64,000 nucleotides of DNA, taken from positions 1 to 64,000 of the IMG/VR virus record IMGVR_UViG_3300017917_004390; one strand, 5' to 3'. The stretch's first letter is position 1; each line of letters starts with the position of its first letter. A program made the position numbers and the translations under genes. Source of the DNA: a virus. Positions 1-64,000 of this stretch are shown here, piece by piece. Under the pieces are notes generated by a model. It was given only the letters and a program-made list of their open reading frames with translations, did no database searches and was not told the DNA's origin.

Positions 1-12
1 AGTTTCATAATT

Positions 13-900
13 TTAAAGGTTGTATTTGATTTTATAGTATTGATGTAATGAATTTATTTGTTCTTCTGTTAATGCAGTTCTATATGATGCACAATATTCG
101 AGTAATTCCATATTGGTTTCTGACCTTACAGAGAATGATGTACCATCATAACCATTAGTAACAAATCTACCACCATTACTTGCGATTGAACCAACAATAG
201 GGTAGATATTAGTTATTGTTAATGCTGTAATGAATTGGTTATTAATATTAAGATAAAGATTATTATTAGAATCAACAGTAAAAGTATAGAACATATATCT
301 TTCACTAACTCTTTTAGGTGCATTACCAAAATCAATTGTTTGACTTGGATTAATTAATCTAAAACTATATTGGTTATCTGTTGTTGGTCTAACAAAAAAT
401 GGTACTAATTTATTACTTCTTAATCCACCAACTATATGTCCATTTGTATTATTTGTGTTTCCAAGTCTTATTACACCACTTTGGGTATATGCACTAATAA
501 CTTCTGACGATGTTGTTGTTGCTGAAACAGATTGTAAACTACCAAATTGAGCATTTACAGCACCACCTGTATAACTAAATATTGCACTATTTTTATTACT
601 ATTAACTGAGTTTCTTGAATAACTTAATACTGATTGTGTTGTACCTGTTGTTCCTGATGGTATTAATGATGTAAGATTATAATTACTATCATTACCTTTA
701 TTTAGTACACCTCTAATTATTTCTCCAGTATTTATAACATTTGTAGTAAATCCAGTATCAGAAAATAAACTTCTTGTATCATTAAAATCATACCAAATCC
801 ACAAATCATTTCCAAATATTTGTTGTGGATTTAAAATAATATTTGGAAATCCAGTATTTGTGGTATTTCTTGCGAAATTATTTGTTAAATCTCTAAGCAT
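13..900 (-). CDS. Tail fibre / adhesin with LamG-like (concanavalin A-like) fold
   Basis: A 295-residue protein, the last of the fibre genes read leftwards. Near the N-terminus it has the LWIWYDFNDTRSLF segment and at the C-terminus ELLEYCASYRTALTEEQINSLHQYY, split here as ELLEYCASYRTAL then TEEQINSLHQYY. The 'hWhDhsD' opening and the 'E..Y...LT..Qi..L..YY..KY' ending are typical of LamG-like jelly-roll domains that phages use in receptor-binding tail proteins. The middle is rich in S, T, N and G, as in virion fibres. It starts at 900, exactly where the next fibre gene ends, so both are probably translated from one mRNA. Role in host glycan binding is inferred from fold and context. Confidence 0.6.
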   Translation of the reverse strand: MLRDLTNNFARNTTNTGFPNIILNPQQIFGNDLWIWYDFNDTRSLFSDTGFTTNVINTGEIIRGVLNKGNDSNYNLTSLIPSGTTGTTQSVLSYSRNSVNSNKNSAIFSYTGGAVNAQFGSLQSVSATTTSSEVISAYTQSGVIRLGNTNNTNGHIVGGLRSNKLVPFFVRPTTDNQYSFRLINPSQTIDFGNAPKRVSERYMFYTFTVDSNNNLYLNINNQFITALTITNIYPIVGSIASNGGRFVTNGYDGTSFSVRSETNMELLEYCASYRTALTEEQINSLHQYYKIKYNL

Positions 901-2597
901 TAATTTAAAAATTCTAAGGTTGATTCATTTATTTCTAATAAATTATTCACATCAGCAACACTCCATTGTGCTGTTATATTAAATACTTTATCTGTTGTTG
1001 TGTCCAATGTTATGACACCCTGATTGTATATTCCAAATGTTGATATGCTACCCATATGGAAAGGTGATGAACAATTCAACATTCCACTACCAATTACACT
1101 ACCAGATGCACCTTGACTTCTAATAGTAAATGTAGTATCAATATCAAAAACATTTGGAAGGTTAACATTATTTGTTAATGTAATAGCTGATGTACTTGCA
1201 ATAACCGAACTTCCAAGATAAACCCTAATAGTTAAAGTTCCAGCAGCAGTATTTCTTGTAGTAATCTGACCTTTAGCTGTAAATCTAAACTTTTTACCTG
1301 ATACTAATTGAGGTTGTGTTATGTGTGTTGACGCATTTATTGTTGTTGTACCAATAATTGTAGTTAACCCTGTTGGTAATAATGTTAATTCAGATGTTGA
1401 ATTTGAAACTGTTATTGATGTGATAGAATTAAATATACCAAAATTAACTATATTTTGATTTGCTGATATAGTTCCACCACTATCAACTTGCATTACTCGG
1501 TTATTAGATGCACCCGATAAAGCTGTATTATTATGTATAAATAAAAAATCAGTTGTTTGAGTATTTTTTCTAAATTTAAGACTATCACCTGATGTATTAT
1601 ACCAAATCATACCATTAGCTAAAGTTGATGGTGTTGTTGACCCTTGCGTTAATAATATTTGAGCTAAACTACTACTAGCCGCTGGTAAAGTTAAACGACT
1701 ATTTGTGGCAGCAGCAATACCAATACCTAAACTACCAACACCATTATCTACTTGTAATGATAGACTATTAATTTGATTACCTGATGAATCACTTACATAA
1801 ACTCTATTTGGTGTTCTAGCTAACGGTCTAATTATAATAAGATTACCAGAAGTAGTAACTTCAGTACCGGATTGACCCGTAAAAGTCCTAAAAGTTAATT
1901 CTACTGTACTAGCACTAATATAATTAGTTGAACCACCACCCGTTGATGTTGCGCCAGTTATACCTCCGCCTGAACCGCCTGATGCTGTTGATGTAATTAA
2001 TATTATTCCATTAGAATTTTCAGTTATAGTTATGTTAGTTCCAGCGGAAATAGTTTTAAAAAATAAATTATTACCTGAAATACCTGAATAAACACTAACA
2101 CCACCCCCAAAATTAGTTGCACCAGTTAATGCCCCACCTGAACCGCCTGATGCTGTTGATGTAATTAATAATGTTCCATCAATACTTTCGGTTATAATTA
2201 TGTTAGTTCCAGCAGATATGCTTTTTTGTACTAAATTACCGTTAGTAAATGAACTTAATGTTAAAATATTACCAGTACCAGATGATGTTAATGAAATACT
2301 TAAAGGTGTTGATGTTGTCGCACTGAATAATATTAAACCCGGTGCGGTACTTGCTGTGTATATTAATAATGACGAAGGTGTTACACTACTAAATGTTCTA
2401 AAATTTATGTCAGTAGTTGTTGCTGAATTTATTATTGATATACCTCCACCGGTTTGTGTTGTTGATGTTATACCATTAAAAACACCTCCACCGGTTTGTG
2501 TTGTTGATGAAATAAATATGGTTGAACCTGTTTTATATACATTAACATTAGGTCCAGATTGTATTAAACCGTATATTTGATTACTAGATATTGGCAT
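900..2597 (-). CDS. Tail fibre protein with Gly/Ser/Thr repeats
   Basis: A 565-residue low-complexity fibre. Residues 1-260 consist of repeated units of the form TGGG..., FRTF or FKTI, then AGTNI.ITE...G..LITS, the same unit that builds the much larger upstream fibre. Around residue 320 comes NGMIWYNTSGDSLKFRK, a 'G.hWYN...l.fRk' segment also present in the large fibre. The C-terminal ~180 residues (from about 385) look like a globular beta-rich head domain. There is no signal peptide or membrane segment. Residues 41-97 are strongly similar to a stretch of the upstream 1534-residue fibre, so the two genes share a duplicated segment. Likely part of the host-contacting fibre. Confidence 0.65.
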   Translation of the reverse strand: MPISSNQIYGLIQSGPNVNVYKTGSTIFISSTTQTGGGVFNGITSTTQTGGGISIINSATTTDINFRTFSSVTPSSLLIYTASTAPGLILFSATTSTPLSISLTSSGTGNILTLSSFTNGNLVQKSISAGTNIIITESIDGTLLITSTASGGSGGALTGATNFGGGVSVYSGISGNNLFFKTISAGTNITITENSNGIILITSTASGGSGGGITGATSTGGGSTNYISASTVELTFRTFTGQSGTEVTTSGNLIIIRPLARTPNRVYVSDSSGNQINSLSLQVDNGVGSLGIGIAAATNSRLTLPAASSSLAQILLTQGSTTPSTLANGMIWYNTSGDSLKFRKNTQTTDFLFIHNNTALSGASNNRVMQVDSGGTISANQNIVNFGIFNSITSITVSNSTSELTLLPTGLTTIIGTTTINASTHITQPQLVSGKKFRFTAKGQITTRNTAAGTLTIRVYLGSSVIASTSAITLTNNVNLPNVFDIDTTFTIRSQGASGSVIGSGMLNCSSPFHMGSISTFGIYNQGVITLDTTTDKVFNITAQWSVADVNNLLEINESTLEFLN

Positions 2598-2599
2598 AT

Positions 2600-5500
2600 T
2601 TATATATAGTTATTAATATTTATTTGATAATAAACTGAACCTACTCTTTTAAAAGTGATTGAGTCATTTGTACTACCATTAATAATAGCATCTAATCCAC
2701 CTTCTGTCTTTATTGTTGAACTATTTTTAAAAGTTACTGTATACGAACCATTAACGGTAAAAGTAATGTTTGGTTGATAAGTATATGTATTTGTTATTGT
2801 TGTGGCGGTCCTATTAGCTGATGATGTATCTAATAAAACTTCAGATGAAAAAAATTTATCAGAATCAGATAATGTTATTGTATCCGACACTAAATTTATT
2901 GTTGATTGTTTATCAGTATTTTTATTGAAAATACTGATACTATTCATACTCAAACTTTGATTTTCTATACTAAATGTAGAATCGTTTATATTTGAGTTAT
3001 AAACATTTATACTTGAAAACCCAATACTATCAAAAATAAAATTTGAAAGCTTAAAAAATGTATTCCCGTATAATCTCGCATCTGAACCAACATTTATAAT
3101 ATTTACTTGACCAGCTGTACTATGTATTATATTTTGATGAATATATTCTAAAGCAAAATTAAATGTATTTATATTATCAACACCAAAACTATGAACTTCA
3201 TTCATTTTTTCGTCTGACATATAATATATTGTATCATTAGTTAATGAATATTTAATTTTAAATAATTTATTTAAATAACCATTATTTGTTGTATAACTTT
3301 TAGGTAGTTCAGTACAATTGGCTAAAATATCACTTTCCGTATTAAGTGTAAATGTTGTTGTAACTCCATAATGTCTATTATTAAATATAATAATATTACC
3401 GGAACTATATGAATTACCAATTAATGGTGGTATTGCTGGTGAACTAAATGCTGCATCACTATAATCACCCACAGCATTATAATCAGCTAAAAATCCAAGT
3501 AAATAACAGTCGTATGATAATTCGTATGTTGATACCGCAAATGTTAAAATATCACCGTAAGTATTATTACCTGTATCACTTCTGTTTATAATTTTATACC
3601 ATTTACCAATTTTATATGTTGGTGTTTTTGAATTAAAAATATTTATAGCTTCTGATTGGTCTATTGTTTCATAATATGAAGTATCGGATGATATACCTAT
3701 TAAATTATCTTTATAAAAAATTGATGTACCATTATATCCTGATAAAGAATATAATTTCAGTTCTGTTGATGTTACAGATGATATTAATTTAACCCCATCA
3801 CCAACTGTTGTTGCGGTTGTAATACCACTAGAACCAATTACTGGTGCAGTTTGTGTTGTTGAACTAAATAATACTAAATTAGGTGCTGTCGAAGATGTAT
3901 AAATTAATAAATTAGGTGTTGTACTACTAAAAGTTTTAATACTTAAATCATGTGTTGTTGCACTATTAACAATACCTATACCACCACCGACTTGCGTTGT
4001 TGATGTTATACCACTAATATAAGTTCCTGTGATTGGTGATGAGGTTGAAGATGAAAAATAAATAACACCATTGTTTTCCCAAACACTAACGGAAGGTGTA
4101 CCAGAAAGTGTTTTCAATATTAAATTACTATCCGTAGCTGATGAAAATATACCTATACCATCACCAGTATTAATAGCACCTGTTATACCACTTAAACCAC
4201 CTGATGATGATAATAAATCTAAAGTACTACCACCTTTTCTAAAATATAAATTTGTACCATTATACCATAAGTCCCCATCAATAGGTGAACTTACATTTGT
4301 TCCAGCGGAAAAATTTATATGTGGTCTATTATTTTGCGATTGACCTATATCTAACCAAGAACCTCTTGTTGTTGATGATAATGTTAAACCACTACCCAAT
4401 ATTAATGTATTTCCAATAAAGGCTCTATCAGATTCAGCAAATATAGACCAAGGCCGATTTGTAAATGTTGTTTTACTATTACCACTGAAGAATGTATTAT
4501 TTAAAATATCTTTTGAGATGATACTATTATCTTTACCTGCAATATATATACCAGCAGCATTTCTAACTACAGGACCATTTAATGTTGATGATGATAAAAT
4601 GCAAACTTTATCAATATATAAATCAATTAAATTATCAATAGTATTTTGTACTAGTAATGAACTTACCGTCCTATAATAAGTATTAATTAAATCTCTATAA
4701 ACAGTGTTTACAGCATTTGATGTTAAATTAATATCTTTAAGATTACCTATAATATCCGAATTTTTGGTATTTTGGGTATCAAAACCTGTGATAGTATAAT
4801 TATCATAAGTACCTACAATTCTATGATTATTTGATGAAGGGGGTGTATTAGAAGCAGCTAAAAGTACTCTATATTTATTGAAATTTAAAATTAAATTATT
4901 ACTTTCAATTAATGGATTTAAAAAATTATATTCATTTTGTTTTAGAATGGTAAAATTATTACCACTTAATGAACCTAAAACTGGATTTTGTTGTGTTTCA
5001 TACATATACTCTTTAATATATGTTGCACCACTTATTTTTATTGAGGAAGCATTGTTTAATTGGTATAAAGGTTCAACTTTATTTGGTTGATATAAATTAT
5101 ATATATTAGACGCACCTATTGTGTCAAAATTATTATTAGAAATGTTTGTTCGACTACCAATTGTTATACCACTATAAAATTCTTTTTTACCATGTACAAT
5201 CTGATTATCTTGTGTCATTAAGAAATCAGCATTAGATTTAACATCTGGTATAGTATACACTCTATTAGACGTTGCTGAATGAGTACCTACTTTAACAAAT
5301 ATATTATCAACACTATCATGTACTTGTTCACCGGAATTTCTATATAAAGCTAAATTTCTAGTACCACCAGAATTCACTTCTACAGTACCTATAATATTTA
5401 TTAAACCTAAAGATGTTGAAATAGTATTTCTATTTGTTGCTGTTATAGTTCTGAATACTAATTCATTATTATTATAACCTGAATAAACTGGTACCCCACC

Positions 5501-7204
5501 ACCTAGAGATGTACCTGATGTTATAAAATTTGGAGATGATATTACTATAATATCACCTACTTGTGAAACAACAGTTCTGCCATTACCCGAAAAAGTCCTG
5601 AATTCAAAATTATCACTACTAACTTGTTTAAATACAGGTATAGCACCTCCAATATTTGTACCACTATAAGTTATTGATGGTCCACCGCCTGTAGATGCGC
5701 CACCTGATATAAGTAATGTACCACCTGATATTGATAACGAAACACTACCAAGACCTATAACACGTCTACTAACTATTTCTTTGTTTATTACACCTGTAAT
5801 AATATCAAAGCCACCAGTTAAACCTGTTGTTGTTGTACCAGTTATTCTAGTTGTTGAACTGATAAGAATATCGTTAACATTTTGTATCACATTGATATCA
5901 CCATCACCTCTTAAAGTTCTAAATTCAAATAAATCACCTATTCGTCTTTTAAATACAGAAGCAAAACCTCCTATATTAGTGCCTGATAATGCTAATGTAC
6001 TTATGTAAATAACACCATTTGATTCACTTATGTTAACACCTGAATTACCTGATAATGAAAATAATGAAATATTATTAGGTGTGCTACTACTAATCAATGA
6101 TTGACCGTTACCTACAGATGTGGCAGAATAATTAAAATCTGATGTATCTACATTAAACGTTAAAACATTATCTTGTTCACTTATATTAACATTACCACCA
6201 GATATATTTTTAACAAAAATAGTATTACCGCTAACATAAGATAATGAAATACCTGATGTAGCAGAACTTAAACTATCAAAAGTTTCTTTTGATGGTGTAT
6301 ATTTATTATTAATAAATTTTAAAACATTATTAGTTGTTGAACCTGTTAATTCAATCTCAACATTTTTAATAAACAACCTATTAAAAACATTTGTGTTACC
6401 TGAATAGTCAATAGAAAACGCATTTTTTCTATCAGAATTATTATTACCATTACCAACTAAAAAATAAGTATTTGTATTCGGAATATTAAATTGACCTACA
6501 ACAGTTTGACTATTAGCTGATGCTATTGTATCAAGACCTAATGTAGTACTATCTTGACCATATGCTATTGAATTTCTACCCGGTGCAAAAGAAAAAGGTC
6601 CAAAACCTCTTGAATTATAAACAGCTTGTCTTTGAATACCACCAGTTGAACCAGTTGTATATTCAAACACTTGTGTAGTTGAAGAATTACTAATAATTGT
6701 TGAACCAGTTGAACCACTAAAATAACCCGCTGGTATTAATAAAGTTGAAACTAATAATTGACCAGCTGATAATACAGGTACAGATGGTGAAGCCGCTGGT
6801 GAACCTTGTAATACTTGTACAGTTCCACCTGTAGTTATATAAAGCACATCAAACCTTGAATTAGTAGCATTACCGCTACTAACTAAAACATTACCACCTA
6901 AATATGGATATTTAACACCATTTATTTGATATAAACCATTTGCTATGTTATATTGAAGAGCATTTGTAGGTTCAACCGATACGTTCATACCAAATATAAT
7001 TTGGTCTAAACCTGAACCCGCTGGTTGAAATCTAACCTCAGTACCGTCATATATTAAAGCATAACCAACAACTGGATTTGATGTATTAATATTAATATTT
7101 TTAACGGCTATACCTTGCAAAAAAGATGTATATCCAGATAAAATAGCTGTTGTATCTGGATACTGGATTATTTGAGTACTGAAATTAGGTTTAGTATAAT
7201 ACAT
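2600..7204 (-). CDS. Large repetitive tail fibre protein
   Basis: A 1534-residue virion protein, almost entirely S/T/N/G/I/V. It has repeated ~45-60-residue units such as GTNIGGAIPVFKQVSSDNF then EFRTFSGNGRTVVSQVGDI, repeated with variations through residues ~330-650 and again near 1000-1150. These are consistent with a trimeric beta-fibre shaft. A GDLWYNGTNLYFRKG motif sits near residue 975; this tag is common in metagenomic phage fibres. The last ~350 residues are less repetitive and may form the tip. It lies in a five-gene fibre operon, separated by 2 bases from each neighbour. Exact role (long fibre versus adhesin) cannot be fixed from sequence alone. Confidence 0.65.
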   Translation of the reverse strand: MYYTKPNFSTQIIQYPDTTAILSGYTSFLQGIAVKNININTSNPVVGYALIYDGTEVRFQPAGSGLDQIIFGMNVSVEPTNALQYNIANGLYQINGVKYPYLGGNVLVSSGNATNSRFDVLYITTGGTVQVLQGSPAASPSVPVLSAGQLLVSTLLIPAGYFSGSTGSTIISNSSTTQVFEYTTGSTGGIQRQAVYNSRGFGPFSFAPGRNSIAYGQDSTTLGLDTIASANSQTVVGQFNIPNTNTYFLVGNGNNNSDRKNAFSIDYSGNTNVFNRLFIKNVEIELTGSTTNNVLKFINNKYTPSKETFDSLSSATSGISLSYVSGNTIFVKNISGGNVNISEQDNVLTFNVDTSDFNYSATSVGNGQSLISSSTPNNISLFSLSGNSGVNISESNGVIYISTLALSGTNIGGFASVFKRRIGDLFEFRTLRGDGDINVIQNVNDILISSTTRITGTTTTGLTGGFDIITGVINKEIVSRRVIGLGSVSLSISGGTLLISGGASTGGGPSITYSGTNIGGAIPVFKQVSSDNFEFRTFSGNGRTVVSQVGDIIVISSPNFITSGTSLGGGVPVYSGYNNNELVFRTITATNRNTISTSLGLINIIGTVEVNSGGTRNLALYRNSGEQVHDSVDNIFVKVGTHSATSNRVYTIPDVKSNADFLMTQDNQIVHGKKEFYSGITIGSRTNISNNNFDTIGASNIYNLYQPNKVEPLYQLNNASSIKISGATYIKEYMYETQQNPVLGSLSGNNFTILKQNEYNFLNPLIESNNLILNFNKYRVLLAASNTPPSSNNHRIVGTYDNYTITGFDTQNTKNSDIIGNLKDINLTSNAVNTVYRDLINTYYRTVSSLLVQNTIDNLIDLYIDKVCILSSSTLNGPVVRNAAGIYIAGKDNSIISKDILNNTFFSGNSKTTFTNRPWSIFAESDRAFIGNTLILGSGLTLSSTTRGSWLDIGQSQNNRPHINFSAGTNVSSPIDGDLWYNGTNLYFRKGGSTLDLLSSSGGLSGITGAINTGDGIGIFSSATDSNLILKTLSGTPSVSVWENNGVIYFSSSTSSPITGTYISGITSTTQVGGGIGIVNSATTHDLSIKTFSSTTPNLLIYTSSTAPNLVLFSSTTQTAPVIGSSGITTATTVGDGVKLISSVTSTELKLYSLSGYNGTSIFYKDNLIGISSDTSYYETIDQSEAINIFNSKTPTYKIGKWYKIINRSDTGNNTYGDILTFAVSTYELSYDCYLLGFLADYNAVGDYSDAAFSSPAIPPLIGNSYSSGNIIIFNNRHYGVTTTFTLNTESDILANCTELPKSYTTNNGYLNKLFKIKYSLTNDTIYYMSDEKMNEVHSFGVDNINTFNFALEYIHQNIIHSTAGQVNIINVGSDARLYGNTFFKLSNFIFDSIGFSSINVYNSNINDSTFSIENQSLSMNSISIFNKNTDKQSTINLVSDTITLSDSDKFFSSEVLLDTSSANRTATTITNTYTYQPNITFTVNGSYTVTFKNSSTIKTEGGLDAIINGSTNDSITFKRVGSVYYQININNYI

Positions 7205-7206
7205 CT

Positions 7207-7638
7207 TTAGTCTGTAATAATTATATTTAATTTATTTTTAATCGGTACTATTAAAGTTTTGATTTCATTATTTTCAGTTATATGTATTTTAAATTCTCCA
7301 ATATAACTACCGGGTATTTTTGTTTCATTTTTATTAAAGAAATATCGAATTGAAAAATCTTTAATACTTCTACAAGTATCTTGATTTTCACTTACTTTAT
7401 TAGTATAAGTTTCTAAATTAATATTAATATATTTGTTTAAAATAGTATATGTGTTAGTTTTAATGTTAAGCATACTAAAACTAACCTTCATATTAGGTAA
7501 TAAATCTAATAAAACCTCAAAATTAGTAGTTGGGATTGGTTTGATTTCTAAAAAGGGTAATTCAGACCCTTTTTTAATGGTAAAGTCTGATACACTAAAA
7601 TCTAAATAATTACTTTTGTCAATATAAAAATCAAACAT
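7207..7638 (-). CDS. Small virion-operon protein, function unknown
   Basis: A 143-residue protein with no motif I recognise. It begins MFDFYIDKSNYLDFSVSDF and is mixed alpha/beta with a beta-rich end (GEFKIHITENNEIKTLIVPI). It lies between the LamG-type protein and the large fibre, so a small fibre-attachment or chaperone role is possible but is only a positional guess. Directly before its ATG is CTATTTAATATAAA, the recurrent leader element of virion genes here, so it may start its own transcript. Confidence 0.5.
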   Translation of the reverse strand: MFDFYIDKSNYLDFSVSDFTIKKGSELPFLEIKPIPTTNFEVLLDLLPNMKVSFSMLNIKTNTYTILNKYININLETYTNKVSENQDTCRSIKDFSIRYFFNKNETKIPGSYIGEFKIHITENNEIKTLIVPIKNKLNIIITD

Positions 7639-7639
7639 T

Positions 7640-7653
7640 TTTATATTAAATAG
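7640..7653 (-). promoter_or_regulatory. Putative late-promoter element CTATTTAATATAAA
   Basis: Lies 2-15 bases before the ATG at 7638. It is one of about nine near-identical elements found in the same orientation upstream of virion genes in this window. Interpretation as a gp55-type late promoter is inference. Confidence 0.4.
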
Positions 7654-7656
7654 TAT

Positions 7657-9546
7657 TTATTTTAATTTACTTAACTCAAAATCTAAAGCCTTTTTATTAT
7701 ATAAAGTTTTAATTTCAATAAAGTTTAAAGGTTTATCATAGATATTTAACATCTGTATTCTACCTATAAATGAGCCGTCAAAATTTTCTGCTATTTTAGA
7801 TTCAAAATTTGGTGTAAATAAATCATAGATTGTTGATGATGTTATACTATAACCAGTAAGTTGTATTTCAACATCAATTGGTACTACAACAGCCTCCTTT
7901 TTATATTTATTAACAGTTACATTATCAATATTAAACCCAAAAGAAGAATTAAAATCAGGTGTTATATTATCTGTTAATAATTCTAAAAAGGCTGTTTGGG
8001 TTCCAGATGTTAAGCCTTGTACTTCAAATTCATAATATAATCTATTCCAAGTGTTAGATGAATATGAATTATTATAATCCAATCTACTTATTGTTAATTT
8101 ATTTTCACTTGGTAAATTGGGTATATCAAAATAAACTCTTTTATCTGAGTTAAAAAATGAATCTCTATCATACAAATACGCTTCAGCTGAATATTTAGTA
8201 TTATTTTCAAAAATAATTGGAGTAGTGAATCTAAGTATATTTCCGTTAGTTGTTATAAATGAAGTACCTGCTGTTGTATTACTTATTTTTAACGATGCAT
8301 TTCCACCATAAAATAATGATATATCCTGTTCTAATACAACATCAATTATATCACTTGTTAAATCATTTATATCCAAATCAAATTGACCCGAATCTCCATC
8401 TAAAAATTGAAACCCATTATCAACTACATATACCGTACCTGCGGTATATGAACTACTAACTATCATCGTTGTTGATGTATATTCATACACACTACCGCCA
8501 GAGGTTAAAGCTGTGAATGTCATAGCACTTTCGACCACAGTTAAACCAGTTATAGTTGTTGCTGATTGTATTTGATAGTTTTTTAAACCTGAACTACCAC
8601 CACCCCAAGAAATAGTATAAGGTAAACCTACTTGATTTTCGGTACTAGTATTTAGGTTTTTATACCAAAATAATTCAGGAAATTCTTTATAATTATAAAA
8701 TAAACTACCATTGATATAAATATTTAAATCCCCATCACGTCTTTTAAAACAATCTATTAAATCATATTTATTAATCTTATCACCGGGTCTATCTTTTATT
8801 TTTTGACATGGGTTATACGACATAACAAAATGTGTCCAACCAGTTTTAATTGAATTGTCGGTTTTAATTTCTACTGTTTGGGCTGATGTTGTTAAATATC
8901 TAATCGAAATGGTTTTATCCTTGTTTAATTTGATACCTATAACGTTATTAGCTATATCATCATACAAATAATTAATATCATAAGTTGATGATGTTATATT
9001 TGTTAAACCTGAATAATAAATATTGTTAGGATTCTCCGCCCTTGCACCGAAATATAAGAAAAATCCATCGGTAAACCCTGTTATATTATCAAATGTATTT
9101 TGGTCAGTATATAACCAAGTTTCAATAGTAAACCCATCTAAATATCTATACGGTAGTAATTCATAATTATAACCATAATACTTAAAATTGGTAGTTAAAT
9201 AGCTTCCAGCTAGATTAAAATATGTATCACCTGAATTTGTAAGTCCACTGGTAATACCTGTTAATAGATATACAGTTTCACCTGAATTATTTTTAGTTCC
9301 TATTTGTTGAAATTTTAAATTTCTATCGGTGATAGATAGTGTTTTATTTTCAGTATAACTACTTGTTAGACCAAAACTGTATAAGTTTTTACCGTAACCA
9401 ATAACATTATCAGATAACAAATCATAACCTCTATAAAAAGTGTTTGATGTGATAGTATATGCCGTATTATTATCGTAGCAGTTAGTGTTACTAAGATTAA
9501 AAGAGGCTATTAAATTTTTATCTGATAAATTAGTACTGAATATCAT
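7657..9546 (-). CDS. LamG-domain tail protein
   Basis: A 629-residue protein with a concanavalin A/LamG-type domain in residues ~120-290: DGFTIETWLYTDQNTF (first strand), GWTHFVMSYNPC (the 'W.HiahT' strand) and DLNIYINGSLFYNYKEF (the 'l.iYvNG.l' strand). The closing FIGRIQMLNIYDKPL segment falls at about residue 590, so the jelly roll seems to be interrupted by an inserted beta-rich region (~330-560). This two-part arrangement is common in phage adhesins. It is the first gene of the fibre operon. Binding of cell-surface glycan is inferred from fold. A CTATTTATTAGAAA element precedes the ATG. Confidence 0.65.
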   Translation of the reverse strand: MIFSTNLSDKNLIASFNLSNTNCYDNNTAYTITSNTFYRGYDLLSDNVIGYGKNLYSFGLTSSYTENKTLSITDRNLKFQQIGTKNNSGETVYLLTGITSGLTNSGDTYFNLAGSYLTTNFKYYGYNYELLPYRYLDGFTIETWLYTDQNTFDNITGFTDGFFLYFGARAENPNNIYYSGLTNITSSTYDINYLYDDIANNVIGIKLNKDKTISIRYLTTSAQTVEIKTDNSIKTGWTHFVMSYNPCQKIKDRPGDKINKYDLIDCFKRRDGDLNIYINGSLFYNYKEFPELFWYKNLNTSTENQVGLPYTISWGGGSSGLKNYQIQSATTITGLTVVESAMTFTALTSGGSVYEYTSTTMIVSSSYTAGTVYVVDNGFQFLDGDSGQFDLDINDLTSDIIDVVLEQDISLFYGGNASLKISNTTAGTSFITTNGNILRFTTPIIFENNTKYSAEAYLYDRDSFFNSDKRVYFDIPNLPSENKLTISRLDYNNSYSSNTWNRLYYEFEVQGLTSGTQTAFLELLTDNITPDFNSSFGFNIDNVTVNKYKKEAVVVPIDVEIQLTGYSITSSTIYDLFTPNFESKIAENFDGSFIGRIQMLNIYDKPLNFIEIKTLYNKKALDFELSKLK

Positions 9547-9548
9547 GT

Positions 9549-9562
9549 TTTCTAATAAATAG
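9549..9562 (-). promoter_or_regulatory. Putative late-promoter element CTATTTATTAGAAA
   Basis: Found a few bases upstream of the ATG at 9546. It matches the recurrent virion-gene leader with changes in its second half. Confidence 0.3.
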
Positions 9563-9591
9563 AATTTTTTAGATATTCAGTACTAAGTATT

Positions 9592-12159
9592 TTACTTAAA
9601 TGTTAATTTAGTATTATTATCTAAATCTTTTTCGGCTACTAAAAGAAAATCGGGTTCAATTAATTCACTATGAGCGTGTTCAATAATAATTACTTTATCA
9701 ATATACCGTCTAAGTTGTCTCATTAAACCAACAAATAAACCAGCATTTTTTTCTGAAAGTTTACCAAATAATTCATCTAATAACAATATGTTTGGTTTAG
9801 AATTACGATTTAACATTCTAAGTGCTAATCTAAGTGCTATACTACTAAACACTCTTTCCATACCTGAGCCTGATTTAACATCCATTAAAATATCTGGTGC
9901 ATATTTTTTAATCATCTTAAATTCTAAATCATCATTAAGATATACATCAAAATCAACGTCAATTAAATATTCACTTAAAACATTATTAATAGTAAAAAGT
10001 CGCTGTTTAAGTATTAAACTTGGAAGTCCTTCTCTATGTAGGATTTTTTCATAAAAATCACGTATTAATTCCTCATTTTGTTGTTTTTCAAACTTTTCAA
10101 TAGTTTCATTTTTTTGTTTAATACTTTGTTGTTCATTGACAATGTAAGTATTTTTTAATGATAATCTGCGCTCATTTTTACTATTTTTTTGTGTTAACAA
10201 CTCATTGATTCTGGCATCAATTTTTTGTAATTTAATATCTATTTTATCATTTTCTTCTTTATTTTGAAGATTTCTTTCATAATCAGTAATCCTTTTGTTT
10301 TCTAAATCTATTCTTAATTCAATATTTTCAATATCAGTTGGTTTATTTTCTAAATCTTTAATAAGAAGATTTTTCTCATTAATTTTTTCTTTTATATTAT
10401 CAAATTCATGAAGTTTATGATTGATAGTCTCAAAATCAAGTTGTTTTTTAATTATTTCAGCTTCAATAATAGAGATTTTCTCTTTGTTTTTTTCAATTTC
10501 ACTATTATATTCAGTAATTTTAGTTTGATATTGAGTAATTTGGTTATTTATCTTATCTAATTTATCTTTATAATTAAAATTAAATTTTAAACTACTGATT
10601 TCATGTTCTAATCCATTAATATTTAATCTAATATTACGAATTGTTTTTTCAATTTCTGAAATAGCATCTTTATTTTTAAGTTGTTTACAAGTTGGACATA
10701 CTTTACTATTTTCAAACTGAGCAATTTCTTTTTCTTTTATTTCAATTTGACTTTGAATGCGTTTTATTTCGGCTTCAAGCTCATTATCAAGAAATTTAAT
10801 ATTTCTTTCTTCTAATGAAATTAAACCATTAGTTTTAGAGATATCATTGAGTAATTGTTCATTTTCTAATTGTATTTTTTTGATTTCATGTTTTTTATTT
10901 GACATCAAATCTTTAAAAGTGTTAAATTCATTTAAAACTAAATCATATGATTCTTTATTAAATACATACTTTTCTAACCCCGCAATTTTTTCTTTTAGAG
11001 TTTCAATTTCATGTTCTTTATTTTTCTTTTTTTCTATTAAATTTAATATATTCGTTTTAATATCATTAACATTAGTATTTAAAAGAACTAAATCTACATC
11101 TTTTTTAGTGGATAATACTTCATCTCTATAAGAATTACCCTTGCTTAACGAATCATCTAAATTTTTAATCTCAGACTCTATTGTTTGAATTTCTTTTTCA
11201 TATTCAATAATATTTAATTTATGTGTTTCAATTTGATTTTGATAATCAAGTACATCAATTTTTAATTGGGTTTCCTTCTTATATTCATCTTTTTTCCACT
11301 TTTTAAATCTTTCTAATTTCTTCTCAAACATATCTAAACCAGAATCTTTTAATATAGCAGTTAAAAATTCAGCCCTATCCATAGATAATATATCGTTAAG
11401 ATTATCAGCATTAATTAATGATAATCTAAGAAAATCTTTAAATTCACCTACAATATTCTTAAGATATTCTTGTGTTTTATTTTTATCTTGGTCAGTTTCT
11501 TGATTGAGGATATTACCTAGTTCATCAACTAAATCATATTTAACTGTGGTTGAACATGATGTGATGGATGTTTTTTTTCTATCCCATTTTCTTTCAGTCC
11601 TTCTGGTAATACAATATTGTTTACCTTCAACTGAAATAAAAATCTTAACTTGGCAATAATCTAAATTCCTATTAAAATTGATGAATTTATTATCTCTATT
11701 GGATTCTCTATCAATAGTATCTAATGTTCTACCTTGTAGTCCATAAGTTATAGAATTTAAAATATTTGAGTTATGTGAAATAATTTCATCATTAACAAAA
11801 AATTCTGGATTACCTTCTACTTGAATATCATATAAATCAATTTTTTCGTTATTAACATATACAGTTTTAGGTGTTTTAAGACCATTCCTAGTTAAAACTG
11901 GTGTATTGTTCTTTAGTACATTCAACGCACTAGTATATACCTTGGTACCATCGCCACTATCAGTTTTAAAATAATGATTTTCACTTGAAGTGACTGAGTT
12001 ATCATCAAATTCAATTGTTATGGTTTCACTATCTTTAGCTGTTATATCAACTGATTTAATTTTTTGATAACCATTAGGAGTTTCAATTTCAATATCTAAG
12101 TCAGGATTATTTTTAAAAAGTTCATATAAACTTTTAAGGTCAATATTTTGTTCTGTCAT
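9592..12159 (-). CDS. 46: C-intein fused to the C-terminal part of gp46-like recombination nuclease ATPase (Rad50/SbcC family)
   Basis: An 855-residue ORF in two parts. Residues 1-130 are the large half of a split intein ending DEIISHN; residue 131 is Ser. From S131 onward it is a Rad50/SbcC-type ATPase lacking its own Walker A: SNILNSITYGLQGR continues a P-loop, long coiled coils run ~280-720, a zinc-hook CPTC lies at 488-491, the ABC signature SGSGMER at ~763, and Walker B ILLLDELFG at ~791. The missing first part, ending GENQAGK, is encoded about 5 kb away at 17220..18527. Trans-splicing would rebuild GENQAGK-SNILNS. The ATPase works with gp47 in end resection and recombination-dependent replication. 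The start overlaps the stop of the upstream membrane gene as TAATG. Confidence 0.9.
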   Translation of the reverse strand: MTEQNIDLKSLYELFKNNPDLDIEIETPNGYQKIKSVDITAKDSETITIEFDDNSVTSSENHYFKTDSGDGTKVYTSALNVLKNNTPVLTRNGLKTPKTVYVNNEKIDLYDIQVEGNPEFFVNDEIISHNSNILNSITYGLQGRTLDTIDRESNRDNKFINFNRNLDYCQVKIFISVEGKQYCITRRTERKWDRKKTSITSCSTTVKYDLVDELGNILNQETDQDKNKTQEYLKNIVGEFKDFLRLSLINADNLNDILSMDRAEFLTAILKDSGLDMFEKKLERFKKWKKDEYKKETQLKIDVLDYQNQIETHKLNIIEYEKEIQTIESEIKNLDDSLSKGNSYRDEVLSTKKDVDLVLLNTNVNDIKTNILNLIEKKKNKEHEIETLKEKIAGLEKYVFNKESYDLVLNEFNTFKDLMSNKKHEIKKIQLENEQLLNDISKTNGLISLEERNIKFLDNELEAEIKRIQSQIEIKEKEIAQFENSKVCPTCKQLKNKDAISEIEKTIRNIRLNINGLEHEISSLKFNFNYKDKLDKINNQITQYQTKITEYNSEIEKNKEKISIIEAEIIKKQLDFETINHKLHEFDNIKEKINEKNLLIKDLENKPTDIENIELRIDLENKRITDYERNLQNKEENDKIDIKLQKIDARINELLTQKNSKNERRLSLKNTYIVNEQQSIKQKNETIEKFEKQQNEELIRDFYEKILHREGLPSLILKQRLFTINNVLSEYLIDVDFDVYLNDDLEFKMIKKYAPDILMDVKSGSGMERVFSSIALRLALRMLNRNSKPNILLLDELFGKLSEKNAGLFVGLMRQLRRYIDKVIIIEHAHSELIEPDFLLVAEKDLDNNTKLTFK
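11770..12159 (-). other. C-terminal half of a split intein (130 residues)
   Basis: This coding segment carries the intein from just after block A onward. IETPNGYQKIKSV is the post-block-A region; FDDNSVTSSENHYF holds the block B S-x-x-H motif with His62; KIDLYDIQVEGNPEFFVND is block F; and IISHN followed by Ser is block G with the terminal His-Asn and a Ser +1 nucleophile. The usual block F His is replaced (GNPEF), which is tolerated in some phage inteins. A half this large paired with a very short N-half is the 'atypical' split known from AceL-TerL-type inteins. Confidence 0.9.
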
Positions 12160-13247
12160 TAGTAATTATATGTTAATTTTTTAATTAATTCAATAGCTTC
12201 GGTGTATGATTTTAAAATAACCCTGTTATTTTTATTCAATTTAATGATATTATTAATACCAAGAAATTTAATGAAATCTTTAATATCAATTTGTTTAATA
12301 TTTTTATCATTTAATTTAGCATAATCAAGTATTTTAGTTTCTGGTAATAAAACATCATTTTCTTTTAATAAACCATTTTGATAAATTACTTTTAATAGAT
12401 TTAAATAACGATTATATTTATTATATGAATCTGAATTATATATCTCGTTAAAAGCTTTAAAGTCAAAAGAAACTACATTATATATACCCACCATAATCAT
12501 TGTTTCAATAAACAATGTTATAAACAATAATATAAAAATATTGGAGTTTTTCTTTTCGGAAATTTTTGATAACTGAGTTAAATATTCTGTTTTAAGTGTA
12601 TTTTTTTTATCAGTATGTTCGCTATTTAATTTACTTAAACTTTGTTTGGTTAAGTCAATATCTTTATTAAGTTGATTTATAAGTTGGGTTTCTTTTTTAG
12701 TTAATACTCTAATAGTATCTGATGAATATAAATACCCATTTTGTTTTTTAATTAAGATATTTAATTGTTTAGTAAGCGTATCTACATTAGATTTATGTGT
12801 TGAATCTAACAAATATTGATTTTTTTCATAGGTGCTAACTAAATTATTTTTATTTACATCAGTATTTTCTGTAATTTCAGTTATAGATTTAATGGCTATA
12901 AATCCTGAACCTACTACTAAAAATAAAACTAAAATGATATTTAAAATATTAAATGGTTTCTTTTTGAGAATATCAAAGAAAAGATTTATAGATACCATCC
13001 TCTTGATTACTTCCCAAAATGAAAGTATTAAAATACTAATGAAACCAAAAAAAACAGATTTCAAAGGAAAATTCTGTTCAATAAAAGAATTTAATAGATA
13101 ATATACACCGAAGAATGATATTAAAATATTAATTACTTGAAAACTTATAGACTGGCTATTCCAAATAAGTCTAGTATTTTTATTACTTCTAGTGTAAGAT
13201 TTTTCTAAAATCTTGTCTTCTAAATTTTTAATTTTTTCAATTTTCAT
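12159..13247 (-). CDS. Membrane protein with coiled coil, function unknown
   Basis: A 362-residue protein with four likely membrane segments: ~32-54 (VINILISFFGVYYLL), ~65-83 (FFGFISILILSFW), ~103-122 (NIILVLFLVVGSGFIAI) and ~238-258 (IFILLFITLFIETMIMV). Between the third and fourth lies a ~110-residue charged coiled coil; the C-terminal ~100 residues are soluble. No signal peptide or catalytic motif is seen. Its stop overlaps the start of the IntC-gp46 gene (TAATG) and its start overlaps the upstream gene by 11 bases, so the three are translationally coupled. It could be a host-envelope-modifying or superinfection-exclusion protein, but I do not recognise the family. Confidence 0.6.
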   Translation of the reverse strand: MKIEKIKNLEDKILEKSYTRSNKNTRLIWNSQSISFQVINILISFFGVYYLLNSFIEQNFPLKSVFFGFISILILSFWEVIKRMVSINLFFDILKKKPFNILNIILVLFLVVGSGFIAIKSITEITENTDVNKNNLVSTYEKNQYLLDSTHKSNVDTLTKQLNILIKKQNGYLYSSDTIRVLTKKETQLINQLNKDIDLTKQSLSKLNSEHTDKKNTLKTEYLTQLSKISEKKNSNIFILLFITLFIETMIMVGIYNVVSFDFKAFNEIYNSDSYNKYNRYLNLLKVIYQNGLLKENDVLLPETKILDYAKLNDKNIKQIDIKDFIKFLGINNIIKLNKNNRVILKSYTEAIELIKKLTYNY

Positions 13248-13785
13248 TTGTAAAAAGTTCTGAAATAAAATTAGGTTTGTATTTATCTTCTTCTAATATA
13301 ATAGTTTTTTCACATAAATCATTGGGAAATAACTGGTTTGATGTTAATATCACATCGAACATATCTTTTAACTCGGAGTAATTTTTAATAAAGACAACCC
13401 CATCCATTATTAACCTATTATCAGTTAAATAATTGAGAGTGAACATTCTAGCAGTTTCACCTTCTTTTGAGAAAAAGTATAACTTATAATCTGATAAAAT
13501 TTCTCTAATCTGTAGATGATTTATAGCTATATTTTGTTTACGCTTTGGATTTGCGTACATAACTGATACATAATCAATAATAAAATCATTAAAAGTATAC
13601 TTTGGTTTACTATCTGAATCAATTATTAGAAATTCAGAAATGTTGAAATGCGTTACATTATTGATATTATCAAGTAGATATTGCTTAGATTCACTTTTAA
13701 TTCTTGTTTCTTTTTTATATGATTCTATAACATTAGTTTTAAAATCTCTGATTAATCCATTTATTTCTATACCAATTTTTTTCAT
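13237..13785 (-). CDS. HAD-like nucleotidase-fold protein with altered active site
   Basis: A 182-residue protein that opens MKKIGIEINGLIRDF, which matches the start of HAD-type 5'(3')-nucleotidases (IGIDIDGVLRDF pattern), but both catalytic Asp positions are changed (Glu7, Asn9). Later LYFFSKEGETARMFTLNYL resembles the 'hvvS...A...WL' segment and MFDVILTSNQL sits where 'DvlIDD' is expected. The fold assignment is moderate; loss of the DxD pair suggests a non-catalytic or repurposed protein. It is the first gene of the short leftward operon that delivers the C-half of gp46. Confidence 0.45.
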   Translation of the reverse strand: MKKIGIEINGLIRDFKTNVIESYKKETRIKSESKQYLLDNINNVTHFNISEFLIIDSDSKPKYTFNDFIIDYVSVMYANPKRKQNIAINHLQIREILSDYKLYFFSKEGETARMFTLNYLTDNRLIMDGVVFIKNYSELKDMFDVILTSNQLFPNDLCEKTIILEEDKYKPNFISELFTNEN

Positions 13786-13794
13786 CTTTTTTAG

Positions 13795-13802
13795 CTAATA
13801 TA
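13795..13802 (-). promoter_or_regulatory. Putative promoter element TATATTAG
   Basis: Read on the - strand, TATATTAG lies 10-17 bases upstream of the ATG at 13785. The same octamer precedes the genes at 18727, 28588, 31688 (all -), 58416 and 63630 (+). It resembles the Bacteroidota -7 box TAnnTTTG with one mismatch. Function is inferred only from recurrence and position. Confidence 0.35.
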
Positions 13803-13832
13803 ACTAAAAAACGTATTTTATTAAAAAAACTT

Positions 13833-14909
13833 ATGGAAAAAAAAGAGTTATTAAAAAGTATAGTAGATAAGATTAATGACAAAAAATTTAAAATCTATAT
13901 CTACGCACCAAACTTGACTGAGGCAAGTAATATCTATTCAATGGGTGTTGTTCAATTATATACTCATTGTAAACTTTTACGTGATTCAGGTTATGATGCT
14001 TATATCTTAAAAGAGGAAGAACAAAATAAAAGGTATGTAACACCTGAATATTTAGATGAAGAATTAAAATCATTACCATCAATATCAGCCATTGAAACTC
14101 CAATTAATATTGGGCCGGAGGACTTTTTAATTGTCCCTGAATATTTTACTAACGTAATGAATGAAATTTATAATTCAAATATTCCATGTGAAAAAATAGT
14201 ATTTTGTCAGTCTGAATACTATATGCTTGATTCATTAATGATTAGCGGTTCTTGGTCTCAATTTGGGTTTAAAAATGTAATAACAACAAGTCCTGAACTA
14301 GCAAAACATATCAATAGTTTATTCTATAATTTATATGATATTAAAAATTATACAATTGGTATACCAGATTATTTTCAAAGTAATGAAGATAAGAGGTTAG
14401 TTATAGGATTTTACAGTCGTTTTGAAAAGGATATCACTAGATTTATTAAAACATTCTACCTAAAACACCCTCATTTACGTTTTATTGGTTTTGAACCTAT
14501 TAATGGTTCTGGTATGGCTGTTGAACGTGAAGTTTTTGCTAAAAAACTAAGTAAATTACCAGCCATTGTTTGGTTAGATTCTGAAACGGGTTTTGGTACT
14601 ATCCCTCTTGAAGCTTTTAAATCTGGTTCAATTTTAGTTGGTTTCCAACCAAAAATCACAAAAGAATATGTTAAAGACGGTTCAGCTGTTTGGTCTAATG
14701 ACATAAACGATTTAGCGGAACAATTGGGTCAAGTACTAAACGCTTGGTTAGAAAATAGTCCTGAATTAGTTAGTGTTTATGAAAAAATGAAAGAAATTTC
14801 AAATTCATTTACTATTGAAAGGCAAAATCAAGAATTAAAATCATCTTATGAATATTTTTTCAATAAAAGAAAAGAAGCAATTAACAATTTAATTAACACA
14901 GAAGAATAA
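13833..14909 (+). CDS. Glycosyltransferase, GT-B fold (GT4-like)
   Basis: A 358-residue protein. The N-terminal half holds a Rossmann start (KIYIYAPNLTEASNIYSMG) and a KIVFCQSEYYMLDS strand. The C-terminal donor-binding half shows GFGTIPLEAFKSGSILVGF, the E-containing nucleotide-sugar motif of GT4-type enzymes. It is a paralogue of the protein at 25542..26501 (GFGTLPLEAMACHTHVIGF). It begins the + strand block that separates the two halves of gp46. Its leader contains ACGTATTTTATT followed by an A-run, almost identical to the leader of another glycosyltransferase at 46330. Acceptor unknown. Confidence 0.75.
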   Translation: MEKKELLKSIVDKINDKKFKIYIYAPNLTEASNIYSMGVVQLYTHCKLLRDSGYDAYILKEEEQNKRYVTPEYLDEELKSLPSISAIETPINIGPEDFLIVPEYFTNVMNEIYNSNIPCEKIVFCQSEYYMLDSLMISGSWSQFGFKNVITTSPELAKHINSLFYNLYDIKNYTIGIPDYFQSNEDKRLVIGFYSRFEKDITRFIKTFYLKHPHLRFIGFEPINGSGMAVEREVFAKKLSKLPAIVWLDSETGFGTIPLEAFKSGSILVGFQPKITKEYVKDGSAVWSNDINDLAEQLGQVLNAWLENSPELVSVYEKMKEISNSFTIERQNQELKSSYEYFFNKRKEAINNLINTEE

Positions 14910-14911
14910 TT

Positions 14912-15757
14912 ATGGAATTAACAGTTATATTACCAATAAACGGCTTAAAAAGTCAAGAAGAAAAAACATTATTTAGTAACGCAATAGTATCTGTTTTTAA
15001 TAGCAGTACTAAACCAAAAGAATTAATGGTTGTTATTGATGAATGTCGAGAAGATTTATCTGACATTATGTTGGAAACTACTAAATTAGTTGATGCATCT
15101 GAATATAAAGGTATTAAAATTAATTTATTAGATTTTAAAGGCGAAAATCATAACATTCAAGCTTCAATTAATTTTGGTGTGAAAAATTGTACAACAGAAT
15201 ATTTCACTATTTTAGGTTTTGATGATTCATTAACTAATTATTGGTTAAGTGAAGTGGAGAAAATTAAAGAAATTAAAGATGAACAAACCGTATTTCTGCC
15301 ATTAGTAGGTGATATGGTTGATGGAAATAATTTTTTACGCTTTGTTAATGAAACTGCATGGTCTTTAGGTTTTGAATCACATGAAGATGGTTTTGTTAAC
15401 TTTGCTTTACTTAACAACCCACAAATATTACCTGAAATGTTTACTATCTATGGTATAGTAATGCGAAAAGAAGATTTTATCAATCATGGAGGTCTTAAAG
15501 AATCTATGAAATACGCTTATTTTTATGAATTTTTACTTAGAATTACAAATAAAGATTTAAAACCATATTTAATACCGAAAATTGGTTATCTACATCTATG
15601 TAATAGAGAAAATTCAATATCTCACATGATTAGTAAAATGAGTGAAGATGAATTAAGGTGGTGGATAAATACTTCCAAAAAAGAATGTTATCATACAAAA
15701 GATAGGAACAAACAATATGTACCTTCAGTAACTACTACTGAGCAACCTATACTATAA
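14912..15757 (+). CDS. Glycosyltransferase, GT-A fold (GT2-like)
   Basis: A 281-residue protein beginning MELTVILPINGLKSQEEKT, the 'vSVilP.yn' opening of GT2 enzymes. LMVVIDECRED and YFTILGFDDSLTN occupy the nucleotide-sugar and DxD positions (FDDS here). It follows the GT-B gene by 2 bases, so the two probably act in one glycan assembly pathway. The acceptor is unknown; DNA base, capsid or host surface glycan are all possible. Confidence 0.7.
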   Translation: MELTVILPINGLKSQEEKTLFSNAIVSVFNSSTKPKELMVVIDECREDLSDIMLETTKLVDASEYKGIKINLLDFKGENHNIQASINFGVKNCTTEYFTILGFDDSLTNYWLSEVEKIKEIKDEQTVFLPLVGDMVDGNNFLRFVNETAWSLGFESHEDGFVNFALLNNPQILPEMFTIYGIVMRKEDFINHGGLKESMKYAYFYEFLLRITNKDLKPYLIPKIGYLHLCNRENSISHMISKMSEDELRWWINTSKKECYHTKDRNKQYVPSVTTTEQPIL

Positions 15758-15779
15758 TTTTATTTAATAATTAGTATGA

Positions 15780-16580
15780 ATGGTCGTTGTAGAAAAAAAG
15801 AAAAGAGGTAGAAAACCTAAAAACAATGATAAGAGGTATTTTGATGAAGAAGTGGAAAAGGCTATTATTTTATATAATAGCCAATACACTTCGGACGAAG
15901 AAAGGACTAGATTATATGAAAAAATTATACACGGTCCTTTAAAAAAAATAGCGTCCATACAAGCAAGAACTTTTCATTATTATTTCACTGAAAGAGTGAC
16001 TATTGATGATATGATTGATGATGCTGTAATACATTTATATAACAATCTAGCATATTTTAAACCTGATGCTGTTAATAAAAATGGAGACCCTGTAAAAGCA
16101 TTTTCATATTTTTCGACTATATGTAAAAACCACTTAAAAAAACTAAGTGAAGAATCATATAATCATGATAAAAATAACGATTCTGTTGATATCTATTATA
16201 GTATGTTTGACCAAGATGTTAAACACAGTTATGAATTAGATATTGATAATGGTATTTCAAAAAATGATATGTTTTTTAGTAAGATAGCAAAAAATATGAT
16301 TGAAAAAATAAATCAACAATTGAATACTGGTAAATCTGTTAAAGAAAATGATTATAAAGTTGGTAGAGCTTTAATCACTATATTTGAAAATATTGGGGTT
16401 TTATATGAGCCGTCCGAAGAAGATTTCAGCAATCATTATATGAGAAAGAAAATAATTGAAATTATAAAAGAAATTACAGGTATTAAAACCAATAAAGAAG
16501 TTAATAACTCTTTAAAAACTTTCAAATCGTTATACTTCATTAGTAAAAATGAAAATAGTGATATTCTGGATAATGATTAA
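15780..16580 (+). CDS. 55: Sigma factor for late transcription, gp55-like
   Basis: A 266-residue protein with a basic N-terminal KKKRGRKPKN tract (AT-hook-like) and a sigma region-2-type core: ERVTIDDMIDDAVIHLYNNL, then AFSYFSTICKNHLKKLSEE, matching the 'I.Dgi......n...f......ayfs.i..na......' pattern of T4 gp55. Like gp55 it lacks a recognisable region 4. It would direct host RNA polymerase to late promoters with a TATAAATA-type core. The start is set at 15780, because the overlapping ATG at 15776 meets a stop after 11 codons. A strong terminator follows. Confidence 0.75.
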   Translation: MVVVEKKKRGRKPKNNDKRYFDEEVEKAIILYNSQYTSDEERTRLYEKIIHGPLKKIASIQARTFHYYFTERVTIDDMIDDAVIHLYNNLAYFKPDAVNKNGDPVKAFSYFSTICKNHLKKLSEESYNHDKNNDSVDIYYSMFDQDVKHSYELDIDNGISKNDMFFSKIAKNMIEKINQQLNTGKSVKENDYKVGRALITIFENIGVLYEPSEEDFSNHYMRKKIIEIIKEITGIKTNKEVNNSLKTFKSLYFISKNENSDILDND

Positions 16581-16651
16581 CAATTGCAATCTTTATCAAC
16601 CTTTTTAGGATTTATCCTAACAAATAAACTAAAAATATAAACTAAGAATAT

Positions 16652-16677
16652 AAGCACCTGTATTAAGGTGCTTTTTT
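16652..16677 (+). terminator. Rho-independent terminator
   Basis: AAGCACC (16652-16658) pairs with GGTGCTT (16667-16673) over an 8-base loop and is followed by a T-tract. It ends the transcript of the two glycosyltransferases and gp55. The surrounding 16581-16745 gap holds no gene; a smaller TTAGGA/TCCTAA inverted repeat sits at 16605-16620. Confidence 0.85.
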
Positions 16678-16745
16678 CATTGAAAAAATAACTATATATT
16701 ATATAGAGTAGATAAAATAATAAAGTTCTTTTAAGTAAAAATAAC

Positions 16746-17039
16746 ATGATAGATATAACAGATTATATAAATGATAATAATTTTAATTTGATACCTTTTA
16801 TCAAAATACCTATCAGTAATAGTGATTTATATGTAGAATATACACAATTTGATAGGCTTGATAAAATTTCTAATGATAATTATTCTACACCATTATATAG
16901 TAAATTAATATTGATGGCCAATCCAAGTTTTAAAAAAGAGTCAGATATAACACCCGGTAGTGTAATAAGAGTTCCTTTCCCTCTTGATAGTGCTAGACAA
17001 AGAGTTATTAACAGTATAGAATTATTAAAAAAATTCTAA
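16746..17039 (+). CDS. LysM-like baseplate / tail protein (gp53- or protein X-like)
   Basis: A 97-residue protein. YVEYTQFDRLDKISNDNYST, then LYSKLILMANPSF and ITPGSVIRVPFPLD follow the LysM pattern of small baseplate proteins: 'D.ldkIA...YGd..yw..Il.aN......l.pG..l.iP'. T4 gp53 and tail protein X families carry such a domain. It stands alone on the + strand after a terminator and converges on the short - strand gene at 17036. No clear promoter element could be assigned. Confidence 0.6.
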   Translation: MIDITDYINDNNFNLIPFIKIPISNSDLYVEYTQFDRLDKISNDNYSTPLYSKLILMANPSFKKESDITPGSVIRVPFPLDSARQRVINSIELLKKF

Positions 17040-17239
17040 CCATTAATTATCAATGTATAATTTTTTATCAATACATCAATAATTTTAGAATATATCTTGG
17101 AAGTATTAAAATTATAATAAGCATTTCTACTCATAACCAAATTTTTAATTTTCCTTTTTGGTAAAAATATATTAATATTTTTTAATTGTAAATCTCTATC
17201 TGATAATATCAACATATTTTTATCTTTCAGATAAACCAT
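17036..17239 (-). CDS. Small ORF nested in the end of the N-intein gene, function unknown
   Basis: A 67-residue frame whose ATG (17239) lies inside the codons for the last residues of the N-intein, in a different frame. A second ATG at 17215 would give 59 residues. The sequence is basic and Ile/Leu/Asn-rich (IFLPKRKIKNLVMSRNAYY) with no family I recognise. It occupies the place where the remainder of an unsplit intein, or an associated homing endonuclease, would have been. It could be a decayed remnant or an independent small gene. Confidence 0.4.
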   Translation of the reverse strand: MVYLKDKNMLILSDRDLQLKNINIFLPKRKIKNLVMSRNAYYNFNTSKIYSKIIDVLIKNYTLIING

Positions 17240-18527
17240 ATCTAATTTTTACTCTTGTTGAAGGGTGTAAACATTTACCTGCTTGATTTTCGCCTGATAT
17301 CTGTATAATACCATTTTTATCTGATAAATCTAACTCAAATTCTTCTCCATTTGATTTAAAATTATCAATAACTAATTTATCAATACTATAACTAACATCA
17401 CCTACATTAGTTGTTTCCATTTCAGTTAATTCAGTAATTTTCTTATCTAATAAAAGTATGTCGTTAATTAATTTTTCAGGACATTTATTATCTTGAAGGA
17501 ATTTAATCATTAATTTTTCAACCTCAACAGTATCTTGTAAATCTATTAAAGATGCTTCATCTTCAATTTTACTGTTTTTACTTAATAATTTAGTTTCATC
17601 AAATTTAACATCAGTAATATTAAAAGTATCTTTAAAATATTTAATAATTTTCTTTTTATTTTCAACGGTAGCATTAACTTTATAATCCAACCATCTAATC
17701 ATTATATAATTGTAAACACCTAATTCATCAAAACTAATAGTTATATCATCATAATCAAAATCAGGTTCAATTTTTACGTTAAAATACTTATAATCACTTT
17801 TAATTTCAATCGGTTCTAAATCCATAAGACTTAAATCCCATATTACATACCCATGAAATGAATTATTACCTTCGGAATATTTGGTGCAGTATAATGATGA
17901 TGGATAACAAAAGAAAGGCTTTTTATTCTTATATTCTACTTGAAATAAATGTATATCGCCAGCCATTACTATATCACCTTTGAAATCACTTAATGATACA
18001 GCATCACCATTCTCATAGATACTTCCTGTTTCAAGACTGCAACCTTGTATTGGGTCATGAAATATGTCAATATATGTTTTATTAGGGTCTCTTTCTTGTG
18101 TGAAATCTAACCAAGGACTTTTTCTGTCTGGATGATACCAACAAGCAAATACTAAATTGCCCATTTCATACATCTTAGTTTGATTGAGATAATGAATTTT
18201 AGGATTCTTCATTATATCAACTAAGTTTTTAATTGATGAATGTCTTTGAAGGTTTAACTTCATCAAATCGTGATTACCATCGGTAATAACAACTTCAGCT
18301 ATTTCAGTTAATTTATATAAAAAATCAGCAGCTAAGGCTCTAACTTCATTAAATGGTCTTACATAATCATGGAACAAATCACCTGATATAACTATTAAAT
18401 CAGGTGATTGTTCTTTAATTGATTCTACCGTTTTGTCAGCTACGTGTTTTTGTTCTGTTAAACGACTTAAATTGTTCATAAAATGAACATCAGCCATATG
18501 AGCTATTCTAGTATATTTTTTTTCCAT
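17220..18527 (-). CDS. 47: gp47-like nuclease (Mre11/SbcD) fused to N-terminus of gp46, ending in an N-intein
   Basis: A 435-residue ORF. Residues 1-~340 are a metallophosphoesterase nuclease: MADVHF (11-16), SGDLFHD (~48-54), GNHD (84-87), FHDPI (~156) and GDIH (190-193, where GHxH is usual). From ~380 the gp46 ATPase begins (YSIDKLVIDNFKSNGEEF) and runs to the Walker A segment SGENQAGK ending at Lys418. Cys419 starts a 17-residue N-intein (CLHPSTRVKIRYGLSER) and then a stop. The product is therefore a gp47-gp46 fusion cut within the P-loop. It needs the C-half at 9592..12159 to make an ATPase. Its ATG directly abuts the upstream 66-residue gene. Confidence 0.9.
   Translation of the reverse strand: MEKKYTRIAHMADVHFMNNLSRLTEQKHVADKTVESIKEQSPDLIVISGDLFHDYVRPFNEVRALAADFLYKLTEIAEVVITDGNHDLMKLNLQRHSSIKNLVDIMKNPKIHYLNQTKMYEMGNLVFACWYHPDRKSPWLDFTQERDPNKTYIDIFHDPIQGCSLETGSIYENGDAVSLSDFKGDIVMAGDIHLFQVEYKNKKPFFCYPSSLYCTKYSEGNNSFHGYVIWDLSLMDLEPIEIKSDYKYFNVKIEPDFDYDDITISFDELGVYNYIMIRWLDYKVNATVENKKKIIKYFKDTFNITDVKFDETKLLSKNSKIEDEASLIDLQDTVEVEKLMIKFLQDNKCPEKLINDILLLDKKITELTEMETTNVGDVSYSIDKLVIDNFKSNGEEFELDLSDKNGIIQISGENQAGKCLHPSTRVKIRYGLSER
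17223..17273 (-). other. N-terminal half of a split intein (17 residues)
   Basis: Encodes Cys1-Leu-His-Pro-Ser-Thr-Arg-Val, matching intein block A (CL...T.V), right after GENQAGK of the Walker A loop, and stops 17 residues later. Block B, F and G are absent here and present in the 11770..12159 segment. Lys|Cys and Asn|Ser are the predicted splice junctions. Confidence 0.88.
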
Positions 18528-18727
18528 TAAGCTAGTTTAATAATATTATCTAAATTTAAACCATCAAGATTGATATTGAGATTGACTGACTTTTGTATTC
18601 TGCCTATATATAATAGATATACACGAAAGAAATCTAATTCGTCAGCTGTCATATCCGATAACAATATATTAAATTTGCTATTCTCATTCAAAGGGGTATC
18701 ACCGCTTTTAGTAATTTTAAATTCCAT
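18527..18727 (-). CDS. Small protein, function unknown
   Basis: A 66-residue protein, MEFKITKSGDTPLNENSKF onward, ending in NLDNIIKLA; no motif recognised. Its last base overlaps the first base of the gp47-46 gene, so translation is likely coupled. A TATATTAG element stands 18 bases before its ATG, so it may head the transcript that carries the N-half of the split gp46. Confidence 0.55.
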   Translation of the reverse strand: MEFKITKSGDTPLNENSKFNILLSDMTADELDFFRVYLLYIGRIQKSVNLNINLDGLNLDNIIKLA

Positions 18728-18744
18728 AACTTTATTATTTTTAA

Positions 18745-18752
18745 CTAATATA
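18745..18752 (-). promoter_or_regulatory. Putative promoter element TATATTAG
   Basis: Lies in the 32-base gap before the 66-residue gene at 18527..18727. Same octamer as at 13795 and 31730. Confidence 0.35.
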
Positions 18753-18759
18753 CATTTTT

Positions 18760-19107
18760 TTAATTAAAACCTTTATAATGTTTAACAGAATCTTCAACCA
18801 AAGACCTGCCATTTACAATAGCACTATCAACCATTCTATTAATAGCTTGGACATACTTGGGTCTTTTCTGCTTAAAACAAATATCAATTTTTCGTTTTAC
18901 ATCCGCTAATACAGCATCATTATCAGTAGTTTTATATGAATCTTCCAAATACCACATTCTACAATGTAGAATACATAGTTTTTCAATGACTTCGCCTAGA
19001 TTATCAGTTTCAATTAAATCTTCCGGTAATTCTACTTTTTTATTTTTGTCTAGTAACTGTTTTACTATATTTCTAATATGTTCATCAAGTTGTTCTCCAA
19101 TATTCAT
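18760..19107 (-). CDS. DUF4254-like small protein
   Basis: A 115-residue helical protein. LCILHCRMWYLEDSYKTTD, then VKRKIDICFKQKRPKYVQAI and IDs-type ending (NRMVDSAIV) fit the pattern of DUF4254 proteins of Bacteroidota (Ha.hW..ED......i...Kr.ID..N..R.d.ie.iD). That family is often found beside glycosyltransferase genes, as here. The match is by eye and its biochemical role is unknown. Confidence 0.45.
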   Translation of the reverse strand: MNIGEQLDEHIRNIVKQLLDKNKKVELPEDLIETDNLGEVIEKLCILHCRMWYLEDSYKTTDNDAVLADVKRKIDICFKQKRPKYVQAINRMVDSAIVNGRSLVEDSVKHYKGFN

Positions 19108-19113
19108 TATATT

Positions 19114-19800
19114 TTAATTTAAAATTGTAATATTATTTAATCCGATACTATTAAGACAATCAGGATATTGCCTAACATAATTATGTGAAAATATTTTAGG
19201 TTTTGGTAATCTATAAGAATTAACTAATTCTTTAAAAGATGATTGCATCATATGAATTTCTTCCGCATTTTCAATGATTTTCATAAAATCAAAAACACTA
19301 TATTTCATATCATTTTCAATAATTTTATATTCAGTTGGTAATCTACTTCTATCAATTGAATAACCTCTACTACTATCGTCGTGTACAAATATGTACTTTT
19401 CATTGTTAGGGTTTAACTCGTTGTATACATTTTCCTCCCTTTGAAAATCTCTTTCTATATAAAATTCATTAAACCTAACAACAAAACTAATACCAGCTAT
19501 TTTATAAAATGCTTCATCAAAAGTAAATTTAGGCATATATGAATCTAAATGATTAAATCCTATCTTATGAACTAAAACATTATGTGTTGTTATAAAATTA
19601 TCAATTTCAGCATCACTACTCATAGGTTTTAGTTCAAATCTATTTAAGTCTCTATACATAAATTTAAGATTTTCAAGATTATGAGCATAGCAAAACAAAA
19701 TAATGTTATTATCACAATTTTTGTGTATATGCCTTACTAATCCATTGCAAATAATATGGTCACCTAAACCAAGGTGATGGTATATATATCTATTGTTCAT
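19114..19800 (-). CDS. Glycosyltransferase-like protein, GT-B fold
   Basis: A 228-residue protein beginning MNNRYIYHHLGLGDHIICNG, the 'hGlGD.i...p.i..l' opening of heptosyltransferase (GT9)-like enzymes. KYIFVHDDSSRGYSIDR matches the start of the donor-binding half, and AEEIHMMQSSFKELVNSY fits its 'iigndSg..HlA'-like end with SSF. It is shorter than typical GT9 enzymes (300+ residues). It is the last gene of the leftward glycosylation run. Confidence 0.55.
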   Translation of the reverse strand: MNNRYIYHHLGLGDHIICNGLVRHIHKNCDNNIILFCYAHNLENLKFMYRDLNRFELKPMSSDAEIDNFITTHNVLVHKIGFNHLDSYMPKFTFDEAFYKIAGISFVVRFNEFYIERDFQREENVYNELNPNNEKYIFVHDDSSRGYSIDRSRLPTEYKIIENDMKYSVFDFMKIIENAEEIHMMQSSFKELVNSYRLPKPKIFSHNYVRQYPDCLNSIGLNNITILN

Positions 19801-20482
19801 ATCTTTCTATTATTGTTTCTCTTTGACCAGTAAATGTTGTATCATTTTCACTTATACACTCACCAATGAAAGCAAAATTATCTATTTTTCGGTCTCTTTT
19901 TATTTTTTCTCCAATTTTCTCATAATTATAATATTCATCATGTAAAAATAAATCTTTTATTGCCATAGGATATATAACATCTTTTAAAAAACATTGGTCA
20001 AATGATTTATCATTTTCTCTATAATTATTAGATAGATATTCGTAAAATAAATCATCATAATTAAGTATTGGTGTACCTTTAACACCCCACATACCTGCAT
20101 TCATTGGCCACCAATGTCCAACAGGGTGGTCTCTTATAATATGAAATGTCTTAGATGATTTAATCCATTCATCAACAGCACATTTATCTCTTTCCGATAA
20201 TCTACTATCAGCATCACGGCAAATTAATATATCAACAAAAGGGTCTGAAATTGGCCAAAATCTCCATGTACTATTTATAAAATTCTTATTTTCACTCATA
20301 TAAATGAGTTTGACGTTTAAATTATTTAGACTATCAATTGTTGTTTGAGGTACGGTATTATTATAATAAACCCACATTTCCCAATCAGGAAATATTTCTT
20401 TTGCTAATTCAGCATTTCTAATAACACCAATATTATATATAGGTTTATCACCATATAGACTAAAACTTATAACCTTTTTCAT
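19790..20482 (-). CDS. GT-A glycosyltransferase-like protein, paralogue A
   Basis: A 230-residue protein. ILICRDADSRLSERDKCAV contains the DxD motif (DAD) and is followed by DEWIKSSKTFHIIRDHP and GMWGVKG. The same signature (RDxDSR...EWI.S...HI.RDHP...GMWG) recurs in the protein at 21123..21830, so the two are paralogues. Its opening (KKVISFSLYGDKPIYNIGVI) is shared by putative capsular glycan transferases. Ends overlap the next gene by 11 bases. Confidence 0.6.
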   Translation of the reverse strand: MKKVISFSLYGDKPIYNIGVIRNAELAKEIFPDWEMWVYYNNTVPQTTIDSLNNLNVKLIYMSENKNFINSTWRFWPISDPFVDILICRDADSRLSERDKCAVDEWIKSSKTFHIIRDHPVGHWWPMNAGMWGVKGTPILNYDDLFYEYLSNNYRENDKSFDQCFLKDVIYPMAIKDLFLHDEYYNYEKIGEKIKRDRKIDNFAFIGECISENDTTFTGQRETIIERYEQ

Positions 20483-21126
20483 ATCATATAATACGATAAA
20501 TGATTATCTAACCATGTTATTTTATAACCATTTTCAACTAATTCTCTATTAAAAAGTGAATCGGGGAACGGGTGATTAATATTATTCTGAAAGTTTTCTG
20601 TTATAGATTTAATAACAGTTACATGACCGTTTGCGTAGCAAACAATATTATCTTTATCAACAGGATATAAATGATTTGGATTTATTGTGTCAATAATATC
20701 AAGATGTAAATTGATATTTTCTTCTGATTTTAAAAAATCATAAGTATTTAATCTAAAATTTTTAAATGAAGTATTTTCTGAAATATCAAAATTATGTACA
20801 ACAACTTTAGCCCCTTTCAAAAAAGCTTCTCGTAGAAATTCAGTTCTTCTTGGATGCATCAAATCGTCACAATCAAAATAACTAACAATATCAGTATTTA
20901 AATTACTAACCGCAATATTTCTATTTTCAGCACCACCACATTTTCTAGGTGTGGTAATTACCGATATATTTAACCCGTAATCATTTTTAATTTTATAATC
21001 TTCTACCTCAGATATTGAAACGGATATTTCATCAGGTATGATAGTTTGTTTTGATATATTTTCAAATAATTTATCAAGATGATGTAAATGATTAATATAA
21101 CAAGGTATTGCTAAACCAAAAGTCAT
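20479..21126 (-). CDS. Glycosyltransferase, GT2-like
   Basis: A 215-residue protein opening MTFGLAIPCYINHLHHLDKL. ISKQTIIPDEISVSIS is the usual 'l.QT..pdEiiVv.d' strand, and CGGAENRNIAV then VSYFDCDDLMHPRRTEF supply the 'g.a.aRN.g...a.g.yi.flDaDD..hP' motif with DCDD as the metal-binding box. This is one of the clearest GT2 matches in the window. Four-base overlaps join it to both neighbours. Confidence 0.7.
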   Translation of the reverse strand: MTFGLAIPCYINHLHHLDKLFENISKQTIIPDEISVSISEVEDYKIKNDYGLNISVITTPRKCGGAENRNIAVSNLNTDIVSYFDCDDLMHPRRTEFLREAFLKGAKVVVHNFDISENTSFKNFRLNTYDFLKSEENINLHLDIIDTINPNHLYPVDKDNIVCYANGHVTVIKSITENFQNNINHPFPDSLFNRELVENGYKITWLDNHLSYYMI

Positions 21127-21830
21127 AATTGTCTGTAATGTTCTCCTCTAATATTATTTTCATCAAATATCTCACCAATAAAATGAGAATTAACTCTTTC
21201 TATAGTAAAATCCTTAGCCCAAAATTCATCCCTAAAATATGAAGCATTAATATAACTATTATGAGAATATTTATCATAAATAACATCTCGTAAAAAATTC
21301 ATATCCCACCATTTTTCATACCAAGATGTATTAGAGTTGTATGAATGATTTTTGTTATATATAACACAAGACTCTAACATATTAAAATCTTTTTGAGACC
21401 TCATACCCCACATACCACCTAAAATTTTATAATGATGATGTGGATGGTCTCTCATTATGTGTAATATCTTATTCGAATCAATCCATTCATTTACAGATTG
21501 AACTTCTCTTGATGTTATTCTTGAATCTATATCTCTTGATATAAATAATTCAACATCTTCATCATCATTAGGTAAAAATCTCCATTGCATTGCAGCAATA
21601 TCAAGATTATCAACAAGTTTCCATTCAAATTTATCGTAATCAATATTTATTTTACTAATGTCAAGGTCTTTATTATGATAAACATAAATCCACCAATCAG
21701 GATATAAAGTTTTTATTAAATCAATATTTTGTTTAAAACCATTAAAATATTTAATAAAACTTGTTAAATTTTCTTCTTCCCAAGTGTTTGGTGCTTTATA
21801 TAATGTAAAAGCTATAACTTTTTTTTTCAT
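21123..21830 (-). CDS. GT-A glycosyltransferase-like protein, paralogue B
   Basis: A 235-residue paralogue of the protein at 19790..20482, with LFISRDIDSRITSREVQSV (DID as DxD), NEWIDSNKILHIMRDHP and GGMWGMRSQ. The N-terminal third differs by an insertion (APNTWEEENLTSFIKYF). Duplication of this unusual type within a single operon suggests two related sugar-transfer steps. Confidence 0.6.
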   Translation of the reverse strand: MKKKVIAFTLYKAPNTWEEENLTSFIKYFNGFKQNIDLIKTLYPDWWIYVYHNKDLDISKINIDYDKFEWKLVDNLDIAAMQWRFLPNDDEDVELFISRDIDSRITSREVQSVNEWIDSNKILHIMRDHPHHHYKILGGMWGMRSQKDFNMLESCVIYNKNHSYNSNTSWYEKWWDMNFLRDVIYDKYSHNSYINASYFRDEFWAKDFTIERVNSHFIGEIFDENNIRGEHYRQL

Positions 21831-22534
21831 AGGTATTCTAAGTTATCAGGTAATATTTTATTTTTATATTTTTCACGATTAATAATATAATAATTTTCTC
21901 CTTCAGAATCATGAAAAGCTTTTTTTTCAGTATTTAATGAACATACTTTAATATTCGGCAAATCTTTTATTTTATAACCAAAAATAAAAGCTCTATAAGC
22001 CATATCAGAATCACAATAATAATATTGGTAATCAGAATTATATAAACCTATTTCTTTAAAAATCTTTTTATTATAAATACCATAATTAACACAAATATCT
22101 TGTCCACCGTTTTTAGTATTATTTGCTAAACACCAACCATCAGTATATATAGAACCTTTTAACCAATTTTCATCATTCATATCTTTTTTATAACCATATT
22201 TCCAATTAAAAATATAAACATCAGATTCATCTATTTCAGATATAACTTCATTCCATTTATTAACTAATAAAACATCATCATTCCATTGGCAAATCCAATC
22301 ATATTTAGCTTCTCTAATTCCTAAATTCATAAAATGAGGGTACGAACTTCTACCACCAACTTCTATTAATTTAAAATTAGGATGTTTAACATTTTTAAGG
22401 AAATTAATACTACCATCAGTTGAACCACCATCTACTAATATTAATTCTACTTTATCGGAGGCATATATTGTGTTAGCTAATAAATCAGGTAATAGCTCTA
22501 TTCTATTTAATGTTCCACTTACAATACTTATCAT
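21827..22534 (-). CDS. Glycosyltransferase, GT2-like
   Basis: A 235-residue protein. MISIVSGTLNRIELLPDLL and VELILVDGGSTDGSINFL are the standard GT2 opening, and YDWICQWNDDVLLVNKW holds the metal-binding box as NDD. A later YYYCDSDMAYRAFIFGYKI segment resembles the 'ED.dl..R....G.ki' acceptor region. Four-base overlaps on both sides. Confidence 0.7.
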   Translation of the reverse strand: MISIVSGTLNRIELLPDLLANTIYASDKVELILVDGGSTDGSINFLKNVKHPNFKLIEVGGRSSYPHFMNLGIREAKYDWICQWNDDVLLVNKWNEVISEIDESDVYIFNWKYGYKKDMNDENWLKGSIYTDGWCLANNTKNGGQDICVNYGIYNKKIFKEIGLYNSDYQYYYCDSDMAYRAFIFGYKIKDLPNIKVCSLNTEKKAFHDSEGENYYIINREKYKNKILPDNLEYL

Positions 22535-23325
22535 AATGTTATTTTTTGGTATATTATATCTTCTAAAATTTTATAATTTTGAACTAAATTAAAGTTCTTT
22601 TTAATAGCATCTATTTTACTATTATACAATTCTTTATTTAATGATTTAAAATCAAAATCATCTGTTAATTTTATAATTCCATTCTCATCAAAAAATTCAT
22701 TTATATTATCACAACCTTTATAAATTGGTATAGTACCTGTTGCAAAACAATCTAAAATTTTTTCAGTAAAATAATTATCATAAAAGCTGTTTTCGATAAC
22801 AATTGAAAACATATAATGATTTAAAGCTATTTCTTTTTTTTGTATAGGTTTATAACCAAATCCAAATAAATCAAATTTATTTGGATTATTTCTTATAAAT
22901 TGATTTCTAAATCTATGTCCAGTTGTTAAATTTTTATTTGATGCTACCATAGAAATTAATTTATTTTTTTCATGTATAAAAGGGGTTTCAATCCAAAAAC
23001 TATTAGCAGGTATAAAACAAAAATTTAATCCTTTATCCAAAAGTTTTTTATTATGTGTGAATATTTTAGTATAAGAACAACTTAACAATTCAAATTCTTC
23101 AACAAAAAAATCAATATTGAAAATTTCTTCGCTTTCAAAAATCCAAGCATATTTTTTGTCTGGTGATTTTCCTAGATTATTATAAATTGAATTATCAATA
23201 AACATTTCAATATCTGAATTATTTTTTGTCCATATAAAATTTTTAGATTTGTAATTGTTTATATTAACACATTCTTGATGTTGGAAACCTCCGCCAATCA
23301 TTTTACATTGTAAAATTTTATCCAT
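22531..23325 (-). CDS. Fucosyltransferase-like glycosyltransferase (GT10-like)
   Basis: A 264-residue protein. FSIVIENSFYDNYFTEKILD, then CFATGTIPIYKGCDNINEFF match the C-terminal nucleotide-binding motif of GT10 alpha-1,3-fucosyltransferases ('FalafENs...dYvTEK..da...g.vPiy.G'). An upstream HRFRNQFIRNN segment fits the N-terminal half. GT10 enzymes use GDP-fucose; donor specificity here is an inference from family only. Confidence 0.65.
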   Translation of the reverse strand: MDKILQCKMIGGGFQHQECVNINNYKSKNFIWTKNNSDIEMFIDNSIYNNLGKSPDKKYAWIFESEEIFNIDFFVEEFELLSCSYTKIFTHNKKLLDKGLNFCFIPANSFWIETPFIHEKNKLISMVASNKNLTTGHRFRNQFIRNNPNKFDLFGFGYKPIQKKEIALNHYMFSIVIENSFYDNYFTEKILDCFATGTIPIYKGCDNINEFFDENGIIKLTDDFDFKSLNKELYNSKIDAIKKNFNLVQNYKILEDIIYQKITL

Positions 23326-24007
23326 ATTTTATTATAAAATTAATATTATCAATATTTTCATATTTTATATAATTTATATTATTAATATGATTGAATTCAT
23401 TGTTATTATAATAATATAATTCATATCCATATGAATTAATATAACTTATTATATCAATTAAATTAATATTAGCATCTTTTGTTGTGTTACCATATTCAAT
23501 TTGAATATAACTTATTTTTTTTTCTTTTAAAAGTTTATTAGCACCTTTTAAAACTTTATATTCAGCACCTTCGACATCAATTTTTAAAAAATCAATATGA
23601 TTAATTTTTTCTTTTAAACAATAGTCATCCAAAGTTTGAGTTTTTACTTTATATTGTTTATATTCCCATTTTAATTCATCAAAAATATTTCGTTTAATTA
23701 TTGATGAACAACCATCTGTTATAGGGTCAACTAATTCAAAAAAATCAATTTCGTCATTAGTATCAGATATAGCAAAATTATTTAATTTTAGTTGTTGATA
23801 TTCTTCGTATTTATCAACTAAATCATCATATAAAGATTTAATAGGTTCAAAACAATGTGCCGTAATATTATTTTTACCTCTGTAAAATTCATCAATATAT
23901 AAACCTCTATTACACCCAACATCAATAAAAAATATTTCACTTTTTATTTGTTTTATATATTTTATAAAATTAATTTCGTTAATGTCTAGTTTATGATTTA
24001 TAGCCAC
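23318..24007 (-). CDS. FkbM-family methyltransferase
   Basis: A 229-residue SAM-dependent methyltransferase. IFFIDVGCNRGLYIDEFYR is the SAM-binding motif I (DvGan.G), HCFEPIKSLYDDL motif II, and IDFLKIDVEGAEYKVLKGA is the hallmark FkbM 'hDflKiDvEG.E..vL.G' motif. Such enzymes O-methylate sugars, so a glycan-capping role fits the cluster. The start is GTG at 24007; no ATG lies close by, and the gene overlaps the upstream one by 17 bases. Confidence 0.8.
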   Translation of the reverse strand: MAINHKLDINEINFIKYIKQIKSEIFFIDVGCNRGLYIDEFYRGKNNITAHCFEPIKSLYDDLVDKYEEYQQLKLNNFAISDTNDEIDFFELVDPITDGCSSIIKRNIFDELKWEYKQYKVKTQTLDDYCLKEKINHIDFLKIDVEGAEYKVLKGANKLLKEKKISYIQIEYGNTTKDANINLIDIISYINSYGYELYYYNNNEFNHINNINYIKYENIDNINFIIKYG

Positions 24008-24728
24008 GTTGTTTAAAAGGTGTTTTATTTGATATTATTCTATGACAATCCCATTGTAATTGTTGATTTTTTACGTGGTCAGAGATTGGATTAGAGAAAT
24101 TATACAAATATAATATATTATCATTATATTTAACATTTTCAAATCCGGCTATTTCAAGTATTGGATACATAACAGCAACATCACCAGCCATCATAAGAAA
24201 ATTTCCCTTTTCATCTTTATAACAATCAAAATTAGGGTCTTGATTAATCATTTCAATAAAAAGTTCATATTTAAATGACCTTAAATGTGAGCATATAAAC
24301 GGACCTTTTCTAAGGTTTTTAAATTCTTCCTTAGTATAAGCTCTAGCAAAACCTTTTTTACCATTAGTCCACATAGACTGACCATAAGAAACTAAACAAG
24401 AAGTTTCTTGATAAAATTGGTCTAATTTTAAAAGTGATTTACTATTATAAAGAGCATCATCACCATCTAATACTATGATAATATCTTCAGCTTTAGCATA
24501 TTTTGGTAAATAAGTAGCAAAATTATAAAGAAGACCTTTGTTTTGTTCATTTCTAATTTTAATAAAGCGTTCATCATCATCAATCAAATCTAAACTACCA
24601 TCAGTAGATGCGTCATCAACAAATAAAACACGATAATTTTGATAATCTTGTGATAAAATCGAACCAACACATCTTTCAATAAATTCGCTGGCATTATAAA
24701 AACAACTAATTATTAAAAAACTATTCAT
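23991..24728 (-). CDS. Glycosyltransferase, GT2
   Basis: A 245-residue protein with a textbook GT2 core: MNSFLIISCFYNASEFIERC, VGSILSQDYQNYRVLFVDDA, then STDGSLDLI, and IIIVLDGDDALYNSKSLLKL with the DGDD metal box. The C-terminal half carries FICSHLRSFKYELFIEM and a MAGDVAVMYPILEIAG segment expected for acceptor recognition. Overlaps neighbours on both sides. Confidence 0.8.
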   Translation of the reverse strand: MNSFLIISCFYNASEFIERCVGSILSQDYQNYRVLFVDDASTDGSLDLIDDDERFIKIRNEQNKGLLYNFATYLPKYAKAEDIIIVLDGDDALYNSKSLLKLDQFYQETSCLVSYGQSMWTNGKKGFARAYTKEEFKNLRKGPFICSHLRSFKYELFIEMINQDPNFDCYKDEKGNFLMMAGDVAVMYPILEIAGFENVKYNDNILYLYNFSNPISDHVKNQQLQWDCHRIISNKTPFKQRGYKS

Positions 24729-25545
24729 TTACTTTAAAATATAGTTTAAATTCTTGATGTGGTCCTATAACATTACTAAAATCAATATTATCAAGGTCAA
24801 TTATAAAATTTTCATCTAAATATAAATCATTTAAAATATCAGGTTGATAATTATGTACAGTTCCACTTATGTTATTAAATGTTGTTTGTACTCTATTAAT
24901 TGGGTTATTAACTAAACGACTATGTTTATGAGAACCTATCATTACATTTTTATTATTTGGTAATAAAGCTTCAAAAATATTAGGGTTAGTTATAGTATTT
25001 TCGATATTTTTTAATATATCATTAATATGGGTGGTTTTAAATATATGACCGTCTAATGAATATGGGTAAGCATAATCATTTGTTGATGTTTTTGTATTCC
25101 ATATAATATAATCATCTTCATATTTATTATATTTAATAAGTTTATTTTCTACTTTTTGTGTATAACACCAAATAGTATTTAAACCTAATCTAAGACTAAA
25201 AGTTGTTAAATCATTATCATCAAAAATACTATCTAATAAACCTTCTGTTAAAATAGTTTGTTTATATAAAATATCATCATCAACTAAATACATAATGTAT
25301 TTATATTTTGAATCTGTTAAATACCTTAATTGCGTATTAAAATCTACTTCATTAATAAAATTAATATTCTTAATATTTTTAAATGAAGATATTAATTTAA
25401 TATATGATAATTTAATATCTTCAGATGTATATTTATACAAAACATTTATATTAAAATGTTCAATATTTAAGTTTTCGTGTAGACTTTCAAGTAATAGATG
25501 TAGTTGTAAAGGTCTATCTTTTGAAAAGATTATAGTGTTAATCAT
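24721..25545 (-). CDS. Putative GT-A glycosyltransferase
   Basis: A 274-residue protein opening MINTIIFSKDRPLQLHLLLE, as in GT-A proteins that read 'ii.tydR...l...L.sl'. YIMYLVDDDILYKQTI has the metal-binding DDD box. The rest is Asn/Ile-rich with DGHIFKTTHINDILKNI in an acceptor-like position. Classification beyond GT-A is uncertain. Confidence 0.6.
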   Translation of the reverse strand: MINTIIFSKDRPLQLHLLLESLHENLNIEHFNINVLYKYTSEDIKLSYIKLISSFKNIKNINFINEVDFNTQLRYLTDSKYKYIMYLVDDDILYKQTILTEGLLDSIFDDNDLTTFSLRLGLNTIWCYTQKVENKLIKYNKYEDDYIIWNTKTSTNDYAYPYSLDGHIFKTTHINDILKNIENTITNPNIFEALLPNNKNVMIGSHKHSRLVNNPINRVQTTFNNISGTVHNYQPDILNDLYLDENFIIDLDNIDFSNVIGPHQEFKLYFKVNE

Positions 25546-26501
25546 AATTTTTTAAATATATCTAATATACTATTTATTTCATTTTCTTCACTATACCTAC
25601 TAACAGTTTCATCATAAAATAGAAATAAATATTCTTCATCAATTTCTTCATCCATATAACGATTAACTAAGTCGTTTAATTGTTGAGCTAGTGCAACGTA
25701 ATCTCCATTTTCAACAAAAAAATCGACATAACGCCCTGCATATTCATATTTATTACCAATATTAATAAAACCTATAACGTGTGTATGACAAGCCATAGCT
25801 TCAAGTGGTAAAGTACCAAATCCAGCTATTTCATCTGTATAAAGACAAAACGTTGCTTTACCTAATTCTTTAGCAAATTCAGTTCTGGAAAGACCTTTAA
25901 CGTGTTTAAATTGAATATTTTTGTAAGGTGATAATACTTTAAAAAGTTTAATAGCTGAATTAACTTTCATTTCATTTTCTGGTCCTCTTGAAACTGAATA
26001 AAGAACTGTTAATTCCTTTTCTAAAGGCTTAAATATGGGCGATATAGACTGTCTATAATTGTAGATAGTAATATTAGGGTCAAATAGTTTTATATACTTT
26101 GTGATACCCTCTGAAACACTTATAACAGTATTTACACCATAATCACTCCATTTGGCACCATCTTTCATGGATGTTAAGATATAAATCCAACTTTGGGCTA
26201 AAATAACTTTCTTACATTTAACATATTTTAACTCCTCAGCTAAGGAACCAAAACCTTCTGGAATAACAAATATGTCATTTGGTTGAATAGTTGTTAAGAT
26301 ATTTTGTGTTAAGATTTTTTTAGGTAAATGTTGAATACTAAATTCCATCCAAGTAGGATTAAAATCAGCTTCATTTGGTTGTTTATTGTACAATAAAACA
26401 ACCTCATAACCATTATCACTAAGTATCTTAGCTTGTTTTAGTAAAACGCCCATACCTCCACTAGGGAGGTTCATGTTTGGGCAATAATAATATACTTTCA
26501 T
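25542..26501 (-). CDS. Glycosyltransferase, GT-B fold (GT4-like)
   Basis: A 319-residue protein. MKVYYYCPNMNLPSGGMGVL has the glycine-rich acceptor-side loop; GFGTLPLEAMACHTHVIGF is the GT4 donor-binding motif. It is a paralogue of the + strand gene at 13833..14909. It is the first gene of the glycosylation run and its start touches the end of the helicase gene (TAATG), so the run seems to be co-transcribed with replication genes. Confidence 0.75.
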   Translation of the reverse strand: MKVYYYCPNMNLPSGGMGVLLKQAKILSDNGYEVVLLYNKQPNEADFNPTWMEFSIQHLPKKILTQNILTTIQPNDIFVIPEGFGSLAEELKYVKCKKVILAQSWIYILTSMKDGAKWSDYGVNTVISVSEGITKYIKLFDPNITIYNYRQSISPIFKPLEKELTVLYSVSRGPENEMKVNSAIKLFKVLSPYKNIQFKHVKGLSRTEFAKELGKATFCLYTDEIAGFGTLPLEAMACHTHVIGFINIGNKYEYAGRYVDFFVENGDYVALAQQLNDLVNRYMDEEIDEEYLFLFYDETVSRYSEENEINSILDIFKKL

Positions 26502-27979
26502 TAAACTGCTGCGGCTATTGTTTCTCTTCTACTATTATTTGTTCTTTTAACAAAAGGTGTATTTTGTTGATAAGTTTTTTGATGTAATTCTTCTTCGGTT
26601 TTAGCGATAACCTTATCAAGGGTTTCATCTGACAAGTTCTTATCAAAAACATCGTTAGTATCTGATAAATCAACAGTCATTGTTTCCATATCAAATCTAG
26701 CACCATTGAAAATATGTCCTGATTTGGCGTAGTTACATTTCATAATTGAAAAATTTGCTAACCCGCTTTCTCTATCGGTAGCATCTCTACCAATACCGAT
26801 TACTAATTGAGATTTTTTAAGTTTAGCTACTGAACCACCACAATCTTGAAACTCTAATACTTTTTTATCATTAGAGGTTTTTTGTGCTTGGGTAGCAGTC
26901 CAACCTACAATATCAAGTTCAACAACAAGACTATGTAAAGCTTTCATTACATCAACCTGAGCATTCCAGATGTCATTATTATTTCGTTTATGTGATTCCA
27001 TTTCATCAACATAGTCAATAACAATCATATCAAATTTAAAACCGTAACTATTTTGTAGTTTTTCGATTTTATTTTTAAGTTTAGGCACTGTAAAACCTTC
27101 TGATGCAAATCGTTTAATAATTAACGCACCATTTTTCTTATCGACCTTTTCTTTATATTGAGCAACAAGTTTTTTAACTTCAGCTTTACGAGTTTTAAAT
27201 TCTTTACTTGGAATTTTACTCCATTTAATCATATTAAGTCTTTGAATATCACGAACTTCGTTTTCATCAAAAATAATATGAAGTACCTTTTTACCTTGGT
27301 CATAAGCACTACTAGCAATATAAGCTAATAAACTACTTTTACCAACACCTTGACCTGCAACGATTAAACCTAATTTTCCTTTTGGAACACCACCAATGAT
27401 ATCATCGATTTTCTTAATACCAGTTAGGATTGGGTCTTTTAGTTTATTTTCATAAACATCATCATCAATATCAAATACATTAACCCCTAAATCTTCATCT
27501 TCACCAATACTAATGATTTTTCTTAAATCATCTTGTAAATCATGTATTTTTTCAAGATTACCTGTAGAGATGATTTCATCAAACTTATTTTCTTTAAGAT
27601 TACTTAATTTTCTAGTTTGAATAAATTTAGTTACAGAAGATTTAACAAAATCTAAATCATTGTTTAATTCATTATTTTTAATTTTATTATTTTTAATAAA
27701 AATGTTCATTAATTTACTAATACACAGTTCTTTTTGTGCATCTGTTAATGTGTCAGAAGATTTAATAATTGCTTTTAAATTACTAATATCAGGTGTTTTT
27801 TTATACTGTTCACAATATTGTTTAATCTTAAAAAATAAGATTCTTAATATTTCATCTGAAAAAATATTAGTATCTAATTCTAATATTAGGTCAGATTTAA
27901 ACTCGGTTGAATATAATATTTGATGAATAAAATTGAATTGAAATTCACTTACATCAAATAATTTATTAATTTCAGACAT
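26501..27979 (-). CDS. 41: Replicative DNA helicase, DnaB/gp41-like
   Basis: A 492-residue RecA-fold hexameric helicase. The N-terminal ~165 residues are helical. GLIVAGQGVGKSSLLAYIAS gives Walker A at 209-216, VLHIIFDENEVRDIQRLNM the H1a-type Glu strand, MIVIDYVDEMESHK Walker B, and DIVGWTATQAQKTSNDK the motif 3/4 region (usually 'ia..QlnR'). The C-terminal TPFVKRTNNSRRETIAAAV tail is basic. It unwinds the leading edge of the replication fork with a primase not present in this window. Followed directly by glycosyltransferases and preceded by an unknown 201-residue gene. Confidence 0.85.
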   Translation of the reverse strand: MSEINKLFDVSEFQFNFIHQILYSTEFKSDLILELDTNIFSDEILRILFFKIKQYCEQYKKTPDISNLKAIIKSSDTLTDAQKELCISKLMNIFIKNNKIKNNELNNDLDFVKSSVTKFIQTRKLSNLKENKFDEIISTGNLEKIHDLQDDLRKIISIGEDEDLGVNVFDIDDDVYENKLKDPILTGIKKIDDIIGGVPKGKLGLIVAGQGVGKSSLLAYIASSAYDQGKKVLHIIFDENEVRDIQRLNMIKWSKIPSKEFKTRKAEVKKLVAQYKEKVDKKNGALIIKRFASEGFTVPKLKNKIEKLQNSYGFKFDMIVIDYVDEMESHKRNNNDIWNAQVDVMKALHSLVVELDIVGWTATQAQKTSNDKKVLEFQDCGGSVAKLKKSQLVIGIGRDATDRESGLANFSIMKCNYAKSGHIFNGARFDMETMTVDLSDTNDVFDKNLSDETLDKVIAKTEEELHQKTYQQNTPFVKRTNNSRRETIAAAV

Positions 27980-27982
27980 AAA

Positions 27983-28588
27983 TTATTTTAATAGTTTTGA
28001 TTTTTCTTCTTCGGATAAATTTCTAATGTCTTTGATTGAAAGGGAATGTTTATCAATTAATTCCTTTTCTGAAAAAATTTGGTTAATATCATTGTTTCTA
28101 AGTAAATTTTCAATAGATAAAACCATGTCATTATTATTACAAAGAAATTCATAACTATTAAAAGCCTCTGGATTTAAATTATTAACAACAGTTTCACGTT
28201 CAATAACGATATTATTGTTATTATAAATAACCATTTTAACAATATTTTCTTCTTTATTGTTAGATTTTTTGGTTATCTTATCATTTAAATATGAAAATCT
28301 TTCTGTTGTTTTTTTGTATTTTGGATTTAGCGGGTATCCAAGATATTCAAATGTAAGATTTTTACTTACAGTCGTAAGTGTTGTTTTAATTACATCACGA
28401 TATGTATGATATAATGTTTTTAGATTTAAATTATTACGTGTATTTTGATTATATGCTAAAGAATCAAAGATTCTTTCATATAAAACATGGTCTTTATATT
28501 TAACAAGAAATTTAAAGGGTGTTTTCAAGTCTCTTGTATTAATATAAGAGCTAGGATTTTCAGTTTCTAATACTAATGTATCGTTCAT
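27983..28588 (-). CDS. Protein of unknown function between helicase and exonuclease genes
   Basis: A 201-residue protein starting MNDTLVLETENPSSYINTRD. It has no motif I recognise; the C-terminal third is helical and charged (DIRNLSEEEKSKLLK). Its place next to the DnaB-like helicase would suit a helicase loader or replication accessory factor, but this is a positional guess with no sequence support. TATATTAG occurs ~35 bases before its ATG. Confidence 0.5.
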   Translation of the reverse strand: MNDTLVLETENPSSYINTRDLKTPFKFLVKYKDHVLYERIFDSLAYNQNTRNNLNLKTLYHTYRDVIKTTLTTVSKNLTFEYLGYPLNPKYKKTTERFSYLNDKITKKSNNKEENIVKMVIYNNNNIVIERETVVNNLNPEAFNSYEFLCNNNDMVLSIENLLRNNDINQIFSEKELIDKHSLSIKDIRNLSEEEKSKLLK

Positions 28589-28621
28589 TTATTTAATTTT
28601 AGTTAGTTAAACATTCTTTTA

Positions 28622-28629
28622 CTAATATA
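28622..28629 (-). promoter_or_regulatory. Putative promoter element TATATTAG
   Basis: Sits in the 43-base gap upstream of the gene starting at 28588. Same octamer as in front of several other non-virion genes. Confidence 0.3.
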
Positions 28630-28631
28630 AC

Positions 28632-29687
28632 CTATTTTTTTGGATTCTCTACTAAAATATGTGTAAAAAATGGTCGTACAAATTCTGTAAATCCTCCAGT
28701 ATTCAAATAATGTTTGAAAAATTCATCCTCATTCATTAATTTAATTAAATTTTTACTACCCCTACCTTCAGGGTCTAATTTTGTTTGAGTATACATCTCA
28801 ATTAATTCTTCTGTATCATCCTCTACTATAGGATTTAATAGGTTGACAATAGATTTATTCCTTTCATAACCTTCAATACCTAATTTTTTATTATCAAATA
28901 CACCATCTACTATGTTTTCTAATACTTTATAAGGTTTTTTCTTATTTTTTACACGTTCTTCATTAATACTTTTAGCTTTATCAATTACATATTGATAATC
29001 AATGGTTGTAGTTTTAAATTCAGGAAAATATTTATATAATGTTTCATCACCTAAGCCAGTTATACCGGGTATTTCATCTGAATTATCACCTAATAATATT
29101 TTATAAAGCGTAGAATTAGTATAATGATACTTAAATAAAAGATAAAAACTATGTTTATCAATTGTTAAAGGAGGTTCAACTTTAACTAATTTAATATAAA
29201 CATTATCATAGTTAACTAATTGACACATATCTCTATCATTAGTTAATATAATTATTTTTTCTGATTCGTGATAATTCTTACAATATACAGCTATTAAATC
29301 ATCACCTTCAATTTTTGGTTGTTCAAATTGTCTAATAAATAATTCTTCAAGGTATTGTTGTATTCGAATTTTTTGATATAGCTCAGATTCTTTCTCTCTT
29401 TCAAAATATTTAATTTCAGCCTCAGATAGTTCAATTTTTCTATACCAATCTTTATTTTTTCTATTAGATTTATAACCTTCATATAAATCATATTTATATT
29501 TACCAGAATTTTCACCATCCCAAAAAACTACAATTTTGGTTGGTTTAATTTCCTTTGCATATTTTCTTAATTTCATCATAAACATAAAAACAGCGGTTAT
29601 GTCTCTTCCACCAGACATAACCCTATTTTTACTGCTTAAAGAATTTTTAAATAGATAGGAACCGTCTACTACTAAGGTTTTATTCAT
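28632..29687 (-). CDS. 5'-3' exonuclease / flap endonuclease (RNase H of T4 type)
   Basis: A 351-residue PIN/FEN-family nuclease. Metal-binding residues are seen in LVVDGSYLFKNSL, VVFWDGENSGKYKYDLYEGY (then KSNRK), KIEGDDLIAVY, and IILTNDRDMCQLV. The helix-hairpin-helix region reads LGDNSDEIPGITGLGDETLY. T4 RNase H and T5 D15 proteins share all of these. It would remove RNA primers and process 5' flaps at the fork. It overlaps the recombinase gene by 8 bases. Confidence 0.85.
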   Translation of the reverse strand: MNKTLVVDGSYLFKNSLSSKNRVMSGGRDITAVFMFMMKLRKYAKEIKPTKIVVFWDGENSGKYKYDLYEGYKSNRKNKDWYRKIELSEAEIKYFEREKESELYQKIRIQQYLEELFIRQFEQPKIEGDDLIAVYCKNYHESEKIIILTNDRDMCQLVNYDNVYIKLVKVEPPLTIDKHSFYLLFKYHYTNSTLYKILLGDNSDEIPGITGLGDETLYKYFPEFKTTTIDYQYVIDKAKSINEERVKNKKKPYKVLENIVDGVFDNKKLGIEGYERNKSIVNLLNPIVEDDTEELIEMYTQTKLDPEGRGSKNLIKLMNEDEFFKHYLNTGGFTEFVRPFFTHILVENPKK

Positions 29688-30747
29688 TATCTTCAGGTTC
29701 AGTTAATAAAACATCATCATCACCATCTTCAATATCAAATTCAAGTTTTTCATCAGCTGTTCCACCTAAAACTTGCATAAAATAATCTAAGTTTTTCTTT
29801 AGGTAAGCATCAATTTCTTTTTTATCATCTTTAATATAACCATCTGGAACTACAATTAATTTACCTGATAACGAAAGTCCAGTAACGTGATTTTTATCAA
29901 CAGCTACACTAACTCTACTACCGTAAGTAATAGTTTTACTACCCTTTTTAACTGTAATTTTATTTAAACCAGCGTTAGCAATATTTCCAAATTGAATTAC
30001 AAAAATTGAATCGTAATATTGGGTTGTTCCACCTTTTGGTTGCATTTTTGGTTTACCCATTGGGTTATCAGGTTTAGCAACCCAAACTTTGTTTACGCAA
30101 ATCAATGAATTAGTATATTCAGAGGTACTTCTTCTTGAAGCGGTAATTCTTTGGTTAACCGAACCACCGAATTGTGTTGACATCGCACCAGCATTCCACT
30201 CATTATTTGATTTACCTTTTTCAACAGACATTAAACAAGGTACTGAACCTACTGAATCCCAAAAGAAATCTAAATCATATGGTAGTTTACCTTTTTCTTG
30301 GTCATCTAATAATCTATTAATGAATTGAGCTACATCTTCAATAGTTTTCAATGTTGATTTATCAACATAAATAAAATTACCTTCATAATTAACTTCACCA
30401 GTTGTTTCATCAACTACCTCATCATATTGAACACCTAGCATTTTAGCGTGTCCCCAAGACCATTTCATCTCAGTAATAATAAATACGGGTAATCTACCTC
30501 TTCTTTGTGAATCAGCAGCCGCTAATAACATTGCGGTTGATTTTGATGTGTTTGAATGTCCCATTAATACGGTTACACCACCAATAGGTATCCCCGGTAC
30601 ACCAGTTAATTCTTTAAATGCTGAACCTAATTCAAACCATTCAACAGGTTTAAATGATGTATTATCTACATTAGTTTTCTTTTTATAATCAGATAATGAA
30701 AATGTTTTCTTTTTTAATGTTGGTTCTTTAGTAAATGTTGAAGCCAT
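29680..30747 (-). CDS. uvsX: UvsX-type RecA recombinase
   Basis: A 355-residue recombinase. VTVLMGHSNTSKSTAMLLAA is Walker A (GHSNTSKST); PVFIITEMKWSWGHAKM supplies the catalytic Glu; DLDFFWDSVGSVPC is Walker B; SLICVNKVWVAKPDNP resembles the DNA-binding L2 entry. The C-terminus is acidic (DIEDGDDDVLLTEPEDNE), as in UvsX and RecA. A GTG at 30771 in frame would lie inside the terminator hairpin and add eight residues, so the ATG at 30747 (MASTFTKEP) is preferred. It catalyses strand exchange with the SSB encoded just upstream. Confidence 0.85.
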   Translation of the reverse strand: MASTFTKEPTLKKKTFSLSDYKKKTNVDNTSFKPVEWFELGSAFKELTGVPGIPIGGVTVLMGHSNTSKSTAMLLAAADSQRRGRLPVFIITEMKWSWGHAKMLGVQYDEVVDETTGEVNYEGNFIYVDKSTLKTIEDVAQFINRLLDDQEKGKLPYDLDFFWDSVGSVPCLMSVEKGKSNNEWNAGAMSTQFGGSVNQRITASRRSTSEYTNSLICVNKVWVAKPDNPMGKPKMQPKGGTTQYYDSIFVIQFGNIANAGLNKITVKKGSKTITYGSRVSVAVDKNHVTGLSLSGKLIVVPDGYIKDDKKEIDAYLKKNLDYFMQVLGGTADEKLEFDIEDGDDDVLLTEPEDNE

Positions 30748-30760
30748 AATATATGGGTAT

Positions 30761-30798
30761 AAAAAATCCACCCACTAACATTAGTGGTTAATGGGTGG
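30761..30798 (-). terminator. Rho-independent terminator between SSB and uvsX genes
   Basis: On the - strand CCACCCATTAAC pairs with GTTAGTGGGTGG (12 bp, one G-T pair, 7-base loop; bases 30768-30798) and is followed by a T-run at 30761-30766. It should limit read-through from the abundant SSB transcript into the recombinase gene. Confidence 0.85.
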
Positions 30799-30815
30799 TT
30801 ATAAAATTATTTTGT

Positions 30816-31688
30816 TTAGAACGGTAAATCGTCGTCCTCTAATGGTTTAGTAGTATTTTCTTCAAATGTAGAAGGGGGTACAAAACTAGCTGAATTTGAA
30901 TAAGCTCCGTGAATATCGTCGTCATCATCTTCATCATCTACGCTAGGTGCTGAGGAAGTGTATTGAGGTATTGAATTTTTATCAATACTGTATTGATTAT
31001 GAAATTGTTTAAGGTAATCATTAATTTTATTAATCATCTCAATAAAAAACGTTTGTTGTTTCTTAGTTTTATTGATTTCATTACCTTCTTCATCCGTTTC
31101 AAACGCCTTAGGGATTTCAGTAATTTTATAACCCCAATCAAATTTAGTATTTTCTTCTTTATATACACCATAATTTTTAGAATTAGCTACCCAATTAGCA
31201 GCATTTCTAACATACAATGCTATATTCTTTTTCTTAGGGTCTTTTTCATTATCACTTACATAGAAGTAGAATTTTAAATAACCAAAAGGTTTATTATCTT
31301 TTACATGACCATAAAATGAATTTAGAATACTAAACAACATTGGTTGTACAGATTTCTTTTGTGTAATAAAATCCATATCAAGTTGATAATTATTATCAGC
31401 ATCATCAACTAATACAAATTGTACTAATGGTTTAGGTTGTTTTTGACCATTTACTTCAATAAAATTATCAGCTTTATATTTAATTTCTTTCAGATAAGCG
31501 TATAAAACTAATGGGTTACCATTTTTATCTAATAATTTTTTATTTACCCATGTGCCATCAGATGTTCTTTCTGATGTTTCAAAATATTTACCTATAATAG
31601 GTGATTTTCTGTCGTCAGGTACAGCATACTTACTTTTAACTTTAATGTACGTTGTTTTTTTGTAATCGGATGTTGCTTCAAATCCCAT
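30816..31688 (-). CDS. 32: Single-stranded DNA-binding protein (gp32-like) with bacterial-type tail
   Basis: A 290-residue protein. The core (residues ~20-220) has OB-fold-like strands around PLVQFVLVDDADNNYQLDM and GYLKFYFYVSDNEKDPK. The zinc-binding CxxC/H set of T4 gp32 is absent. The linker is acidic (DDEDDDDDIHGAY) and the last residues are EDDDLPF, like the DDDIPF tip of bacterial SSB that recruits partner proteins. Order SSB-uvsX matches T4-like recombination modules. Assignment rests on tail, fold impression and context. Confidence 0.7.
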   Translation of the reverse strand: MGFEATSDYKKTTYIKVKSKYAVPDDRKSPIIGKYFETSERTSDGTWVNKKLLDKNGNPLVLYAYLKEIKYKADNFIEVNGQKQPKPLVQFVLVDDADNNYQLDMDFITQKKSVQPMLFSILNSFYGHVKDNKPFGYLKFYFYVSDNEKDPKKKNIALYVRNAANWVANSKNYGVYKEENTKFDWGYKITEIPKAFETDEEGNEINKTKKQQTFFIEMINKINDYLKQFHNQYSIDKNSIPQYTSSAPSVDDEDDDDDIHGAYSNSASFVPPSTFEENTTKPLEDDDLPF

Positions 31689-31729
31689 GTTAATTTTTTT
31701 TTAATGTTAAAAATTTATTTTACGTTAAA

Positions 31730-31737
31730 CTAATATA
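31730..31737 (-). promoter_or_regulatory. Putative promoter element TATATTAG
   Basis: Upstream of the SSB gene (ATG at 31688), within an intergenic region of 77 bases. Confidence 0.35.
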
Positions 31738-31744
31738 ATGTTTA

Positions 31745-31758
31745 TTTATTATAAATAG
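31745..31758 (-). promoter_or_regulatory. Putative late-promoter element CTATTTATAATAAA
   Basis: Exact copy of the recurrent element, 57 bases before the SSB ATG. With the TATATTAG element just downstream, the SSB gene may have two promoters. Confidence 0.35.
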
Positions 31759-31765
31759 TATATTT

Positions 31766-33184
31766 TTATTCTATAATTTTAAAATTTGTTTTATTCGTAT
31801 CACCAATTAAATTATTAAATTCATCATAAAATCCAGCTTCAATAGTATAAAAATTTGGTATAAACCATTTTAAGTCTATAATATCATAAAAAGTATCATT
31901 TAATTTATTAGCAAGAGTCAAGGGTATTACATCTATTTGTTGAGTACCTTGTCTAACATATATTTTATATTTAAGATTTACTTTTAAATTTGTATATATT
32001 TTATTCTCATTTAAAAATTTTGAATTAAAAATTACTTTTTTAATTGAATCATTTCTTAAAACATCATTACTTTTAATACCATTAATACTAATATGAGTTT
32101 TAATACTACTATAATCAAATTCATCCTGATACTCCAATAAAGTGAATGAATTGGTTTGGTTTTTTAACTTGTTATTAATATTAAAATACCAAACATCATT
32201 ATAATTTTGATTTATTTCATAAATATCTGAATCAAAATTAACATCAATATAATAAGTTGAATTAAATTGTTTTTTTATGTTTTCAGTTATTGTTAAAGAT
32301 GTAGTAACAGTAGTTAAAGTTAATGAACTTACAACTTGGTATGTTAAACTTGATATAGTTTGAACTATTTCACCGTTTTGATTTAAGATTTCAACTCTAT
32401 CAACATTTGTTATCGGTTTTGAATAATTAAAAACTAATTTACTATTTGTATCAGAATATAAGTGGCACCTATCATCAATAATTGAGTTATCATATACTGT
32501 TTCAAGATAAGGTTCAAAAAAAGTATAAGTGTATTTACTAAAAAAACTAACTGTATTTCTTACTTGGTCTAATATATTTTCAGTTGAACTACTATATGCG
32601 ATACCAAAACCACTAGTAGTTCCAGCTGAAAATAATATACTATTTATTTTTTCAGTTATATCTAAATCTATATTTTCATTACCAATAACAAATCTTTGTG
32701 TATTTAAGATTGTTAAACCTGTTGATGTATTATCATAACAACCATTAATAGACCAAGGCTGATTATTTTTTCTATTAAACCAGTTTGGTGCTGTTTTATT
32801 AATATTTAAACTAATATTGTCAGTATAAATATAATCATATCCAGTACCTTCATCAAATTCCTCTGGAGATTCAAAAAGTATTAAATCAAAACCAGAAGAA
32901 CGTCTGGATTTAATCATATTAGTACCAATAAGTTCATCGTTAAGATTAATTACGTTTGTAAATTTTAATTTATGAGATAAAATTTTATTATTAGTTATTT
33001 CACCACTATTAATTTTTTCTATTAAAGGGTTTAAATCTATATTAAATAAATATCTACTAACATTAGTACTTGAACTAACAATTGAACCACCATAACTTAA
33101 CTCAATTACTGGGTTTCTACTATTATTAGAATATGAATTTTGTATAATGGTTGCTTGTTTATCAAAATAACTTCTGTGAATCAT
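31766..33184 (-). CDS. Virion protein, DNRLRE-like N-terminal region
   Basis: A 472-residue beta-rich protein. The opening DKQATIIQNSYSNNSRNPVI, then ELSYGG and SRYLFNIDLN resembles DNRLRE-type domains ('aTi......N.....l.lg.......r.yl.Fdl'), found in secreted and phage structural proteins. The rest is Ser/Thr/Asn-rich with Ig-like strands. A CTATTTATATAAAA element before the ATG fits a late gene. Likely a decoration or fibre component; uncertain. Confidence 0.5.
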   Translation of the reverse strand: MIHRSYFDKQATIIQNSYSNNSRNPVIELSYGGSIVSSSTNVSRYLFNIDLNPLIEKINSGEITNNKILSHKLKFTNVINLNDELIGTNMIKSRRSSGFDLILFESPEEFDEGTGYDYIYTDNISLNINKTAPNWFNRKNNQPWSINGCYDNTSTGLTILNTQRFVIGNENIDLDITEKINSILFSAGTTSGFGIAYSSSTENILDQVRNTVSFFSKYTYTFFEPYLETVYDNSIIDDRCHLYSDTNSKLVFNYSKPITNVDRVEILNQNGEIVQTISSLTYQVVSSLTLTTVTTSLTITENIKKQFNSTYYIDVNFDSDIYEINQNYNDVWYFNINNKLKNQTNSFTLLEYQDEFDYSSIKTHISINGIKSNDVLRNDSIKKVIFNSKFLNENKIYTNLKVNLKYKIYVRQGTQQIDVIPLTLANKLNDTFYDIIDLKWFIPNFYTIEAGFYDEFNNLIGDTNKTNFKIIE

Positions 33185-33195
33185 TTATGTTTCTA

Positions 33196-33209
33196 TTTTA
33201 TATAAATAG
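33196..33209 (-). promoter_or_regulatory. Putative late-promoter element CTATTTATATAAAA
   Basis: Occupies the 25-base gap in front of the 472-residue virion gene. Confidence 0.35.
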
Positions 33210-33476
33210 TTAAGAAGTTGTTTTAATGAAGTCAAATTTTTTAATAGCACCTTTAATTGTGGGTGATTTCGCCCATGCTCTATGTGTATTAGATATATAC
33301 CAAATTTTACCTTCCGTATCTGTTGATTTCCAAATAGCTATATCATTATCACTCCAAACAGCACCTCTTTCTTTACATATTTTTTTTTCATCATCAGTGA
33401 GTGCAATTTGATGTTTTCTGAATCGTTTTAAAGTGTTTTTTCTTTTATGTTCTAGTAAAAGTGTTCTTAAAAACAT
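33210..33476 (-). CDS. Small basic protein, function unknown
   Basis: An 88-residue protein. The C-terminal half, AVWSDNDIAIWKSTDTEGK, then IWYISNTHRAWAKSPTIKGA, has a Trp-rich pattern that looks like a compact beta domain. The N-terminal third is strongly basic (LEHKRKNTLKRFRKHQ). It overlaps the start of neither neighbour by more than one base. No family recognised. Confidence 0.5.
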   Translation of the reverse strand: MFLRTLLLEHKRKNTLKRFRKHQIALTDDEKKICKERGAVWSDNDIAIWKSTDTEGKIWYISNTHRAWAKSPTIKGAIKKFDFIKTTS

Positions 33477-34111
33477 TATAACATATTTTTTATATCATTA
33501 TCAGTTAATTGTCTTCCAATGGTATTATTCTGACCCTTTTGATTCTCATGATATTGAGGTGAATTATAATAGATATTAGGGTTTTCAGCTGAAACTCCAT
33601 TTCTCTTTAAATAGTTTGACCAGTATTCATCAGGTGTTAACCCACCACTAATTTTAACCATTGTATTAAGTTGTTCAATAGGTAGTGGAGGTTCAAGTTT
33701 TTCAACTCTTTTTTCAAGATTATCAACCTTAGGTTCAATAACTTGTTGGATTGAATCAATTTCCATTTTATTATCTTTAACTACATTAGTTAAACGATTT
33801 ACAAAATCAAAAAGTTGGTCAATTTTATTTGACTGTGTTTTTAATAAACTAACTGTAAGAGCATCAACATCATCATCCTTTTTTTCAATTTCAACATCAG
33901 TTTTATTTTCAATTGGCTCAGGAACAACTTGTTCGTTTTCAGTTTCATCTTCTACTGTTGATTCATCACCCATAGCTTTATTAAGATTACTAATAATCTT
34001 TTTATCAAGTTCTTCATTATCAAAGTCATCAGGTTTCTGATTAACTCCACTTTTTATTTGAAATTCAAAAAGGTAATTAAATTTGTCAATATCTGTTAGT
34101 TTTTTTTTCAT
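33476..34111 (-). CDS. Acidic coiled-coil protein, function unknown
   Basis: A 211-residue protein. Residues ~55-85 are very acidic (TVEDETENEQVVPEPIE), followed by a coiled coil at ~90-145 (LLKTQSNKIDQLFDFVNRL ... VDNLEKRVEKLE). The C-terminal part includes GLTPDEYWSNYLKRNG. Such layouts occur in virion scaffolds and assembly factors, but I cannot assign it. A TATAAATA core lies about 25 bases upstream of its ATG. Confidence 0.5.
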   Translation of the reverse strand: MKKKLTDIDKFNYLFEFQIKSGVNQKPDDFDNEELDKKIISNLNKAMGDESTVEDETENEQVVPEPIENKTDVEIEKKDDDVDALTVSLLKTQSNKIDQLFDFVNRLTNVVKDNKMEIDSIQQVIEPKVDNLEKRVEKLEPPLPIEQLNTMVKISGGLTPDEYWSNYLKRNGVSAENPNIYYNSPQYHENQKGQNNTIGRQLTDNDIKNML

Positions 34112-34134
34112 CTATAATAATGTTATTATTAATA

Positions 34135-34308
34135 TTATTTATAGTATACTTCTTTTAGTAATTGACGACCATCACTAGTGACCATTTTTTTGTCTAATAA
34201 TTCATATCGTTCAATCAACCCATCTTTTTCAGTAATTATAACCTGCTCGTCATCAATATTTAGAGCCTGTTTTAATTTTTTTTCCATTTCTTTATCTTTA
34301 GGTTCCAT
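34135..34308 (-). CDS. Small protein of 57 residues, function unknown
   Basis: Reads MEPKDKEMEKKLKQALNIDD, then EQVIITEKDGLIERYELLDK and ends DGRQLLKEVYYK. It is charged and helical with a beta-like centre. ATG at 34308 follows a CTATTTAATATAAA leader and the frame fills almost the whole gap between two larger genes, which supports it being real. The TATAAATA of the next gene's promoter lies inside its last codons. Confidence 0.6.
   Translation of the reverse strand: MEPKDKEMEKKLKQALNIDDEQVIITEKDGLIERYELLDKKMVTSDGRQLLKEVYYK
34136..34143 (-). promoter_or_regulatory. Putative late promoter core TATAAATA
   Basis: On the - strand TATAAATA lies 25-32 bases upstream of the ATG at 34111. It matches the T4 late -10 core exactly. 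Confidence 0.4.
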
Positions 34309-34315
34309 AACTATT

Positions 34316-34329
34316 TTTATATTAAATAG
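34316..34329 (-). promoter_or_regulatory. Putative late-promoter element CTATTTAATATAAA
   Basis: Same 14 bases as at 7640-7653, here 8-21 bases before the ATG of the 57-residue gene. Confidence 0.4.
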
Positions 34330-34332
34330 TTA

Positions 34333-34965
34333 TTATTTTTTTAGATTTATAAAAAATGGTATATTTTTTTCTAATATAAAACGGTCCATGTTAGGAAATA
34401 AAGAAATGAAAAAATCTCTAACTTCACCCTTTTTATCTATAAGACAGTTAAAATTGTTATTAAGATATGTCAAAAATTCTAATTTAATATCTTCAAATAT
34501 TTGATAATTTCTAATATCTATTATATAAATTAAGTCCGTATAAATATATACGGTATTGTTATAATAATAAATATTTTTTACTGTTTCTTGATTAAAGAAG
34601 TCAATAACTTTGTCAATATTATCAAACTCAGGGGTAAAAAATGGGTCAATTATTTTAAATTTATTATCAACTATCAATAAATCAGGTATAACATTAAGAA
34701 ACTCTTTAAATCCATTAATAAAATAATTTAAAAATTCTTTAGGGTTAAAACACCAATATGTTTTATTATTAATTTTATAATTTTCAATTTCTATATTAGG
34801 ATAAATAGATTTAGCATATTCATAACCAACTATTAATGTTGGAATTTCATCATTAATATAATTAGAATGAAAATGTAAATATTTAAGCAATGAACTATAT
34901 TCATAAAAAGTATTTAAATAATTATCATCTTTTGATAAGCCGCAAACATTAGCTATTTTATACAT
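34333..34965 (-). CDS. Protein of unknown function beside the baseplate hub gene
   Basis: A 210-residue protein, aromatic- and Asn/Ile-rich (TVKNIYYYNNTVYIYTDLIY). It starts one base before the end of the large hub/hydrolase gene, so translation is probably coupled and a tail-related role is likely. No domain is recognised. Confidence 0.5.
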   Translation of the reverse strand: MYKIANVCGLSKDDNYLNTFYEYSSLLKYLHFHSNYINDEIPTLIVGYEYAKSIYPNIEIENYKINNKTYWCFNPKEFLNYFINGFKEFLNVIPDLLIVDNKFKIIDPFFTPEFDNIDKVIDFFNQETVKNIYYYNNTVYIYTDLIYIIDIRNYQIFEDIKLEFLTYLNNNFNCLIDKKGEVRDFFISLFPNMDRFILEKNIPFFINLKK

Positions 34966-37900
34966 TATAATGAATTAATACGTTGATAATCATAAACTCC
35001 GTTTCTAATATACCCATATTTTTTCATAAATTTCTCAACTTGCATTATAACCCCTGATAATATTTCATCATAATTTGGTGCGGCTGCATATCCATCTAAT
35101 TTCATCATTTCAGCTATTTTATAATATAAATCAGGGTCAGAATATTGAGGTTCACCTTTATTTTGTAAATTATTATTTACTAATATATTAATATTTCTAT
35201 AGATGTTTGATTTAGGGTTTAATAATAAGTCACTTAATGCTTTCACACCTTCATACCTAGTTTTATAAGCTCTGAACTTGGCAATATAAACTACTATATA
35301 ATTATTAGTAGTACCTTTCATTTTCTGTGTTTGACCTATTTCTTTTTGTTTTAAATCAAAAATTACCGGTTCAGTTATTATATTACCGTTTTCAAAATAT
35401 TTTGAATCTGTAGTGATTCGGTTATTAACTGTCTTTACTAGTTCACCTTTATGATTATAAAAACCAAGTATATTATTTACTCCGGTATAATTAATATCGT
35501 TTGTTGATAAACTATCTTTATTTGATTTATATATATCACTATTTTCTTTAACTTTTGAGGCTTTTACTATATTAAAATAGATATTATATTTATCATCTGT
35601 TAATAATTTTTCATCACCGCTTTCAAGTATCATAGTAGCTAATGTATTTATAGCTGGAAATCCTGTTTGTTTTTGTACATCGAAAGCATCTTTAAGGTAT
35701 TTATTAATAACATTTTCTCTTCTATTACCACCAGTGTTTAAATCTTTATCTCTATCAGTTTTTATATTAGGTTTTCTAACAAAAATAGTACTATTAAAGG
35801 TAGAAAGAATATCCTCATTAATTTTATTAATAGTATTAGTATATTTATTATTTTTATTGTATAACATATAAGGTTGGTCAACAATAGGTAATGTGTTTCT
35901 ACTAATTCTATAAGCTTTAAATGATGTTTTTAACTGATTTGACGAATCAATTGAATGTGTTGTTGAATATAACATATAAAATCCATTGAAAAGCGGGTTA
36001 TTTGTTAAAACACAGTATTGTGTTGGCTGTATAGTCATACAGCCATGTGGTATTGTTGAAGAAATACTATAACTTCTTTTTTTATACAATGTTAATAAAG
36101 ATTGACCTTTTGGTAAACTAAAGCTATTACTCTGGTTATTAATAATACTAGATGTAATTCTTAAAGATTCATCAGTATTTTTATAATCTTCAGTACTAAA
36201 TCTAAAATCATTAAAAAATGCTTGATTTTGTATGCCAGTATAATTAATAATAAAACCTCTAACATTAGTATTTAGTAAATCAGAAGGTATATTATCAATT
36301 GTGACTCCATCATCAGGTATTAAATCATTTGTTTTAAGTGATTTGGACAGTCCTCCCACATAAATACATAAAAATTGTGGTTGAGTGTTTTGAACTTTAA
36401 TTTCATTTGATAACCGAAATCCATCTGACCATTTTTTAGGGTCATTAAATAAACCTAAATTTTGAAAAGGATAAAACCAAAAATTATTCTTGGTCAATAT
36501 ATTTGAAATAACTGAAAGTACTGACATTTTACTATCAGTTGAATCATCAATCATACTACTAAGGTCTAATATGCACTTTTTAGATATATCATTAAAGTTT
36601 CTATCAACAAAATTAAAAGTATCAATAGTTTTAGTATTATTACCATTAACCCTTGCATAATAATTCTCATATATCATCTGAAAACTATTATATAATTCAA
36701 GTTTTAAATCATTATCTAACACATTGGACTGAAATTCTTTACTTAATTCAGCTATTCTTTTATTATCTGATGTTATTTGAGAATTTAATTCCGTTAATAA
36801 ACTAAAAAAGTACTTATTAAATAAAGTATTACCCAATAAATTATTAGGTACAAATTTGTTTGTATCATCAACATAATTAATATTAGGTTCTGAATCACCA
36901 AAAACTGATGTATCATTAACCACAATATAATATTTACCCTCAAACCTGTTGGTTTCAGTATTAAAAACACCGAATATATCATTAATAATATCAGTTTCTT
37001 TTTTACTCCTATTTTTATTAAAGGCTATTAAAGTATCATTATTTATATTATAAGAAGATAAAAAATCAGAATAAACTTTAATACAGTTTTTGAAAAAATT
37101 ACTGCTCTTATAAAATATTAAACTTGAAGATAAAAATATATTTGATTTGATAGTGAAATATACATTATTATCTAATTGCTCAGATAAAAATCTATAACCT
37201 AAATTTAATATTAAACCTAATGGAACTTCTAAAATTGAATTTTTACTAAATCTAAAACTATTATACTTACCAAATAATAATATTAAATCTTTGAATTTAA
37301 TATTATTATCAATATTAATATCTTTTTCATTATAAATTTGAGTAATATCAGAACTTTCAACAATAAAATCACTTACTGTATCTACAGTAAGGTTATCTTT
37401 AACAAAAAGTATATTTTCCTTAGTGTAAACTTGTGATTTATTTTTAATAAATGTATTTAAAAGACTATTATCGTTAGTAGTTGTATTATCAACTAAATCA
37501 ATATTAATCTCATCATCTGAAAATAATAATAAACTATTAACATCGGATGAATAATTAGTGAAAGTTGTATTACCTATATTAATATTTGACGTGCCAAATT
37601 TTGTTGTTTGTGAATAAACTTCGGTTGTTGATGGGTTATTAAGTAAATAATTACCAACATTTGATTCACTACGAATATCTCTGTATAAATTACTAAAAAA
37701 ATTCTTAGTTTGTTTATTATCTTTAATTGATGTTAATATATTAATAGCTTCATCTTTAGATTTTTGTAATAAAAAATCATTATCAAACTCAATATGATTA
37801 GTTCCTTTATTAATAAAAACAATATATCTTAGTATTATTAATTTTAATAGTTCATTAACATTATTAGTATTACTAAGATAAGGATTTATTAATTCGGGTT

Positions 37901-39452
37901 CATTAAAAATATTATAGTTTTTGTAGTATTCATAAGGATTTAATGGGATATAATTATTAGGATTATTAATATTTGGATTGTTAAGTGTATCTTCATAGAG
38001 TTTTTCATTAATTTGTTCATTAACCATTGATTGAACAAATTTTTCAATAAATTGAACCTCAGGCCAAGTTTTAAAAGCTGGTATTGAACCAGGATAAACT
38101 AAATTATTATTGTTAACAACAGTGGGAAATCCTAACTTACCAATAATATTAGGTACATTTCTATTCTGATTAGAACCTAAATCACCAGAAGTTTTAATTT
38201 CATTAATCAAATAATCATAATCATTCATTAAAACTTTAAAAACATTATAGGCTGTTTGTTTTTCATTATCACCTAAAAATTTTCTAGTTACATTTGTAAT
38301 TTTAGTTTCTAATTCTTGATTAAAAGTTTTACTTTTATTTAATACCTCATTTCTAAGATTTTCGATATAAGAAAATAAATCTCTATATTCAAGAGTAATT
38401 TTATTATAAGATGTATTATATATAATTTGAATTAAATCCCTAGGTGCATCATTTTGTTCTAATGAATTTCTAAATGATTGTTGTATAGCATCAAAATAAG
38501 GTTTATATTCATCTTTATTTGTAGGATATTTTAGATTAACCAAATTAAAAATTAACTGTCTACCTTTATTTGAGTTTACAACATTATTAGTTATATCATT
38601 TATTATATTTTCATTTGGATTCAATATTTGAGTTAAATCCGATTTAATAGATTCTTTACTAATATATGAGTTTAATAAATCTGTTAAATTGTTATAAATA
38701 CTAGTTTTAGATTCTATTTCATTCCTTTTTCTTTTTTCTTCATCACTTTCTTCAATTCTCTTAATATTGTTATAAAGAGATTTTAATCTATAAAGTAAAT
38801 CGTAGACACTAACAACCTCACCATCTGATGTACTTTTAAGTCCTTTGTAAAAATGAACAGCCTTTAGATAATTGAAAAGTATATCAGTCATACTACTAAA
38901 TTTATCGCCAACAAATTTAGCTTTAATAATATGATTTCCACTATTTGAATCCACTTCAACTGTGGTGTTACCTTGAATCATTAATCTAAATTCAACAAGC
39001 GGTCCGTAAGCACCTTTAATTCTTAATTTAAAAATTGGAGGTGGTAAATCAAAAAGTGAATTAAATTTACTATTTGAATCTTGAATACTATTACCTTTTA
39101 CATCAATAAAAGTTATATTAACTATTGGTATTTTATTTGCATCAATATTTATATTGATATCTTGAATACCAAAACCTTCATATGTATCATTAGTTGTATC
39201 TGGTCCAACAATATATTCAGTATATCTAGTTGAATAATATTTATCATCAGAATTAATAAAACCTTGTAAATTAATAGTTTCTGGTTTAGAATTAGAAACA
39301 TCAATAGTATTATCTGAACCAATATTTATAATTGATTTACTTCTTTTATAAATTAATAATTCTACAAAAGGTTTAATATCTTCAATTTTATTGATAAGAT
39401 TATAGATATCAGTATTATCAATATCATTAGGATTTATTAAATAGTTATTCAT
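34965..39452 (-). CDS. Baseplate hub protein with C-terminal cell-wall hydrolase domain (GH73-like)
   Basis: A 1495-residue protein. The N-terminal ~210 residues (YEGFGIQDININIDANKIP, then PPIFKLRIKGAYGPLVEFRL) have the beta-barrel repeats of phage hub proteins. The middle is long, Asn-rich and without clear motifs. From ~1250 a peptidoglycan N-acetylglucosaminidase-like domain is visible: INTLATMILESGDEKLL with the expected catalytic Glu at ~1277, YNIYFNIVKAS, an IAKFRAYKTRYEGVKALSDL segment (normally 'fr.Y.s..es..d...ll'), and KLDGYAAAPNYDEILSGVI (normally 'GYATdP.Y..kl'). This would puncture the cell wall during injection, as T4 gp5 lysozyme does with a different fold. Confidence 0.7.
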   Translation of the reverse strand: MNNYLINPNDIDNTDIYNLINKIEDIKPFVELLIYKRSKSIINIGSDNTIDVSNSKPETINLQGFINSDDKYYSTRYTEYIVGPDTTNDTYEGFGIQDININIDANKIPIVNITFIDVKGNSIQDSNSKFNSLFDLPPPIFKLRIKGAYGPLVEFRLMIQGNTTVEVDSNSGNHIIKAKFVGDKFSSMTDILFNYLKAVHFYKGLKSTSDGEVVSVYDLLYRLKSLYNNIKRIEESDEEKRKRNEIESKTSIYNNLTDLLNSYISKESIKSDLTQILNPNENIINDITNNVVNSNKGRQLIFNLVNLKYPTNKDEYKPYFDAIQQSFRNSLEQNDAPRDLIQIIYNTSYNKITLEYRDLFSYIENLRNEVLNKSKTFNQELETKITNVTRKFLGDNEKQTAYNVFKVLMNDYDYLINEIKTSGDLGSNQNRNVPNIIGKLGFPTVVNNNNLVYPGSIPAFKTWPEVQFIEKFVQSMVNEQINEKLYEDTLNNPNINNPNNYIPLNPYEYYKNYNIFNEPELINPYLSNTNNVNELLKLIILRYIVFINKGTNHIEFDNDFLLQKSKDEAINILTSIKDNKQTKNFFSNLYRDIRSESNVGNYLLNNPSTTEVYSQTTKFGTSNINIGNTTFTNYSSDVNSLLLFSDDEINIDLVDNTTTNDNSLLNTFIKNKSQVYTKENILFVKDNLTVDTVSDFIVESSDITQIYNEKDINIDNNIKFKDLILLFGKYNSFRFSKNSILEVPLGLILNLGYRFLSEQLDNNVYFTIKSNIFLSSSLIFYKSSNFFKNCIKVYSDFLSSYNINNDTLIAFNKNRSKKETDIINDIFGVFNTETNRFEGKYYIVVNDTSVFGDSEPNINYVDDTNKFVPNNLLGNTLFNKYFFSLLTELNSQITSDNKRIAELSKEFQSNVLDNDLKLELYNSFQMIYENYYARVNGNNTKTIDTFNFVDRNFNDISKKCILDLSSMIDDSTDSKMSVLSVISNILTKNNFWFYPFQNLGLFNDPKKWSDGFRLSNEIKVQNTQPQFLCIYVGGLSKSLKTNDLIPDDGVTIDNIPSDLLNTNVRGFIINYTGIQNQAFFNDFRFSTEDYKNTDESLRITSSIINNQSNSFSLPKGQSLLTLYKKRSYSISSTIPHGCMTIQPTQYCVLTNNPLFNGFYMLYSTTHSIDSSNQLKTSFKAYRISRNTLPIVDQPYMLYNKNNKYTNTINKINEDILSTFNSTIFVRKPNIKTDRDKDLNTGGNRRENVINKYLKDAFDVQKQTGFPAINTLATMILESGDEKLLTDDKYNIYFNIVKASKVKENSDIYKSNKDSLSTNDINYTGVNNILGFYNHKGELVKTVNNRITTDSKYFENGNIITEPVIFDLKQKEIGQTQKMKGTTNNYIVVYIAKFRAYKTRYEGVKALSDLLLNPKSNIYRNINILVNNNLQNKGEPQYSDPDLYYKIAEMMKLDGYAAAPNYDEILSGVIMQVEKFMKKYGYIRNGVYDYQRINSL

Positions 39453-39489
39453 CTTATTGTTAATATACTATATTTAGTTAAAATATGAT

Positions 39490-39552
39490 TTAATAAACAG
39501 TTGGGTATTTTTTTTTAATAAACCAAGGTTTATATGGTTCACGTTTTGTCAT
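39490..39552 (-). CDS. Possible 20-residue peptide
   Basis: Reads MTKREPYKPWFIKKKYPTVY. Its ATG overlaps the stop of the upstream DNA-binding-type gene (TAATG), so it could be translated by re-initiation. It is the only coding possibility in the ~100-base gap before the hub gene. Too short to be sure. Confidence 0.25.
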   Translation of the reverse strand: MTKREPYKPWFIKKKYPTVY

Positions 39553-40463
39553 TAAAAAATCAAAGGTCTTTTCGTTAAAATTATATTAGTTTCAATTCTA
39601 TCATACATTTGTTCAAATACACCAATACCGTTAGAAGTTTTTAAAAATCTAAGTTTGTGATATATATCTGGATGTGCTTCTGAAATTAAATGTCTTTGAG
39701 AATCATCTTTGATGTTGAAATGATGTTTTACAACTTGTTCTCTTTTAAGCAGATTTTTTCTTTCGGAACTATGTTTGTATTTAACACCCCAAGATTTACT
39801 TCTATTAAATGTTGAAGATATTAAGCTATTTGAAACACCTAAGTATGCTAAATCGTTATCAATTACTGTTATCTTACAAAGTTTTTTTGGAACACCAAGT
39901 TTATATTCTCGTTTTGCTGATTTACAGTAGAATTCTTTAATAACGTTATCTTTATACTTATGTTTATTTTTTAATTTTTCATAAATGTCCTTTTCTTTTG
40001 GATTATCAGTAAAATATGTCTCTAAGATTTGTTCTTCTTTTGTATATTTTTGATTTTTAATTAACAAAGCCTCCTTAGCTGTGAAAATTAATTCTTTTAG
40101 ATTTTTAATTTCATTTTTATACAAAATAAAACTATAACGGTTGATAATCTCATAATTACCTGTTAAGTTATAAAATTTCTTTCTTAACTTATCCAAACCT
40201 ATTAGAAAATAAACACCGTTATGATTTTTAGTTATTAAACCTAAATCCAATAAAATGTCAAAATTTCTGTTAAACGTTCTAATTGAAATGTCAAGATAAT
40301 TTGAAACGTCCTCTTTTATTTTTTTATTTAATTTGAAATTCCCTGATGTACAAAAATTAATACCCACATACAATTTGTATGAGTTGAATAACTTAGTACT
40401 ACCACTCATAAAATGAGATGATAGACCAATAGGTATTTTTATGTAATCTTTATTAAATTTCAA
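39552..40463 (-). CDS. Winged-helix protein, function unknown
   Basis: A 303-residue basic protein. Residues ~15-85 look like a winged-helix DNA-binding domain as in replication initiators and phage regulators (SYKLYVGINFCTSGNFKLNK, then ISIRTFNRNFDILLDLGLIT). The remainder has lysine-rich helices and WGVKYKHSSERKNLLKREQV. The start is TTG at 40463; the first in-frame ATG is 18 codons later and would cut into the domain. It lies among virion genes and may regulate late expression, which is inference. Confidence 0.5.
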   Translation of the reverse strand: MKFNKDYIKIPIGLSSHFMSGSTKLFNSYKLYVGINFCTSGNFKLNKKIKEDVSNYLDISIRTFNRNFDILLDLGLITKNHNGVYFLIGLDKLRKKFYNLTGNYEIINRYSFILYKNEIKNLKELIFTAKEALLIKNQKYTKEEQILETYFTDNPKEKDIYEKLKNKHKYKDNVIKEFYCKSAKREYKLGVPKKLCKITVIDNDLAYLGVSNSLISSTFNRSKSWGVKYKHSSERKNLLKREQVVKHHFNIKDDSQRHLISEAHPDIYHKLRFLKTSNGIGVFEQMYDRIETNIILTKRPLIF

Positions 40464-40496
40464 ATTCCAATATTTTTACTAAGATACGATTTTTAT

Positions 40497-43127
40497 TTAT
40501 CTTCCGTATTTATCTTTTTTAAGTTGTACTACAACTTCACGTGTAATTTTTTTAATAATTTTTTCATCGCCAATATCTATAGTGTTGTTAATCACAAAAT
40601 TAGCTTTCATTTTTTCATCAAATTGTACCTTCAAAGGTTCTTTAAGAATTTTTTGTAAATTGTCTAATTTATTACTTTCAAGCGTTTTAATATCACTAAT
40701 AAGACTTTGAATTGCAGCTGCTTTTTTAGTGTCTATATTTATAAAATCATTTAAAACTTTAATTTGATTTAAATTATTAAAATTAATTTTACTAATATCA
40801 TATAGTATTTTAGAGACAACACTAAGTTTATTTATACTTTCAAAAACACTGTTTATACTTGAGAAATTTTTAAAATCAATACTCATATCAGATAAATCAC
40901 CAAATGCTTCTGACAAATCAGAAATTTTAGATAGATTTAGACCTGATATATTATTTAAAGATTGATATATATTATTTAAATTTATTGGTATATTGGGGTT
41001 ACCTAATAAAGATAAATTTTTAGCTGCAAATCCAACGGCTGATGTCATCATCGTAAATTCTACCGCTAACAATGAAACAGTTGCTAATAAAGCACCAAAA
41101 CCTAAAGCACCATAACCAGTTGCTAGTATAGCACCAAAACTTTCAGCTGCAACAGCAAGTATACCTGTAAAACCGATAATACCAATACCTAATCTTGTTA
41201 TAGTACCATTTAATAAATCTATTTGTTCAGGTGATAATTCTTTAAATGATTTGGCCATAGAACTAACACCCTCAGATGCCAATTTAAAACCATAACCCAT
41301 ACCAATCGCTGCAACACCTAAACCAGCTAATTTTGCTGCCGAACCAAAACCGCCAAGCATCATATCTTTACCAGAACCTAACATACCACCAGCAGACCCG
41401 ATAGAACTACTTGCTTTTGATAATGGTAATATTTTACTTAATAAGTTTGAAAATTTACCAGTAAAAATATTTAACATACCACCAAAACCAGCAAACACAG
41501 CTTTAAGAAGACCAGCACCAGTTATAATACCAGCAATCATAGCAATAGCCACACCTTTGCTACCAAAAGTTTCTTTTATTGATGTAGTAGCGGTCCTAAG
41601 TGTGGATAAACTACTATTAAGTAATTCAATAACAGGTAATAACAAACTTTTGGTTTCTTCAACTAAATCAGATAAAGCTTCATTAAAACTTCTACTATCA
41701 ACAGCCCTATCCTCAAGCGTTTTTTGTTGAGCGTCAAACAATTTCAATTGTTCTTTTGTTAAGTCTTTAAGAGCGACTTCATTACCATCAATTTTAATAA
41801 CAGCAACACCATTTCTTTTTGATGATAATTCAGCCAAATTAGCTAACATTTCTCTTTGTTTTTCATTACCAATAAATATCTGACTCTTATTAAAATTAAC
41901 TTGTGCCGCTTTTTTTGCTGCCTCAGTTAGTTCATTTAAAGGTATTGAAGTCGCCTCAGCAACAGCACGTAATCTATCAAAATCAATATCACTTATTTTA
42001 TCAAATGAATTAGTTTCTTTGTTAAAACTAGCGATATTTGATGTTAGTTTACCCAATTCTTTATTAAACTCAGCCGGATTATTTCTAGCTAAAAATGAAA
42101 ATTTAAATGGGTCAATTTTAGCGAATTCACCACCTAAAACCATTAGTTGTGCTGAAGCATCTAACATACCTTCAATAGTTCTAAATTTTTCAATAACTGA
42201 AAAAGTAGAATTCATTGAAATTCTTGTTTGTTCAGCAAACTGAGCTAATTTTTTGAAATCTTCAATACCATTTTGAAATCTAAACTTTTTATATTGTTCT
42301 AAATTTTGAGATATATTTTTTAAAATTTTACCTGAATTTAACCCTAAACTATCAAATTCATTAACAGAGTTTTCTATACCAGTTTTAATATCGTTAACAC
42401 CATAACCCATTAAACTAAATTCACCTACTAATTTAGATGCCTCATCAACCCCTAAACTAGTACCTTTAGCTATTGCAACGATATTTTTTAGTTGGTCTGA
42501 TGTATAATTCCTAGTTAAACCATTTATATCAGCAATATTTTGTTGTATTTTAACAACATCTTCCAATCTACCACCCATTTCAGCAATAAGGATATTAGTA
42601 TTGAAGGTTTCATTTTTAATATTAGAAGCTGATACGCCTGAATCACCAAAATTTAGAATTAATTGTTTTGTTAATTCATCGGCTTTATTAAGATAACTCC
42701 ATAATTCAGATACAGCAAATGTTGTAGCTGCAAATGCTATTAAGTTTGTTTGTAATGATGTACCAATTGATTTTGTCAATGAAACATTTTCTTGTAAAAC
42801 ACTAATTGAACGTTCATTTAATCTAAGAGTTTTTTGAACAGTTTCATAGTGCCTTTCCAATTCAGCTAAACGTCTTTTTTCTATTTCACTTAACTGTTGT
42901 TCATTAGCTTTATATTCTTCAATTGAATCACTTAGAGCTGAAATATACTCATTCATTTTTTTCTGCGACTTAATCATTTGATTAAGTTCTTTTTTTGCAG
43001 AAAAATAACCTTTCAGTGTTGATGATTGTTGTTCTAAAATACTAGACAGTTTTTCTTCAAGCTCAATTTGTTCTTGAACTGCACGAATATTCTCATATCT
43101 TTTATTTAATTCATCACCAATAGCCAT
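40497..43127 (-). CDS. Tail tape measure protein
   Basis: An 876-residue protein. Residues 1-110 form a long coiled coil (ELNQMIKSQKKMNEYISALS). A GEFSLMGYGVNDIKTGIENS-type region follows at ~200-440. Hydrophobic Gly/Ala-rich segments at ~520-560 and ~590-690 (VAIAMIAGIITGAGLL; GIIGFTGILAVAAESFGAIL) are typical of tape measure proteins that insert in the membrane at DNA injection. At roughly 0.15 nm per residue the tail would be about 130 nm. It abuts the upstream tail gene at 43127. Confidence 0.75.
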   Translation of the reverse strand: MAIGDELNKRYENIRAVQEQIELEEKLSSILEQQSSTLKGYFSAKKELNQMIKSQKKMNEYISALSDSIEEYKANEQQLSEIEKRRLAELERHYETVQKTLRLNERSISVLQENVSLTKSIGTSLQTNLIAFAATTFAVSELWSYLNKADELTKQLILNFGDSGVSASNIKNETFNTNILIAEMGGRLEDVVKIQQNIADINGLTRNYTSDQLKNIVAIAKGTSLGVDEASKLVGEFSLMGYGVNDIKTGIENSVNEFDSLGLNSGKILKNISQNLEQYKKFRFQNGIEDFKKLAQFAEQTRISMNSTFSVIEKFRTIEGMLDASAQLMVLGGEFAKIDPFKFSFLARNNPAEFNKELGKLTSNIASFNKETNSFDKISDIDFDRLRAVAEATSIPLNELTEAAKKAAQVNFNKSQIFIGNEKQREMLANLAELSSKRNGVAVIKIDGNEVALKDLTKEQLKLFDAQQKTLEDRAVDSRSFNEALSDLVEETKSLLLPVIELLNSSLSTLRTATTSIKETFGSKGVAIAMIAGIITGAGLLKAVFAGFGGMLNIFTGKFSNLLSKILPLSKASSSIGSAGGMLGSGKDMMLGGFGSAAKLAGLGVAAIGMGYGFKLASEGVSSMAKSFKELSPEQIDLLNGTITRLGIGIIGFTGILAVAAESFGAILATGYGALGFGALLATVSLLAVEFTMMTSAVGFAAKNLSLLGNPNIPINLNNIYQSLNNISGLNLSKISDLSEAFGDLSDMSIDFKNFSSINSVFESINKLSVVSKILYDISKINFNNLNQIKVLNDFINIDTKKAAAIQSLISDIKTLESNKLDNLQKILKEPLKVQFDEKMKANFVINNTIDIGDEKIIKKITREVVVQLKKDKYGR

Positions 43128-44026
43128 TATACTACAATATGAAAGGTTTGAACATCTAATCTTATATTATTAAACTTATGTTGAGTATTATTTCTATCAC
43201 TATAAATAATTTCATTTACAGTATAAGCATTAGGTGAAGTAATGACTTTAGAAATATCAAAAATAACTTTTTCGTTGTTACCTGATTTACCGATTATATA
43301 TTTAAATTTACCATTATTTGGTACAATTCTTACTGGTCTATTAACAATATAACCAGAATTCAAGAATTTAGCCATTTTCTTAAAATCAGTATTATTATTA
43401 TAAATACTATTAGAACTACTAGCTACTATATTAATTGAATACATAATTTCAGAGGAAGTATCTTCAATCTCATACGCATCTGAAATACTAACAACATAAC
43501 ACACCCAATTTTTTTCATTTTCTTGGATTGTTTTTAAATTTTTAATAGTTGGATTTCTTAAATCATTTTGTGTTATATTATCATAAGTTAAATCATAATA
43601 ATAAGCATTTTTAATTGTTTTTTGTTGGATTTTATTTTCAATATCAACAGCTACCATCCCACCGTTTCTTGTTGGTTGATACAATTGTAAAGATATTTTA
43701 TTTCTTAACTGTTGAGGTGTTATTCTATTATCACCAATAAAATTATACGGAGCTAAATTTATTATATTTTGTTCAATAGTAAAAATAAAATTACCATTTA
43801 AATAAACTCCTTTTGGAAAATCAACTGGATTATTACTATTTTGTGAAGCTGCAACAACATAATTGTTATAACTATTTCTATCTAAAAAGATAAAACCAAA
43901 TTTTCTATAATTTGAAAAATTATCAATATTACCTATTTTATCAATAGTTTGATTACCTAACTTTCTAGTTGAATCATTAAAATCCTTATATAAAGTGTGT
44001 AATTTACTTGCTTCTAAAATTTTCAT
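43127..44026 (-). CDS. Tail/baseplate protein adjacent to tape measure
   Basis: A 299-residue protein, beta-rich and Asn-rich, starting MKILEASKLHTLYKDFNDST. Position immediately before the tape measure gene matches where T4-like phages place tube-initiator or tube-associated proteins (gp48/gp54), but I see no diagnostic motif. Preceded by a terminator for the gp26-like transcript, so it begins a new unit. Confidence 0.45.
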   Translation of the reverse strand: MKILEASKLHTLYKDFNDSTRKLGNQTIDKIGNIDNFSNYRKFGFIFLDRNSYNNYVVAASQNSNNPVDFPKGVYLNGNFIFTIEQNIINLAPYNFIGDNRITPQQLRNKISLQLYQPTRNGGMVAVDIENKIQQKTIKNAYYYDLTYDNITQNDLRNPTIKNLKTIQENEKNWVCYVVSISDAYEIEDTSSEIMYSINIVASSSNSIYNNNTDFKKMAKFLNSGYIVNRPVRIVPNNGKFKYIIGKSGNNEKVIFDISKVITSPNAYTVNEIIYSDRNNTQHKFNNIRLDVQTFHIVV

Positions 44027-44042
44027 TTTTAATATAATTAGT

Positions 44043-44070
44043 AAAAAAAAATCCGTATTACTACGGATTT
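44043..44070 (-). terminator. Rho-independent terminator after gp26/gp51-like genes
   Basis: On the - strand AAATCCGTA pairs with TACGGATTT over a 4-base loop (44049-44070), followed by an 8-base T-run. The stop codon of the 83-residue gene lies within the stem. Confidence 0.85.
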
Positions 44071-44312
44071 CTTATTTTATCATATTCAGCCTTTTCTTTC
44101 ATTTTTTCTTCGTATAATGTATTGTGTATATATTTCCTTTCATATGTAGGCATTAAATATTTAACAGCTTGATAATCATAATTTCTAAGAGAAACTAAGT
44201 TATCAATTTCTCTAACTAATAGTTCTTCGTAATTAGAATCTTGGATAAAAAAACTTAGGGCCGAGGCGAAATTTACTACGAAAAAATTCTCCGTTTTCAC
44301 TTTGAAACTCAT
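44061..44312 (-). CDS. Small baseplate-assembly protein overlapping gp26-like gene (gp51-like or chaperone extension)
   Basis: An 83-residue protein from the ATG at 44312 (a TTG two codons upstream is possible). It reads VVNFASALSFFIQDSNYEEL, then LVREIDNLVSLRNYDYQAV and a charged end (KMKEKAEYDK). It overlaps the gp26-like gene by 80 bases in the +1 frame. The pair stands upstream of the tape measure gene in transcription order, where long-tailed phages keep the two overlapping tail-assembly chaperone frames. It could be made separately or as a frameshift fusion. Confidence 0.5.
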   Translation of the reverse strand: MSFKVKTENFFVVNFASALSFFIQDSNYEELLVREIDNLVSLRNYDYQAVKYLMPTYERKYIHNTLYEEKMKEKAEYDKIRNP

Positions 44313-45039
44313 ATTCAAGTTTATACTTTGGTTCAGCTGATAACATATTTAATCTTAAATCAGCAATATCACTTGGATTACTTTTAGTGATGTATTCACG
44401 AATAATAACGGGGTCATTTGTTGTTTGATTTGATTTAACACTTTCAATCATAATTACTCTACCAATTACTTCTTCAATTAACTCAAACAAATCATCAGTA
44501 TTTTTTAAAGTTTTACGCCTTTTTTCAATTTTCTCATCTAAATCGTCAGTTTCTTTTTTATTTAATATTCTATATGTAATAACATCTTTTTGTTTAGGTA
44601 GTGTAAAACTATAAAATCCATTAACATCACTTTCAATTTCAGCATCTAAAAATTGAATTTTATTAATATCGATAGTTTGTTTTATTTTTTTATCAGTAAA
44701 TGGGTCAATAACTTCCACTTCAACCTCAGGTCCATAAGCTGTTATTCTAAGATGAAATAAAATTGCATCAATATCGCATTGCATTAAATTATTTATATCA
44801 AATTCACCACCATTATGTTTAAAGAAAGAATCTTTAACTTTTCGTTTAAGAAGATTTTCAATATTTTTACCACTTGATAAATGTTTTAGTGATACTAAAT
44901 ATTGTTCATCAATAGCTGTCATATCTTCAACTGATACCGTATCAAATTCATAAAACCTTTTGTTAGATGGTAATTTAACTTGGTCAGTCATAATAACTGG
45001 CATAAAAGCTTGTTTATTAAATGTGCCTATATTTTCCAT
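44233..45039 (-). CDS. 26: Baseplate hub protein, T4 gp26-like
   Basis: A 268-residue protein. LPSNKRFYEFDTVSVEDMTA is the opening of the T4-type baseplate family (lpS.g.f...i.v.em.a..E). FDINNLMQCDIDAILFHLRI, then TAYGPEVEVEVIDPFTDK match the 'l..lt..D...il..lRi.syG.e...ev.CP..g' core. The C-terminus (GEFFRSKFRLGPKFFYPRF) is read in the frame overlapped by the next gene. Part of the central hub or its assembly. Confidence 0.6.
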   Translation of the reverse strand: MENIGTFNKQAFMPVIMTDQVKLPSNKRFYEFDTVSVEDMTAIDEQYLVSLKHLSSGKNIENLLKRKVKDSFFKHNGGEFDINNLMQCDIDAILFHLRITAYGPEVEVEVIDPFTDKKIKQTIDINKIQFLDAEIESDVNGFYSFTLPKQKDVITYRILNKKETDDLDEKIEKRRKTLKNTDDLFELIEEVIGRVIMIESVKSNQTTNDPVIIREYITKSNPSDIADLRLNMLSAEPKYKLEYEFQSENGEFFRSKFRLGPKFFYPRF

Positions 45040-45067
45040 AAATTTTTTATAATATAATACGTTTTAT

Positions 45068-45081
45068 CTATTTATAATAAA
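45068..45081 (+). promoter_or_regulatory. Putative late-promoter element CTATTTATAATAAA, divergent
   Basis: 9-22 bases before the + strand ATG at 45090. Its complement reads TTATAAATAG towards the gp26-like gene at 45039, so the same near-palindrome may serve both directions. Confidence 0.45.
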
Positions 45082-45089
45082 AATTAAAT

Positions 45090-45932
45090 ATGAATAAGCT
45101 ACCACAAATTAACGAACAAAATATAGAACGTATCTTAACTGAATTGTACAACCAAAATATACCTATGGAAGTTGTGACTGAACAACCTAAGAAAATGATA
45201 CCAATTCAAAGAACGGTTAGTAAATCAAAAGTTAATGAATTTTATGAAAAAATTGATAATAATGAAGACTTACCACATAGTTGGATAGATAAAGATAATA
45301 ATATTATTGACGGTCATAATAGAAATTTCGCTTATAAAAATCACCCTGATGTTGAAAGTGCTTCATATATAAAAATATGTTTACCAAAGGATGAAGCTAT
45401 AAATATTTTAAACAAAATTATTGATAGAATTAACTTTGAAGATGAATATGCGATAAACCCTAAAACTGCTATCTATGGGACTGACAATAATCTGAATGAG
45501 ATTAAACAAATTGAATCTTCTAAAAATATAGATGATGAAATTGAATATCCAAATGAATATGAAAAAATCTACGAATTGTATAGTTCAAAAGAGTTCACAC
45601 CTAGAGTAAAATCTGCCGGTGGAATATTTATGTTAATGAGAAAAACTGATACTCATAGATTTAAAAATAAAATACAATTTGATAATCTAATGGAATTAAG
45701 TTCAGTTGAAATACAAGGGTTTACCCCAGTTACTAGATGTGCATTATATAAATTAGATGGTAGATTCATTGAAAAAGATAGTAAAGCTGAAATAAAAGAA
45801 ATGGCTAATGCCAAAGGTATTAGTGAAGAACAATATATTCGTGAATTAGTTAATACATTAGCATATCACCAAGGATATGATGGAATTAAATATGACGATA
45901 TGTTCATTCAAATTATAACACCAAATAAATAA
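45090..45932 (+). CDS. ParB/sulfiredoxin-like domain protein with possible ADP-ribosyltransferase-like C-terminus
   Basis: A 280-residue protein. Residues ~45-85 (MIPIQRTVSKSKVNEFYEKI, then NNIIDGHNRNFAY) have the ParB/Srx-type 'ipi......................vIDGhhR..A' motif. The C-terminal LAYHQGYDGIKYDDMFIQII segment resembles the 'a...GYDGI.......q.iv' ending of phage ART or EndoU/RelE-like toxin-fold domains fused to virion proteins. It is the first gene of the rightward gp25 operon, sharing one base with gp25 (TAATG). It may be an injected effector; unproven. Confidence 0.45.
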   Translation: MNKLPQINEQNIERILTELYNQNIPMEVVTEQPKKMIPIQRTVSKSKVNEFYEKIDNNEDLPHSWIDKDNNIIDGHNRNFAYKNHPDVESASYIKICLPKDEAINILNKIIDRINFEDEYAINPKTAIYGTDNNLNEIKQIESSKNIDDEIEYPNEYEKIYELYSSKEFTPRVKSAGGIFMLMRKTDTHRFKNKIQFDNLMELSSVEIQGFTPVTRCALYKLDGRFIEKDSKAEIKEMANAKGISEEQYIRELVNTLAYHQGYDGIKYDDMFIQIITPNK

Positions 45933-46306
45933 TGATATCTATAAAATATCCAATAAAGGATTCTCCTGATGATAAATTGTTTGATTTAAACAAACTATCA
46001 ATTGATGATGTAAAATCATCAATATACTTTGTATTGTCAACTAGAAAAGGTGAAAGATGGATGAATCCAGATTTTGGTTGTGATTTTTATGAATACTTAT
46101 TTGATTTAAATGACCAAATAAGTTATGACTCTATCATTAATTCTATTAAAAGGGATATTAAAAGTTTTGTAAGTAATGTTGAAATTTCTAATGTTGAAAT
46201 ACTACCCGATTATAATGAAAAACTTATTGACATTAGAATAATTTTTTCATATAGTGAAGCCAACTCAGTTAAACAAGATACGTTATTATATACTATTCAA
46301 CTTTAA
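45932..46306 (+). CDS. 25: Baseplate wedge protein, gp25-like
   Basis: A 124-residue protein of the GPW/gp25 family. DVKSSIYFVLSTRKGERWMN, then PDFGCDFYEYLFD is the conserved 'i..sI..iL.T..GeR.m.P.fG..l...lFe' core with its EPR-type loop written ERWMNPDFG. The C-terminal strands (EISNVEILPDYNEKLIDIRI) complete the fold. It lies in the wedge and nucleates the sheath. Confidence 0.9.
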   Translation: MISIKYPIKDSPDDKLFDLNKLSIDDVKSSIYFVLSTRKGERWMNPDFGCDFYEYLFDLNDQISYDSIINSIKRDIKSFVSNVEISNVEILPDYNEKLIDIRIIFSYSEANSVKQDTLLYTIQL

Positions 46307-46329
46307 TAACGTATTTTATTTAAAAAAGT

Positions 46330-47799
46330 ATGAAAAAATTAAATGTGCTTATCACCAACATGGATGTTCATGGGGTTAATTTTTATCGTTCAGAACAACC
46401 AGCAATAGCTTTATCTGATTATTTTGATGATTTAATTAATGTTGAATATACTAAAGAAGTTGATTGGAATGACGATACGTTCCTTAAACAATTTGATATA
46501 ATCCATTCACATAGAACATTTACTAATGATTATAGTAAAATGCCTGAACTTGTTGCTAAATTAAGAAGTTTTGGTATTATAACAATTTTAGATATAGATG
46601 ATTATTGGGAAGTTTCAAAAGAACACCCAATGTATCATATGATTAAAATGGAAAATTTTGATGTTAATATTAAAAATAATTTAAAACTTGTTGATTATAT
46701 AACAACAACTACACCAGTTTTTGCTGAATATATTAAACCTTATAATAAAAATGTTTTTGTTATTGAAAATGGTATTAATGATTTATTAGATGAATTCAAA
46801 TTTTCAACAGATAAATGTAGTAAAGATAAACTAAGACTTATGTACTTAGCTGGTTCATCACACTTACAAGATTTAAATTTAGTTAAAGATAGTTTTACTA
46901 GATTATGTAATGATAAAACATTAGAAAATAAATTTCAATTACATTTAGCTGGATTTGACCTTAGAGGTAATACTTCAAACTACAATATAAATCCTGATTT
47001 AATAAGAGTGTTACAAGCTAGAAAATTAACTACACCTGAAATAAATAAAAAATTATTGGCAGTTAATTATAACCTAGATAAAATATCTGAAATACCTGAT
47101 GATATTAAAGAAAGATTTAGAGGTAAATCAATTATTAAAGAAACAAAAGATATTAAACCTTATGAAACTGTTTGGGCTAGATACGAGGAAATATTTACTA
47201 ATAATTATAACCTAATTAAAGACCCTGAATATTTAAAATATCTTAAAAAATTTGATTTAGATACTAAGTATCCAAATACTGAAAAACAGGATTATATTAG
47301 ACATAAAACCAAAGGTTTATACTCATTTGCTAAAAACTATCAATTCGCTGATATAGCTATTGCACCGATTAAAACGTATGGTGATGTATCAAAAGATACA
47401 CCAGATAATAGATACCAATTTGCTAAATCAAACCTAAAAGTTATTGAAGCTGCTTTTCATAAAGTTCCGGTAATAGCATCTAATGTACCAATTTATAACT
47501 TTGATAAAGATTGGGTTGATGGTTATAATATTTTATTTATTGACTCTGATAGACAAGAAAAAGACTGGTATAAAAAAATTAAATATTGTATTAATAATCC
47601 TGAGTATGTTAAGGAATTAGGTGAAAATGCTTACAAAACAGCTGTTAAAAAATACCATGTAAAAACTCTAGCGGAAAAAAGAATGAACTTCTATAATGAA
47701 TTATTTCAAAATAAAGAACTTATTCATGCAGAGAAAAATATCAAACCAAAAGAAGAAACTAAACCAAATAATCTCTTAAAATTATTAAAAAGAAAATAA
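46330..47799 (+). CDS. Glycosyltransferase, GT-B fold (GT4-like)
   Basis: A 489-residue protein. MKKLNVLITNMDVHGVNFYR and FDIIHSHRTF are the N-terminal Rossmann and 'DviH.h' strands; ILDIDDYWEVSKEHPMYHMI is typical of GT4-like enzymes in phage; VIEAAFHKVPVIASNVPIY is the donor-binding 'ie..a.g.PVias' motif. It sits between gp25 and further virion genes, away from the main glycosylation run, which favours a role in modifying virion protein. Its leader resembles that of the gene at 13833. Confidence 0.75.
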   Translation: MKKLNVLITNMDVHGVNFYRSEQPAIALSDYFDDLINVEYTKEVDWNDDTFLKQFDIIHSHRTFTNDYSKMPELVAKLRSFGIITILDIDDYWEVSKEHPMYHMIKMENFDVNIKNNLKLVDYITTTTPVFAEYIKPYNKNVFVIENGINDLLDEFKFSTDKCSKDKLRLMYLAGSSHLQDLNLVKDSFTRLCNDKTLENKFQLHLAGFDLRGNTSNYNINPDLIRVLQARKLTTPEINKKLLAVNYNLDKISEIPDDIKERFRGKSIIKETKDIKPYETVWARYEEIFTNNYNLIKDPEYLKYLKKFDLDTKYPNTEKQDYIRHKTKGLYSFAKNYQFADIAIAPIKTYGDVSKDTPDNRYQFAKSNLKVIEAAFHKVPVIASNVPIYNFDKDWVDGYNILFIDSDRQEKDWYKKIKYCINNPEYVKELGENAYKTAVKKYHVKTLAEKRMNFYNELFQNKELIHAEKNIKPKEETKPNNLLKLLKRK

Positions 47800-48260
47800 T
47801 GGAAACCAACTCAAAAATTTTTAATTTAAAATTCAAAGATGGTAATGATTTTCAATTATCAGTAGACCCATTTGACCCTTTAGAATATACTAATGATGAA
47901 TGGGATGGTAAATTTGATATTAAAACCAAAGATATGACTGATGATGAGTATAGAGAATACTCTAAAAATAAGATTATTGAGAATGGTCTTTCAGAAGGTA
48001 GATTATTATTAGAAGATTCTTTTTTAATGCATATTGATAATCCTTACTGTTTGAATATTATTGAAGCAAAGAAAAAAAATGGACTAACTACTGTTGCAAC
48101 AAATATTAGTCCTGATACACCTGAATTGGAGTTAATTTCTTTAATTAAAGATGAAAATATTAATCCTCCCACAGATGAAGTAATAACTGAATTAAAAACT
48201 TTTATTAGTAATTCAAATAATATTACACCTGAACTTTTAGATAAATTAAAAAATTTATAA
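47799..48260 (+). CDS. Virion-operon protein, function unknown
   Basis: A 153-residue acidic protein (SVDPFDPLEYTNDEWDGKF). No domain recognised. Shares one base with the upstream glycosyltransferase stop (TAATG) and is 1 base from the next gene, so it is part of the gp25 operon. Confidence 0.5.
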   Translation: METNSKIFNLKFKDGNDFQLSVDPFDPLEYTNDEWDGKFDIKTKDMTDDEYREYSKNKIIENGLSEGRLLLEDSFLMHIDNPYCLNIIEAKKKNGLTTVATNISPDTPELELISLIKDENINPPTDEVITELKTFISNSNNITPELLDKLKNL

Positions 48261-48261
48261 T

Positions 48262-49149
48262 ATGGATATAAATACATTTTTAAAAAAACTAGCTTCATTA
48301 CCTGAAAATATAAGAGATGGTTTTATAACACAACTAACGAATCTTTCAACAGCTGCGGCTGCATCTGAAACTGATTTATTAAAAGCACAAGCCAAAGCTT
48401 TGTCAACCGAAACAAAACAAACCCATAAGATTTATAACAATAAACATCAGTTTGTTTTAGACATGAAAGAGGGTCGTTTAAATGAAGAATATGTTAAACA
48501 TTATTACGCTGTTTTAAATTTAGCCGAAGAAATTGCTGGTAGAATGAATCCCGATAATTTTGATTTTACAAGCTATATGAATGAAAATGATAGTAACGCT
48601 AAATTAATCCTAGATAGAGATGGTAATTCAACTCAAACTTATGACTATGGTGATGGTAAAGTTAATTACGGCGATAAATCTAAAAACTTTTTTAATGATG
48701 CTGAATATTTTAAACGACAGAATGTTCGTAATTTTCAAAATAAAACCCCTGTAATTAGTGTACAAAATAAAAAAATTATAACTAATGTTGGTTCTGGAAT
48801 AGAAGAACAACTAGGGTTATATTCAAACACAATTAAAAAAGAGGTTTTTAAAAACGTAATTTTAAATGGTTGTTTCAATCCAAATTATAGTAATTTAATA
48901 ACATCAGTTAATGTTTTTGAAATACCAAATTCAACTTTATATAATGTTGAAATAAACACAAATATTTCAAGTTATCAATATAAAGATACTGAAGAAATTC
49001 TAAAAGCTTTATTACATACTAGTGTTATTTTGAAATACCAACCAAAATATGATGATATACAAAACTACATTTTTTTACTTAAAAGCGAATTAAGTGTAGG
49101 GGTTTATGCTAATAATTACTATATAAAAGGTGAATATAAATTAAATTAA
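48262..49149 (+). CDS. Virion-operon protein, function unknown
   Basis: A 295-residue protein beginning MDINTFLKKLASLPENIRDG. The first ~60 residues are Ala/Thr-rich helix; the centre contains DYGDGKVNYGDKSKNFFNDA; the rest is beta-rich. Probably a structural or baseplate component by position. No family recognised. Confidence 0.5.
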   Translation: MDINTFLKKLASLPENIRDGFITQLTNLSTAAAASETDLLKAQAKALSTETKQTHKIYNNKHQFVLDMKEGRLNEEYVKHYYAVLNLAEEIAGRMNPDNFDFTSYMNENDSNAKLILDRDGNSTQTYDYGDGKVNYGDKSKNFFNDAEYFKRQNVRNFQNKTPVISVQNKKIITNVGSGIEEQLGLYSNTIKKEVFKNVILNGCFNPNYSNLITSVNVFEIPNSTLYNVEINTNISSYQYKDTEEILKALLHTSVILKYQPKYDDIQNYIFLLKSELSVGVYANNYYIKGEYKLN

Positions 49150-49179
49150 TAAAATAATGTCTAATTAAACACTATTATT

Positions 49180-49236
49180 ATGGAAAATAAACGTAAAAAT
49201 TTTTTAAGAATATTTACTGATTGGTTAAGAAATTAA
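49180..49236 (+). CDS. Possible 18-residue peptide
   Basis: Reads MENKRKNFLRIFTDWLRN, amphipathic and basic, in an otherwise empty 83-base gap. Its end overlaps the stop of the convergent membrane gene. Could be chance. Confidence 0.2.
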   Translation: MENKRKNFLRIFTDWLRN

Positions 49237-49496
49237 ATGTTAGGGGTTTCTATGTTGTCTTTATTAGTGAAATTTTTTAGACCTAGTAAAGCCATTAGAA
49301 ACCCAAAACATTCACCTAATAAAATATGGTCAATTTCTTGTTTAGTAATCATAATACTAATACATTTGTAAAGTAAAAATACTAAGAACAAAAAGAAAAC
49401 ATTTCCAATTATTTTAGTTTGACTAATTTTGTTTGAATTAGAATCTCTGTTTGTATCAAAAATGAATTTTTTTATGAAATTGATTAACTGTACCAT
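49233..49496 (-). CDS. Small membrane protein, holin candidate
   Basis: An 87-residue protein with two likely membrane helices (IIGNVFFLFLVFLLYKCISI and HILLGECFGFLMALLGL) joined by a short charged loop, and a hydrophilic C-terminus (NKDNIETPNI). The size and topology fit class II holins, and it is the only - strand gene amid + strand virion genes. There is no other evidence of lysis function. Confidence 0.45.
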   Translation of the reverse strand: MVQLINFIKKFIFDTNRDSNSNKISQTKIIGNVFFLFLVFLLYKCISIMITKQEIDHILLGECFGFLMALLGLKNFTNKDNIETPNI

Positions 49497-49508
49497 AATA
49501 TAATTTGT

Positions 49509-49525
49509 CTATTTATAATAAATAG
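49509..49525. promoter_or_regulatory. Near-palindromic divergent late-promoter element
   Basis: CTATTTATAATAAATAG reads almost the same on both strands and lies between divergent genes, 9 bases before the + ATG at 49534 and 13 bases before the - ATG at 49496. The - strand reads TTATAAATAG, a T4 late-type core. Confidence 0.45.
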
Positions 49526-49533
49526 AAAAATAG

Positions 49534-51555
49534 ATGGCTTTTATACAAAAAAACGACTCAATAATTATAAATACTAAACTAACCAACATTGGAAGAATGT
49601 TACTTTCATCGGGAAGTTTAAATTTTAGCAAAGTTGAATTGGGAGATTCAGAGATTGATTATAATTATATCAGGGATAACTCTGATTTAGTGTCAGGTAA
49701 AGATTTGATGGTTCTTAGACCAAAAGATTTAAATCCCGTAATCAAAACACCTATTAAAATAACTGATAACTCTGATTTAACAAAAACCACAGATTTTCAG
49801 TTGATTAGTGGGACAGAGTTAGTGAGTAATAAAGCAAAAACAAGAGGATTTTTTAGTGGTTCATCTGAATCATATACTGCTATAACAAATACTAATTATT
49901 TTAAATATATAACAACCACAGATATTATAAATGCTGTCGGTACAACTAATTTAGTTTTAACCGATACAAGTATTTTAAATGTAGGTGATTATCTATTAGT
50001 AGATTGGTTGAATCCTAATATAACAGCAACAACGTTTAATAGTGGTTCAGGTGTTATTAAAGAAAATAGACCAAGACCGTTTTTATGGTATAAAGTTCTT
50101 GATATAAATTTAAATGATGTTACTGTTGATAGAAATTTACCAAATTTTAGTGGTTTAACATCTTTAGAAAGTACTGTTTATGTTTTTAATAGTGGTGATA
50201 CTATAAATACATATTATTCAACTGGAACAACATTAGGTTATTGGAATGAAAATACACTTGCTTTTAATAGTAATTGTAATATATCAGATGATGATGTTTT
50301 GGTTTGGAATTTTAATAACGTAAGTAATATAACTCAGGCTGGTACATTAAGTACTTATACTAGTAAATACTATAATTCAGCAAAATACAATGGTTTTGTT
50401 GATTATGTTAGAAATTCAACAAATTATAATTTAAAAAACAATGTCGGCATAATACACTATACCAATAACAGTATATCAAATTATTATGGTGAAGGTTTTA
50501 AACAAAATACCTTTAAAATATCTCTACCAACAATAATGTATCATGCTAAAACCGCTAATACAATGGGTATTGAAATAGTTAGTGATACAGTAAAAAAGGT
50601 TTTACCGACAACATACACAGGTTTCACAACGGAATATCAGGATTTATTTGAAAGTACTAGTAGAAATGTGGTTGGTAAAGTTTTTAATGATTTAAAAATT
50701 GCTATTATTGAAGATTCTGAGATAACAACTGCATTATCTTATAAATCAAATAGAAATTGGACTTTACCTAATATAAATTTTGCTTCTGATACTGCTACAC
50801 CAGCTGAAGTATCAGCAAATAATTATTTCCCTTCCAAAATTCTAACTTTATCATATTTATTTGGTAATAATACCGATTATAATCCAACTAAGAATCTAGG
50901 TTTCCAAACACCTATACATTCAACATATTTAACTGAAATAGTGATGACAGGTATTAATTCAAATATTAAGTTTAATTTTAATCTTAGTGATTTGAAATTT
51001 ATGTCTTCACCTAGTACAATTAGTGCTGGTACAGGTTTCAATGCTAATGAATTCAAGATTTTAATGAATATTAGAGATATAGGTGATGAATTAGACCCAA
51101 CACAATGGAAAGTTTTTAATTATACAAATAAACTAAATCAATTTAATGTTTGGTCATCAAAAACTATTGATTCAAATAGTATTTCTTCACAGATATATAG
51201 ACTTACATATGAAAATTATCTTAGTGCTAGTACTTATGATATTGAAACATATTTACCTCTACCAACACCTAGTAATTTATCATCCTTAGGTTTCGGTGAA
51301 GAAACATTTTTATTTGGTAATATTAATACTGATATTAAAGCCGAAGTTTTTAAAACATCAGTTAGTATTTCACTTAGTACTGATAAATATAACACATCAA
51401 AAAATCCTACATGGATTGAAGGTGATGATGTTTATGTTAGTGAGGTTGGTATATATGATACAAACGACAATTTAGTTATGGTAGGTAAATTAAATAACCC
51501 TATTAAAAAAAATAATGATACATTTAGAATAATATTACTTGATTTAGACTTTTAA
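49534..51555 (+). CDS. Structural tail/baseplate protein
   Basis: A 673-residue protein. MAFIQKNDSIIINTKLTNIG, then RMLLSSGSLNFSKVELGDSE and IDYNYI form an N-terminal module shared with the next gene (MGFIAENNTIQIKTYLTQLG). C-terminally VYVSEVGIYDTNDNLVMVGK matches the 'v.vsEvGiYd..g.lv.igk..ppi.k....' ending of phage tail structural proteins, shared with the third gene of this set. The middle is Thr/Asn/Ser-rich beta sequence. Probably a late virion protein of the baseplate or tail exterior. Confidence 0.6.
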   Translation: MAFIQKNDSIIINTKLTNIGRMLLSSGSLNFSKVELGDSEIDYNYIRDNSDLVSGKDLMVLRPKDLNPVIKTPIKITDNSDLTKTTDFQLISGTELVSNKAKTRGFFSGSSESYTAITNTNYFKYITTTDIINAVGTTNLVLTDTSILNVGDYLLVDWLNPNITATTFNSGSGVIKENRPRPFLWYKVLDINLNDVTVDRNLPNFSGLTSLESTVYVFNSGDTINTYYSTGTTLGYWNENTLAFNSNCNISDDDVLVWNFNNVSNITQAGTLSTYTSKYYNSAKYNGFVDYVRNSTNYNLKNNVGIIHYTNNSISNYYGEGFKQNTFKISLPTIMYHAKTANTMGIEIVSDTVKKVLPTTYTGFTTEYQDLFESTSRNVVGKVFNDLKIAIIEDSEITTALSYKSNRNWTLPNINFASDTATPAEVSANNYFPSKILTLSYLFGNNTDYNPTKNLGFQTPIHSTYLTEIVMTGINSNIKFNFNLSDLKFMSSPSTISAGTGFNANEFKILMNIRDIGDELDPTQWKVFNYTNKLNQFNVWSSKTIDSNSISSQIYRLTYENYLSASTYDIETYLPLPTPSNLSSLGFGEETFLFGNINTDIKAEVFKTSVSISLSTDKYNTSKNPTWIEGDDVYVSEVGIYDTNDNLVMVGKLNNPIKKNNDTFRIILLDLDF

Positions 51556-51556
51556 A

Positions 51557-52351
51557 ATGGGTTTTATAGCTGAAAATAATACAATACAAATTAAAACATA
51601 CTTAACTCAATTAGGTAGAAAATATATTTTAGATGGGAATAAAGAAGATTTCCAAATAGAATTTTTTACCTTACATGATGATGATATTAACTACCAAATT
51701 TCTAGTAATATTGTTGACGGATTTTATAATACAACACCATCAGGGTTTATACCTGATTTAACTGGTGATGATGATACTTGTATTAAAAGTGTTGCTTATG
51801 GCGTAGAACCTAATCCAGATAGTTATTTAACTGGAAGTACGATTAGTGTCAATGGTTTATTTTCTGTTGGTGAAATTGGTACTGACGGACAAATAAATTC
51901 AAGAAAAGTAGAACTAGGTTTTAATACTAATACTACAAGCGTTAGTAGAAATCAAGCTAATGCTAGTTCTGTGTATTCAACTGTAAATATACCAATCACT
52001 ATAAACAGTAGTAATTTAACAACAGCTGAAAAAACAAATTTAAAACTTAAAGCTAGTGTTAAAATTATTGATTCACAAGGTATTGAAGTATTAGTTAATG
52101 ATTCTGTAAATTCAAGTATTATTGATTTTACTAATTTAACAACTAACACGATAAATATACCAGTAAAATATCGTTTTAACTCAGCAAAAATAACACCTTC
52201 TGATATAACATATAATATTGAATTAACAATAAAAACCTATAAATCATTTGCTAATTTAGTAGATAGTAAACATACAATTAGTATTGTTAGAAGCGGATTT
52301 ATTAATCCAAATAATCAAAACAATAACCCAACTAATAATAGTAGTAATTAA
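51557..52351 (+). CDS. Structural protein, paralogue of neighbour's N-terminal module
   Basis: A 264-residue protein. The first ~60 residues match the N-terminal module of the 673-residue protein (KLT/YLT..GR..L..G...F). The C-terminal half consists of Ig-like strands (KASVKIIDSQGIEVLVNDSV) and a Ser/Asn-rich tail. One base separates it from each neighbour. Confidence 0.55.
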   Translation: MGFIAENNTIQIKTYLTQLGRKYILDGNKEDFQIEFFTLHDDDINYQISSNIVDGFYNTTPSGFIPDLTGDDDTCIKSVAYGVEPNPDSYLTGSTISVNGLFSVGEIGTDGQINSRKVELGFNTNTTSVSRNQANASSVYSTVNIPITINSSNLTTAEKTNLKLKASVKIIDSQGIEVLVNDSVNSSIIDFTNLTTNTINIPVKYRFNSAKITPSDITYNIELTIKTYKSFANLVDSKHTISIVRSGFINPNNQNNNPTNNSSN

Positions 52352-52352
52352 A

Positions 52353-53720
52353 ATGGAATTTAAAAGAATAGAGAAAAACCAAACAAATAACGGATTTCAA
52401 AAAGTAGTAAATCAAAATGGTGAAACAAATATTTCAGCATCGGATATACTATATACTTACTGTGATTTATCTGATAAAACAGACAGACCGTATGGTAATT
52501 TATTTAAATCTTTTAAATTACCCATAACCAATAATGAATCACTATTATTCAATAATACTTTTAAAGACACATCATTTGAATATTTCAGTAATGTAAATAA
52601 ACTTATTGTTGCTGAGATACCAAAAGGTTCCTATGGTGAGTTAATTGATGGTAAAACATTTTCACTTAATGTACCATATAATACAGGTTTTACAACTTTA
52701 TATGCTACATATTTCAACTTTAATCAAAGTTTAAATAGTCAAATAAGTGATAATAATACTTTTTCAAGTGTTTTTGGTATTGAACCTAATGAAGATAATG
52801 GATTTAATAGTAACGTTGCATATCTTTTTTCAAATGATATATCTAAGGCTAATTTAACTCCAACAGAAAATTTAGTGTACGAAACCACAATAAGATTTGA
52901 CTCAGGTGTTAGTAGTATTGTTTTACCTAGTGGTTTAACAACAGGTCAATTTTATAGAATTGATTTAACAATTACGTCAAGACGTTTTACATCACTTGAT
53001 TTAGATAATTATTATGCAACATCACCTTTAAATTCAGGTAATACAACAGGTGATATTAAAATAAATACTTTATCAAAATATGAGGGTTTAACAAATATAA
53101 ATCGTATTATATTAAAACGTAATTCATCAGTGATAACAGAAGATATATATATTAAACTTTATACTTATACTCAAAATACTGCGAATTGGAGTAGATATAC
53201 TACAAGTAATAAATTCCCTTCAACAGCGCAAAGTATTTCAGGTAAAAGATATGCAACTTTTAATGGTACAACTAAAGATAAACCCGTTGGAATTATTTAT
53301 CTCGATAAAGGTCTAGCCGTCATTACTGATAGTACATTAATAAATAACTTTAATTATTCAGCTGGTAGTTATTCAACTGGATATAATGGTATACCATCTG
53401 GACAAAGCTATACATCTGATACTAAGTTTAGTAAAATATATTTTAGTAGTTCAACCAATTCACAAGCAACATACAATAGTATTACAACTGAATATTCTCA
53501 ACAAATTGTGTGTTTAGCTTTACCCGGTGAATTTAATGGTACAACAAATCCAACTTTTGTTGATAGTTATGATGAATCGACAACAAAAAAACCTGTTTTT
53601 ATTACTAAAATAGGTATGTACAATAAATTTGGTGAATTAATAGCTATTAGCGTATTAAGTGAACCATATCAAAAAAATAATCAAATACCAGCATTTTTTA
53701 GTGCTAAATTAAAAATATAA
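52353..53720 (+). CDS. Structural tail/baseplate protein
   Basis: A 455-residue protein from the ATG at 52353. An in-frame start 69 bases further upstream exists but would lie in the preceding gene, whose stop is 1 base before this ATG. The N-terminus differs (MEFKRIEKNQTNNGFQKVVN), but the C-terminus, KPVFITKIGMYNKFGELIAI then SVLSEPYQKN, aligns with that of the 673-residue protein. The three-gene set therefore looks like a family of stacked or assembled virion parts. Confidence 0.6.
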   Translation: MEFKRIEKNQTNNGFQKVVNQNGETNISASDILYTYCDLSDKTDRPYGNLFKSFKLPITNNESLLFNNTFKDTSFEYFSNVNKLIVAEIPKGSYGELIDGKTFSLNVPYNTGFTTLYATYFNFNQSLNSQISDNNTFSSVFGIEPNEDNGFNSNVAYLFSNDISKANLTPTENLVYETTIRFDSGVSSIVLPSGLTTGQFYRIDLTITSRRFTSLDLDNYYATSPLNSGNTTGDIKINTLSKYEGLTNINRIILKRNSSVITEDIYIKLYTYTQNTANWSRYTTSNKFPSTAQSISGKRYATFNGTTKDKPVGIIYLDKGLAVITDSTLINNFNYSAGSYSTGYNGIPSGQSYTSDTKFSKIYFSSSTNSQATYNSITTEYSQQIVCLALPGEFNGTTNPTFVDSYDESTTKKPVFITKIGMYNKFGELIAISVLSEPYQKNNQIPAFFSAKLKI

Positions 53721-53723
53721 AAT

Positions 53724-53876
53724 ATGGAAAAATCAAAATCTTTTATCGTCAGTCCTGATGTGCATCAAATGGTTAAAAAGTATTGTGATAAATATGGATA
53801 TAAAATTCAATCTTTTGTAGAGAAAACTTTAATTAAAGAAATAAAAACGTTAACAAACGATGGTAATAAAGAATAA
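53724..53876 (+). CDS. Ribbon-helix-helix-like small protein (50 residues)
   Basis: Reads MEKSKSFIVSPDVHQMVKKY, then CDKYGYKIQSFVEKTLIKEI. A short strand (SFIVS) followed by two helices (PDVHQMVKKYCDKYG and KIQSFVEKTLIKEI) is the CopG/Arc RHH pattern, so DNA binding as a dimer is likely. It ends within the first codons of the RuvC-like gene (17-base overlap). Confidence 0.6.
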   Translation: MEKSKSFIVSPDVHQMVKKYCDKYGYKIQSFVEKTLIKEIKTLTNDGNKE

Positions 53877-54462
53877 AGTATTTTTAAGTTTTGATATCTC
53901 AACAACTTGTATAGGTCTTAGTATATTTGATATAGATTTTAATTTATTAGATGTGAGAGCTATTAAATTAAAAGTTAATAAAGATATTAAAAAAGAATTA
54001 GACCCTATATTAGTTAAAGCTGACTTTTTTAAACAATATCTTGATACTTTAAATCCAGAGTATGAGATAGTAAATGTTTTTATTGAAGAACCTTTATTAT
54101 CAAGTAATAATGTTTTTACTGTTAATAAACTTCTTAGATTTAATGGTATATGTAGTTGGATACTTAAAGAAAAATATAATTTATATCCAATATTAATGTC
54201 TGTACATGATGTTAGGGTTATACTTAATCCTGAAATGTGTACGTTTAATAGTAAGAAAAATGAATACACTCTTAATTTTAGAAAAAGAGGTGTAGACCCC
54301 AAAGAATATATATTTAATAAAATACATAAACATTATGGGGATAAATTAATCGTTACTAGAAACAGAAATAATAAAATAAACACCGAAAATTATGATATTA
54401 CAGATTCAATTGCGTTAGCATATAGTTGTTTTAAAAAATATTATAATAAAAAACTTTTTTAA
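53860..54462 (+). CDS. RuvC-like Holliday junction resolvase
   Basis: A 200-residue RNase H-fold nuclease. FLSFDISTTCIGLSIFDID carries the first catalytic Asp (D-x-S/T-x-x-x-x-G), NVFIEEPLLSSNNVFTVNKL the Glu strand, and ENYDITDSIALAYSCFKKY the last Asp pair, which is the usual arrangement 'hDi.DA..la....'. T4 itself uses endonuclease VII for this job. It would resolve branched replication intermediates produced by UvsX and gp46/47. Confidence 0.7.
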   Translation: MVIKNKVFLSFDISTTCIGLSIFDIDFNLLDVRAIKLKVNKDIKKELDPILVKADFFKQYLDTLNPEYEIVNVFIEEPLLSSNNVFTVNKLLRFNGICSWILKEKYNLYPILMSVHDVRVILNPEMCTFNSKKNEYTLNFRKRGVDPKEYIFNKIHKHYGDKLIVTRNRNNKINTENYDITDSIALAYSCFKKYYNKKLF

Positions 54463-54464
54463 TT

Positions 54465-54944
54465 ATGGATGATAATTTATTTTTAGCAATTTCATTTTTA
54501 AATACAAAAACGTTCTTTAATTATACAACAATAGAACCAGAAGGTTTTGAAGATACAATAAATTTTTTAATAGAATCTGGTATTGAAATAGAGGATGTTG
54601 AGGCTGAATATCAGACCATGACTCAGGCTGAAAAGGTTGTGATAGTTTCATTTGCCGGGAATAAAACTGAGGTTAAAAATTTATTACTTTCCTTAGGTAT
54701 GACAAAAGAGTTCGTTGGCCAACAACTAAAAAATCAAATGTTACTTTTTAGGTGTATGATTAAATATGATGATTGCTATATTTATCATATATTAGATATT
54801 GAAATTATTAAAGTAAGAGGCCATAAAAAAACAGAAGAAGAACTAACATTTGAGTTAAACCAAGCCTTAAAACAAGAAGATTATCATTTAGCGGCTAAAT
54901 TACGTGATAAAATTAAGAAAAAAAGTGGAATTAATAAAAAATAA
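54465..54944 (+). CDS. UVR-motif protein
   Basis: A 159-residue protein. The last ~30 residues, ELNQALKQEDYHLAAKLRDK then IKKKSGINKK, match the UvrB/UvrC interaction motif ('L..Am..edfe.AA.lRD.I..l'). The rest is unknown. Such motifs mediate protein contact, for example between UvrB and UvrC or in McsA. Placed between a resolvase and a metallophosphoesterase, so a DNA-repair role is reasonable. Confidence 0.6.
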   Translation: MDDNLFLAISFLNTKTFFNYTTIEPEGFEDTINFLIESGIEIEDVEAEYQTMTQAEKVVIVSFAGNKTEVKNLLLSLGMTKEFVGQQLKNQMLLFRCMIKYDDCYIYHILDIEIIKVRGHKKTEEELTFELNQALKQEDYHLAAKLRDKIKKKSGINKK

Positions 54945-54965
54945 TGTATTTTAGAGAAATACATT
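54943..54965 (+). other. 9-bp hairpin before the metallophosphoesterase gene
   Basis: AATGTATTT and AAATACATT form a perfect 9-bp A/T-rich stem with a 5-base loop, immediately after the UVR-protein stop and 7 bases before the next ATG. There is no T-run, so it is not a standard terminator. It may control the downstream start. Confidence 0.35.
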
Positions 54966-54971
54966 TTAAAT

Positions 54972-56531
54972 ATGGTTATAAAAACTGAAACTAAATATTC
55001 TACCGTTTTAGACATATTAAAGACTTCAATTAAACAGGGAGTATCTTATAAAGATATTCTAAATGAAAGAGAACTAAGCCCTTCTTATATAAATGATTAT
55101 ATATATGATATTAAAAGAGGTAAAGTTAAATATTTAAATGAAGATGAAAAAAATGAAGTAGTTAAATTATTCGAGTCTCAAATTCCAATTCCAAAAACTT
55201 CTAATAATAAAAGTTTAGATTTAAATAATGAAGTTGATTTTGAAAAAAGAAGTAAATGCTGGCAAGAAAGAGATGAAGATGGTAAGATACTTCGTTATCA
55301 TTATGAAATTCATGTCCGTGATGAAAAACCACTTGAAGGTTATTTAACTAGACAAGAGTATGATACTATAGTTGAGAACTATCCATTCTTAACTCGGAAT
55401 ACTGTTTCACAAATGTTTCCAACTTTAACATTTGTGGATTTTAAAAGAATTATTAGATGTTTTAATATTACAAAAGATGTTGTTTTTTCACCTCACACAT
55501 TAGAAGAAAATCCACCAGAAAAAATTGCTGAATTTCATCTAAAAGCTAAAGCTAAATCAGCTTATAGAAAAATAACTGAAGAAAGAGGTGCTTTTAATGA
55601 GAAAGTTATTAAAGATTTAGTGAGAGAAAATCTTGATTTAAAAGATATTAGAACATTTATTGATGATACAGTAAATAAATATATTAAAACTGGTTCATCA
55701 GTTAAATTAACTAGAAAGCATCCAGAAATTAAAACTGGTGATATTGGTTATTTATTTTATAGTGATATTCACTATGGTAAAAAATATGAAAGCCCGATTT
55801 TTGGTAGGGGATGTGATAAAGATATATTACATGATAGAATGATTCAAATTGCTGATGAAACAATCAAATATGTAGAATTTAATCAAATTAAAAAATTAAA
55901 AAGTTTTTTTGCTGGTGATATTGTTGAAAGTATTTTAGAAGAAGGTATGCATCCCGGACATTTTAAAGAAATGGACCTAAGGGGTGATGAACAAATTATG
56001 TTTGCTATTGATTCACAAATCAATTTTATACAAAGAATACTTGATAATACAACAATACCTCTTGAATTTACATTTATTGGTGGTAATCACGATAGAATAG
56101 GTGATGATAGACAAAAAGATAAAGCTAGAACAGCATCTTTATTAATATTCAAATTAATTAAAAAACATTTTCAAGATAACGAAAGAGTTGTTATTAATGT
56201 AGGTACAAATACACTAACAAAAGATAATGAAAATGGCTTATGCGTATTAATGTTTCATGGTGATAATAGTCTAATTAAAAAACAACCACATGAATTAGTT
56301 AATCTACATGGGATTGGTACAACAGGATATCATTTAGTAGTGTCAGGCCATTTCCATAGTGGAGATATTAAACAAAAAACTGGTACTAATTATATGAGTA
56401 TATCTTTACCATCGGTTTGTAGTACAGATAATTTTGTATTAAATGAATTAGGTAACAATGACCTACCCGGATTTGTTATAGGAAAGAAACAAAACTCAGG
56501 TTTTAGTTTTAATTATAACATCCTTCATTAA
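54972..56531 (+). CDS. Calcineurin-like metallophosphoesterase with N-terminal helix-turn-helix
   Basis: A 519-residue protein. The first ~70 residues look like an HTH region (QGVSYKDILNERELSPSYIN). The catalytic domain starts at ~255: FYSDIHYGKKYESP (DxH), FFAGDIVESIL (GD), FIGGNHDRIGDDRQKDKART (GNHD), VLMFHGDN and VVSGHFHSGDIKQ (GHxH). All metal ligands are present, so it should be an active phosphodiesterase or nuclease. It is distinct from gp47. Immediately downstream lies the repeat-bearing small-gene family. Confidence 0.75.
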   Translation: MVIKTETKYSTVLDILKTSIKQGVSYKDILNERELSPSYINDYIYDIKRGKVKYLNEDEKNEVVKLFESQIPIPKTSNNKSLDLNNEVDFEKRSKCWQERDEDGKILRYHYEIHVRDEKPLEGYLTRQEYDTIVENYPFLTRNTVSQMFPTLTFVDFKRIIRCFNITKDVVFSPHTLEENPPEKIAEFHLKAKAKSAYRKITEERGAFNEKVIKDLVRENLDLKDIRTFIDDTVNKYIKTGSSVKLTRKHPEIKTGDIGYLFYSDIHYGKKYESPIFGRGCDKDILHDRMIQIADETIKYVEFNQIKKLKSFFAGDIVESILEEGMHPGHFKEMDLRGDEQIMFAIDSQINFIQRILDNTTIPLEFTFIGGNHDRIGDDRQKDKARTASLLIFKLIKKHFQDNERVVINVGTNTLTKDNENGLCVLMFHGDNSLIKKQPHELVNLHGIGTTGYHLVVSGHFHSGDIKQKTGTNYMSISLPSVCSTDNFVLNELGNNDLPGFVIGKKQNSGFSFNYNILH

Positions 56532-56534
56532 TAT

Positions 56535-56981
56535 ATGAATTATACACAAGAACAGAAAGACCTATTACTTGATAAATTATTTGATGGAGTTGTTTGTCTC
56601 AATATTTATCGTAGAATTGATATTATACATAAAAATAATAAAATTTCATGGTACAAACCAAAATATAATTTTTTTTGGTTAAATTACCATCAAATATGGC
56701 AATTTTTTGAAAACAAAAATGGTTCTAATTACCAAGAAATCAAAGACTTAACTGAGGGTATCCTGAAAGACCTTATAAAACAAAAGGAACTCACAACTGC
56801 ACCCGACCGGACCTTTTGGCATATAGACCTGAAAGACCTTATAAAACAAAAGGAACTCACAACAACCGAACCATTTGTACACTCCGCTCAACTCCTGAAA
56901 GACCTTATAAAACAAAAGGAACTCACAACGCTTCCTGAATTACTTTTTGATTTTCTTAACCTGAAATACCTTACAATATGA
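56535..56981 (+). CDS. Small repeat-associated protein family, member 1 (reads through a CRISPR-like array)
   Basis: A 148-residue frame. Residues 1-~75 are the family domain: TQEQKDLLLDKLFDGVVCLN, IIHKNNKISWYKPKYNFFW, then IWQFFENKN and QEIKDLT. From residue ~76 the frame runs across three identical 36-bp repeats, giving LKDLIKQKELTT three times with unrelated residues between. As 66 bases is 22 codons, the array stays open by frame. Other family members end near the first repeat, so the true domain is probably ~88 residues and the rest is array read-through. Function unknown; no homology recognised. Confidence 0.6.
   Translation: MNYTQEQKDLLLDKLFDGVVCLNIYRRIDIIHKNNKISWYKPKYNFFWLNYHQIWQFFENKNGSNYQEIKDLTEGILKDLIKQKELTTAPDRTFWHIDLKDLIKQKELTTTEPFVHSAQLLKDLIKQKELTTLPELLFDFLNLKYLTI
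56762..56976. CRISPR. CRISPR-like mini-array, three perfect 36-bp repeats plus a truncated fourth
   Basis: Repeats at 56762-56797, 56828-56863 and 56894-56929 are identical over 36 bases (CCTGAAAGACCTTA... to ...GGAACTCACAAC). A fourth, truncated and altered, starts at 56960. Every interval is 66 bases, leaving three 30-base spacers at 56798, 56864 and 56930 that share no similarity. Two spacers are about 53% and 47% G+C by count in a genome well below that. The reverse complement starts GTTGTGAGTTCC, similar to the GTTGT..xTCCCTTT start of type II-C repeats. No cas gene is in the window. Transcribed strand unknown. Confidence 0.75.
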
Positions 56982-57265
56982 ATTATACCCAAGAACAGAA
57001 ACAATTATTACTCGATAATCTCTTTGATGGGGTTGTTTATTTTAATATTTTTGAAGATATCAATATTATTCATAGAAATCGTTTTTTTTCAATATATCAA
57101 CTAAAATATAACAAGTTTTGGTTAAGTCAACCTAACATTTGGAGATTTTTTGAAAATGAAAAAAGAAATAACTTCTATCAAATCATTGAATTAACACAAA
57201 ATATCCTGAAAGACCTTACAAAACAAAAAAATATTAGAACTGAAAACTTACGACTGAAAATTTAG
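56978..57265 (+). CDS. Small repeat-associated protein family, member 2
   Basis: A 95-residue paralogue: TQEQKQLLLDNLFDGVVYFN, INIIHRNRFFSIYQLKYNKF and IWRFFENEKRNNF. It ends ILKDLTKQKNIRTENLRLKI, the beginning of which is encoded by a diverged single repeat copy. The ATG follows directly on the truncated fourth repeat of the array. Confidence 0.6.
   Translation: MNYTQEQKQLLLDNLFDGVVYFNIFEDINIIHRNRFFSIYQLKYNKFWLSQPNIWRFFENEKRNNFYQIIELTQNILKDLTKQKNIRTENLRLKI
57205..57240. repeat. Solitary CRISPR-like repeat copy at end of member 2
   Basis: The first ~24 bases match the consensus with one change (CCTGAAAGACCTTACAAAAC); the last third is diverged. No second copy is found 66 bases further on. 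Confidence 0.55.
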
Positions 57266-57295
57266 AACAATAGTTCTAATACTCATAATTAATAT

Positions 57296-57649
57296 ATGAC
57301 CTACACACAAGAACAAAAAGACCTCTTACTTGATAAACTCTTTGATGGAGTAATTTGTCTGGATATCTATAATAATATTGAAATTATACATAAAAATAGT
57401 AATATATCATATTATATATTTGGAAGTAATACTTTTAGATTAAGTTGGAGTAATATTTGGAAATTTTTTGAGAATGAAAAAAATGATAATCAACAAGAAA
57501 TTGAAGAATTAACATCTAATATCTTAATAGACCTTACAAAACGAGAGGGAATTAAAACACATCAACGCTATACTTCAATAGAATGGAGCGAATATCGACT
57601 TAAAAATCCGAATATTACAATTCAAGAAATAATTTTTCGTTATTTTTAA
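57296..57649 (+). CDS. Small repeat-associated protein family, member 3
   Basis: A 117-residue paralogue: TQEQKDLLLDKLFDGVICLD, IEIIHKNSNISYYIFGSNTF and IWKFFENEKNDN. After the repeat-coded LTKREGIKT it has a longer C-terminal extension (EWSEYRLKNPNITIQEIIF) not seen in others. No function recognised. Confidence 0.6.
   Translation: MTYTQEQKDLLLDKLFDGVICLDIYNNIEIIHKNSNISYYIFGSNTFRLSWSNIWKFFENEKNDNQQEIEELTSNILIDLTKREGIKTHQRYTSIEWSEYRLKNPNITIQEIIFRYF
57523..57558. repeat. Diverged CRISPR-like repeat copy in member 3
   Basis: Alignable over 36 bases with the consensus (TAGACCTTACAAAACGAGAG core, ending AAAAC) with about ten differences. Confidence 0.45.
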
Positions 57650-57688
57650 GACCATGTTTTTCGAAAAGAAACGAATAATATCTATTAC

Positions 57689-57706
57689 CCTAATAGACCT
57701 TACAAA
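57689..57706. repeat. Truncated CRISPR-like repeat before member 4
   Basis: CCTAATAGACCTTACAAA, then it breaks off 10 bases before the next ATG. This mirrors the truncated repeat before member 2. It lies in the 67-base gap 57650-57716, which holds no gene. Confidence 0.45.
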
Positions 57707-57716
57707 ATAATATTAT

Positions 57717-58040
57717 ATGAAATACACACAAGAACAAAAAGACCTACTACTTGACCGTCTCTTTGATGGAGTTGTTTTTTTTAATATATATGATACAATT
57801 CGTATTACACATATAAATAATAAAAAATCATGGTACAACCCAAAAACTAGTCTATTTTGGTTAAGCTATAGTAATATTTGGCATTTTTTTGAGAATGAAA
57901 ATATATATAATTTTCAAGAAATCAAATACTTAATTGAGCCTATCCTGAGAGACACTACAGAACGAAAGGAACTCACAACTAACGCTTGGATGGATATTGC
58001 TCGATGCTGTCTAAAAAGAAAGGAACTTACAAAACAATAA
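57717..58040 (+). CDS. Small repeat-associated protein family, member 4
   Basis: A 107-residue paralogue: TQEQKDLLLDRLFDGVVFFN, then NNKKSWYNPKTSLFWLSYSN and IWHFFENENIYNFQEIKYL. The end (LRDTTERKELTT, then a short unrelated stretch and LKRKELTKQ) is read through one full and one shortened repeat. Confidence 0.6.
   Translation: MKYTQEQKDLLLDRLFDGVVFFNIYDTIRITHINNKKSWYNPKTSLFWLSYSNIWHFFENENIYNFQEIKYLIEPILRDTTERKELTTNAWMDIARCCLKRKELTKQ
57944..58035. CRISPR. CRISPR-like repeat-spacer-repeat unit in member 4
   Basis: A 36-base repeat at 57944-57979 (30 of 36 identical to the main-array repeat), a 30-base spacer at 57980-58009 (about 47% G+C), then a shortened repeat beginning at 58010, exactly 66 bases on, which keeps both ends but lacks about ten internal bases. 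Confidence 0.6.
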
Positions 58041-58043
58041 AAT

Positions 58044-58325
58044 ATGACTTACACACAAGAACAAAAAGAACTACTACTTGACAAACTCTTTGATGGAGTT
58101 GTTTGTATGGATATCTACTATGATATTGATATTATTCATAGAAGTTATGGGTTATCATACTACAACCCAAAAACTAATGAATTTGTGTTAAGCTATAATT
58201 ATATTTGGAAGTTTTTTGAGAATGAAAATAGAGATAATTACTATGAAATCGAAGAATTAATATCTAGTATCCTGAGAGACACTACAGAACGAAAGGAACT
58301 TATAACAAATTATTGGCGGGGCTGA
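58044..58325 (+). CDS. Small repeat-associated protein family, member 5
   Basis: A 93-residue paralogue: TQEQKELLLDKLFDGVVCMD, IDIIHRSYGLSYYNPKTNEF and IWKFFENENRDNYYEIEEL, ending LRDTTERKELITNYWRG within the spacer that follows its repeat. It stops (TGA) 12 bases before the next repeat, so that last repeat is non-coding here. Confidence 0.6.
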   Translation: MTYTQEQKELLLDKLFDGVVCMDIYYDIDIIHRSYGLSYYNPKTNEFVLSYNYIWKFFENENRDNYYEIEELISSILRDTTERKELITNYWRG

Positions 58326-58372
58326 AATCGAAGACCACTGAGAGACCTTACAAAACAAAAGGAACTCACAAC
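58271..58372. CRISPR. CRISPR-like repeat-spacer-repeat unit after member 5
   Basis: Repeats at 58271-58306 and 58337-58372 with a 30-base spacer (58307-58336, about 47% G+C). The second repeat lies outside any ORF, yet matches the main-array repeat at 33 of 36 positions, better than the coding copy beside it. The 58326-58415 gap contains nothing else except a TATATTAG element. Confidence 0.7.
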
Positions 58373-58398
58373 AATAGATAATTATTAAGAAAAAAAAG

Positions 58399-58406
58399 TA
58401 TATTAG
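58399..58406 (+). promoter_or_regulatory. Putative promoter element TATATTAG
   Basis: 10-17 bases before the ATG of the exonuclease gene at 58416; follows the last repeat. Confidence 0.35.
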
Positions 58407-58415
58407 AAAAAAAGT

Positions 58416-59108
58416 ATGTTTAAAACAGTTGAATTAGATAAATATGTAACGATTGATATTGAGTGCGTTACTGGATATAAAAATATATATGAATTAGAAA
58501 GAATTAAACCTAATTTGTATAAAATTTTTCAAAAAAGGTTTGAAAAAGATATAAATGAGGTTTTAAAAAATGTTGATTCGGTGCTTGAAGCTGAAGAAAA
58601 AGTATATAAAGAAAAAGCTGTTTTTATGGCTGAATTTTCAAAAATAATTTGTATTTGTGTTGCTGGTTATTTAAATGGGGAAATACAAACTAAATCATTT
58701 TTAGGTAATGAAAAAGATATTATTAGCAAATTTTATACTTTTATTGCTGGTAAACCTAGAATTATTTGTGGACATAACATAGTTAAATTTGATATACCTT
58801 TTATTAATAAAAGAGCTTATCTTTATAATATTCAGATACCTTCTATACTTCAGATTCATGATAAAAAACCTTGGGAATTATCTGCTAGTATAAGAGATAC
58901 ACAAACTTTATGGGCATTTGGTGGAATGAATAATATATCACTTGAACTTCTATGTGAATTTTTAGGTATTGAAACATCAAAAGATGATATTGATGGTTCC
59001 CAAGTCGATTCAATATACTATATATATAATGATATAGATAGAATTGTACAATATTGTACAAAAGACGTAACTTCAAATTTATTGGTAATCAAAAGATTAT
59101 GCAATTAG
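58416..59108 (+). CDS. 3'-5' exonuclease, PolB-exonuclease-like (DEDD)
   Basis: A 230-residue exonuclease. VTIDIECVTGYKNI carries the first Asp-x-Glu; ICGHNIVKFDIPFINKRAYL the second motif (hN...FD...i..R); IVQYCTKDVTSNLLVIKRL the third with Y-x-x-x-D, typical of DEDDy enzymes. An insertion at ~40-75 is charged and helical. It is similar in layout to the predicted PolB-related exonuclease family (PF10108). Likely repair or proofreading, since no polymerase is attached. Confidence 0.75.
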   Translation: MFKTVELDKYVTIDIECVTGYKNIYELERIKPNLYKIFQKRFEKDINEVLKNVDSVLEAEEKVYKEKAVFMAEFSKIICICVAGYLNGEIQTKSFLGNEKDIISKFYTFIAGKPRIICGHNIVKFDIPFINKRAYLYNIQIPSILQIHDKKPWELSASIRDTQTLWAFGGMNNISLELLCEFLGIETSKDDIDGSQVDSIYYIYNDIDRIVQYCTKDVTSNLLVIKRLCN

Positions 59109-59734
59109 AATTAGAAATTAATCGAAAATATTTACAGAAAGGCGATTTTAATACAACATCAGTTAGGAAATCAATATTATTATATAATACACCTGTTAAA
59201 GATATTGAAAAATATATTGAAATTTTAAATTGGAATAAAAAACATCCTAATTTCATTATAAATGATGATGGTGTTGTTTATAAGATATTAGAAGAAAATC
59301 AATATTCTAATTATTTTGCTGAATTTAAAGAATTTGATACTTATAATAAAGAATTTATATTAATAGCATTAACTAATTCAGGTTATATAGAAGAAAATCA
59401 ATATAATAATGAGGATAAAACTTTTTCAAGTTGGTGTGGAGAGAAAATACCTTTAGAAAAAGTAAAAACTGGTTTATTTAAAACACATACAAATAAAACT
59501 TACAATAGATGTGAAATGTATACTGAAAAACAGTATGATTCACTAGCTAATTTAAGTTATTACCTAATTAATAAATATAAAATTAATTTAAATTTTGTTT
59601 TTAATAGAAATCCAATTAATCTAACAATAGATAGCGGTATTTATGAAGATAGGACATTATCTTTGTTTAAAACATCATTAACTAATTGTTTTGATTATGA
59701 AAAATATCGAAATAAAGTAAAGGAGTTATTTTAA
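59099..59734 (+). CDS. Amidase_2-like fold protein lacking zinc ligands
   Basis: A 211-residue protein from the ATG at 59099, which overlaps the preceding stop; a start 45 bases upstream would lie deep in the exonuclease gene. SILLYNTPVKDIEKYIEILN, HPNFIINDDGVVYKIL and FILIALTNSGYI, then MYTEKQYDSLANLSYYLINK follow the N-acetylmuramoyl-L-alanine amidase layout ('ivlH.t.......f.Id.dG.iyq......sigIel.n.g...y...Q...l..L'), but the first His is Tyr and no second ligand is evident. Might be a virion or host-binding relic. Assignment is moderate. Confidence 0.4.
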   Translation: MQLELEINRKYLQKGDFNTTSVRKSILLYNTPVKDIEKYIEILNWNKKHPNFIINDDGVVYKILEENQYSNYFAEFKEFDTYNKEFILIALTNSGYIEENQYNNEDKTFSSWCGEKIPLEKVKTGLFKTHTNKTYNRCEMYTEKQYDSLANLSYYLINKYKINLNFVFNRNPINLTIDSGIYEDRTLSLFKTSLTNCFDYEKYRNKVKELF

Positions 59735-59753
59735 ACCATCAAGTAACTCCTTT
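59719..59753. terminator. Bidirectional terminator at convergent gene ends
   Basis: AAAGGAGTTA (59719-59728) and TAACTCCTTT (59744-59753) form a 10-bp stem; A/T-rich runs flank it on both sides. It spans the 9-base overlap of the two convergent genes, so each arm also encodes a K-E-L ending. Confidence 0.7.
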
Positions 59754-60145
59754 AAACTTTTTTGGTCATCTAATGACATTACACCAGTACTTTCAGTTTC
59801 TTTATCTTTTGGTGCATCTTTATTTTTCTTAAATTCAACCTCCTCTTTAATTTTAATAGCAGTCTTCATAACATCAACAAACTTTAAACTATTATTATTA
59901 ATATCATTAAGACATTTAAGAGCGTTACTACTTGAATTTTCAAGTGCTTGCATAATTTGTAGTTGAGTTTCACCATTATCATCTTCTAAGTCACTAGAAG
60001 TAAGTTCGCTTTGAATAGTTTCTATTACATTCAACTTCTTAATAGCAGTTAAACGTGTGTATTCTTGTTCACGACGAACCCTATTCAATTCCTTTTCGAG
60101 AGATTCAAAAGTTAATGTGATATTTTCTCTTTTATTTCTAGGCAT
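59726..60145 (-). CDS. Helical protein, function unknown
   Basis: A 139-residue, strongly charged helical protein starting MPRNKRENITLTFESLEKEL, with a coiled-coil-like middle and a lysine/glutamate-rich C-terminal region (EFKKNKDAPKDKETESTG). Small terminase subunits and virion assembly factors have similar composition, but there is no specific evidence. It is alone on the - strand, opposite the gp6-like gene, with a CTATTTATAATAAA leader. Confidence 0.5.
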   Translation of the reverse strand: MPRNKRENITLTFESLEKELNRVRREQEYTRLTAIKKLNVIETIQSELTSSDLEDDNGETQLQIMQALENSSSNALKCLNDINNNSLKFVDVMKTAIKIKEEVEFKKNKDAPKDKETESTGVMSLDDQKSLKELLDGLK

Positions 60146-60148
60146 ATT

Positions 60149-60162
60149 TTTATTATAAATAG
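60149..60162 (-). promoter_or_regulatory. Putative late-promoter element CTATTTATAATAAA
   Basis: 4-17 bases before the - strand ATG at 60145. The + strand of the same bases reads TATAAATAG, pointing at the gp6-like gene. Confidence 0.4.
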
Positions 60163-60177
60163 TAAAAAAATAAAATT

Positions 60178-60191
60178 CTATTTACAATAAA
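60178..60191 (+). promoter_or_regulatory. Putative late-promoter element CTATTTACAATAAA
   Basis: 7-20 bases before the + strand ATG at 60198; one change from the consensus element. Confidence 0.4.
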
Positions 60192-60197
60192 ACTAGT

Positions 60198-62012
60198 ATG
60201 AAATTTAATTATAATAAGCGTAATTTTATTGAAATTAAAGAGGATATTAAAAACAATATTAAATTGAATTATCCGGATGTTTTTAATAATTTTGAGGATA
60301 ATTCTGTAGGTAGTGTTTTTATTGATATTTTGGCTGCATCAAGTGAAGCTTTATATTATAATTTAGATAGAAGTGTTCAAGAAACACAAATTGAAAACGC
60401 TCAATTAAAAAAATCTCTTTTTAACATAGCTCAAACTTTAGGTGTTAAACTTTTCAATAAAAAAGCTGCTATTACATTAGTTGATATTACAGTTAGAGTA
60501 CCCGCAAATGGTGATACATATTCAAGAGAGTATTTACCAATAATTAAAGCTGGTACACAATTTAACAGTAATAATACAGTAGCGTTTGAATTAATTGATG
60601 ATGTTGATTTTAGTAATGAATATTCTACTGATGGTTTACCTAATAGAACTATCATACCTGAAACAAATAATTTAAACCAAATAGTGAATTATGTTATAAC
60701 TAAAAGAGAAATTGTTTATAATGGTAGTACAAAAATAGCGAATGTTTTAATTGATGAAAATCTTAGTAGACCATTTGCTACATATATTTTACCAGATTTG
60801 AATGTTTTATCAATTGAAAGTGTTATACTTAAAACAGGTGTTATAACCGAAACACCTACTCAGACAGAATTTAATGATACTAGTTTAAGATACTTTGAGG
60901 TTGATTCATTAGCTCAACCAAATGTTTTTATTGATGACCAATCTTTCCAATCCAATCAATCTTTTAAAAAGGGTAAATGGTATGCTGCAACTAAAAAATT
61001 CATTAAAGAATTCAACGAAAACGGTGTATGTCGATTAACTTTTGGTGGTGGTAATGGTGATTTACCTAATTTTACTGATAGTCTCAACAATATTAAAACG
61101 ACTAGTAAAATAGCCAATTATCTTTACAATACTGCATTAGGTGAAACACTTCCAATTAATTCGACTTTATTTATAAAATATAGGATAGGTGGTGGTGCAG
61201 AAACTAACGTACCTGCTGGTAGTATTAATTCTATATCAAATCCAATAATTGAAATTAATGGTATTAACCCTACTTTAAATGAAACGGTTAGAAATAGTAT
61301 AACAGTTAATAACCCAATTCCTAGTTTTGGTGGTAGAGATTCTTTAACCGTTGATGAATTAAGAAATTTCATAAAATATAATAATTTAGCCCAATACAGA
61401 AGTGTTACTCTTTTAGATTATTATAGTAATATTTATAATATGCCGGGTAAATATGGTATGCCATTTAAATTTATCGCTTCAAAAGAAGATAATAAGGTTA
61501 TAATTTCAATATTGGGGTTAGATTCGGAAAATAAACTTAATAATACATCAACAAATTTATTAAAAGAGAATATTTCCGAATATTTATCTGATAATAGAAT
61601 GTTAAATGATTATGTAGAAGTTAGGGACGGTAGAATTTATAATTTAGGTTATGAAATAACAGTTTTAGTTGATAATAATACATCAAATGACTTTAATATC
61701 ATAACAAATGTAACGAAAGAGTTATATAAATTTCATTCAATTTATAAAAATAATATGGGTGAAAATATTTATGTAGGTAAATTATATGAAGTTATCAATA
61801 ATATACCAAATGTGATTAACATAAACGGTTTTAAAATATTCAACTTAGTTGGTAATGGTTATTCAGATGATACCTTAAGTATTGGTATTAAAGATAGTAC
61901 AACTAATGAAATAGATACGAATGAAGGTATTATATATAATACAAATGATGGTATGTTTGAGATAAAATATACCACAGATATTAAGGTAACAATAAAAAAA
62001 TTAGGTAGATAA
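60198..62012 (+). CDS. 6: Baseplate wedge protein, gp6-like
   Basis: A 604-residue protein with the gp6/J-type wedge start: NFIEIKEDIKNNIKLNYPDV, then SVGSVFIDILAASSEALYYN and LDRSVQETQIENAQLKKSLF. RLTFGGGNGDLPNFTDSLNN is the 'v.FG.g..g..p..g..i...Y' motif of the family, and RDSLTVDELRNFIKYNNLAQ the 'd.es.e..r...p........av...D'-like central region. It forms the baseplate wedge ring that changes shape on contraction. Heads a rightward operon of tail genes. Confidence 0.85.
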   Translation: MKFNYNKRNFIEIKEDIKNNIKLNYPDVFNNFEDNSVGSVFIDILAASSEALYYNLDRSVQETQIENAQLKKSLFNIAQTLGVKLFNKKAAITLVDITVRVPANGDTYSREYLPIIKAGTQFNSNNTVAFELIDDVDFSNEYSTDGLPNRTIIPETNNLNQIVNYVITKREIVYNGSTKIANVLIDENLSRPFATYILPDLNVLSIESVILKTGVITETPTQTEFNDTSLRYFEVDSLAQPNVFIDDQSFQSNQSFKKGKWYAATKKFIKEFNENGVCRLTFGGGNGDLPNFTDSLNNIKTTSKIANYLYNTALGETLPINSTLFIKYRIGGGAETNVPAGSINSISNPIIEINGINPTLNETVRNSITVNNPIPSFGGRDSLTVDELRNFIKYNNLAQYRSVTLLDYYSNIYNMPGKYGMPFKFIASKEDNKVIISILGLDSENKLNNTSTNLLKENISEYLSDNRMLNDYVEVRDGRIYNLGYEITVLVDNNTSNDFNIITNVTKELYKFHSIYKNNMGENIYVGKLYEVINNIPNVININGFKIFNLVGNGYSDDTLSIGIKDSTTNEIDTNEGIIYNTNDGMFEIKYTTDIKVTIKKLGR

Positions 62013-62013
62013 A

Positions 62014-63216
62014 ATGTTATTAAATTCAAAACAAAATATAATAGACACAATTAAATTTTATTCAACAATCGTTGATAGAAATGATATTGACTATAGTTTT
62101 GATAGTTTAAACACTAATAATCCTTTTGATTTTTTGTTATATATAATAGAAACAATTGTAGGTTCCGCTAATATTGATGAAATACTAAACGAAATATTAA
62201 CAAAATTAACACCAACACTTAATCAATCGGTTAAATCTATATTTTTTAATATTTTAAGTAAAGGAATTGATGAAAATCAAAAAATTAACCCAATATTTAC
62301 TAATATACCAATAGAAATACCACTATCATTTATTGATAAAATAGGTTTATTCCGTGATAATAATTTTATACCGGATGAATTGAATAATTTAATATATACA
62401 TCACTTAAATCACCTAATATTGATGTTGAAAATACCTTTTTTAAATTAAATTTTGATATTATAAATCAAAAAATAAGAGTATTACTAAAAAATGAGTTTA
62501 ATCTGCTTACATTAATAGAAGATTTATTGGTTAATTCTAATTTAGTCTTTTTAGATAAAGAAATTACTTTAAAATATTTATTTAATATACTTTTTGGTAG
62601 TATATTCAAGTTAAGTACATCTGATAATAAGTTAAATTATAGTATGATTAATAAAATTAGCGATAATTATATTAATGATGTTGAAAAACAGTTCTATAAA
62701 ATTAATTTAAAAACAGTTTTAAGTGATTATGATGACTTGATTAATAAAGTTGGTTTAGATATATTAGTTAATTGTGAAGTTGAACAAATAAATGTTTCAC
62801 AAGAAACCATTAATTTAGTTAATAATAGCGAAAGTCCTGTTAGTGTTATTACTGAGCAAATAAGTAATGTTATTAGTAATGAAAATGTTAATAAAAATAT
62901 AAAAAAAAATCTAATTAAAAATATATTAAAGTCGATTTTAATAGCAATTTTATCAGACCCTAAATTTAATTTTATTTTATATATTGTGAGTAAATTAAAA
63001 ACTCCCGATATAAATATAAACCCTAGAATAGATATATTTTATACAGAATTTTCAACGTTTTTTACTGATATTTTTGACCAAATAAGTGATATAATTAATT
63101 GTTTTCTACTTAACAAAGTATTAGCGATATTAAAAACTCTTACAAAACAAGTTATAACTAAATTATTAAGGGAAAGAACTGAAAATAGAATTAATATTAT
63201 TAACTCTTTATATTAA
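62014..63216 (+). CDS. Baseplate-operon protein, function unknown
   Basis: A 400-residue protein, Asn/Ile/Leu-rich and mostly helical (EILNEILTKLTPTLNQSVKS; IIDCFLL-type helices near the C-terminus). No domain recognised. It is 1 base after the gp6-like gene and is co-transcribed. A structural role in the tail is likely by position. Confidence 0.5.
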   Translation: MLLNSKQNIIDTIKFYSTIVDRNDIDYSFDSLNTNNPFDFLLYIIETIVGSANIDEILNEILTKLTPTLNQSVKSIFFNILSKGIDENQKINPIFTNIPIEIPLSFIDKIGLFRDNNFIPDELNNLIYTSLKSPNIDVENTFFKLNFDIINQKIRVLLKNEFNLLTLIEDLLVNSNLVFLDKEITLKYLFNILFGSIFKLSTSDNKLNYSMINKISDNYINDVEKQFYKINLKTVLSDYDDLINKVGLDILVNCEVEQINVSQETINLVNNSESPVSVITEQISNVISNENVNKNIKKNLIKNILKSILIAILSDPKFNFILYIVSKLKTPDININPRIDIFYTEFSTFFTDIFDQISDIINCFLLNKVLAILKTLTKQVITKLLRERTENRINIINSLY

Positions 63217-63217
63217 A

Positions 63218-63613
63218 ATGATAAGTAATAAAAACAATGTTAAAGAAATTAATAAGGTATTAAAAAGAAAATCACCTATTAAATTAAATGAAATACCTGA
63301 CCAATTGATTGTTAATAGTCAAAATAGGAATGGTATGTCTGTTAATGTTGTTTTTGAAAAATATATTAATTTAAAAAAAGAACTTGGTTTACCAGTTGGT
63401 AATCTTGATGATGGTTCATTAAATATAGAAGATAAAATAGTTTATAATTTAATAAAATATATTTTAGAAGAAATACAAGTTAATTCAGCAATAACAACAT
63501 CTATTAAACCGGGTATAGCTATTGAGGCTCAGGGTGCAACTGCTGATGGTACACCAGTATTTGTCAAAGGACAAACGATTTCATTTGGTAATGGCGGTGC
63601 TGTTATCGAATAA
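63218..63613 (+). CDS. Baseplate-operon protein, function unknown
   Basis: A 131-residue protein. N-terminal half basic and helical; the C-terminal third (AIEAQGATADGTPVFVKGQT, then ISFGNGGAVIE) is Gly/Ala-rich and beta-like, as in virion proteins with a flexible tail. Not recognised. Confidence 0.5.
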   Translation: MISNKNNVKEINKVLKRKSPIKLNEIPDQLIVNSQNRNGMSVNVVFEKYINLKKELGLPVGNLDDGSLNIEDKIVYNLIKYILEEIQVNSAITTSIKPGIAIEAQGATADGTPVFVKGQTISFGNGGAVIE

Positions 63614-63618
63614 TTATG

Positions 63619-63626
63619 TATATTAG
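63619..63626 (+). promoter_or_regulatory. Putative promoter element TATATTAG
   Basis: 3-10 bases before the ATG at 63630. Very close to the start; a transcript would be almost leaderless. Confidence 0.25.
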
Positions 63627-63629
63627 ATT

Positions 63630-63929
63630 ATGAATGATAAAGCTATTGAGATTTTAAGAACTCCTAAATTTGATTTAGAAAAAATGAATAACGCTACTTT
63701 GGTAGAGTATGTTAATACATTAGCTGATTTCGAAGAAAAACTAAAAACGGAGTATCTTACCCAAGTAAAGAATGTTAAAGATTCTATAACAGAAAATACC
63801 TCTATGTTTCATATTGAAAAAAATAAAGAGTATCTTTTAAATTTGAGTAACATTTTAGATAATCAAGTTGTTTTAATAGAAAACAAATGGTTAGAATGTA
63901 TAACAATTTTACAAGAGAGAGCTAAATGA
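63630..63929 (+). CDS. Small helical protein, function unknown
   Basis: A 99-residue acidic, helical protein (FDLEKMNNATLVEYVNTLAD; LLNLSNILDNQVVLIENKWL). No family recognised. Its stop overlaps the next ATG (ATGA). Confidence 0.5.
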   Translation: MNDKAIEILRTPKFDLEKMNNATLVEYVNTLADFEEKLKTEYLTQVKNVKDSITENTSMFHIEKNKEYLLNLSNILDNQVVLIENKWLECITILQERAK

Positions 63930-64000
63930 AACAACTTAACACTAAAAACGTTAAAATAACTAACAGAACCGAAAATACCGTTAGATTATTCAATGATTTA
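63926..64000 (+). CDS. Start of a further gene, cut by the window edge
   Basis: 25 codons from the ATG at 63926 (MKQLNTKNVKITNRTENTVR...), open to the edge. The ATGA overlap with the previous gene supports it. Nothing can be said about function. Confidence 0.55.
   Translation, partial: MKQLNTKNVKITNRTENTVRLFNDL

What the first reader, a model, noticed from the sequence alone, without database searches (positions are those of the whole stretch)
56762..56976. Phage-borne CRISPR-like array: identical 36-bp repeats with 30-bp unrelated spacers
Seen: three perfect 36-base repeats and a truncated fourth at exact 66-base intervals, with spacers that do not resemble each other. Equal spacing, perfect repeats and a degenerate end repeat are the defining features of CRISPR arrays, and 36/30 is the usual type II size. 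The reverse complement begins GTTGTGAGTTCC, in the style of type II-C repeats (established pattern: GTTGT...TCCCTTT). No cas gene is present, so the array would have to use the host's Cas9 or interfere with it.
Basis: partly seen in the sequence, partly recalled or inferred. Interest (0 to 1): 0.95.

Follow-up and report, generated by a model that had tools for sequence, protein, structure and literature searches.

The report
CRISPR-like arrays inside phage genes
Phages, including this one, carry arrays that look and grow like CRISPR memory arrays, with the repeat being the last 12 codons of a small unknown protein gene, which suggests that these viruses collect 30-letter DNA snippets in their own genes without having any CRISPR enzymes.

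Summary
In detail: three identical 36-bp repeats plus a truncated fourth, at 66-bp steps, with unrelated 30-bp spacers. Each paralog carries the same 12-codon segment, and two others hold repeat-spacer-repeat units too.

I first suspected ordinary coding repeats. Relatives in about 30 IMG/VR contigs refute that. The same 12 codons are the first repeat of arrays of up to 8 units with 29-33-nt spacers. Reading frame is lost in 22 of 27 arrays, yet repeats stay intact. Copies match the gene's own repeat, distal copies diverge, and the last is often truncated. Four near-identical phage contigs differ by exactly one repeat-spacer unit at the gene-proximal end. Codons at the repeat ends are constrained as DNA (NNTG...CANN).

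Best explanation: CRISPR-adaptation-type integration (Cas1-Cas2, probably the host's) into a phage gene end that serves as leader and first repeat. No Cas1, Cas2 or confident Cas9 was found in the phages tested. No protospacer was found, and no host array with this repeat. CRISPR type and function (guides against rivals, or decoy) remain open.

The parts
56535..56981 (+). Paralog 1 gene (148 aa): about 76-aa domain, then the array read in frame
   Evidence: homologous to the IMG/VR family by hhalign, probability 95.3%, E 2.1e-8
56762..56797 (+). Repeat 1 (gene-embedded, LKDLIKQKELTT)
56798..56827 (+). Spacer 1 TGCACCCGACCGGACCTTTTGGCATATAGA (16/30 GC)
56828..56863 (+). Repeat 2, identical to repeat 1
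56864..56893 (+). Spacer 2 AACCGAACCATTTGTACACTCCGCTCAACT (14/30 GC)
56894..56929 (+). Repeat 3, identical to repeat 1
56930..56959 (+). Spacer 3 GCTTCCTGAATTACTTTTTGATTTTCTTAA
56960..56979 (+). Truncated, degenerate terminal repeat; the next gene starts inside it (ATG at 56978)
   Evidence: terminal truncation also seen in many relatives
56978..57265 (+). Paralog 2 gene; repeat at 57205-57240, no intact second repeat (array decayed or lost)
57296..57649 (+). Paralog 3 gene; repeat at 57523-57558, decayed downstream copy at about 57685-57716
57717..58040 (+). Paralog 4 gene; repeat 57944-57979, spacer 57980-58009 (14/30 GC), internally deleted second repeat from about 58010
58044..58325 (+). 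Paralog 5 gene; its stop codon lies inside its spacer
58271..58306 (+). Paralog 5 repeat 1
58307..58336 (+). Paralog 5 spacer AAATTATTGGCGGGGCTGAAATCGAAGACC (14/30 GC), carries the in-frame stop
58337..58372 (+). Paralog 5 repeat 2, beyond the stop codon, yet 33/36 identical to the paralog 1 repeat

Best explanation
This is a phage-borne, cas-less, CRISPR-type array that uses the 3' end of a phage gene as leader and first repeat. The last 12 codons of a small, multi-copy protein gene form the 36-bp first repeat. Now and then a 29-33-bp fragment of outside DNA is integrated there while the repeat is duplicated, so the newest spacer lies next to the gene, older units are pushed downstream and decay, and only the tail after the conserved domain changes. 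SHOWN by sequence: the 36/30 architecture in several quite different repeat versions, repeat copies that match their own gene's repeat, gene-proximal presence/absence of exactly one unit between near-identical phages, decay at the far end, DNA-level constraint on both repeat ends, no Cas1 or Cas2 found in the phages. INFERRED: the insertion is done by a Cas1-Cas2 integrase supplied by the host. INFERRED, weaker: the array is transcribed with the gene and its spacers serve as guides for a host Cas effector against competing phages or plasmids.
For: Same 36 + 29-33 nt layout in relatives with quite different repeat sequences; 81 distinct spacers, 45 of them exactly 30 nt. Arrays of up to 8 repeats; frame lost or stop reached before the last repeat in 22 of 27 arrays, although the upstream domain is under protein selection (42% of single-difference codons synonymous, 19% expected). 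Repeats identical near the gene, diverging distally, last one often truncated after about 23 nt. L066, L067 and L069 against L068: one 67-bp unit more or less at the gene-proximal end in otherwise almost identical DNA. Old distal spacers are shared between related phages while proximal ones differ. First repeat codon is NTG in 30 of 31 Leu against 54 of 244 elsewhere, codon 11 is ACA in 26 of 26 Thr against 52 of 114, giving NNTG...CANN ends like the GTTG...CAAC ends of the Bacteroidota repeats fetched here. Spacers are GC-rich for their phage, clearly so in the window. No Cas1 or Cas2 in the phage records, with working controls.
Against: No protospacer found for the spacers in cultured phages, nor in the related contigs held, the window's own record included; one leader spacer gave no hit in IMG/VR outside arrays. 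No host array with this repeat in 350 Flavobacteriaceae genomes. The repeat differs between paralogs of one phage, which is odd for a host integrase that knows one repeat; inside the repeat, synonymous sites are no more conserved than upstream. No consistently strong repeat hairpin. The presence/absence case is a single event from metagenome assemblies; gain and loss, or an assembly collapse, cannot be told apart for certain.
Confidence: 0.6

Rival explanations
1. Decoy or sink: the repeat mimic at the gene end draws host Cas1-Cas2 away from the host array, so spacers captured during infection are wasted in phage DNA; the spacers themselves have no use.
For: No Cas1 or Cas2 in the phages; many copies per genome (nine domain matches in G009); repeats decay and vary between paralogs, as if only acceptance of insertions mattered.
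Against: Spacers caught during infection should often come from the infecting phage; none of the spacers matched phage DNA held here outside arrays, unless such spacers are purged.
Confidence: 0.17
2. A phage-specific array builder independent of Cas1-Cas2: insertion is directed by the gene or its product, any sequence in that position becomes the repeat, and the first spacer supplies a changing C-terminal tail.
For: Distinct repeat sequences all work within one phage, e.g. three in G009; the domain-plus-array unit also sits at the end of other genes such as Fe/Mn superoxide dismutases; the first spacer is always read as the protein tail.
Against: Tail length and sequence look random, with stops at any place; the exact 36/30 sizes and NNTG...CANN ends fit known Cas1-Cas2 products; no recombinase candidate was identified.
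Confidence: 0.15
3. Ordinary coding repeats: tandem 66-bp (22-aa) duplications in a variable C-terminal tail.
For: In paralog 1 and in L019 (3791) the array is open in frame; the 66-bp step is a multiple of three.
Against: Spacers are unrelated although repeats are identical; spacing of 65-69 and stops break the frame in 22 of 27 arrays while repeats stay intact; paralog 5 keeps its second repeat beyond a stop.
Confidence: 0.04
4. Repeat mimics acting as RNA anti-CRISPRs (Racr-like), the spacers being incidental.
For: Racrs are repeat mimics encoded in viral genomes without cas genes (PMC10651486).
Against: These are multi-unit arrays with regular unique spacers and growth polarity, and the repeats form no consistent RNA fold.
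Confidence: 0.04

Closest known systems
Virus-borne mini-CRISPR arrays of Sulfolobales viruses (Medvedeva et al. 2019, PMC6858448)
   Same: Cas-less arrays in viral genomes, unique spacers, same position with different spacers in related viruses, host adaptation machinery proposed.
   Different: Those are intergenic, with host-type repeat and leader, 1-2 spacers, many of them targeting related viruses. Here the first repeat is the coding end of a protein gene, several arrays with different repeats sit in one genome, up to 8 repeats, and neither host repeat nor targets were found.
Type VI-B (Cas13b) CRISPR arrays of Bacteroidota
   Same: 36-bp repeats; 65-66-bp steps (spacers about 30 nt) in L239; window repeat 21/36 to the Prevotella-family repeat in L240, the copy at 58337 22/36, joint best of all 36-mers in the phage.
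   Different: About 6-8 windows per strand of the phage reach 21/36; the best-matching strand differs between phages (G004); no cas13b in view; the repeat codes for protein.
Type II-C (Cas9) arrays
   Same: 36/30 sizes; repeat reverse complement begins GTTGTG.
   Different: Strict-register identity to recalled II-C repeats is no better than to VI-B; no Cas9 over the cut-off.
Solitary repeat units / RNA anti-CRISPRs (PMC10651486)
   Same: CRISPR-repeat mimics in viral genomes without cas genes.
   Different: Those are single repeats; here multi-unit arrays with unique spacers and polarity.

Membership tests
CRISPR array (general) | Near-identical direct repeats of about 21-48 bp | tested here: met
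   36 bp, identical within arrays
CRISPR array (general) | Regular, unrelated spacers of near-constant length | tested here: met
   81 distinct spacers of 29-33 nt, mode 30
CRISPR array (general) | Polarised growth at one end, degenerate far-end repeat | tested here: met
   direct presence/absence evidence is one event
CRISPR array (general) | Non-coding leader and repeats | tested here: not met
   First repeat and upstream region code for a conserved protein
CRISPR array (general) | cas genes, or a repeat shared with a cas-linked host array | tested here: inconclusive
   No Cas1/Cas2 in the phages; only a sub-cutoff Cas9-model match, in G018, not followed up; repeat pattern absent from 350 Flavobacteriaceae genomes; true host unknown
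CRISPR array (general) | Spacers match mobile elements | tested here: inconclusive
   No match in cultured phages or the related contigs held; metagenome collection not available
CRISPR array (general) | Transcription and processing to crRNA | not testable with these tools
   Needs RNA sequencing
Virus-borne mini-CRISPR arrays | Leader and repeat like those of the host | tested here: inconclusive
Virus-borne mini-CRISPR arrays | Spacers target related viruses | tested here: inconclusive
   No hit in the related contigs held
Type VI-B array | Repeat and spacer size of 36/30 | tested here: met
Type VI-B array | Repeat sequence of the VI-B kind | tested here: inconclusive
   21-22/36 in the window, strand inconsistent between phages
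Type II-C array | Repeat of the II-C kind with tracrRNA and cas9 | tested here: inconclusive
   Repeats recalled from memory only; no Cas9 over cut-off in phages; tracrRNA not tested
Coding tandem repeat | Repeat and interval kept in frame | tested here: not met
   Broken in 22 of 27 arrays

The most novel reading that the evidence does not exclude
Phages carry their own adaptive-array system: a mobile protein gene whose coding end is both leader and repeat, present in many copies per genome and also at the ends of other genes, where 30-nt fragments of foreign DNA are archived in order by a mechanism that accepts whatever repeat sequence lies there and does not need the host's CRISPR system.
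Probability: 0.25. Interest if true: 0.95.

Novelty: new variant of a known kind. Interest (0 to 1): 0.86.

Why it matters
Virus-borne CRISPR arrays are known from archaeal viruses, as intergenic copies of the host's repeat. Here bacterial phages appear to hold growing arrays inside the ends of their own protein genes, with a different repeat in each gene. If host Cas1-Cas2 does it, this shows integration into coding DNA at scale and a phage strategy against rivals or against host memory. If not, there is a second natural way to record DNA fragments in order. Either way the undescribed protein family (no Pfam, PHROG or PADLOC family above noise, no solved relative) gives a handle to find and test it.

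Tried and rejected
Ordinary coding tandem repeat: my first reading, refuted by relatives with broken frames. L001, returned by the first relative search, was rejected: only KIKDLIKQKE in an unrelated ORF. Searches with native window proteins found no real relative in IMG/VR or phages, nor did a DNA motif; an idealised sequence written from memory found the family, and native sequences were then used for every test. Spacers against own genome, related contigs, cultured phages (four hits at E = 3 are chance) and IMG/VR for one leader spacer: nothing. Rfam: no CRISPR-DR match. RNA folding: no consistent hairpin. Repeat in 350 Flavobacteriaceae genomes: none. A Cas13b fragment (recalled) found none in 395 Bacteroidota genomes, one weak partial in 297 of the Chryseobacterium family, four in 399 of the Prevotella family, which supplied real VI-B repeats. 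Similarity to VI-B repeats: the summed z-scores are inflated because the phage repeats are related to each other and because palindromic ends favour both strands; the sliding control shows it is suggestive only. The domain model is of low confidence (pLDDT 66) and gave no fold match.

Full report
WHAT IS THERE. The window is part of a 93,192-bp viral record with UvsX-like, DnaB-like and baseplate wedge genes; its baseplate protein is nearest, at about 26% identity, to Flavobacterium phage immuto and a few other phages, so a Bacteroidota host is plausible but not shown. At 56762-56979 three identical 36-bp repeats and a truncated fourth stand at 66-bp steps, with no chance expectation. They lie in frame in ORF 56535-56981, first of five tandem paralogs that share an 88-aa domain. 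The first repeat of each gene is the last 12 codons of that domain. Paralog 5 has a second, better preserved repeat 66 bp downstream, beyond a stop codon in the spacer, and paralog 4 has a degenerate one.

RELATIVES. Native queries found nothing useful. The C-terminal motif reminded me of phage proteins seen before; an idealised query from memory and then an alignment of native sequences gave about 40 loci in about 30 IMG/VR contigs. The window family matches the others over the same C-terminal stretch (hhalign probability 95.3%, E 2.1e-8). No convincing Pfam, PHROG or PADLOC family and no solved relative or fold match exists for it.

ARRAYS. In nearly every group the same 12 codons open an array: GTTGGAGGAGACCTATAATTTGAGGGGAGTCACACC (L012, six copies with the truncated last), GTTGGAAACACATGTGAAATTGGAGGGTTATACACC (L019), GTTGTGAGTACACACAATATAGAGGTGAAACACACC (L020), GCTGGAGATGACCCATAAACGAAAGGTATTTACAAC (G011) and others. 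81 distinct spacers are 29-33 nt long, 45 of them 30. In the contigs scanned whole or in large part, periodic arrays other than low-complexity coding repeats sit mainly at ends of this gene family.

NOT PROTEIN REPEATS. The domain itself is coding (121 synonymous and 166 non-synonymous single-difference codons; 19% synonymous expected by chance), but in 22 of 27 multi-unit arrays the frame is lost or stopped before the last repeat, while repeats stay intact.

GROWTH. Copies next to the gene are identical to the gene-embedded repeat; distal copies diverge and the last is often cut after about 23 nt. Four near-identical contigs from different samples differ by one 67-bp unit at the gene-proximal end. 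Some distal spacers are shared between related phages. This is the polarity of CRISPR adaptation. The single presence/absence case could also be a loss or an assembly collapse.

DNA-LEVEL SIGNAL. Synonymous sites inside the repeat are not specially conserved, but both ends are: Leu codon 1 is NTG in 30 of 31 (54 of 244 elsewhere) and Thr codon 11 is ACA in 26 of 26 (52 of 114 elsewhere). The sequences are related, so these counts are not independent, but they hold across divergent groups. The result, NNTG...CANN, is the arrangement of the GTTG...CAAC ends of Bacteroidota CRISPR repeats such as those fetched beside Cas13b in Prevotella-family genomes.

WHICH SYSTEM. No Cas1 or Cas2 in the phage records; the Cas9 model gave only a sub-cutoff partial match in G018, probably an HNH nuclease but not followed up. 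The window repeat shares 21 of 36 positions with a Prevotella-family VI-B repeat, and the copy at 58337 shares 22, joint best of all 36-mers of the record; but several other windows also reach 21-22 and in G004 the better strand is the opposite one. Type is therefore unassigned. The repeat pattern was absent from 350 Flavobacteriaceae genomes, and no protospacer was found.

MECHANISM. Shown: array architecture, polarity, end constraint, foreign composition of several spacers. Inferred: host Cas1-Cas2 treats the gene end as leader plus repeat; because the repeat is part of a selected protein it cannot easily be lost, and because it is the last part, insertions are tolerated. Less certain: spacers act as guides against rivals, as proposed for archaeal viruses (PMC6858448); the rival is a decoy for host adaptation. 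The domain-array unit also ends Fe/Mn superoxide dismutase genes in L017 and L066.

VERDICT. The array is real and unusual.

Noticed in passing
window 9592-12159 (-) and 17220-18527 (-): A SbcD/SbcC-like gene appears split in two about 5 kb apart: the upstream part ends in an intein-like start (CLHPSTRVKIRYG...), the downstream part begins with an intein-like C-terminal end before the SbcC ATPase, as in a fractured gene joined by a split intein.
   Followed up: partly
L017:2723-4216, L066:3861-5309: The array-bearing domain is fused to the C-terminus of Fe/Mn superoxide dismutases; in L018, L056 and L021 it ends other long ORFs without a Pfam match.
   Followed up: partly
L017:4485-4786; L053:4430: Several spacers begin with the same bases ([AT]ACTTGG), which may point to a motif in the captured DNA or to related sources.
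   Followed up: no
L017:5138, L052:4952, L054:4951, L063:5291, L066-L069: One distal spacer, AGTTGTGTCTCGTATGATATAAAAATAACA, is kept almost unchanged in several related phages, unlike proximal spacers.
   Followed up: partly
L066-L069, third repeat: The G run in the third repeat varies from 8 to 10 between near-identical contigs.
   Followed up: no
G018:C1:88470-88667 (L244): Partial match to the Cas9 model below its cut-off (E 9.6e-10, model positions 558-632), probably an HNH nuclease.
   Followed up: no
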